A DNA stretch of 32,050 nucleotides, taken from contig JAEMQZ010000013.1 in assembly GCA_016463595.1 (NCBI GenBank), positions 1 to 32,050 on the forward strand, written 5' to 3'. Shown one piece after another: positions 1 to 32,050 of this stretch (positions are counted from its first letter, which is position 1; each line of letters begins with the position of its first letter). The stretch comes from Synechococcales cyanobacterium SupBloom_Metag_052 (lineage in GTDB: Bacteria; Cyanobacteriota; Cyanobacteriia; PCC-6307; Cyanobiaceae). Made by a program: the position numbers and the translations under genes. The notes under the pieces were generated by a model. The model worked only from the letters and a program-made list of their open reading frames with translations, had not been told where the DNA came from and searched no databases.

Positions 1-417
1 GGTTGTGCCGGATGGTATCGGCTGAACGACAAACTGCCAGCGGCGAAGTACGCCCTACAAGGCCGACCGCGCCAAGACGGGCTACGCCTTGGGCAAGCAG
101 CCCAGCGCCATGAATACCGGTGGTCCCTTGCTGGCGGCAGCTCGTACTGCGCTGGGGGCTTGGCCTGAAGCCAACACCTGCATTGCCCGGGCAGCGCGGC
201 TAGCAAAGTCGCTGCACCGCAACGGATCTGGCAGGGCGGTGACCGTTTGTTAAGTATCCCTCATGGGAGCCATGCGCAGAACAACAATATGTGGGCTGAA
301 GCGGCTTGGTTGCCTTGACTGGTGACAAGCCTTTTCGACCCGTGCATCGCGTTAGCGGTCACACCCTTCCCCCTAACCCCTCCCTGACCTCGAACGTCAG
401 GACCATGGAGCCCCTCA
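1..417. other. Upstream region of cpcBA, no recognised gene
   Basis: No protein family is recognisable here. One plus-strand frame stays open from about base 26 to a TAA ending near base 253, without a good start inside the window, so it could be the tail or a decayed piece of an upstream gene. The last roughly 160 bases before cpcB should hold the cpcBA promoter and leader. No clear sigma-70 hexamers could be fixed by eye. Confidence 0.4.
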
Positions 418-936
418 ATGTTCGACGCCTTCACCAAGGTCGTTGCTCAGGCTGATGCCCGCGGCGAATTCCTCAACGCTGGACAGATCGACGCCCTCGC
501 AGCTGTTGTTGCTGAAAGCAACAAGCGCATGGATTCGGTCAACCGCATCACCTCCAACGCCTCCAAAATCGTCACCAACGCTGCCCGCGGTCTCTTCGAC
601 CAGCAGCCTGCCTTGATCGCCCCCGGCGGCAATGCCTACACCCAACGTCGCATGGCTGCTTGCCTGCGTGACATGGAGATCATCCTCCGCTATGTCACCT
701 ATGCAACCTTCAACGGCGATGCTTCCGTGCTGGAAGATCGTTGCCTGAATGGCCTGCGCGAAACCTATCTCGCCCTCGGCGTGCCCGGCGCTTCGGTGGC
801 TGAAGGCGTTCGCAAGATGAAGGACGCTGCCCTCGCCATTGTTAACGATCGCGGCGGCATCACCCAGGGTGATTGCACCGCTCTCGTCTCCGAGATCGGC
901 ACCTACTTCGATCGCGCCGCTGCTGCTGTCGGCTGA
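418..936 (+). CDS. cpcB: Phycocyanin beta subunit
   Basis: Beta chain of phycocyanin, the inner-rod light-harvesting protein of the phycobilisome. The 172 residues match the usual family length. Both bilin-binding cysteines are present: Cys82 in the [10 protein letters not shown] segment and Cys153 in QGDCTAL. Asn72, the residue methylated in this family, lies in GGNAY. The start MFDAFTKVV is the canonical N terminus. It is followed after 67 bases by cpcA, the standard cpcBA order. Cys82 is expected to be served by a CpcS/CpeS-type lyase and Cys153 by a CpcT-type lyase; candidates for both lie downstream in this window. The bilin attached, PCB or PEB, cannot be read from the protein alone. 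Confidence 0.97.
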
Positions 937-1003
937 TATCTGAGCCTGCCTTGATGGCAGCTCAGTTTGGTTTCGCTTCCCCTTCCTTCCCCTTCTTCCT
1001 TCC

Positions 1004-1492
1004 ATGAAGACACCCCTCACCGAGGCCGTTGCAGCTGCCGATTCCCAAGGCCGCTTCCTTAGCCAAACCGAGCTGAACGCAGCCTTCGGTCGTTTCGAGC
1101 GCGCCAAAAACGCCCTCGCAGCCGCTAAGTCACTCACCGCCAATGCCGATTCCCTCGTGAACGGTGCTGCCCAGGCTGTGTATAGCAAGTTCCCCTACAC
1201 CACCCAGATGCAAGGGAGCAACTACGCTTCCGACGCCCGTGGCAAGGCCAAGTGTGCCCGTGACATCGGTTACTACCTCCGTCAAGTCACCTACTGCCTG
1301 GTGGCTGGTGGCACCGGCCCCATCGATGAATACCTCGTCGCTGGTCTCGATGAAATCAACCGCGCTTTCGAACTGTCCCCCTCCTGGTACGTCGAAGCCC
1401 TGAACTACATCAAGGCCAACCACGGCATTTCCGGCGACCCCGGTAATATCGCCAACAACTACATCGACTACGCAATCGGCGCCCTCGTCTGA
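1004..1492 (+). CDS. cpcA: Phycocyanin alpha subunit
   Basis: Alpha chain of phycocyanin, partner of CpcB in the rod hexamers. The 162 residues are the normal length and the start MKTPLTEAV is typical. The single bilin-binding cysteine is Cys84 in [11 protein letters not shown]. The C terminus [11 protein letters not shown] is also typical. It lies directly behind cpcB on the same strand and is followed by a strong hairpin terminator, so cpcBA appears to be a two-gene transcript. The lyase for Cys84 is expected to be the CpcE/CpcF pair found at 22196-23748. Whether this is C-phycocyanin or an R-phycocyanin carrying PEB on alpha cannot be settled by eye. Confidence 0.97.
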
Positions 1493-1531
1493 ATCCAGAC
1501 CAAGCGTTGCTATCCACGTCGATCTTCTCTT

Positions 1532-1556
1532 AGGCCCCTAACGGGGCCTTTTTATT
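1532..1556 (+). terminator. Rho-independent terminator of cpcBA
   Basis: A perfect 7-bp stem (AGGCCCC pairing with GGGGCCT) closes a TAAC loop and is followed by a T-rich tract. It sits 39 bases after the cpcA stop, which supports a separate cpcBA transcript and an independent promoter for cpcL. Confidence 0.9.
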
Positions 1557-1846
1557 TGCCAAGTGCTTGGCCTAAATGGGCAGAGGATTGCCTCAAGTGA
1601 GGTGGGTCCAAACCCTGAGCTAGGCTAGGTAAGCGAAAACAGCGTCTAGCGAATCTGCGGGCACCAAAGGCCTACCCAGCTGCTTGCTTCTGGCCGCAGC
1701 CAGACGCCAACGCCTGCGAGTCGCAGCACCAAGCAAGGGAGTTGCCAACTGGCCAGATCAACAGAAGTAAAGCTAGATGTAGATTCATTCTGACGGGTCT
1801 GATGCAGCTTGCAGGCGTTGGATAATCAAACAAAATACATGCTCCG
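1557..1846. promoter_or_regulatory. Intergenic region before cpcL
   Basis: 290 bases between the cpcBA terminator and cpcL with no credible gene. A minus-strand open frame here has no family resemblance and looks like chance. The stretch presumably holds the cpcL promoter; no full CTTTNCNATTT-type CcaR repeat, known from some cpcL/cpcG2 promoters, was found by eye. Confidence 0.35.
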
Positions 1847-2605
1847 ATGGCCCTTCCGCTTCTTGCTACCCAGCTGCTGACCATGAACGCGCGGGTGAAT
1901 AGCTTTCAGCTACCCGGCGGACAGGACAGCCGTGAGTTCAAGTCCGGAACTGGTCAGCTCAGTGGCAACGGAAACTTCGAGAGCCAGATTGCTCAGGCCT
2001 ACAAACAGATCTTCTTTCACGCCTTCAAAGTCGACCGGGAGCCAGCGCTTGAGTCGCAGCTGCAGAACGGCCAGATCACGATGCGAGATTTCGTGCGGGG
2101 TCTACTACTGTCTCGAAAGTTCAGGGATGATTTCTACCGCTGCAACAGCAACTACCGCATGGTTGAGCAGGTAGTGAACCGGGTCCTGGGACGTCCTGTA
2201 CACGGCAATCAAGAGCGGCTCGCCTACTCCATCATGATCGCCCAGCATGGTCTCGGAGCATTTATTGATTCACTCCTGGATTCGGAAGAATACATGGATA
2301 CATTTGGATATAATACCGTTCCCTTTCAAAGGTCACGGATTTTACCCGGCCAAGCCCTGGGCACCATGCCCTTCAACCAGCAGGCGCCCCGCTACGACAG
2401 CATCTGGAGGGACAAAATGGCCAAGCGAGCTCCAGCCAAGGTGCTCTGGCAAGACGCCATCAGCCAACGACCGGCCTGGCTCGCCGACGCCCCCGCACCA
2501 TGGGCTCGAAAGCTCTGGCAAAACACTGTGACAGCCGGTGGTTTTGTGATCACAGGACTGGTGCTCTGGATTGCAGCTGCCATGCTGAGCACTGGAGCAC
2601 AATAA
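1847..2605 (+). CDS. cpcL: Phycobilisome rod linker, CpcL type (membrane-anchored CpcG)
   Basis: Linker of the CpcG family. The start MALPLLATQ matches the conserved MALPLL N terminus of that family. A PBS linker domain covers roughly residues 45-165, with the hallmarks NYRMVEQVVNRVLGRPV and FIDSLLDSEEYMDTFGYNTVPF. After a short polar stretch the C terminus ends in a hydrophobic helix at about residues 228-248 (GGFVITGLVLWIAAAML). A C-terminal membrane helix in place of a core-binding tail is the defining mark of CpcL (formerly CpcG2), which in other cyanobacteria carries rods without a core and passes energy mainly to photosystem I. It has its own upstream region and heads a run of unknown genes. 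A core-attaching CpcG is not seen in this window. Confidence 0.85.
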   Translation: MALPLLATQLLTMNARVNSFQLPGGQDSREFKSGTGQLSGNGNFESQIAQAYKQIFFHAFKVDREPALESQLQNGQITMRDFVRGLLLSRKFRDDFYRCNSNYRMVEQVVNRVLGRPVHGNQERLAYSIMIAQHGLGAFIDSLLDSEEYMDTFGYNTVPFQRSRILPGQALGTMPFNQQAPRYDSIWRDKMAKRAPAKVLWQDAISQRPAWLADAPAPWARKLWQNTVTAGGFVITGLVLWIAAAMLSTGAQ

Positions 2606-2646
2606 AATGGGATTCGCATTAATAAACTGCCTACAACAATTGAGCA

Positions 2647-3258
2647 ATGGATTCATCGTCAATCACGGCTATGAGGGGCTCAACTGATGGCCAAAGCGAT
2701 TGCGCCTACTCCCATCCTTGGCAAAGCGAGCTGGATGAAAATCTTCTTCCCGCAACGAGAATTGCAATGAACGATCCCCTTAGCCAGCTCAATGCTCTTA
2801 TCAACTCCCATCAAGGCCAAGACGAGGTTACCCCTGACGCCAGTCAGCCCGAATTTCGGATATCCCTAAACCCTCATAATCTTGAGCTATGGCGATTAGA
2901 ACATAGGCAAATCGCTGGGAAGGGAGCAAATCTCCTATTGGCTTGTTTGAGTTCCACTGGCCCCCTTGAAGACACCTCGCTAGGCTGGGTTGTAGGAGCA
3001 GCGATTCGTCCTGCCTCTGTAAACAGTCAAGAGGATTGCAAGGTGCTCTTGCATGCTCTTGGCCTAAGCTCAGACCTGATAAATTCTGTTTTAGTAAACT
3101 GCCCAGGTATTGCCGGAAAAGTAGCCTGGGCGCTCTACTTAGAACGTCACGGCCACCTGGTTGCCACGCCCGTGCTCGATCAGGATCCAGACTCTAACGA
3201 CATCAAACTTCAAGTCACCGCACGCTCCGATGACATGAAGCAGCTTAACCGAGAATGA
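2647..3258 (+). CDS. Hypothetical protein in the cpcL gene run
   Basis: Not recognised. The predicted 203 residues start with a low-complexity polar stretch; ATG at 2767 (MNDPLSQLNALI, 163 residues) is a reasonable alternative start, and the better-looking protein begins there. The body, from about LNPHNLELWRLEHR onward, looks like a soluble mixed alpha/beta protein with no signal peptide or membrane helix. It begins 41 bases after cpcL and ends only four bases before the next gene, so it is very likely co-transcribed and translationally linked with the phycobiliprotein-like gene behind it. This context suggests a role tied to phycobilisome assembly or to that partner, which is inference only. 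Confidence 0.65.
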   Translation: MDSSSITAMRGSTDGQSDCAYSHPWQSELDENLLPATRIAMNDPLSQLNALINSHQGQDEVTPDASQPEFRISLNPHNLELWRLEHRQIAGKGANLLLACLSSTGPLEDTSLGWVVGAAIRPASVNSQEDCKVLLHALGLSSDLINSVLVNCPGIAGKVAWALYLERHGHLVATPVLDQDPDSNDIKLQVTARSDDMKQLNRE

Positions 3259-3262
3259 TCCC

Positions 3263-3862
3263 ATGGACGAAAGACTAAGAGAGCTGACAGCCAAGGCGCG
3301 CATATTCGGCTTGATGCACGATCAATCTCTACCGCCATCGATTCGTGCAATACTTCAGCAAGCAGACGGGGAGGCTCGTGCATTAAGCGATGATGAATTG
3401 GGCACCATCTGTAGTGTCTCTACTGTCAATGCTGAACACCTACAACGGCTTCAGTCGAGGACTCCGCTGATTGTTACCTCTGCCAAAAGTCAACTACTTC
3501 GCGAAGATCCAGGCCTAGTTCTGCCCGGTGGTGCGCTTTACCCTGGGGCAAGGGCGGAAGCGTGTTGGCGCGACTGTTGGCATTTTCTTAGGGTAACAAT
3601 CTATGCAGTTGCGGCGGGACGCCCAATTTTTACCCATCCTCCCGGAGTAGAAGGCCTGCGTGATTTGTATCGGGAATTAGGGGTGCCAGTCAACAGCATG
3701 GCTCAAGCGATAGGCTTTCTAAAAACTGACGCACTTTCACACTATTCTACCTATGCGAGCCCAAATGATGCATCCCTTCTAGGAGAAGCCCTGCTGCACC
3801 TTGAGCAGATGATGCAACAATTAAACCAAAGATCCAGCCCAGCCACTGAGGTTAACGTATGA
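3263..3862 (+). CDS. Orphan phycobiliprotein-like protein with conserved bilin cysteine
   Basis: A divergent member of the phycobilisome globin-like family, 199 residues. The segment LPGGALYPGARAEACWRDCWHFLRVTIYA lines up with the beta-chain [27 protein letters not shown] block. This places Cys101 on the bilin-attachment Cys82 and keeps the following Arg-Asp that normally contacts the bilin. GLRDLYRELGVPVNSMAQAI matches [20 protein letters not shown]. The second beta cysteine (Cys153 position) is lost. It has no paired alpha or beta partner next to it, so it is not an ordinary antenna subunit. It could be a chromophore carrier, an assembly or degradation factor, or a terminal emitter-like subunit. 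The stop overlaps the following small ORF as ATGA. Confidence 0.8.
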   Translation: MDERLRELTAKARIFGLMHDQSLPPSIRAILQQADGEARALSDDELGTICSVSTVNAEHLQRLQSRTPLIVTSAKSQLLREDPGLVLPGGALYPGARAEACWRDCWHFLRVTIYAVAAGRPIFTHPPGVEGLRDLYRELGVPVNSMAQAIGFLKTDALSHYSTYASPNDASLLGEALLHLEQMMQQLNQRSSPATEVNV

Positions 3863-3972
3863 ACTCATTGGCTGCGCCATTTCTAGCTCCAGCATCAGCA
3901 AGTTCGCCTAGGGCAATCAATGCAAAGCAGATGCCATTATCCAGGTACAAATCAACCCTCCAGATATCATGA
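3859..3972 (+). CDS. Small ORF, 37 residues, coupled at both ends
   Basis: An ATG at 3859 shares ATGA with the stop of the phycobiliprotein-like gene. The frame reads 37 codons to a TGA that itself shares ATGA with the start of the pentapeptide-repeat gene at 3969. The product begins MNSLAAPFLAPASASSPRAI, is rich in Ala, Ser and Pro, has several basic residues and no membrane helix. It is not recognised. Coupling overlaps at both ends of a frame that fills the whole gap between two genes would be unlikely by chance, and they favour a real translated gene in this operon. Confidence 0.5.
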   Translation: MNSLAAPFLAPASASSPRAINAKQMPLSRYKSTLQIS

Positions 3973-4664
3973 CGTCAGCTTCCCCCATTACTTCACTCGC
4001 CTTTGAGCGCCCAACACCCGAACAGCAGAAACCCCCTGTCAACAGTCATGAAGGCCCATTCGATGCCAGGGGAGCCGATTGGCGCAACCTACAACTTGGC
4101 GAGCTTGATCTCTCCAAGGCACGATTGTGCCGAGTAGATCTCAGGGGTGCTGACCTTCAAAGCTGCCAACTTGAAGGCACGGATCTACGATTGGCTCGCT
4201 ATGACAGTCACACAATTTGGCCCCACGGTTTCGATTTCCGAAGCAGTGGGGCAATCGGCCCGCAGGCGAGACTTAATGGGGCCTTTCTCAACAGTGCTGA
4301 TCTTTCCGGCATGGATCTGGAAGAAGCATCGTTAATGGGCGCCTATCTTAGTGGAGCCAATCTCTCTGGTGCTTGCCTACGGGGCGCGCGACTGGCTGGC
4401 GCAGATCTACGCCATGCCCTATTGAGAGGTGCATTATGTGAAGGAACTCGATTCCTGAACTGTCAACTTGACTACGTAGATTTCCGATATGCAGAGCTCA
4501 ACAACGCTGATATAAGCAGCGCCGACTCCATTCGCGGGGCTGATTTTTCAGGTGCCATCAACCTCGACGCCCTGCGCGCCTCCCTGCTTGGCCGTCCATT
4601 CAAGGAGCTCGACTGCTGGAACCCACTGACACGCCGAACCACGCGCGAGAGCCTGAATGGCTGA
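3969..4664 (+). CDS. Pentapeptide-repeat protein
   Basis: 231 residues with two blocks of pentapeptide repeats of the A(D/N)LXX type. The first spans roughly residues 35-75 ([17 protein letters not shown]) and the second about 110-205 ([25 protein letters not shown] and onward). They are separated by a TIWPHGFDF segment, typical of cyanobacterial pentapeptide proteins. Such repeats fold into a right-handed beta-helix; the family has no single function. There is no signal peptide, so it is probably cytoplasmic. The start ATG overlaps the preceding small ORF, and its end overlaps the long reading frame of hemH. The context links it to the phycobilisome run or to heme supply, but no precise role can be given. 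Confidence 0.85.
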
Positions 4665-4689
4665 AGCCAGTTGTGAGTACCCGATTTGT

Positions 4690-5889
4690 ATGGAACCATC
4701 TACAACCAAACGAAAGCCCCGAGTTGGCGTTCTACTGCTAAACCTTGGCGGGCCAGAACGGATCGAGGACGTCGGGCCCTTTCTGTACAATCTATTCTCA
4801 GATCCGGAAATTATTCGCCTTCCGGTATCAGCGATGCAGAAGCCATTCGCTTGGCTGATCAGCAGCTTACGCAGCGCCAAGTCGCGGCAAGCCTACCGCT
4901 CAATCGGTGGAGGTTCACCGTTGCGACGCATCACCAAGCAGCAGGCCCGGGAACTACAAACCAGCCTGCGACAAAAGGGCGTGGATGCCACCAGCTATGT
5001 AGCCATGCGCTACTGGCATCCCTTTACCGAATCGGCTATAGCCGACCTCAAGGCCGACGGAGTCGATGAAGTGGTTGTGCTGCCGCTCTACCCTCACTTC
5101 TCGATTAGCACCAGTGGCTCGAGCTTCCGGGAGCTGCAGCGCCTGCGCAATACCGATCAGGCCTTCAGCCGCCTGCCAATCCGCTGCATTCGTAGCTGGT
5201 ACGACCATCCGGGCTACATCGAAGCACTGGCCAGTTTGATCGCACACGAAATAAAAGCTTGCGAAGATCCTTCTAGTGCACATATCTTCTTCAGCGCCCA
5301 CGGTGTGCCCAAGAGCTATGTGGAGGACGCCGGGGATCCCTATCAACTGGAGATCGTGGCCTGCAGCAGGCTGATCCTTCAGCAACTGCAGCAGCAGCTC
5401 GGCCATCCCAACCCCTTCACCCTCGCTTACCAGAGCCGTGTTGGACCGGTTGAATGGCTTAAGCCCTACACCGAAGCTGCCCTGCAGGAATTGGGAGCGC
5501 AAGGAGTGAAAGATCTTGTTGTAGTGCCAATCAGCTTTGTCAGTGAACATATCGAAACCCTAGAAGAAATCGATATGGAATACCGAGAGCTCGCTATCGC
5601 CGCCGGAGTAAAAAACTTCCGTCGCGTCCCTGCGCTAGACACGGATCCAGCGTTCATTGCCGCCCTGAGCGACCTGGTGGAGCAGGCGATGGCCGAAACG
5701 GCAACAAATCTCGATCAAGCCGCCGAGCTCCCCCCCAAGCTGAATCCAACCCCCCAGGGCAAGTGGACCTGGGGCTGGAGCAACGACTCCGAGCTCTGGA
5801 ACGGCCGGCTGGCGATGCTCGGGACTGCCGCCTTCCTGATGGAGGTGATCAGTCGGCACGGGCCACTGCATGGGCTAGGGCTGCTTTGA
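4690..5889 (+). CDS. hemH: Ferrochelatase with C-terminal chlorophyll-binding-like tail
   Basis: Inserts iron into protoporphyrin IX to make heme, the precursor of all bilins used here. The family start [14 protein letters not shown] is clear. Catalytic features are present: [13 protein letters not shown], the active-site His204 in SAHGVP, and [14 protein letters not shown] with its conserved acidic residues. The last 45 or so residues ([20 protein letters not shown]) form the chlorophyll a/b-binding-like helix found on cyanobacterial and plastid ferrochelatases, which anchors the enzyme in thylakoids. The open frame reaches back to 4657, overlapping the pentapeptide gene by eight bases, but ATG 4690 gives the usual N terminus. 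It closes the cpcL run. Confidence 0.95.
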
Positions 5890-6103
5890 AAACTGCAGGA
5901 CGTCAAATCTGGTCAGCTGTTGCCCGTTGCCGCCTGGGAAAGGGATTAGCGAGTCGCCATGGTCTCGCAGCAATGGGCTGGGTAGGGCGCCAGTACCTCC
6001 GGCCGGCCAACCAAGCAAGGACCGGATTACCATTTGTAAAACTGGTCTCCATATAGCCCCCTTTCAGCCGATGATCAACCCGTTATCCTAGGAATCCACA
6101 ATC
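5890..6103. promoter_or_regulatory. Putative promoter/leader region of the cpeC operon
   Basis: 214 bases between hemH and cpeC with no credible gene. The position argues for the promoter of the cpeCDESTR-like operon. GATTACCATTT at 6025-6035 shares nine of eleven defined-or-free positions with the CcaR half-site CTTTNCNATTT but is not repeated, so it is weak support. Confidence 0.35.
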
Positions 6104-6979
6104 ATGTCCTTTGGCCCCGCCTCGATCCTAGGCGTTGAGCGATTCGACAGCGACCTCCCCCTCGAGCTGCTTCCTGGTGATAGCGAAGCAAACAAAGAGC
6201 AACTGATTCAGGCCGCCTACCGCCAAGTGCTGGGCAACGCCTATGTGATGGAGAGCGAGCGTCAGCTAGTTCCAGAGTCCCAGCTGAAGCTAGGTGAGCT
6301 CAGCGTACGTGAGTTCATTCGCACCATCGCCAAGAGCGATCTCTATCGGGCTCGATTCTTCGAGGCCTGCCCCCGCTACCGCTATATCGAACTGGCCTTC
6401 AGGCACCTGCTGGGCCGGGCACCTGCGGATTTTGAAGAGATGCGTGCCCACGCAGAACGCCTCGATAGCCACGGCTATGACGCAGATATCGACAGCTTCA
6501 TCGATTCAGACGAGTATCAGAGCACCTTCGGTGAGTGGACTGTTCCCTACCAGAGGGGATGGAAGACGGAAAGCTGCCTCACCATGCAGGAGTTCACGTG
6601 GAGCTTCCAGTTGCTCAGGGGAGCCAGCAGCAGCAGCCTCAAGGGCAGTCTTACCGGTAAGGCTTCACGGCTCGGCGCGAATGCCTATCTCAACCGAGCG
6701 GTTGCGGTAATTCCGCCCTCCTCCGCAGACAGCCAGGGCTGGAGTTTCAGGCCTTCGTCTAACCTCCAGGATGCCCAGACCCGTTTGGGAGTTGGCGCTG
6801 GAGCAGAAGGTCGCATTTATCGAGTGGAAGTAACGGCGTATCGCGCCAACAACGTGAGACCGATATCACGTTACAAGAAAGCGAACCGCACCTACTTCGT
6901 ACCCTTCGATCAGCTCTCAACAAAATACAAGCAGATTCACCGCGAGGGAGGAGTGATCGCCAGCATCACCCCCGTATAA
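6104..6979 (+). CDS. cpeC: Phycoerythrin rod linker, CpeC type
   Basis: Rod linker of 291 residues. An N-terminal PBS linker domain covers about residues 20-150 with the hallmarks AYRQVLGNAYVMESER, YRYIELAFRHLLGRAP and DIDSFIDSDEYQSTFGEWTVPY. A CpcD-like domain occupies about residues 235-291 (YRVEVTAYRANN, YFVPFDQLSTKYKQIHREGG, IASITPV). The start MSFGPASILGVERFD resembles phycoerythrin-associated linkers. It organises stacked PE hexamers in the rods and lies inside the lumen of the disks. It is first in a same-strand series ordered like the known cpeCDESTR operon, which is the main reason for choosing CpeC over CpcC. Cysteines are few, and there is no evidence that it carries a bilin. Confidence 0.82.
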   Translation: MSFGPASILGVERFDSDLPLELLPGDSEANKEQLIQAAYRQVLGNAYVMESERQLVPESQLKLGELSVREFIRTIAKSDLYRARFFEACPRYRYIELAFRHLLGRAPADFEEMRAHAERLDSHGYDADIDSFIDSDEYQSTFGEWTVPYQRGWKTESCLTMQEFTWSFQLLRGASSSSLKGSLTGKASRLGANAYLNRAVAVIPPSSADSQGWSFRPSSNLQDAQTRLGVGAGAEGRIYRVEVTAYRANNVRPISRYKKANRTYFVPFDQLSTKYKQIHREGGVIASITPV

Positions 6980-7092
6980 GCATTCATTGATTGCTACTTG
7001 ATTCAGAAAACGTCATAACCTGCCTGGTGAGTATAGTCATTCACCAACGCAGCACTTCCCGATCTCTCCCCCTCCCCCCTCCCAGTCGTGTA

Positions 7093-8619
7093 ATGTCCAA
7101 CCAATCCTTCGCACTCAGCTTTGGCGCCACTCCCCTTCTAGACAATCCGGTTAGCTACAAGGTAGGTAATGATGAGTCCAGCCTAAACCTTGTGATCAGC
7201 GCCTGTTACCGGCATGTCTTCGGTAACACCATGCCGATGGAAAGCGAGCGCCTCGAATCGGCTGAATCGCAACTGAAGCATGGCAGCCTAACGGTCAAAG
7301 AATTCGTTCGCTCCCTCGCGAAGTCGTCTTTCTACCGCTCACGCTTCTATGAAGCCGTGGCGCCCCATCGTTGCGTTGAATTGTCCATCAAGCATCTACT
7401 GGGCCGCCCGCCAGTGGATGAGGCAGAAGTGAGCGCCGAAGTGGCAAGGATTGCTAGCGCCGGCTTTGACGCGAGCATCGATGCCCTGATTGATTCCGAA
7501 GAGTACGGACGTTCATTCGGAGACGACACGGCCCCCTACATCCGCACTTGGAACAGCCCTGCCGGCTCACCCCAATCGGCCTTCAATCGCATCGCCGCCC
7601 TCGAGCAGAACTTTGCTGGCAGCGATTCCGCGATTGGCTCCAAGAGTAAGCTCCTCGTCAGTCTGGCCAGGAATCAGCCCATCTCGATTAGTGTCCCCAC
7701 CCAGGTGTATCGGGCCCAGAGTTTTGGCGGTTTCGGAGGAACTGAAACGGGTCGCACAACCTTTACGCCTGTAAGCCGTAGCAGCAGCGATGGAGGAGAT
7801 TCCGTGCCGCTGCGTGGCGATCTGTATGTGGGATTCGGACTCGGCCAACGCAGCCAGGAAATCTTCCAACGGGTCCCGGGAGACACCGCCGATCAAATTC
7901 AGGGGTTGCTCCGGGCAACCTACCGCCAAGTGATGGGCAACCCCCATCTCATGGAAAGCGAAAGGGTAATCAGCGCCGAAAGCAAGTTCGCCGAAGGCTA
8001 TCTCAGCACCCGAGAGTTGGTGCGGGCTATTGCCTGTTCGCCTGAATATCGTCGTCGCTTCTTCGAAAGCAATGCTCCCTATCGCTTCGTAGAACTCAAC
8101 TTCAAGCACCTGCTCGGACGCGCGCCTGCTAGCCAGGCCGAGCTGAGCGAGCACATCCAACGGCTAGCCGTTGAAGGCTACGAAGCGGAAATCAGCAGCT
8201 ACCTAGATGGCTCAGAATACCAACAGTGGTTTGGCGAACACACTGTTCCATTCGCCCGGATCCAAACGGAGAATGGCCGCAACCAGATTGGCTTTAATCG
8301 TCACTTGGCACTGGTGCAGGGCTTCTCCAGTAGCGACAGCGTGCAAAGTTCCTCCAGCTTGGTAACTTCGTTGGGTGCCAAGGCTCTGCCAGGCGGCTGG
8401 AGCACCACCACCGTACGTCTGAACCGCCGCTCCGCCTTCAGCGGCTCGGTTGACCCCACCACAAAACGGTATCGGATTGCCGTTCAGGCGCAACCCGCAG
8501 GTGGCCGCCAACGCACACCTAACGCCAGCTACCTCGTTTCTGGCAAGGACATGACCACCCAATTGGCCTACATCCACCGCCGTGGCGGACGCATCATTTC
8601 AATCACTGAAGTTGCCTAA
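7093..8619 (+). CDS. Two-domain phycobilisome rod linker (CpeD position)
   Basis: A fused linker of 508 residues. The first PBS linker domain spans roughly residues 20-160 (CYRHVFGNTMPMESER, CVELSIKHLLGRPP). A glycine/serine-rich spacer follows at about 200-285. The second PBS domain spans about 290-420 (TYRQVMGNPHLMESER, FVELNFKHLLGRAP, EISSYLDGSEYQQWFG). A C-terminal CpcD-like domain lies at about 455-508 (YRIAVQAQPAGG, YIHRRGGRIISITEVA). Only one CpcD domain remains, so the first unit has lost its own. A rod linker with two PBS domains could join two hexamer interfaces. The frame is open to 6991, but MSNQSFALSFGA at 7093 is the sensible start. It occupies the cpeD place in the operon. Large two-domain linkers have been reported from marine Synechococcus, so the form may not be new. 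Confidence 0.83.
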   Translation: MSNQSFALSFGATPLLDNPVSYKVGNDESSLNLVISACYRHVFGNTMPMESERLESAESQLKHGSLTVKEFVRSLAKSSFYRSRFYEAVAPHRCVELSIKHLLGRPPVDEAEVSAEVARIASAGFDASIDALIDSEEYGRSFGDDTAPYIRTWNSPAGSPQSAFNRIAALEQNFAGSDSAIGSKSKLLVSLARNQPISISVPTQVYRAQSFGGFGGTETGRTTFTPVSRSSSDGGDSVPLRGDLYVGFGLGQRSQEIFQRVPGDTADQIQGLLRATYRQVMGNPHLMESERVISAESKFAEGYLSTRELVRAIACSPEYRRRFFESNAPYRFVELNFKHLLGRAPASQAELSEHIQRLAVEGYEAEISSYLDGSEYQQWFGEHTVPFARIQTENGRNQIGFNRHLALVQGFSSSDSVQSSSSLVTSLGAKALPGGWSTTTVRLNRRSAFSGSVDPTTKRYRIAVQAQPAGGRQRTPNASYLVSGKDMTTQLAYIHRRGGRIISITEVA

Positions 8620-8688
8620 GTAAGCACAGCTATTCTGCCTGCTCCTATTGCAACACTCGTTTCTCCCTTTGCTGTTTTCTCCCTGGCA

Positions 8689-9429
8689 ATGACATTCACG
8701 CTCACCACCTCATCAGTGCAAGACCAAGCCCACGCCCAGGACGTACTGCGGGCTGCCTACCGACAAGTGTTTGGCAATGCGCACTTGATGGAAGAGCAGC
8801 TGGTTGCGACCGCTGAAAGCCAATTTCTCCAAGGTGATCTCACCGTTCAGGGACTAATTTCCGCCCTTGCTTGTTCAGACACTTATCGCAGCCTGTTTCT
8901 CGAGAAAAATGGTCCCTATCGGTTCGTTGAACTCAACTTCAAACATCTGCTGGGCCGAGCACCACGCAACCAAGCAGAACTGAGCGAGCATGTTCAGCGA
9001 CTGGCCGCTGAAGGGTATCAAGCCGAAATCGACAGCTACGTGTATTCCACTGAGTACGGCGATGCCTTCGGTTTCGACAGCGTTCCTTACTGGCGTACCA
9101 CAGCTACCACCACTGGAGAAAGCAATCTCACCTATGTGCGCTCCCTGAGTCTAAGAGGTGATTCCGCTGGCTTTGATGGGGGTAAACGGCCGATCCTAAA
9201 AGCAAGCCTTGCAACGGGTTCAGCGCCGGCTTCTGCTACTCGTGGCAACCGGGGAGCAAGTTCAAGCCGCAATCAACGTCGCTATCGCATCTGCTGGAGC
9301 ACGTTGTCGCCAACCGGAGTGAACCGCCGAGCTGTGCAAGTGTCCGTTGTCCCCTATGGCAGCCTCACCTCAACACTACAGAGTGTGCAACGGCGCGGCG
9401 GTTCAATTCTGTCCGTAACAAATGGCTGA
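8689..9429 (+). CDS. cpeE: Phycoerythrin rod linker, CpeE type
   Basis: A 246-residue linker with a PBS domain at about residues 15-145 (AAYRQVFGNAHLMEE, YRFVELNFKHLLGRAP, EIDSYVYSTEYGDAFGFDSVPY) and a C-terminal CpcD-like domain at about 190-246 (RYRICWSTLSP, VQRRGGSILSVTNG). It closely resembles the C-terminal half of the neighbouring two-domain linker, including FVELNFKHLLGRAP followed by QAELSEH, so the two arose by tandem duplication. Its place as third linker before cpeS and cpeT matches cpeE. It probably sits at the outer part of the rods. The exact linker number (CpeD versus CpeE) is an assignment by order. Confidence 0.78.
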   Translation: MTFTLTTSSVQDQAHAQDVLRAAYRQVFGNAHLMEEQLVATAESQFLQGDLTVQGLISALACSDTYRSLFLEKNGPYRFVELNFKHLLGRAPRNQAELSEHVQRLAAEGYQAEIDSYVYSTEYGDAFGFDSVPYWRTTATTTGESNLTYVRSLSLRGDSAGFDGGKRPILKASLATGSAPASATRGNRGASSSRNQRRYRICWSTLSPTGVNRRAVQVSVVPYGSLTSTLQSVQRRGGSILSVTNG

Positions 9430-9459
9430 ACGGCACCTTTTAAACTCCTAGCTTGGTTC

Positions 9460-9708
9460 ATGGTGGGACAGTCAATGGCGTTTGACCGAAAGGCAGACAA
9501 CTTGGCGCTTCCCACCATATCCCTATCTCCTTTATCCGACATGCAATCCCAGTCTCAGTTCGCACCGGTCGTCCCATCCAGAATGAGCAAGGCCAGCTCC
9601 GCTGAGGCAAGGGACCTAATGATCAACAGCCTGGTCCACATGGTGCAGGCCGCCCGCCCGGAAACGGAGAGGCTCGCCCAACTCCCCCAATTAATGTATG
9701 AGCATTGA
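9460..9708 (+). CDS. Small hypothetical protein between cpeE and cpeS
   Basis: Not recognised. The longest frame has 82 residues and overlaps the cpeS start by 11 bases in another frame. Internal starts at 9475 and 9541 are also possible; the last gives a 55-residue protein beginning MQSQSQFAPVV. The C-terminal part (SSAEARDLMINSLVHMVQAARPETERLAQLP) looks helical and amphipathic. No signal peptide or membrane segment is seen. Its location within the linker-lyase operon, with a coupling overlap to cpeS, suggests that it is expressed with phycoerythrin genes. It could still be a chance frame in the leader of cpeS. Confidence 0.45.
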   Translation: MVGQSMAFDRKADNLALPTISLSPLSDMQSQSQFAPVVPSRMSKASSAEARDLMINSLVHMVQAARPETERLAQLPQLMYEH

Positions 9709-10231
9709 GCAGTTCGTTGCCCGTTCGGAGGGGCAATGGCGGTCGATGCGTTCAGCGCACGCTCTGGCCTTTAAACAGTTTGAGGATGTCATAAGCACTA
9801 TCAAGATCGAACGCCTAGCTAGTAATAATCAAGACGTAGTGGATTACCTGGCATTGCAGTCTATTGCTCCTGGCAGCATTTCCAGCCCTTTTCAGATGAC
9901 TTGGCAGGCAGAGTCAGATTGGGAACCCGATGATGCCACGGCAGTTTCTCAAGGCACCTGCATCCTGATTCCGCTTCCAGAAACCGAACGAACGGGACAA
10001 CTGCTGCGCAGCACAGGCTATGCAGAAGCAGAGTCTGCAGTCTCATCCTATAATTTTCTAGACGACGGCACATTTATCCTCAAGACTGTCTATAGCCAGT
10101 CAATTGCAGAGGAACGCATCTGGTTTCTTTCTGAGCACGTGCGTTGCCGATCATCGGTTCTGCGTACATCAGAGGGATCGGGCATATTGCAGACTTCCTT
10201 CAGTTCAGAAATCAGAAGAATAGAGAATTGA
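9698..10231 (+). CDS. cpeS: Bilin lyase, CpeS/CpcS family
   Basis: A lipocalin-like chromophore lyase of 177 residues that attaches bilin to the Cys82 position of phycobiliproteins; CpeS enzymes act on beta-phycoerythrin Cys82. The N terminus MSIEQFVARSEGQWRSMRSAHALAFKQ is diagnostic for the family. The later segment EERIWFLSEHVRCRSSVLRT matches the conserved IWF..x..R.R.S.. strand. It follows the CpeE-type linker and precedes CpeT four bases downstream (stop 10231, start 10235), as in cpeCDESTR operons. A second family member of a different subtype lies at 17652. CpcS specificity cannot be excluded without a phylogeny. Confidence 0.87.
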   Translation: MSIEQFVARSEGQWRSMRSAHALAFKQFEDVISTIKIERLASNNQDVVDYLALQSIAPGSISSPFQMTWQAESDWEPDDATAVSQGTCILIPLPETERTGQLLRSTGYAEAESAVSSYNFLDDGTFILKTVYSQSIAEERIWFLSEHVRCRSSVLRTSEGSGILQTSFSSEIRRIEN

Positions 10232-10234
10232 CTC

Positions 10235-10855
10235 ATGAACTCTGCATCCATATTACACTTCGCTCAAACCATTTCAGGCTGCTTCAGCAACCATCAACAG
10301 GCCCAGGCAGAACCATCCAAGTTCTCCCATATCAACATTTTTTTTCGCCCCTTTCCATGGGAGGCTTTTCATGGCCCTTGGTTTTACTCTGAGCAGAGTT
10401 ATGATTATGATCCTTGGCGGCCATACCGCCAGGGTATGCATCATTTGATCGTTGCAGATGACCATCTTCTGATGCTCAACTTTGGCCTTCGCAACGGAAT
10501 TCGCGCAGCCGGAGCAGGATCTCGGCCCGAATTACTGTCTGGCATCGTTGCAGAGGATCTGCTGCCCCGTCCAGGCTGTGCGATGGTCTTTCGCCAGAAG
10601 CAAGATGGTTCTTTCTGCGGTGAAGTAGAGCCGGGTTGCAAGTGCCTGATTCCCCGCGATGGTCAGCTGACCTATCTGGTTAGCGAAGTAGAGTTTGGTG
10701 AGGATCACTGGGTGAGCCGAGATCGCGGCTTTGACCCCAGTACCCACGCCTATCTCTGGGGAGCTGAGAATGGACCCCTACGCTTTAGTCGATCGCATCG
10801 CTATGGCGACCATCTCGATGAAGGCTGGCTCCAGAATGATCATGCAACCAGCTGA
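10235..10855 (+). CDS. cpeT: Bilin lyase, CpeT/CpcT family
   Basis: A 206-residue lyase of the T family, which attaches bilin to the C-terminal beta-chain cysteine (Cys153 in CpcB, Cys165-type in CpeB, here Cys167). The core signature is present: FFRPFPWEAFHGPWFYSEQ then YDYDPWRPYRQGMH. The C-terminal half contains VSEVEFGEDHWVSRDRGFDP. It starts four bases after cpeS and is followed five bases later by the CpeR-like gene, so the three are almost surely one transcript. Its operon place favours phycoerythrin (CpeT). With no other T-type lyase in the window, it might also serve CpcB Cys153. Confidence 0.87.
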   Translation: MNSASILHFAQTISGCFSNHQQAQAEPSKFSHINIFFRPFPWEAFHGPWFYSEQSYDYDPWRPYRQGMHHLIVADDHLLMLNFGLRNGIRAAGAGSRPELLSGIVAEDLLPRPGCAMVFRQKQDGSFCGEVEPGCKCLIPRDGQLTYLVSEVEFGEDHWVSRDRGFDPSTHAYLWGAENGPLRFSRSHRYGDHLDEGWLQNDHATS

Positions 10856-10860
10856 TTAAG

Positions 10861-11172
10861 ATGGCTACAAAGAGCCCACAGCATCAGCTGGAAAGCTGGA
10901 TTCGATCGCAGCATCTTATCTGCCGCGGGACTGACTTTATCTTTGAGACAGTTGATCAATCTTTGATCGAGCGCTTCGAAGTCTGTCTGCTTTCTTTAGG
11001 GGGTGAGGTCATCTCAATACGGGAAGTAGGTGCCTGGCCGATGGGACCAAAGCGAACTTTTAAGATTCTACGAGCTGTGGCAAAGGTTCCACGACCTGCC
11101 GGTCACGCGATCGTGAGCTATTGGGCAAGTAATGGAAGCACAAAGACACGTTTTTCAGAAATCAGCGAGTAA
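10861..11172 (+). CDS. cpeR: CpeR-like phycoerythrin activator
   Basis: A 103-residue protein that resembles CpeR, the green-light-associated activator needed for cpeBA transcription in some chromatically acclimating cyanobacteria. Segments supporting this are WIRSQHLICRGTDFIFET and IERFEVCLLSLGGEVISI followed by WPMGPKRTFKILRA. It has no obvious helix-turn-helix, as is true of the family as I recall it. It is the last gene of a cpeC-D-E-S-T-R order and starts five bases after cpeT. Its end overlaps the end of the convergent cpeY by 18 bases. Identification relies on remembered motifs and synteny, not a database search. Confidence 0.7.
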   Translation: MATKSPQHQLESWIRSQHLICRGTDFIFETVDQSLIERFEVCLLSLGGEVISIREVGAWPMGPKRTFKILRAVAKVPRPAGHAIVSYWASNGSTKTRFSEISE

Positions 11173-12501
11173 TCCAGCAACCTGTCGTTTCTTGCTCTCA
11201 ACAAAAGTGCTTGGATCATTAGTCTTGATATGTAAATGCACAAGTTGAGTGCCGATGGACAGTCCCATTGTGATCATCTGGGCAACCGCCATCCATGACG
11301 CATAGCGGCATTCCCAGTTCGACTCCACCGCAGGATCGAGCAGTTGAGCAAGAGGAGCATTTAATCGTTCGGGCTGAAGATGTAACAAGGCGAGAATGGC
11401 CGCTGGGCGGGACTTGCTAAACTGCGGTCGACGGTTGAAAATGGTAGCTTCACAATAGCTTTCTACCTTAGCCTTTTCGGCCCCCCAGTTTGCCACCATG
11501 GCAAATAGGCGAATAAAGAAATAGTGAGCTCCGTAGTCATTGTGGGCCTCTTCCAGCCAACGCTGCTCGAGCAGGGGCCATAGTTGCTCGCCTGATTCGC
11601 AGGCAAGTGTTTGCAAGGCGAGATAGCAGCGACTAAAATCCGTACCAAAAAACTCATTAATTAAAAACAAATTCTCTTGCTTTTCGCCATAGCTATGGAC
11701 AAGCTGAAGGCTCTCAGGGCTGTCCAATAGCAGCGAATCAAGTGTATCCAAGAGCGCTAGGCCGTTGCTCAGAGGCTGCGCCTCGGGCCAGAGCAAACGC
11801 ACCGCCCGCATCCGAAATACTGGCGAAACAGGGGCGCACAAAACCTCCTCAAGCAGCTCTTGTGCGCCAGCATCAATCACATCTTGAATAGCCGACTGCC
11901 GGTCCATCTGATTCGGCAGAAAAAGCTGTTCACCAAGGCTCGAGATCCGATCTCTTGATCCGCCCAGAGAGGCCACAGCGGCGATAGCTGCCCCACGAAC
12001 TCCTGGCCTGTCATCATCCTGGAGAGCGCTGATCTCAGGCAGTGCTTGCACGACCCTTAGGCCGGCCAAACTCTGAATGAGCACACGACGATTCTGACGG
12101 CAGTCTGCCAATAAGGCCACCATCTGATTGATGATCCCTTGATCCTGGCAGCCCAACTGCTGTAAGGCCCAAGCTGCATTCTCCACCAAGTAATGATCGT
12201 CACTGATCAGGCACTTGCCAATGCTCTTAATCGCATCTTTACAACCAAGCCGTGCCAGCACCTCCACGGCTTTGCGTTTGGCGAGCTGGGTTGCTTGCGT
12301 ATCGTCTTCCTCTGCGAGCAGCACAAGCAAGGCCTGTTCCGATTGCCTGCCGGGAAAGTTGAGCAATTGGGCCGCCGCCATGTAGCGATCACTGCTTGAC
12401 TCCAATTCTGCCACTGGTAAAGACAGAATCCGCAAGGACTCTGCCTGATCAAGGCCCGGATGGATGTTATTAAAGCGGCTCGAACTCACGAACTCGTTCA
12501 T
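11155..12501 (-). CDS. cpeY: Phycoerythrin bilin lyase subunit, CpeY type (HEAT repeats)
   Basis: A 448-residue protein of the E/F-type bilin lyase class. HEAT-like helical repeats cover about residues 35-210 (KRKAVEVLARLGCKDAI, VENAAWALQQLGCQD, GVRGAAIAAVASLGG). The long C-terminal region (about 220-448) is typical of CpeY rather than CpcE, which is near 280 residues. CpeY, helped by CpeZ, attaches PEB to Cys82 of alpha-phycoerythrin. ASSDRY-like N-terminal text (ELESSSDRYMAAAQLLNFPG) also fits. It faces cpeR tail to tail with an 18-base overlap, so transcription of the two may interfere. The lyase specificity is an assignment from length and context. Confidence 0.8.
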   Translation of the reverse strand: MNEFVSSSRFNNIHPGLDQAESLRILSLPVAELESSSDRYMAAAQLLNFPGRQSEQALLVLLAEEDDTQATQLAKRKAVEVLARLGCKDAIKSIGKCLISDDHYLVENAAWALQQLGCQDQGIINQMVALLADCRQNRRVLIQSLAGLRVVQALPEISALQDDDRPGVRGAAIAAVASLGGSRDRISSLGEQLFLPNQMDRQSAIQDVIDAGAQELLEEVLCAPVSPVFRMRAVRLLWPEAQPLSNGLALLDTLDSLLLDSPESLQLVHSYGEKQENLFLINEFFGTDFSRCYLALQTLACESGEQLWPLLEQRWLEEAHNDYGAHYFFIRLFAMVANWGAEKAKVESYCEATIFNRRPQFSKSRPAAILALLHLQPERLNAPLAQLLDPAVESNWECRYASWMAVAQMITMGLSIGTQLVHLHIKTNDPSTFVESKKRQVAGLLADF

Positions 12502-12629
12502 CCTTGATTACACCGCTCATTATCCCATGCGCTACCGATCAAAGCAGCGCGTGGCAGATGTCAGAATGTGTAGCGATTGGCGAGCCCAATCGGCTTGAGA
12601 GACAATCCAAGTAAGATCCCTGCGTAAGC
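12502..12629. promoter_or_regulatory. Divergent intergenic region between cpeY and the CpcD-domain gene
   Basis: 128 bases between two divergent starts. It must contain the start signals for cpeY on the minus strand and probably for the small gene on the plus strand. No certain hexamers or operators were identified by eye. Confidence 0.3.
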
Positions 12630-12962
12630 ATGGGCATCCTGGTGAATCAGATATTTTATGTGAGCGTTGTCGGATCCTTGAAAGGTGGCCACGTCGCTTG
12701 CAGAACCATTCGAGTGCCACTGCAAAAGCTGAGTGTCGTGATGCATGGGCTTCATCACCAGGGAATGAGGGTTGCCGATGTGACTGGCCTGATTCACGCC
12801 CGGGCTGATCTCGGTGCTGCCCCCCAGCCAGCTTCAGCGCCGCAGAATGTCGAAGCCCTGCCCTCCCCCAACACTGATCGGGCGGAACCTGGTCAACCCA
12901 AGGAGACGAAGCGCGTAAGCCAGCGCACGACCAAGCCCGCCTCCCGAAGCAAGCGGACCTAA
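12630..12962 (+). CDS. Small protein with CpcD-like domain and basic tail
   Basis: A 110-residue protein. Residues 10-52 (YVSVVGSLKGG, RTIRVPLQKLSVVMHGLHHQG, RVADVTG) follow the pattern of the CpcD/FNR-type linker domain: a beta strand, a variable turn, then VPxxxLxxxMxxxxxxGxxIxxI. Beyond about residue 60 it has a disordered tail rich in Pro, Ala, Lys and Arg that ends in RTTKPASRSKRT. A free CpcD domain normally caps rod ends, which suggests a rod-cap or assembly factor with an added charged tail. It ends ten bases from the end of the convergent 144-residue gene. It is not named. The match to CpcD is by eye and could be superficial. Confidence 0.55.
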   Translation: MGILVNQIFYVSVVGSLKGGHVACRTIRVPLQKLSVVMHGLHHQGMRVADVTGLIHARADLGAAPQPASAPQNVEALPSPNTDRAEPGQPKETKRVSQRTTKPASRSKRT

Positions 12963-12984
12963 AGCCGTTCCACTAGAGCGGCTT
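12962..12984. terminator. Possible bidirectional hairpin between convergent genes
   Basis: AAGCCG and CGGCTT form a six-base inverted repeat around an 11-base loop, straddling the ends of two convergent genes at 12962 and 12973. There is no clear T tract, so termination is only possible. Confidence 0.25.
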
Positions 12985-13407
12985 GTAGAGCACCTCAAAA
13001 ACGCCATCGGCTGGACGGCCAGCCTTCAGCTGTTCCCATTGAATGCCCTCAAGAAAAGCATCTGGGTCAGGAGTTTCGACGACGTCGACCCCCCAGGAGC
13101 CCAAACCGAGTGGTGAAGAGCTGGCTGCCGGTGTGTCCTTGCGCCCTCCTAGCGCAAGAATCCCATGGTCGACCCGATGGCCATGGTCGCTACGCAGGGA
13201 GGCCCACCCTGCCACCAGTTCCTCCGCAAAACGGGGGGCGTCCAGCGGGCTCTCAAGCCGCAGTCGCCAGTGCGGGTGGGAGAGCGCTTCGGCAGAGGTG
13301 ACCGATGGACAGAATCGTTGCAACCCTGCCGCCAATTGCAACCCATCCCAGGGGGGGCAAAATTCACTCACCACCTGCAGGTTGTGGGAGACCAAGAAGG
13401 TGGTCAT
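12973..13407 (-). CDS. Hypothetical protein within the phycoerythrin cluster
   Basis: Not recognised. 144 residues, soluble, no signal peptide or membrane helix. The N-terminal half (MTTFLVSHNLQVVSEFC, HPHWRLRLESP) suggests an alternating alpha/beta fold; the middle has a Gly/Ser-rich loop. Codon use and composition are like its neighbours, which supports a real gene. The start lies only 21 bases from the assigned start of the CpeF-like gene on the other strand, so at least one start may be set too far upstream. Its position among cpeY, cpeF, cpeZ and cpeBA suggests a role in phycoerythrin maturation, but this rests on context alone. Confidence 0.6.
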   Translation of the reverse strand: MTTFLVSHNLQVVSEFCPPWDGLQLAAGLQRFCPSVTSAEALSHPHWRLRLESPLDAPRFAEELVAGWASLRSDHGHRVDHGILALGGRKDTPAASSSPLGLGSWGVDVVETPDPDAFLEGIQWEQLKAGRPADGVFEVLYKPL

Positions 13408-13428
13408 TACTTTTTTTCGTTGGAGCTT

Positions 13429-14421
13429 ATGTTACGAGCAGCCACGCCAGCCGGGTGGCGACTGGCTCTGCGTCAAGAATGGGCCCTGGACTGCCACAGC
13501 GCCTTGATCCACCAGACTCCGCCATTAACGCCAGTATCTGCGGCCATTTCCCTCAGTGAAGAGGAAGCTGCCCTTTTGGCTGCGGAGCTGAAGCAGCAGT
13601 TGCGCTGCGGAGATCGCCCCCCCGGGGACCAGGAGTTGATCCAGAAGATGGTGGCGGGGCTCGGCGATCCACGCGGCCTGATGCGGCTCACCTTTGCCGA
13701 GAGTCTCGGTGCCGTTGGTCCCGCAGCCGTTCCGGCTCTGTGCCAGGCCCTGCGAACCCACGCCAACGTGACCGTGCGCCGTGCCGCCGCCAAAACCCTC
13801 ACCCTGATCGGGGATCCAGTTGCCCTCCCTGATCTCCTCGCTGCCCTTCTCAATGATCCCGATCCGGTGGTGCAAGGATCTGCCGTGGGTGCCATGGCCG
13901 CCACGGGTGAGTGCGCCGTGGAGGCTCTGATCGCTGTTCTCTCCAATGCCGAAAGCACCAGCATGCACCTGGGTTTGGCCAGCTGGGGTCTGGCTTTCGT
14001 CGGCGCCAGGGCGCCAGAAGCCCTGCGCCGAGCAGCCCGTTCTGCCGACACTGAAGTGCGTACGGCCGCGATTGCGGCCCTTGGTGAGCAGATCCAGAGC
14101 CTGGACGACGAGCAGGCCCGGGTGCTGGTAATCGAGGCCCTCGCCGATCCGGCTGACCAGGTGCGCGCCGAGGCCGCCACCCTTTTGGGGAAGCTGCATG
14201 ATCCGATCTGGGCCTCACCGCTCCTGCAGCCCCTGCTGAGAGACAGTGCTGAGCAAGTGCGCAAGAATGCGGCCCTTTCGTTGATGAAGCTGCGAGCCCT
14301 CGATGCCATCACCGAGCTGGAGGTTGCCCTGGCAGCAGAAGCCAGCGACCAAGTCAAGCCTGTGCTGCAGGTCTCACTTCAGCAGCTGCGCAACCATCAA
14401 CAAGCCGTTGACGACCGTTGA
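13429..14421 (+). CDS. cpeF: Bilin lyase, CpeF/MpeV-like (HEAT repeats)
   Basis: A 330-residue HEAT-repeat protein of the E/F bilin lyase class. Repeats run from about residue 75 to 320 (LMRLTFAESLGAVGPAAVPAL, VRRAAAKTLTLIGDPVALPDL, VRAEAATLLGKLHDP, VRKNAALSLMKLRALDAI). CpeF, called MpeV-like in marine strains, attaches the doubly linked PEB to beta-phycoerythrin Cys50/Cys61; both cysteines are present in the CpeB of this window. The length is close to that family and the place between cpeY and cpeZ fits. The open frame runs back to 13165, but that part overlaps the antisense gene; ATG 13429 is used although its GGAG is only three bases away. Specificity is uncertain. Confidence 0.65.
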   Translation: MLRAATPAGWRLALRQEWALDCHSALIHQTPPLTPVSAAISLSEEEAALLAAELKQQLRCGDRPPGDQELIQKMVAGLGDPRGLMRLTFAESLGAVGPAAVPALCQALRTHANVTVRRAAAKTLTLIGDPVALPDLLAALLNDPDPVVQGSAVGAMAATGECAVEALIAVLSNAESTSMHLGLASWGLAFVGARAPEALRRAARSADTEVRTAAIAALGEQIQSLDDEQARVLVIEALADPADQVRAEAATLLGKLHDPIWASPLLQPLLRDSAEQVRKNAALSLMKLRALDAITELEVALAAEASDQVKPVLQVSLQQLRNHQQAVDDR

Positions 14422-14460
14422 CGACTGGCTGAACGCCCGTGTGATCGTTGAATGTGAGAT

Positions 14461-15084
14461 CTACGCTTGCCGCATCCGTAGATCCGCCACCCTGGCCAAC
14501 GACGAAATCACCGTTTCGAGCACGTAGGGGTCGGTCGTTTCAGCGGTGGACAACTCAAGGAAGCATGCGGTCACATCCGGGTGATCGCTGCCAGCCAGGG
14601 CCGTTACCGCTGCCACGGCCTGGGCCTCGTTCTTGCCTCGGCACACCTGGAGCAACAGCGGCAAGGCCTGCCTGCCAACCTGGCCGAGGGCCATCACAGC
14701 GGAGATCGCCACCACGGGGGAGTCGTCATGCAACGCGGCCTCAAGGGCTGCCATGGCTTCAGGCGGAACGTCGATGCCGGGCCGATTGGAAGCAATCTGG
14801 GCGTAGGCCTTCACGCAACTGGCGCGAACGGTGGCGTCGGAGCTGGCGTGGAACTTAGCGGCAAGGGGCAGCATCGCCCGATCGGCGAAAACACCCAAAG
14901 CGCGCACCGCTGCCCGTCGCCTCACCACATCCTGATGATCGAGCATCAACAGCAAGCGAGGCAAGGATGCATCGGCATGGTGCCGAACCATCTCCAGAAA
15001 CGCCTCGGTCTGCACGTAGGGATTGGGATGCCCAAGATCGTCGAACAGCTGATCGAGGGAGCCAGTGCTGGTGCCAGGAGCCAT
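14461..15084 (-). CDS. cpeZ: Phycoerythrin lyase partner, CpeZ type (HEAT repeats)
   Basis: A 207-residue HEAT-repeat protein, near the usual CpeZ length of just over 200. The repeats include LFDDLGHPNPYVQTEAFLEMV, VRRRAAVRALGVFADRAML, VRASCVKAYAQIASN and VAISAVMALGQVGRQALPLL. CpeZ has a chaperone-like role for phycoerythrin subunits and works with CpeY at alpha Cys82. The reading frame is open upstream to 15168, but that would place the start before a strong terminator hairpin, so ATG 15084 is preferred. It lies behind cpeBA on the same strand and could be expressed by partial read-through. Its 3' end is 39 bases from that of the CpeF-like gene. Confidence 0.78.
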   Translation of the reverse strand: MAPGTSTGSLDQLFDDLGHPNPYVQTEAFLEMVRHHADASLPRLLLMLDHQDVVRRRAAVRALGVFADRAMLPLAAKFHASSDATVRASCVKAYAQIASNRPGIDVPPEAMAALEAALHDDSPVVAISAVMALGQVGRQALPLLLQVCRGKNEAQAVAAVTALAGSDHPDVTACFLELSTAETTDPYVLETVISSLARVADLRMRQA

Positions 15085-15132
15085 CGGGAGGTCGCCGCTG
15101 CGAGGGGAAGGGGCCCAGACGGGGCCGTCAAC

Positions 15133-15160
15133 AAAAAAAAGGGGAGGCCTAAGCCTCCCC
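15133..15160 (-). terminator. Rho-independent terminator between cpeA and cpeZ
   Basis: Read on the minus strand, GGGGAGGC pairs perfectly with GCCTCCCC around a four-base loop and is followed by eight T residues. It lies 20 bases past the cpeA stop and 48 bases before the chosen cpeZ start. It would stop most cpeBA transcripts and allow limited read-through into cpeZ. Confidence 0.92.
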
Positions 15161-15179
15161 CCAAACAATCAAACGGACC

Positions 15180-15713
<534 letters not shown>

Positions 15714-15730
15714 CTATTGCTTGAAGCCGA

Positions 15731-16598
<868 letters not shown>

Positions 16599-16814
16599 AT
16601 GGCCGATCCCAGCCGTCAGGACTGTCTCGAGTCAATCGAAGTGCTCAGCGGTTACCGCGATCGCCTGGTCACCGATGTCAAGGCCATGGGCCAGCGTCTC
16701 AAGCTCCCCCAGAAGCAGATTGAGGCCACCCTCGCCTCCCACGCCGAACTGCAGCGCATCGAGGCGGTCCTCCTCCAGCTAGCCAGCCAGCTCGAGGCCA
16801 CCGCTCCGTCCTAA
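16599..16814 (+). CDS. Small hypothetical protein divergent from cpeB
   Basis: A 71-residue protein starting MADPSRQDCLESIEVL. It is almost wholly helical by composition, with heptad-like leucines (VKAMGQRLKLPQKQIEATLASH, LQRIEAVLLQLASQLEA), so a short coiled coil is likely. Not recognised. The frame extends upstream to 16452, but that part is Pro/Arg-rich and looks untranslated. It is divergent from cpeBA and precedes heme oxygenase by 118 bases on the same strand, so it may share control with pigment genes. Confidence 0.6.
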   Translation: MADPSRQDCLESIEVLSGYRDRLVTDVKAMGQRLKLPQKQIEATLASHAELQRIEAVLLQLASQLEATAPS

Positions 16815-16932
16815 TCCGATTCAGTCCTGCCGTTCGGCAAGCCTGCACTTTCATTGAGGGCTGCAACTGAGGGACCGGATCCCGGGCGATCCTCCCTTAG
16901 GTTCGAGCCAGAACTATTCCTGCCTTGCCGCC

Positions 16933-17646
16933 ATGGCTGTCAACCTTGCTCTCCAGCTGCGAGAGGGGACGAAGAAGGCCCACACCATGGCCGAGAACAC
17001 GGGCTTTGTGAGCTGCTTCCTTAAGGGGGTGGTTGACAAGGCCAGCTACCGCACCCTGGTGGGGGATCTCTGGTTTGTGTATAGCGCCATGGAAGAGGAG
17101 ATCGGCAAGCTCGCCGATCACCCCGTGGTGGGGCCAATCAGTTTTCCGCAGCTCAATCGGCGCTTGACACTGGAGCAGGACCTGGCCTTCTACTTCGGTT
17201 CGGACTGGCGCAGCCAGGTGAAAGCCACCCCAGGCGCCCAGGAATACGTGGCCCGCATCCATCAGGTGGCCCAGACGGCCCCCGAGTTGCTGGTGGGGCA
17301 CCACTACACCCGCTACATCGGCGACCTTTCCGGCGGCCAGATCCTCAAGGCCATCGCCCAGAAGGCCATGAACCTGGGAGAGCACGATGGCTTGCGCTTC
17401 TACGAGTTTGATGCCATCGACGACGAAAAGGCCTTCAAGTCTGGCTACCGCGCCATCCTCGACGGCCTGCCGATTGATCAGACCGTGGCGGACCGCATCG
17501 TGGCGGAGGCCAACCAAGCGTTCCACTGCAACATGAAGATGTTCCAGGAACTGGAGGGAAATCTGGTCGCCGCCATCGGCAAGGTTCTGTTCGGCTTCCT
17601 CACCAGGCGGCTCCGGACCGGCAGCACCGAGGCCGTGGTCGCCTGA
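16933..17646 (+). CDS. ho1: Heme oxygenase
   Basis: Opens heme to biliverdin IX-alpha with ferredoxin as electron donor, the first committed step to bilins. The 237 residues match cyanobacterial HO1. The proximal heme ligand is His17 in REGTKKAHTMAEN, and the distal helix shows HYTRYIGDLSGGQILK. The FYFGSDW and FHCNMKMFQELEG segments also fit. It begins a tight same-strand group: the CpeU-type lyase starts five bases after its stop, then pebA and pebB. That order couples biliverdin formation directly to phycoerythrobilin synthesis. Confidence 0.96.
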   Translation: MAVNLALQLREGTKKAHTMAENTGFVSCFLKGVVDKASYRTLVGDLWFVYSAMEEEIGKLADHPVVGPISFPQLNRRLTLEQDLAFYFGSDWRSQVKATPGAQEYVARIHQVAQTAPELLVGHHYTRYIGDLSGGQILKAIAQKAMNLGEHDGLRFYEFDAIDDEKAFKSGYRAILDGLPIDQTVADRIVAEANQAFHCNMKMFQELEGNLVAAIGKVLFGFLTRRLRTGSTEAVVA

Positions 17647-17651
17647 AGGTG

Positions 17652-18266
17652 ATGGCACAGCTTCCACCGTTGACCATGGCGGCGTTCTTGGCCGCCAGTG
17701 CCGGCACTTGGCTAACCCGCCGCGCCGTGCACCATCTTGATCACCAGGACGACGAAGCCGGCGACTCCAATCTCACCATCGAGCCTTTTGATCGCTCGGA
17801 TGGAGCCGTGCAGAGTATCTGCGAAAGCCTTGGAGTTGCCTCCAGCCAGGTGAGCGGCGGTGCGCGCTTCTGGTGGGAGAGCAACCTCAAGGAGAACAGC
17901 CGCGGTGACGAGAATGCCGCCGTTCTGCTCGATGTTGCGGACCTTGCGAACCCACGCCGTGGCTTTCTACTGCGGGATAAGGGCTACATCGAGAAACAAC
18001 CGGTGATCAGCAACTACTGCTTTGCCGAGGACGGCCTGCTCACCATCACCACTCGCTACGACACGAATGTGGGGGTTGAACGCTGCTGGTTCGTTAGCGA
18101 GGGCGTACGCATTCGGGTCAGCAGTATCCAATTCCTTGATGGCATCAGCATGACGACCTACTGCACCGAGCTGCGCTGTCCCAATGGGGCCGAACTGGAA
18201 GCCATCGGCGCAACGGCTCGACAGCGTTTCCCACTCGCGTCGCAGCCGCTTGCTGCGGATAGCTAA
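17652..18266 (+). CDS. cpeU: CpeS/CpcU-family bilin lyase (CpeU type)
   Basis: A 204-residue lipocalin-like protein of the S/U bilin lyase family. Features are the helix MAAFLAASAGTWLTRRAVHHL at the start, the SQVSGGARFWWESNL segment, then YCFAEDGLLTITTRYD and VERCWFVSEGVRIRVSS, which corresponds to the conserved IWF...R.R.S strand of CpeS. It differs clearly from CpeS at 9698 and sits between ho1 and pebA, where U-type members are found in some picocyanobacteria. Its target is uncertain: it may attach PEB, deliver it, or act as a partner of CpeS. ATG 17652 is chosen over a GTG three bases earlier because GAAGG precedes it. Confidence 0.72.
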   Translation: MAQLPPLTMAAFLAASAGTWLTRRAVHHLDHQDDEAGDSNLTIEPFDRSDGAVQSICESLGVASSQVSGGARFWWESNLKENSRGDENAAVLLDVADLANPRRGFLLRDKGYIEKQPVISNYCFAEDGLLTITTRYDTNVGVERCWFVSEGVRIRVSSIQFLDGISMTTYCTELRCPNGAELEAIGATARQRFPLASQPLAADS

Positions 18267-19786
<1,520 letters not shown>

Positions 19787-19875
19787 GCGTGGGCCGCTCT
19801 CGGGAGCGCAATACGGAGGGCCCAGCAGCTCGGCCTGCAACTCCAGCAGCCTGGCCCGTGCTGTCAATCGCACCA

Positions 19876-20121
19876 TCAGTCGTCGATTCGACAGACACTG
19901 ACCACCCTGATGACGGCACTGTCGTCTTCCCTGACTTCAGCCGCTGCGAGCTTCAAGGTCACCTGAAACCACCATTGACGACCGTCCTCGCTGCGCCGAA
20001 GCGTCTGATAGCTCTGAATGTCCCAGTGCCCCAGGGCCAGAACGAGGGCGTCGCCGCTGCAACCTGGGCAGTTCACCCGTAAGTCCGCCAGCCCCTCCGC
20101 CGTGATCTGGTAAGTGGGCAT
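19876..20121 (-). CDS. Small hypothetical protein with CxxC
   Basis: An 81-residue soluble protein with a CPGC motif (VNCPGCSGDALVLALG) and a second Cys near the C terminus. A run of strands is suggested by WDIQSYQTLRRSEDGRQWWFQVTLKL. Not recognised. It lies tail to tail with pebB, 89 bases away, and divergent from the epimerase gene. The single CxxC is too little to claim metal binding. Confidence 0.6.
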   Translation of the reverse strand: MPTYQITAEGLADLRVNCPGCSGDALVLALGHWDIQSYQTLRRSEDGRQWWFQVTLKLAAAEVREDDSAVIRVVSVCRIDD

Positions 20122-20257
20122 TGGGATAGGGCGCTCAAAGCCAACCCTCTCACGCGAGGCGGAGCTGGGACAACTCTCAGCGAGGGGAGGATCGTCCCAT
20201 CCCTCGCCTCACGGGCCGCCAACAGGCCGGCTAACGTTTAAGAAATGTAACGGTTGC

Positions 20258-21175
20258 ATGACGACCTCACCAGATCTGGCCTCTCTTTACCAATTGCTGG
20301 CCAAGGAGCAGCGCCCCATCCTGCCCTCAGGTGAACGGCGGGCGATTCTCGGTTGTGGCTATGTGGGTGAAGCGGTCGCCAAGGCTTGGAGGCAGGAGGG
20401 CCATGAACTTTGGGGAACGACGACCCGCCACGAACGCCTAGCGGACCTAGCCGAGATTGTTGATACTCCGGTAGTTTTTGATTCTACAGATCGCCGCAGT
20501 AGCCTTAAATTTGTCGGAAGTCTTGACGGAATTCTTGCGTCATTTGCACCCTCCAAAGCTTCCCAAGTTGATGTCAATCAATATCGGGAGACCTTTCTAG
20601 GAGGCCTGCAGATGCTGGCTGAGGCACTCCAGCAACGTCCTAGGGAAACCCCCCTACAACTGGTTCACTTGAGCAGCTGCGGTGTTTACGGCAATCGACA
20701 TGGTGCCTTAACAGACGAGACCGTCCGACTGGATTCGCTTCACCCGGTTAATGAGGTTCTGGCGATGGCGGAGGATATGGTCCAGTCTCTCCGCTCAGAA
20801 TCGGTCAACGTCTGCATTTTGCGACTGGGTGGCATCTACGGGCCTGGCCGTGATATTCCCGCCATGCTGCTTTCAGCTGCCGGCGGCGTTGTTCAACGCA
20901 ATGGCCAAAACGTGCCTTGCTGGATCCATCGTGATGACATTGTGCGCGGAGTGTCATTTGCTTTTGAGCACAACCTCAATGACACTTACAACCTGGTGAA
21001 TGATACCCAATTCACCGGCCAAGAGCTCACTGATCGCCTGTGCGAACAAGCTGGTCTGCCCCTGGCAAAATGGTTGACGACTGACACGACCGATCGGGTG
21101 CTCAACGCCAGAGTGAGCAATGCAAAGCTCAAGCAACTTGGCTTCACGCTGACTCAGCCATCGATGGTGGGTTGA
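20258..21175 (+). CDS. NAD-dependent epimerase/dehydratase-like protein
   Basis: A 305-residue extended short-chain dehydrogenase-like protein. The N-terminal dinucleotide-binding motif is seen as AILGCGYVGEAVAKAW, where the classical GxxGxxG appears as GCGYVGE. LQLVHLSSCGVYGNR and ILRLGGIYGPGRDIP match the catalytic strand and the following loop of sugar epimerases. The standard YxxxK pair is not evident, so the activity may be altered. The frame extends upstream to 20114 but ATG 20258 is the first start that gives a family-like N terminus. Its substrate is unknown. The last 22 bases overlap the end of the convergent gene. Confidence 0.82.
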   Translation: MTTSPDLASLYQLLAKEQRPILPSGERRAILGCGYVGEAVAKAWRQEGHELWGTTTRHERLADLAEIVDTPVVFDSTDRRSSLKFVGSLDGILASFAPSKASQVDVNQYRETFLGGLQMLAEALQQRPRETPLQLVHLSSCGVYGNRHGALTDETVRLDSLHPVNEVLAMAEDMVQSLRSESVNVCILRLGGIYGPGRDIPAMLLSAAGGVVQRNGQNVPCWIHRDDIVRGVSFAFEHNLNDTYNLVNDTQFTGQELTDRLCEQAGLPLAKWLTTDTTDRVLNARVSNAKLKQLGFTLTQPSMVG

Positions 21176-21984
21176 TAACGACGCTCCACCCAGCTGACCA
21201 GTTGATGCTTATCATCGTAGCGAATGATTAGATGCACAAAACTTTTTGCACTTAACAGGCAGCCAAAATTCAGGTCAAATGCACCCTGGGGCAGGCATTC
21301 TGGCAAGTTACATACTAAATTGTCCGAAAAATAACCATCAATATCATATTTTTGAAAGCTTTTTGCATCGAATTCAGGGATAGAATGACCTGAAGGAGAG
21401 TTTTCAGGCCATTGCCCGGGTCGCAACTCCTGCTCAAGCCCAGGCCATCCTGTGATGGTTTGAAAGATATCGTGCATCGAATCTGGTCTGTCGCGAACAG
21501 GATCGATCAGCGCCCGCTTGCAGCGAAAGGGTGTGGCGGCGATGGATTGCAGGACCATGGAGTGATCATCCTGTCGCTGATAAAGAGCAATCAGCATCGA
21601 GCGGGAGCGGCAGGTGAAGAAGTTCACTTCATGGCCTGCCCGAAAAGCACTTCCATCCATTTCCAGACTTGACTGGCCTGCCGTATCGGGGAAATGCCAA
21701 CAATTATTGCTTAGATTATAGCTATGCCGAAACAAAGGAAACTTGCGTTCCCCCCCTGAAGCGAATCGCAAGCCCGTTCCATGCCAAAGCCCCGTGCTTG
21801 CATCGGAGAAACGGATTGCATAGATCGATCCAGCTGGATCAGAGTCTCCCCGGGTCAGATTCATTCCAGTGCTGTCTCGCCCATACCAGCTGGTCACCCC
21901 CTGCCAGTCGCCATCGAAGCTGGCGCGCATCAGATCCCACTGACGATCTGGTCCTGTATTACTCCGGTTCGTCGTCGATGCCAT
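21154..21984 (-). CDS. DUF3598-like protein
   Basis: A 276-residue protein. The start region (WDLMRASFDGDWQGVTSWYGRD) and the barrel-like text that follows suggest the cyanobacterial DUF3598 group, which as I recall is lipocalin-like, the fold class of the S- and T-type bilin lyases. Later segments include SLEMDGSAFRAGHEVNFFTCRSRSM and a C-terminal strand pair ending in LVSWVERRYQPTIDG. No signal peptide. It lies between phycoerythrobilin synthesis and cpcEF. A bilin-related task is therefore conceivable but not shown, and the family assignment is from memory. Confidence 0.6.
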   Translation of the reverse strand: MASTTNRSNTGPDRQWDLMRASFDGDWQGVTSWYGRDSTGMNLTRGDSDPAGSIYAIRFSDASTGLWHGTGLRFASGGERKFPLFRHSYNLSNNCWHFPDTAGQSSLEMDGSAFRAGHEVNFFTCRSRSMLIALYQRQDDHSMVLQSIAATPFRCKRALIDPVRDRPDSMHDIFQTITGWPGLEQELRPGQWPENSPSGHSIPEFDAKSFQKYDIDGYFSDNLVCNLPECLPQGAFDLNFGCLLSAKSFVHLIIRYDDKHQLVSWVERRYQPTIDG

Positions 21985-22195
21985 GGTGATCAGTCCAGGA
22001 TCTGGCTTGTCATAACCTGATTCTCCCAGGCCATGACAAGCTAGATATCACTCCTCAATCATTGTGACGGGGCAGTAACTACCATTTTCTAGGGCTGGTT
22101 GGCACCCCACTGGTGTCAAGACTCGGCGCCGGGATCCTCTCTAAGCCCGCCCCCAGGCAGCATGGGGTGGCATCCGGGTGGGAGGACTGGACGCA
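21985..22195. promoter_or_regulatory. Intergenic region before cpcE
   Basis: 211 bases between the divergent DUF3598-like gene and cpcE. GGAGG at 22181-22185 lies ten bases before ATG 22196 and sets the cpcE start. No further element was identified. Confidence 0.4.
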
Positions 22196-23074
22196 ATGGC
22201 AACATCGAACTCTCTCTCCGGCACCGTGCAGGCCATGGCTGGAACCATCGATCCAGATGCCGGGATCAGCGCAGCAGGCGAACCGATCACGGAGGCCGAA
22301 GCGCTGCAGCGCCTTCGACAGAGCGAGGATCACTCGCAGCAGTACTACGCCGCCTGGTGGCTGGGCCGCCATCGCAGCCGCCACCCGGAGGCCCTGCCCC
22401 TGCTGCTGGCCGCCTTGCGCCAACGGCGCCCCCGCGATCCCGGCGCCGGTGTCGAGGAGAACGCCATCGCCCGCAATGCCGCCCGTGCCCTGGGCAAGCT
22501 GGGCGATGCCAGCGCGATTCCCGAGCTGTTGGCCGCCCTCGACGATGGGGATGACGGCCTGCGGGAGGCGGCTGCCCGCTCGCTCGGCGAGTTGCAAGCC
22601 ACCGAGGCGGTGGCGGTGCTGCTGCGGCGCCTGGCCAGCGGCCCAGCCGGTGCTGGAGCCCCCCGTCTTGATAGCCCGCGCCTGCAGGAACCCTGCGAGG
22701 CGATGCTGGAGGCCCTGGGGGCGATTGGCATCGCCGAGCCCGGCGTGATCACCTTGATCGAAGCCTTCACGGCCCATGACCGTCCCCTGATCCGCAGCGC
22801 CGCCTGCCGGGCCTTGCTGCAGCTCAGTGGCGAGGCCCGCTGGGCCGAACCCTTAATGCAACTGCTGGACCATCCCCAGCTGCAGGTGCGGCGCGCCGCC
22901 CTGATGGATCTGGGGGCTGTGGGCTGGCGGCCGGCGCTCGAACCGATCTGCCGGACCCTGGTCGAGAACAGTCTCAAGTTGTTTGCCCTGCGGGGCCTGG
23001 TGGAACAGGGAGAACACCACGACGCCGAGATCGCGATCGAGTCGGTATTGAACGCCATGGACTCCCTGCTGTGA
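22196..23074 (+). CDS. cpcE: Phycocyanin alpha lyase, CpcE-type subunit
   Basis: One half of the heterodimeric lyase that attaches bilin to Cys84 of the phycocyanin alpha chain. The 292 residues are HEAT-repeat rich. Family marks are EAEALQRLRQSEDHSQQYYAAWWLGRHRSRHPEAL and ARNAARALGKLGDASAIPELL. GGAGG supports ATG 22196 over the GTG at 22178. The stop overlaps a GTG of the downstream frame, so it is closely joined to cpcF. An RpcE assignment, meaning a lyase that adds PEB to alpha chains of R-phycocyanin, is possible and could be decided only by phylogeny or by the bound pigment. Confidence 0.85.
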   Translation: MATSNSLSGTVQAMAGTIDPDAGISAAGEPITEAEALQRLRQSEDHSQQYYAAWWLGRHRSRHPEALPLLLAALRQRRPRDPGAGVEENAIARNAARALGKLGDASAIPELLAALDDGDDGLREAAARSLGELQATEAVAVLLRRLASGPAGAGAPRLDSPRLQEPCEAMLEALGAIGIAEPGVITLIEAFTAHDRPLIRSAACRALLQLSGEARWAEPLMQLLDHPQLQVRRAALMDLGAVGWRPALEPICRTLVENSLKLFALRGLVEQGEHHDAEIAIESVLNAMDSLL

Positions 23075-23085
23075 GGAGCGAAGAG

Positions 23086-23748
23086 ATGGACAGGATCGAC
23101 GCACGAATCCGGGCGGTGCGTCAGGCAGACAGCGCCCAGACCCTGCTGGCCGCCACCGCTGTCCTGGCGACCAGCGACCACGGGGACAGCATCAGCGGCG
23201 AGGCGATCGCCTGCCTGGTAGAGGTGCTGGGCTTCAACAATCCCGGCGCTGCAGCGGCCGCCGTGAATGGGCTGATCCGGCTGGGCCCGATGGCGGTGGA
23301 GCCAATCCTGGAAAGCCTTGATCCCCGCAATTACGGCGCCCGGGCCTGGGCTGTGCGGGCCCTGGCCGGCATCGGCGATGGGCGCGGCCTCGATCTGCTC
23401 GAAGAGGCCCTCGGCAGCGACATCGGCCCAAGCGTGCGCCTGGCCGCCGCCCGGGGCCTGGGCCAGTTGCGGCTTGACGCCTTGGGGGAGCCGCTCCGCC
23501 TTGCAGTCCAGACGCGCTGCCTCCAGGCCCTGGTGGCCGCTTGCGCCGATGGCGAATGGGTGGTGCGCTATGCGGTGGCCGTGGGTCTGGAGGGGATTGG
23601 CCTGGCTGATTTCAACAGCGAACACTTGCGTCCCGCCAGCCGCCAGGCCCTGCTGGGCCTCAGCCAGCCCGATGGCGAAGCGGTGCCGGTGGTGCGGCTG
23701 CGGGCCGCCCTGGCGCTGCGGCGCTTGGACGGGCAGCCCAGCGCCTGA
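23086..23748 (+). CDS. cpcF: Phycocyanin alpha lyase, CpcF-type subunit
   Basis: The second half of the CpcE/CpcF-type lyase. 220 residues, near the usual CpcF length, with HEAT repeats throughout (AAAAVNGLIRLGPMAVEPIL, ARAWAVRALAGIGDGRGLDLL, VRLAAARGLGQLRLD, VRYAVAVGLEGIGLADF). ATG 23086 is chosen because GAGGAG ends seven bases before it; a GTG at 23071 that overlaps the cpcE stop is an alternative and would add five residues. Its pairing with cpcE makes function in alpha-phycocyanin chromophorylation likely, with the same reservation about RpcF. Confidence 0.85.
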   Translation: MDRIDARIRAVRQADSAQTLLAATAVLATSDHGDSISGEAIACLVEVLGFNNPGAAAAAVNGLIRLGPMAVEPILESLDPRNYGARAWAVRALAGIGDGRGLDLLEEALGSDIGPSVRLAAARGLGQLRLDALGEPLRLAVQTRCLQALVAACADGEWVVRYAVAVGLEGIGLADFNSEHLRPASRQALLGLSQPDGEAVPVVRLRAALALRRLDGQPSA

Positions 23749-23803
23749 GCCAGGTCACTCGTTTCTCCCCTGCCCCATCCAGCCCTACGGCCCTACCCCA
23801 GCC

Positions 23804-24292
23804 ATGTCGCCCCAACGCCTGCTGTTTGTTTGCCTCGGCAACATCTGCCGCTCCCCCGCCGCCGAGGGGGTGTTTTTGCATCTGCTGGCCCGCGAGGGCC
23901 TGGATGACCAGTTCGTGGTGGATTCGGCCGGCACGGGCAGCTGGCATGTGGGCAAGCCGGCGGACCGGCGCATGCTGGCCGCCGCCGAACGCCGGGGCAT
24001 CGCCCTGCCCAGCCGGGCCCGCCAGATCGAACCTGCCGACCTAGGCCGCTTCGATCGCATCCTCACCATGGACAACGACAACCTGGCGGCCGTGGCGGCC
24101 ATGGCCGCCAGCAGCCCGGCGGCAGCGGCCCAGGAGCTGGCCCTGATCGAACCGATCACCCGCCATTGCCGCCAATTCAGCCTCGAGGAGGTGCCCGACC
24201 CTTACTACGGCGGCGAGGATGGCTTTGAGCAGGTGCTCGACCTGCTGGAGGACGCCTGCAGCGGCCTGCTCGACCAGCTCAAGCCCCGCTGA
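23804..24292 (+). CDS. Low-molecular-weight protein-tyrosine phosphatase
   Basis: A 162-residue phosphatase. The catalytic P-loop C-X5-R-S is seen as Cys10 to Arg16 in FVCLGNICRSPAAEG, and the general-acid aspartate is in the PDPYYGG loop. These and the length fit the LMW-PTP family, soluble cytoplasmic enzymes that dephosphorylate protein tyrosines. The reading frame stays open far upstream through cpcF in another frame, but MSPQRLLFVC at 23804 is the natural start. It lies 55 bases after cpcF and ends 28 bases from the convergent panC-cmk gene. No tie to pigments is evident. Confidence 0.93.
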   Translation: MSPQRLLFVCLGNICRSPAAEGVFLHLLAREGLDDQFVVDSAGTGSWHVGKPADRRMLAAAERRGIALPSRARQIEPADLGRFDRILTMDNDNLAAVAAMAASSPAAAAQELALIEPITRHCRQFSLEEVPDPYYGGEDGFEQVLDLLEDACSGLLDQLKPR

Positions 24293-24314
24293 AGCCCAGC
24301 CCTGCTCCCAGGCC

Positions 24315-24335
24315 CCAGCCCTAGGCCCGGGCTGG
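24315..24335. terminator. Possible hairpin at a convergent gene end
   Basis: CCAGCCC and GGGCTGG form a perfect seven-base inverted repeat around a seven-base loop at the stop codon of panC-cmk, opposite the phosphatase gene. There is no T tract, so a terminator role is uncertain. Confidence 0.3.
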
Positions 24336-25907
24336 CCCTGGCCAGGCCTCCGCCGGCACCCGCTCGCGGAAGAGCTGCTCCAGCTGGTCGATCACGGCCG
24401 CAATCGACAGGCCATCGGTAACCAGTTCCACCGCATCGGCGGCCTGGATTAGGGGGGCCACGGCGCGGCTGGAATCGAGGTGGTCGCGCTCGGCGATCTG
24501 GGCTTCGAGCTCGCCCAGCTCGGGCACGGCGAAGCCCCGCTGGACCAGGTCCTGGGCCCGGCGGCGGGCGCGCTCAGCCACCGTGGCCGTGAGGAACACC
24601 TTGAGCTCCGCATCGGGGAACACGGCGGTGCCGATGTCGCGGCCTTCGGCCACCAGGCCACCCCGGGCCCCCATGGCCTGCTGCTGGCGGGTGAGGGCCG
24701 CGCGCACGCAGCCATGGGCCGCCACCACCGACACCTGGCCAGTGACCTCCGGGCTACGGATCGCCTCGGTCACGTCCTGGCCGTTGATCGATACCCGCTG
24801 GGCCCCCTCGGCGCTGGTGCTGAGCTGGAGATCAAGGTCCAGCAGCAGGCCAGCCACGGCGTTGGCATCGGTTGGATCAACGCCGGCCGAGGCCACCAAC
24901 CAGGTGACGGCCCGATACATGGCGCCGGTGTCGAGGTAAATCAGGCCGAGGCGGGCGGCAAAGGCCTTGGTCACGGTGCTTTTGCCGGCCCCGGCGGGGC
25001 CATCGATGGCAACGATCGGCGGGCGGCGCATCAGAAACACATGGTCAATTAGGCGGGTGGTGCCGCAGAAGGCCGCCGCCGCCAGGAGCAGGGGGCTGGT
25101 CTGCAGCGTGTCAGCTGGCCGCAGGCTACGGGGCTCCACCGCCTCCACATAGTCCACCACCAGCCCGGCCTGGAGCAGGCCGCTGCGCACCGCCTCGGTG
25201 AGGGAGCCCACCGAGGGACCGCCTTGGAGGTCGCTGGACCCGGCCTGGGCCTGCTGGGCCGCCGCCGCCAGGCTGCGGGGCAGGGCCAGGGCCTGCTGCT
25301 GCTGGCCTGGGCTCAAATAGCTGTTACGGGAGCTCAGGGCCAGGCCATCGGCCTGGCGCAGGGTGGGGCCGCTGCGCACCACCAGGGGCAAGCCCAGGTC
25401 GGCCACCAGGCGCCGCAGGATCACCAGCTGCTGCCAGTCCTTTTCCCCCAGCCAAAGCACATCGGGCCGCACCAGGGCCAGGAGCCGGGCCACCACCGTG
25501 GCCACCCCGGCGAAATGGCCCGGCCGGCTGCGGCCACACAGCCCCGCCACCAGGGAGTCGGGCGGCTGGAGCCGGGTGAGCTCCGCCGGGCCGCCCGGAT
25601 AGATCTCGGCCGCGCTGGGGGCGAACAGGGCATCGGCGCCCGCGGCCGCAGCCAGCTGGGCGTCAGCCTCCAGGTCGCGGGGATAGCGATCCCAGTCCTC
25701 GGCTGGGCCGAACTGGAGCGGGTTGACGAAGACACTGAGCAGCACCTGACCGCCGCTAGCGGCGCGGGCCTGGTCCGCTAGGGCCAACAGGGACTGGTGG
25801 CCCTGATGCAGCCCTCCCATGGTCGGCACGAACTGAAGCTGGCCAGCCGGACGCTCCCAGCCCTGGCGCCATTGGCGCAGCTCGGCGCAGGTTTGAAGCA
25901 GACGCAA
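24321..25907 (-). CDS. panC-cmk: Pantoate-beta-alanine ligase / cytidylate kinase fusion
   Basis: A bifunctional protein of about 528 residues, a fusion known from cyanobacteria. The N-terminal half is PanC (pantothenate synthesis), with FVPTMGGLHQGHQSLL and FVNPLQFGPAEDWDRYPRD. The C-terminal half is Cmk, which phosphorylates CMP/dCMP, with the P-loop GPAGAGKST and YLDTGAMYRAVTW. A TTG at 25907 gives the usual PanC start (MRLLQTCAELR). A TTG at 25949 keeps the frame open, but it lies inside the terminator hairpin of rlpA, so 25907 is preferred. Both domains look complete. Confidence 0.93.
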   Translation of the reverse strand: MRLLQTCAELRQWRQGWERPAGQLQFVPTMGGLHQGHQSLLALADQARAASGGQVLLSVFVNPLQFGPAEDWDRYPRDLEADAQLAAAAGADALFAPSAAEIYPGGPAELTRLQPPDSLVAGLCGRSRPGHFAGVATVVARLLALVRPDVLWLGEKDWQQLVILRRLVADLGLPLVVRSGPTLRQADGLALSSRNSYLSPGQQQQALALPRSLAAAAQQAQAGSSDLQGGPSVGSLTEAVRSGLLQAGLVVDYVEAVEPRSLRPADTLQTSPLLLAAAAFCGTTRLIDHVFLMRRPPIVAIDGPAGAGKSTVTKAFAARLGLIYLDTGAMYRAVTWLVASAGVDPTDANAVAGLLLDLDLQLSTSAEGAQRVSINGQDVTEAIRSPEVTGQVSVVAAHGCVRAALTRQQQAMGARGGLVAEGRDIGTAVFPDAELKVFLTATVAERARRRAQDLVQRGFAVPELGELEAQIAERDHLDSSRAVAPLIQAADAVELVTDGLSIAAVIDQLEQLFRERVPAEAWPGPARA

Positions 25908-25932
25908 GGCAACCCCCGGAACTCCCCCATTG

Positions 25933-25961
25933 AAAAGCCCACCCGTCAAAGACGGATGGGC
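25933..25961 (-). terminator. Rho-independent terminator of rlpA
   Basis: On the minus strand, GCCCATCCGTC pairs with GACGGGTGGGC (one weak pair) around TTT and is followed by TTTT. It lies 36 bases after the rlpA stop and before panC-cmk on the same strand. Confidence 0.85.
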
Positions 25962-25996
25962 AAGGGGGTTAGCCAGGGGATCGGAGCGACCCGGGC

Positions 25997-26575
25997 TCAG
26001 CGCAGAACTTCGAGGCGCACTGAAGCGACTCCACTGGCGACCAGACCGAGATGGCTGGCGGCCCCGGGGCCGATATCAATTACGCGGTGGCCCACGAAGG
26101 GACCCCGATCGTTGATCCGCACCACGGTGCTGCGGCCGTTCCAGAGGTTGGTGACCCGCACCTTGGTGCCGAAGGGCAGGCTGCGGTGGGCTGCGGTGAA
26201 GTCACCGCGACGAAGCACGTCCCCGTTGGCGGTGCGACCGCCGTAGAAACCGGGGCCGTACCAGCTGGCTTGACCCGTGGTGACGCTGCGGACCCGGGGG
26301 TTGGAAGGGGAGGCGATCGGCTGGCTGGGAACCAGGGGATTGCCAGGTTGCTGGTCCTGGACCTGGATGGGCTGCACCTCGCGGATAGCGAGATCACTGG
26401 ATTCCGGCTCGTAGGCCCTGGAGGCCTCGGCAGGATCAGCCAGCAAAGAAGGCTGCTGGCTGGAGAGGGCATCGGCGGTCTGAACTGCCCGGCTGGAACC
26501 AGCCAGGGCAGGTGAGACGACGCTGCTACCGGAAATCAGGAGGGCAATGCCACTCAGGAAGATGGATCGGCGCAT
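25997..26575 (-). CDS. rlpA: RlpA-like double-psi beta-barrel protein
   Basis: A secreted or envelope protein of 192 residues. A signal peptide is clear at residues 1-25 (MRRSIFLSGIALLISG, cut near PALAGS). A Ser/Pro-rich linker follows to about residue 98, then an RlpA-type double-psi beta-barrel: GQASWYGPGFYGGRTANGD, LPFGTKVRVTNLWNGRS and VVRINDRGPFVGHRVIDI. RlpA proteins act on peptidoglycan at the septum in some bacteria or bind glycan without cleavage. No SPOR domain is seen. It has its own terminator. Confidence 0.88.
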   Translation of the reverse strand: MRRSIFLSGIALLISGSSVVSPALAGSSRAVQTADALSSQQPSLLADPAEASRAYEPESSDLAIREVQPIQVQDQQPGNPLVPSQPIASPSNPRVRSVTTGQASWYGPGFYGGRTANGDVLRRGDFTAAHRSLPFGTKVRVTNLWNGRSTVVRINDRGPFVGHRVIDIGPGAASHLGLVASGVASVRLEVLR

Positions 26576-26989
26576 AACAGGCGAAACTCACCGCTCAAAA
26601 GAGATAGCCACCAATGGAGTTGTGACCGATCTGAGTTGTGTTCAGGACAGCTTTTTGGAAAAGAAGCTGTGATGAACTGACGGCGAAGTTCCTATCGGGA
26701 ATTGACGACCCGGCAAAGTTAACCCGAATTGCCTGGAGGTTTTGGTCACATTTGCGGCATAAAGATTGATCAGCATTCACTATCTAAAGCCGGATCCAAG
26801 GCCCTAGCTGCGATCTGGTCACCGCGTCAACAGGCAAAGGATCAGCAAGTCCGATCACGCCCATAAGCCAAGCTGATCGTAAAGGGGGCCAATCGGCCAA
26901 CCGTCCACCGCCTGGGCGCCCATGGGGCCGATCCGGACCCCCAAGGGTGCGGCACGCCGTTGCAGGATCGTGCCAACAGCAGCTCTGAA
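26576..26989. other. Divergent intergenic region rlpA-purM
   Basis: 414 bases with no supported gene. It should carry promoters for rlpA (minus) and purM (plus). A short minus-strand frame at 26595-26780 has no family resemblance. The open plus frame before purM (from 26960) is read as its 5' extension only. Confidence 0.4.
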
Positions 26990-28027
26990 ATGGACTACCG
27001 CACAGCCGGCGTGGACGTGGTGGCGGGACGGGCCTTTGTCGAACGCATCCGCTCCAGCGTTGAGTCCACCCGCCGGCCAGAGGTTCTCGGCGGCCTGGGC
27101 GGCTTCGGCGGCCTCTGCCGGCTACCGGCGGGCCTGAGCAAGCCCCTGCTGGTGGCGGGCACCGATGGGGTGGGCACCAAGCTCGAACTGGCCCAGGCCC
27201 ATGGCGGCCACCACGGCGTCGGCATCGACCTGGTGGCCATGTGCGTCAACGACGTGATCACCAGCGGGGCCCAGCCCCTCTTTTTTCTCGACTACCTGGC
27301 CACCGGCAAGCTCAGCCCGGAGGCGATGGCGGCCGTGGTGGAGGGAATCGCCGATGGTTGCCGCCAGAGTGGCTGCGCCCTGCTGGGCGGTGAAACCGCC
27401 GAAATGCCCGGCTTCTATGGCCCCGGTCGCTACGACCTGGCCGGCTTCTGTGTGGCGGTGGTGGAGGAAGACGCCCTGATTGATGGCCGCGCTGTGGTGG
27501 CAGGAGATCAGATCGTTGCCGTAGCCAGCAGCGGCGTACACAGCAATGGCTTCAGCCTGGTGCGCAAAATCCTGGAGGCCCACCAAATCGACGGGGCCAG
27601 CAAGCTCAGCCCCGGGGGGCCGGCGGCGATCGAGAGCCTGCTCACCCCCACCCGCCTCTATGGCTCCCTGGTGCAGGCCCTGCTGGGCGCTGCCATCCCC
27701 CTGCATGGCATGGCCCACATCACCGGAGGGGGGCTGCCCGAAAACCTGCCCCGCTGCCTGCCAGCCGGACTCCAGGCCCGCATCGATCCGGCCAGCTGGG
27801 AGCGGCCGCAGCTGTTCCGCTGGTTACAAGAGAAAGGAGAGGTGCCCGAAGCCGACCTCTGGCACACCTTCAACCTGGGCGTCGGCTACTGCCTGGTGCT
27901 GCCCGAGGCGGCCGTGGCGCAGGCACTCCAGGTCTGCGCCGATCAGGGGCACCAGGCCTGGCGGCTCGGCGAAGTGGAGCCCGGAGCGGCGGACGGAGCC
28001 GCAGGCTTGTTAGGCCTGCCGATTTAA
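26990..28027 (+). CDS. purM: Phosphoribosylformylglycinamidine cyclo-ligase
   Basis: Makes aminoimidazole ribotide (AIR) from FGAM with ATP in purine synthesis. The 345 residues are normal length. Hallmarks are [20 protein letters not shown] at the start, [68 protein letters not shown] and [13 protein letters not shown]. An ATG at 26990 is chosen over the frame start at 26960, as MDYRTAGVD is the usual N terminus. It is followed by a strong terminator. Confidence 0.96.
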
Positions 28028-28072
28028 GGGCAGCTAGCAACCCTCAAAAACCGCCCAGGGCAGCCCCCCGGC

Positions 28073-28099
28073 ACCCCCCTCCTATGGCAGGGGGGTTTT
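28073..28099 (+). terminator. Rho-independent terminator of purM
   Basis: ACCCCCCT pairs perfectly with AGGGGGGT around an eight-base loop and is followed by TTTT. It lies 45 bases after the purM stop. Confidence 0.88.
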
Positions 28100-28193
28100 G
28101 GCAATGGATTGGTTAAGGTTCTCGGTTAATGCGGCAGATCCCAACCGGACTTGCAGTCAATTTTCCGCGAGACAATCCCCATAGAGGTTCGAA

Positions 28194-29039
28194 ATGCTTA
28201 ATAGACCGATCACCAGGCCCCTGGCCCCCGGCCCATCCGAAGGGGTCAATCGCTTAACCCGGCGCCGTAGCTCCGCTGGTCCGATCCCGCCCAACCGCCC
28301 CTTGAGCCCCCGCGATCCCCAACAACCCATGCGCGGCGGTGCGCGGGCCACCTTCCTAGCCCTGCGGGACCACGGCAAGGTCTTTGTGGCCGACCTGCCC
28401 CGCCTCTCCGATGGCCAGCTCTGCAATGTGGTGCGCGAAGCCCGTGAGGTGCTGGAAAGCCTGAACCGCCGCATCGAAGAACTTCAACAACAGATCAACC
28501 TCTCCCAGCTCGAGCAGGAAACGATCATCCGCGCCTCGACCAAACGGGATGTGACCGAGCGCTTTATCCGGGCGGTGGACGACGAGCAGGAGCAGCGCCG
28601 CTCCAATCCGGCGCTCAAGGCCGCCGCTGGCGAATCCCTGAGCCGCACCTTCCTGGAGCTGGCCCGTCACCGCTTGTCGGGGGCCACCTTTGATTCCCTG
28701 CTGCAGGAAGCGGTGTGCATCTTGGAACTGGAGACTGGCCTCAAGCTGGACCACGACGCCGCCATCGCCCTCGATGGCTCAGCAGCCCTTGATGGCGACC
28801 CGGATCCGGCTCGCGCCGATTTGGCTGGTTCAGGGCAGGCCCTGGGGGAACGGTTAAACGGAGAGGGTCAATCCCAACTAGGCCTGGACGCCGGGCCGAC
28901 CCTGGCCGCAAGGCCACTGGCACCCCGCAATCTCAATGTGGTGCGCCATGCCCCCAGTGCGGAGAACGAGCGCCAACCCTTGCCCGTGGTGTTGAGCCCG
29001 GATCCCTCCACGGCCCTGGCCAGACCCAGTCAGCCGTAA
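28194..29039 (+). CDS. Hypothetical protein with coiled coil
   Basis: 281 residues, not recognised. After a basic, Pro-rich N terminus, the part from about residue 60 to 185 is helical: VVREAREVLESLNRRIEELQQQINLSQLEQ looks like a coiled coil, followed by RDVTERFIRAVDDEQEQRR. The C-terminal 90 residues are low-complexity and probably disordered. No signal peptide or membrane segment. A perfect seven-base hairpin follows the stop at once. Proteins of this kind beside purM seem common in picocyanobacteria, but I cannot name a family. Confidence 0.72.
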   Translation: MLNRPITRPLAPGPSEGVNRLTRRRSSAGPIPPNRPLSPRDPQQPMRGGARATFLALRDHGKVFVADLPRLSDGQLCNVVREAREVLESLNRRIEELQQQINLSQLEQETIIRASTKRDVTERFIRAVDDEQEQRRSNPALKAAAGESLSRTFLELARHRLSGATFDSLLQEAVCILELETGLKLDHDAAIALDGSAALDGDPDPARADLAGSGQALGERLNGEGQSQLGLDAGPTLAARPLAPRNLNVVRHAPSAENERQPLPVVLSPDPSTALARPSQP

Positions 29040-29056
29040 GCCTGGGCCGCCCAGGC
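29040..29056 (+). terminator. Hairpin directly after the 28194 gene
   Basis: GCCTGGG and CCCAGGC form a seven-base perfect stem with a three-base CCG loop right behind the stop codon. It has no T tract, so it may stabilise the 3' end or halt convergent transcription. Confidence 0.4.
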
Positions 29057-29105
29057 GGACTAACCCGAGCAAGCAGCCGGGTCGTGGTCGCTGCAACAGC
29101 CCATT

Positions 29106-30080
29106 TCAACGGCTCTGGAAGGGGTTCATCGGCATGCGGGGGCCGGTCAGCACGAGCTGATCGAGCCGCTGGCGTTCCGCCAGGCTCAGCTGCCAACGGC
29201 ACGCCGCCGCCACCGCGTCCACCTGGTCGGGCCGGCGCAAACCGGGAATCGGCATGGCCCCATGGGCCCGGCACCAATTCAGGGCCACCGCCGCCAGGTC
29301 GCTGCCATGGCCAGCGGCAATACCAGCCATGGTGTCGAGCAGGGGCCCCAGACCCGGTTTGAGCCGCCGAAACAGGCTGCCCCGAGGGCCCTTAGGCGCG
29401 GCAGCGTCCTGGCCGGGCGCCCGGGCCAGCAGACCCAGGGCCAGGGGGCTATAGGCAATCAATGGAATGCCCAGCTCCTGGCAAACCTGGGCTACACCGC
29501 CGGGAGCCACGGCCTCAGGAGCCAGCAACGACAGCTGCACCTGCAGGCTGGCCACGGCCACCCCCTGGTCTGCCAGTTGGGCCACCACCTGGCGCAGCCG
29601 GATCGGCCCGAAGTTGGAGAGGCCCAGGCTGGCCACCTGGCCGCTACGCACCAGATCGGCCAGGCCCCGCAGCAGGGGTGGCTCCTGCCAGGGGGCATAG
29701 CGGGCGGTGCTCCAATGCAACTGCACCCGATCGAGCTTGCCCTGGAGGCGCTGCCTAGACGCCCTGAAGGCGCGATCAAAGCCGCGCCGGCCGAGGCGCC
29801 AGGGGAACGGTGCCAGCTTGGTGGCGATGCAACAGCGGGACCGTTGGGCCGGCGGCAAGGCAGCGACGAACTGGCCCAGCAACTGCTCGCTACGGCCGTT
29901 CCAGCGGCCGGTGCCGTAGGAATCGGCGGTGTCGAAAAAACAGAGATCCAGGTCGAGGCAGCGCTGGAACGTGGCCGCCAACTGGTGATCGAAGGCGGGG
30001 TCATAGCCCCAAAGGAACTGGTTACCCCAGGCCCAGGTGCCGACGCCGATGGACGGCAGGGAAGCCGGCTCACTTGCCAT
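29106..30080 (-). CDS. Aldo/keto reductase
   Basis: A NADPH-dependent oxidoreductase of 324 residues with a TIM barrel. Catalytic-tetrad residues are visible: Asp and Tyr in FFDTADSYGTG, Lys in CCIATKLAPFPW and His in VQLHWSTARYAP. YSPLALGLLA and the C-terminal AMPIPGLRRPDQV also fit. ATG 30080 is preferred; an upstream ATG at 30095 lies in a CCATGG that is also the possible start of the divergent gene. The substrate cannot be told. Confidence 0.93.
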   Translation of the reverse strand: MASEPASLPSIGVGTWAWGNQFLWGYDPAFDHQLAATFQRCLDLDLCFFDTADSYGTGRWNGRSEQLLGQFVAALPPAQRSRCCIATKLAPFPWRLGRRGFDRAFRASRQRLQGKLDRVQLHWSTARYAPWQEPPLLRGLADLVRSGQVASLGLSNFGPIRLRQVVAQLADQGVAVASLQVQLSLLAPEAVAPGGVAQVCQELGIPLIAYSPLALGLLARAPGQDAAAPKGPRGSLFRRLKPGLGPLLDTMAGIAAGHGSDLAAVALNWCRAHGAMPIPGLRRPDQVDAVAAACRWQLSLAERQRLDQLVLTGPRMPMNPFQSR

Positions 30081-30093
30081 GATTAGTCCTTCC

Positions 30094-30288
30094 ATGGCCC
30101 CAGTTTCGGTGCATTCTCAGCTGCCTGGTCCAGGCCAGCCCCCAGGCCCAGGTCCGGGAGGGGCAACCGCTCCGGCGCAGACCTCGCTACCAGGCCCCCG
30201 GGATCGCGTGCTCTGCCAACACTGCGGCCGCACGGCCAGCAATGGAGTCAGCTGCGAGGGGATCTGCGTAGCAGATTCGGGCTATTGA
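30094..30288 (+). CDS. Small protein with C-terminal CxxC and CxGxC motifs
   Basis: A 64-residue protein. After a Pro/Gly-rich N-terminal half it ends in RVLCQHCGRTASNGVSCEGICVADSGY, with four cysteines in a C-x2-C-x8-C-x3-C arrangement that could bind zinc. I recall similar short proteins in picocyanobacteria but cannot name a family. It is divergent from the aldo/keto reductase, with starts about 14 bases apart, and its stop overlaps the TTG start of the next gene. The start choice is uncertain. Confidence 0.55.
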   Translation: MAPVSVHSQLPGPGQPPGPGPGGATAPAQTSLPGPRDRVLCQHCGRTASNGVSCEGICVADSGY

Positions 30289-30863
30289 GCCCCACGGGAG
30301 CGGACGCCACCCGCTGGGCCCGGCTGGGTCTCGGTATCGCCAGCCTGGCCCTGCTCACCAGCCCCCCCCAGGCCCTTGCCCGGCCCTCCGCCAGCACGGC
30401 CAACGGCCAGGAGCAGCCGGCCAGTAACCAGGTGCCTGCGGGCCGGGAAGGGGGCTTCGGCTCCTGGCAGAGCGGCACCCGCAGCTGCAGCCGCAACCTG
30501 GCCGGATCACCCCCAAGCCATTGCCAGCAGGTGCAACTGGAGCAACAGCTCGAGGGCCTGCTCACGGTGCGCTTCATCGCCCCTGGCGCCCAGAAAGACA
30601 GCCTCAACCAGCTGATCCTGGTGGGGCTGCTTCAGCCCAATAGCCCGCCCCTGGTTTGCCAGCAGGGTCAGTGCCAGCTGGCCGGCCCGCTCAGCACGGT
30701 GGTGAGCACGGTGAGCGAGCGCAGCTTCGATGGCCGGGGCCTGGCCCAGGGCCTGCCCAAGGCCTGGCTCGCCAGCGGCAGCTGCCGGGTCGAAGGCCGG
30801 AGCGTGCGCTGCGAGGCAGCCGCTGCCGACGGCCAACGGTGGCAGGCGACTGCCAGCTTTTAA
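30285..30863 (+). CDS. Secreted hypothetical protein
   Basis: 192 residues beginning with a TTG that overlaps the preceding stop as TTGA, a sign of coupled translation. A signal-peptide-like segment lies at about residues 10-32 (RWARLGLGIASLALLTSPPQALA). The mature part has six cysteines spread as in a disulfide-stabilised protein, including QSGTRSCSRNL, SHCQQVQL, CQQGQCQLAG and CRVEGRSVRCEA. Not recognised. The length of the Ser/Gln-rich region is ordinary. Confidence 0.68.
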   Translation: MSPTGADATRWARLGLGIASLALLTSPPQALARPSASTANGQEQPASNQVPAGREGGFGSWQSGTRSCSRNLAGSPPSHCQQVQLEQQLEGLLTVRFIAPGAQKDSLNQLILVGLLQPNSPPLVCQQGQCQLAGPLSTVVSTVSERSFDGRGLAQGLPKAWLASGSCRVEGRSVRCEAAAADGQRWQATASF

Positions 30864-31386
30864 CTTTGCCCCACTTGGCCCTCTAGGGCCCCCGGTTTCA
30901 GGAAAGAGGTTGCCTTTGCGTTGTACAACCGGGGGCTTGAGACCATGGCAATGCGTCGCTGCGGCAATCCAGCGGCGGGCCTGGGATGGCGCCGCACACG
31001 AGGACCATGGCATTGCAGCCGATGGTGAATAGGGCTTGTCTCAGCGAGCGGATCAGCAAGCGCCGCAGGCAGCCGTTGGCTTTCCCCGTCGTCAACGAAG
31101 GTCGTCTACGAACGAGCCCGTTTATGCCATTCACGACGCTAGTCATGATCGATACGTTGCTGACATCAAGCGGCGGCTATCTGGATCAATCGGCCGGATG
31201 ATGCCCCAGTTGAACCGCGGAAGCCACCGTTGATTAAGACTGCCAGATGGGCAGCCAAGAAATGGCAACTTGCTGAAAGTCAGCGGCGCTGGGTGACCCT
31301 TAAATCGCCTGCTTGACTTGACCTTGGCTGGTTATTTCACTTAGCACAGTCCAAGCCAATCAAAGCCACTTAGATCCTAACGCTAC
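30864..31386. other. Gap without a supported gene
   Basis: 523 bases. Several overlapping short frames exist (for example plus 30986-31201 and minus 30898-31146), but none resembles a known family or carries a clear start. Cys- and Arg-rich translations suggest non-coding or decayed sequence. Composition shifts from GC-rich to AT-rich near 31250, before the last gene. Confidence 0.4.
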
Positions 31387-31947
31387 TTGACTTGCTTGCC
31401 GAATGCACTTAGGATCGAAGTGTATGCATTTTTAACTGTGATCAATCAAAAGCATAATCCTCCCCATCATTTAAGATTCCTGGCCGAACATATTCATTTA
31501 TCGGCAGTTTTCGGAGGAGACTGGTTCGCGAAGGGAGCAGAGCGTTTTGCCAGATTTTTTGGGACACCATTCTTTCTGATTACACAGACAATCATCGTCA
31601 TCGTCTGGATTCAATACAATGCAAGCAATCCTTCTGGATTTGATAAATATCCGTTTATTTTGTTAAATCTCACATTTAGCCTGCAGGCTGCATACGCCGC
31701 TCCACTAATATTGCTCGCCCAGACCAGGCAGGCAGACAGAGACAAAGCACATTCGGAAGCAGATGCCTTGCACAGGGAGGAAATTGCCTATCAAATGCAA
31801 AAAGAGCAGAGCCTTGCATTGGATCAGTCAAAGCAATTACTTCGACTCTTAGAGGACAACAATAAATTGACGGCAACCATACGGCAATTAAGCGAAAGGA
31901 TTGAATTGCTTACCGTAGAAATTCACGGCAAAATCACATCCGCATAG
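31387..31947 (+). CDS. DUF1003 family membrane protein
   Basis: 186 residues. A cytoplasmic N terminus, then two hydrophobic segments: PFFLITQTIIVIVWIQY (about 61-77) and YPFILLNLTFSLQAAYAAPLILLA (about 88-111). FDKYPFILLNL.FS..AA...PLILL.Q.RQ..RD is the DUF1003 pattern. The C-terminal third is a charged coiled coil (EEIAYQMQKEQSLALDQS). The frame starts with TTG at 31387; a clear SD or ATG is missing, so the first residues are uncertain. It is more AT-rich than the rest of the window, which suggests a transferred or fast-evolving gene. Its function is unknown. Confidence 0.75.
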   Translation: MTCLPNALRIEVYAFLTVINQKHNPPHHLRFLAEHIHLSAVFGGDWFAKGAERFARFFGTPFFLITQTIIVIVWIQYNASNPSGFDKYPFILLNLTFSLQAAYAAPLILLAQTRQADRDKAHSEADALHREEIAYQMQKEQSLALDQSKQLLRLLEDNNKLTATIRQLSERIELLTVEIHGKITSA

Positions 31948-32050
31948 CTTAAATCTGCAAGCCATTTATGCCCAAAGATATTGTAAATCCCATTACACTT
32001 CTGCAGTTGCTGAGCATATCATGACATTCTTAACCGCAAAATAAATACGC
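31948..32050. other. Window end, no gene seen
   Basis: 103 AT-rich bases after the DUF1003 gene with no supported frame. A continuing gene on either strand cannot be excluded. Confidence 0.3.

Follow-up and report, generated by a model that had tools for sequence, protein, structure and literature searches.

The locus examined here raises the question of what a phycobiliprotein-like chain does when it keeps a bilin-type cysteine and stands without an alpha or beta partner at its side. The window (the whole stretch of DNA that was analysed, 32,050 nucleotides of contig JAEMQZ010000013.1) comes from Synechococcales cyanobacterium SupBloom_Metag_052, a freshwater Synechococcus/Cyanobium-type picocyanobacterium. 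Our preferred reading, given a probability of roughly 0.75, is that positions 3263-3862 hold aplA of a phycobilisome gene cluster for phycocyanin plus phycoerythrin I (Type IIB kind), and that the product is a soluble, non-phycobilisome relative carrying a covalent bilin at Cys101 and belonging functionally to the phycoerythrin module. AplA and other Apl (allophycocyanin-like) proteins were reportedly described in Fremyella diplosiphon by Montgomery et al. in 2004, in a study said to have found an N-terminal extension of about 28 residues and a covalently bound chromophore. Passages of Six et al. (2007; PMC2246261) treat the Apl proteins as a photosensor class, of unknown function and without a link to the phycobilisome.

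Gene order around aplA

On the forward strand aplA is preceded by cpcB, cpcA, a cpcGII-type linker gene and a 203-aa ORF (unk4), and followed by a pentapeptide-repeat gene (unk5), hemH, three linker genes, cpeS and cpeT; further on in the window lie cpeAB on the reverse strand, a heme oxygenase gene, a cpeS-type lyase gene and two bilin reductase genes. The features were assigned as follows:

418..1492, forward strand: cpcB and cpcA (phycocyanin; TIGR01339 321.5 bits and TIGR01338 287.1 bits, both above cut-off)
1847..2605, forward strand: cpcGII-type rod-core linker with a hydrophobic C-terminal segment (PF00427 1.6e-38; NCBIfam CpcG2 159 bits against a cut-off of 420)
2647..3258, forward strand: unk4, picocyanobacterial; the conserved start is probably 2767, and the frame stops 4 bases short of aplA
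3263..3862, forward strand: aplA, allophycocyanin-like non-antenna phycobiliprotein, 199 aa (from PF00502, alignment, tree and neighbours)
3563..3574, forward strand: codons for Cys101-Trp102-Arg103-Asp104, the predicted covalent bilin site
3969..4664, forward strand: unk5, pentapeptide-repeat protein (PF00805 1.6e-26; fits unk5 of Six et al. 2007)
4657..5889, forward strand: hemH, ferrochelatase (PF00762 1.6e-117)
9698..10855, forward strand: cpeS- and cpeT-type lyase genes, downstream of aplA (PF09367 7.8e-56, PF06206 6.6e-59)
15180..16291, reverse strand: cpeA and cpeB (phycoerythrin; NF058506 291.8 bits and NF058508 328.8 bits, above cut-off)
16933..19786, forward strand: heme oxygenase, second cpeS-type lyase and two bilin reductases (PF01126 1.7e-82; PF09367 6.4e-56; PF05996 1.8e-76 and 4.7e-68)

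Judged by their order, the two bilin reductase genes would be pebA and pebB and provide the PEB supply. The first-pass annotation had described aplA as an orphan with no alpha or beta partner alongside. For the genes directly next to it this is correct; cpcBA, however, is found 1.8-2.8 kb upstream on the same strand and cpeBA in the same window, and 'orphan' is too strong a term for a recognised gene of such clusters. In marine Synechococcus that contain phycoerythrin, aplA has unk4 upstream of it, according to passages of Six et al. (2007; PMC2246261); these also state that all PEII strains have aplA upstream of cpcGII, that strain WH7805 has unk4 without aplA, and that unk5 contains pentapeptide repeats. 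The relevant passage of Sanchez-Baracaldo et al. (2019; PMC6363710) places cpcBA upstream of aplA in Type IIB clusters and states its absence in Type II, and AplA is listed in figure legends for such clusters (PMC5478717, PMC6776005). The window cluster fits the Type IIB kind, and the gene is aplA. As aplA in such clusters has already been published, the gene finding itself is already known; that the gene had already been named, and that it is tied to phycoerythrin genes, was missed in the first-pass annotation.

Two differences from published orders were seen. In the marine order cpcGII follows aplA, whereas in the window it precedes unk4; and hemH, which adjoins pebAB in Type II/IIB clusters according to a passage of Larsson et al. 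(2014; PMC4139726), stands in the window after unk5 and before the phycoerythrin linker genes. The order cpcBA-cpcGII-unk4-aplA-unk5-hemH recurs in 11 of the 13 named relatives, and in one of these unk4 and aplA form a single frame; of the other two, L024 shows the marine order and L022 lacks cpcGII at that place as well as hemH. The single frame, of 405 aa, belongs to a freshwater MAG with 98% AplA identity to the window (L012:7383-8600), and its differing unk4/aplA junction, one base shorter, represents either a natural fusion or an assembly error.

Elsewhere in the cluster, the cpcGII-type product ends in the hydrophobic stretch TVTAGGFVITGLVLWIAAAML, which is membrane-anchor-like, as is the hydrophobic end of CpcL-type linkers, and scores well under the CpcG1-4 cut-offs. 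Two more HEAT-repeat genes lie beside cpeAB (13501-15168), with NblB as best match, below cut-off, and by position they have a cpeF/mpeV- and cpeZ-type look.

In 32 of 32 related picocyanobacterial loci, aplA is preceded by unk4. Its profile (A3) matched 23 of 386 genomes, all from the window's family and including all 20 with aplA in that family. One genome (G274) has Unk4 without AplA; what Unk4 follows in picocyanobacteria is thus phycoerythrin and not AplA itself. AlphaFold2 gave no usable fold for Unk4 (pLDDT 41.5). Pieces of unk4 are also present in two small-genome, CpeB-positive relatives without AplA (G141:C9:26904-27303 and G276:C1:805055-805213), in one case as two pieces in separate frames and in the other as a short remnant.

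Sequence, bilin site and phylogeny of AplA

The aplA frame is intact from ATG to TGA, and its product matches PF00502 (phycobilisome) at residues 30-166 with an E-value of 2.9e-31 and a score of 109 bits against a cut-off of 22.2, which excludes a chance match and bears out the phycobiliprotein likeness first noted; this is the single domain across the 199 aa. Every match to an NCBIfam antenna model fell far under the equivalog cut-off, the best being ApcA (66.8/270 bits), with PC beta at 58.7 bits. When solved structures were searched with the single sequence, phycoerythrin and phycocyanin beta chains ranked first (8.6e-17 downwards) and allophycocyanin alpha chains slightly below. PF00502 has 11 matches in the source genome, namely cpcBA, cpeBA, aplA and six others taken for the allophycocyanin set. 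Freshwater Synechococcus and Cyanobium MAGs and strains make up most of the nearest named relatives.

For alignment, 66 AplA rows were assembled from the window, 13 relatives (genome_contigs) and 52 further genomes, the window's own copies (L009 and L025) being excluded. The search that yielded the 52 rows used the whole profile and did not require the cysteine motif; the 13 came from a pattern search in which one of six patterns included the cysteine. The profile (A1), built from the window product and the 13 relatives (14 sequences), was run over 386 cyanobacterial genomes and matched 53 of them over its full length, N-terminal part included, at E <= 2.7e-31, a cut that was chosen after the gap to the next best match (4.3e-25, without the N-terminal part) was visible. 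Three genomes (G005, G177, G332) matched in the antenna-like part only (E >= 4.3e-25) and were dropped as antenna; four rows from them (L078-L081) group with antenna rows in the tree.

Arg97, Cys101, Trp102, Arg103, Asp104, Phe108, Arg110 and Tyr114 are identical in all 66 rows. The first-pass claim of a C-W-R-D motif at Cys101, aligned to the bilin site Cys82 of CpcB, is confirmed: Arg103-Asp104 match the Arg-Asp of 12 of 12 antenna rows, which also keep the cysteine, and a search for homologues that had lost the bilin cysteine found 0 of 66. Loss of the second beta cysteine, likewise claimed, follows from the column of CpcB Cys153, which holds 33 gaps, 33 other letters and no Cys. Trp102 and Leu92 are present in 66/66 AplA and 0/12 antenna rows (Leu, Ala, Tyr or Ile replacing the tryptophan) and Pro94 in 66/66 and 1/12, while Arg110 and Tyr114 are found in all 12 antenna rows as well. 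Between 27 and 37 residues precede window residue 30 in the AplA rows (start points set by script; 55 of 66 start with Met), against 6-7 in the nine of 12 antenna rows whose start could be read cleanly, the other three being over-long ORFs unusable for this comparison; in the window product itself 29 residues precede Leu30, against 7 in CpcB, or about 22 more. In a maximum-likelihood tree of 78 rows, for which the program warned of long branches, a 100/100 branch separates the 66 AplA rows from the 12 antenna rows, and the AplA rows are split into 33 picocyanobacterial rows (97/83) and 33 others (99/97). With the cysteine kept throughout and the clade separate, the sequence comparison supports the earlier suggestion that the chain may bind bilin as a free protein instead of serving as a subunit of the antenna.

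Other candidate explanations were rejected. A decayed antenna pseudogene does not agree with an intact frame, an identity of 42-98% to the 13 relatives and invariant bilin residues. A dual-cysteine photosensor was considered on account of Cys105 (3575-3577), at +4 after the bilin cysteine, but this residue is Cys in 33/33 picocyanobacterial AplA and in 1/33 others (31 Phe, 1 Leu), and is therefore not a feature of the AplA family. Position 111 is Cys in 31 of the 66 rows, only one of which also has Cys105, giving a near-exclusive swap in the place of an additional cysteine. A phage-borne aplA was discarded, as none of 34 pattern matches in viral_contigs was confirmed and no relative was found among phages.

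Structure model

The AlphaFold2 model of the product, made with A1, had a pLDDT of 90.3 and a pTM of 0.86. Its best Foldseek matches were phycobiliproteins, in a list where the absence of other folds is uninformative. VIA-align placed the model on a phycocyanin beta chain with Z 14.9 (3.6 Å over 147 residues), and the core (residues 54-185) fitted another phycocyanin beta chain at 2.1 Å over 130 residues (Z 14.6), which suggests that the bilin-bearing globin core of the model is standard. The first-pass annotation had looked to structure prediction for a bilin pocket; the prediction recovered the phycobiliprotein globin core, a result at the level of the fold. Foldseek and several phycocyanin rows (full chain 3.5-4.0 Å, core 2.1 Å) had pointed to a displaced N-terminal assembly hairpin, which was set aside since residues 25-185 fit cryptophyte antenna beta chains at 2.4-3.0 Å over 143-147 residues.

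Because of this last fit, the fold does not exclude an antenna role. AplA as an ordinary or special antenna subunit, taking the place of an alpha or a beta chain in certain rods, would also agree with the kept fold and bilin cysteine and with the position of aplA in a rod gene cluster. However, unk4 and unk5 are its neighbours in place of a cognate partner, the clade with its N-terminal extension stands apart from antenna chains, antenna models score far under cut-off, and AplA is reported to have no phycobilisome link in the cited passages of Six et al. (PMC2246261). On the missing partner, the separate clade and the low antenna-model scores, we set this reading aside as very improbable.

Co-occurrence of AplA with phycoerythrin

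CpeB, called by NF058508 above cut-off in the same 386 genomes, was present in 61. Both AplA and CpeB were found in 48 genomes, AplA only in 5, CpeB only in 13 and neither in 320, that is, CpeB occurred in 48 of 53 AplA genomes versus 13 of 333 others. Counted by hand at the level of genera, the numbers were 22, 2, 8 and 111, respectively, with a Fisher p of 3e-17 that is not a clean probability, since genera share ancestry, which inflates co-occurrence. Across cyanobacteria AplA tends to travel with phycoerythrin genes.

Of the 13 CpeB-only genomes, ten were taken to be Prochlorococcus: they are picocyanobacteria of small genome size (1.7-2.6 Mb), and the CpeB search gave two to five first-look candidates in each; the other three (G274, G091, G300) have a full set of other phycobiliproteins without AplA. 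In the five AplA-only genomes, which belong to two genera, neither CpeB nor CpeA scored above cut-off. Each contains one bilin reductase, against three in G143, G151, G274, G091 and G300, and presumably lacks PEB for that reason. AplA thus persists without phycoerythrin, and presumably without PEB, which counts against a strictly PEB-dedicated protein.

Neighbourhood of aplA in other lineages

Outside the window's family, the surroundings of 33 aplA genes were surveyed, some of them shortened by contig ends. Genes counted as phycoerythrin-specific were cpeA, cpeB, pebA, pebB, cpeS, cpeR-like and cpeY, with score thresholds set by the analyst. At least one of these lay within about 9 kb of aplA in 21 of 33 cases; among the phycoerythrin-bearing genomes outside the family, 21 of 28 aplA genes had a phycoerythrin gene within 9 kb and 7 did not. 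In 12/33 loci outside the family and in 7/7 picocyanobacterial loci examined (of 20), linker or cpeS genes lay downstream of aplA and ran in the same direction. For pebA or pebB within 2.5 kb, the corresponding numbers were 10/33 and 0/7. Three genomes (G143, G123, G211) have a codirectional pebA-pebB-aplA series with small gaps of 53, -54 and 16 bases between open frames, and the same order is annotated in PCC 8801.

The proximity to pebA/pebB and the three codirectional series speak for AplA as a strict carrier of PEB from PebB to the phycoerythrin lyases. The carrier role is nevertheless unlikely, as the five AplA genomes with a single bilin reductase, hence presumably PcyA, would make no PEB, and as covalent attachment is, we infer, a poor design for a carrier.

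A gene for an NblB/lyase-like HEAT-repeat protein of about 220 aa lies within 2 kb of aplA in 19 of the 33 loci. NblB is the best NCBIfam match of these neighbours, three members scoring 70-103 bits and a more distant one, in G340, 143.9 bits against a cut-off of 300; no HEAT neighbour of aplA passes a curated lyase or NblB model. The one member scanned with Pfam contains HEAT_2 and HEAT_PBS (PBS-lyase HEAT) repeats. Profile A2 of this family matched 38 of 386 genomes, comprising 27 of the 33 AplA genomes outside the family and 11 without AplA, and none from the window's family in that sample; in picocyanobacteria, it is Unk4 that holds the place next to aplA.

Plasmid-borne modules

In a search of 72,556 plasmid records (PLSDB), AplA matched six, three of which match from residue 1 on: Rippkaea orientalis PCC 8801 pP880102, Gloeothece citriformis PCC 7424 pP742401 and Pseudanabaena sp. 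PCC 7367 pPSE7367.01. In the remaining three the N-terminal part is missing, and the annotation reads allophycocyanin or is absent. The window CpeB matched five records at E <= 1e-20, three at 64-78% identity and two at 42-52%, and the three plasmids with CpeB of phycoerythrin grade (64-78%) are the same three that carry aplA. By annotation, cpeBA, pebAB, lyases and linkers surround aplA on pP880102 and pP742401, and cpeB lies about 7 kb from aplA on pPSE7367.01. The CpeB match of PCC 7424 falls in a cpeBA pair annotated as bleomycin hydrolase, and the PCC 8801 module is interspersed with transposase genes. The HEAT family is present on two of the three plasmids: in PCC 7424 it adjoins aplA, and in PCC 7367 it lies about 14 kb off, with a different HEAT gene next to aplA. 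Large parts of the phycoerythrin gene module are thus carried on plasmids (L122, NC_011723.1; L123, NC_011738.1; L124, NC_019690.1), of which one is mobilizable and one conjugative according to PLSDB typing.

Proposed role of AplA

AplA is likely a soluble covalent biliprotein of phycoerythrin biogenesis or its control. As a phycobiliprotein relative that would bind bilin at Cys101 outside the phycobilisome, it may serve as a bilin-loaded stand-in subunit: kept apart from the antenna, it would take up, retain or hand on bilin or subunits during phycoerythrin biogenesis, and in many other lineages it would do so with a HEAT-repeat partner of the NblB/E-F-lyase kind. The content of the module favours a role in biogenesis, which we infer at slightly less than even odds. 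Weighing against the preferred reading are the five AplA genomes without phycoerythrin, the three phycoerythrin genomes (G274, G091, G300) without AplA, the seven of 28 loci with no phycoerythrin gene within 9 kb, the count of 0/7 for pebA or pebB near picocyanobacterial aplA, and a HEAT family that is absent from the window's family in the sample and present in 11 genomes lacking AplA. A more specific form of the biogenesis role is rather tentative: AplA would be a bilin-loaded decoy that, together with an NblB-like HEAT protein encoded beside it in many lineages (and with Unk4 in picocyanobacteria), monitors or promotes the chromophorylation and assembly of phycoerythrin, and that is taken along when plasmids move the module.

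Alternatively, AplA could be a light or bilin sensor, its Cys101 bilin reporting colour or supply and partner signalling adjusting phycoerythrin expression. The passages of Six et al. (PMC2246261) that assign the Apl proteins to a photosensor class point in this direction. So does the retention of AplA in the five genomes without phycoerythrin, which favours light or bilin sensing, and an invariant, AplA-specific Trp102 beside the bilin cysteine is consistent with it. On the other hand, the 199 aa with one PF00502 domain offer no output domain, and Arg103 and Asp104, the equivalents of which hold the bilin rigid in antenna chains, are kept. Moreover, aplA often lies among genes for lyases, linkers and PEB synthesis. 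We regard a sensor as possible, though somewhat doubtful.

If AplA belongs to the phycoerythrin module, loss of aplA should be felt in phycoerythrin more than in phycocyanin or allophycocyanin. Since 2004 AplA has been a chromoprotein with no assigned job, and the phylum-wide link to phycoerythrin, the recurrent HEAT neighbour and the plasmid modules turn a 'photoreceptor of unknown function' into this concrete prediction. Plasmid-borne phycoerythrin modules are a possible route for the transfer of pigment type, and transfer of phycoerythrin to a new host could work better with a non-antenna biliprotein. A limited search of the literature found no statement of a phylum-wide AplA-phycoerythrin link, of the HEAT neighbour or of the plasmid modules, and prior publication is possible.

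Comparison with known systems

The HEAT neighbour of aplA outside picocyanobacteria has HEAT_2/HEAT_PBS repeats in common with NblB and the E/F-type lyases (HEAT_PBS proteins), but differs from NblB in scoring below its cut-off, as given above. With antenna chains (phycocyanin and phycoerythrin beta, allophycocyanin alpha), AplA shares the globin fold, the C-x-R-D motif, Arg110 and Tyr114; it is unlike them in Trp102, Leu92, Pro94, the N-terminal extension, the lack of a second beta cysteine and of a partner chain, and its separate clade. Within AplA, position +4 is Cys in the picocyanobacterial proteins and Phe in 31 of 33 others. In domain match, N-terminal extension, bilin residues and gene context, no feature was found that would exclude the window protein from the Apl proteins. 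As in marine Synechococcus, unk4 lies directly upstream of aplA and unk5 nearby, and with AplA/Apl of Fremyella diplosiphon the window protein has in common that it is a phycobiliprotein relative with an N-terminal extension and the bilin residues, encoded by a lone gene.
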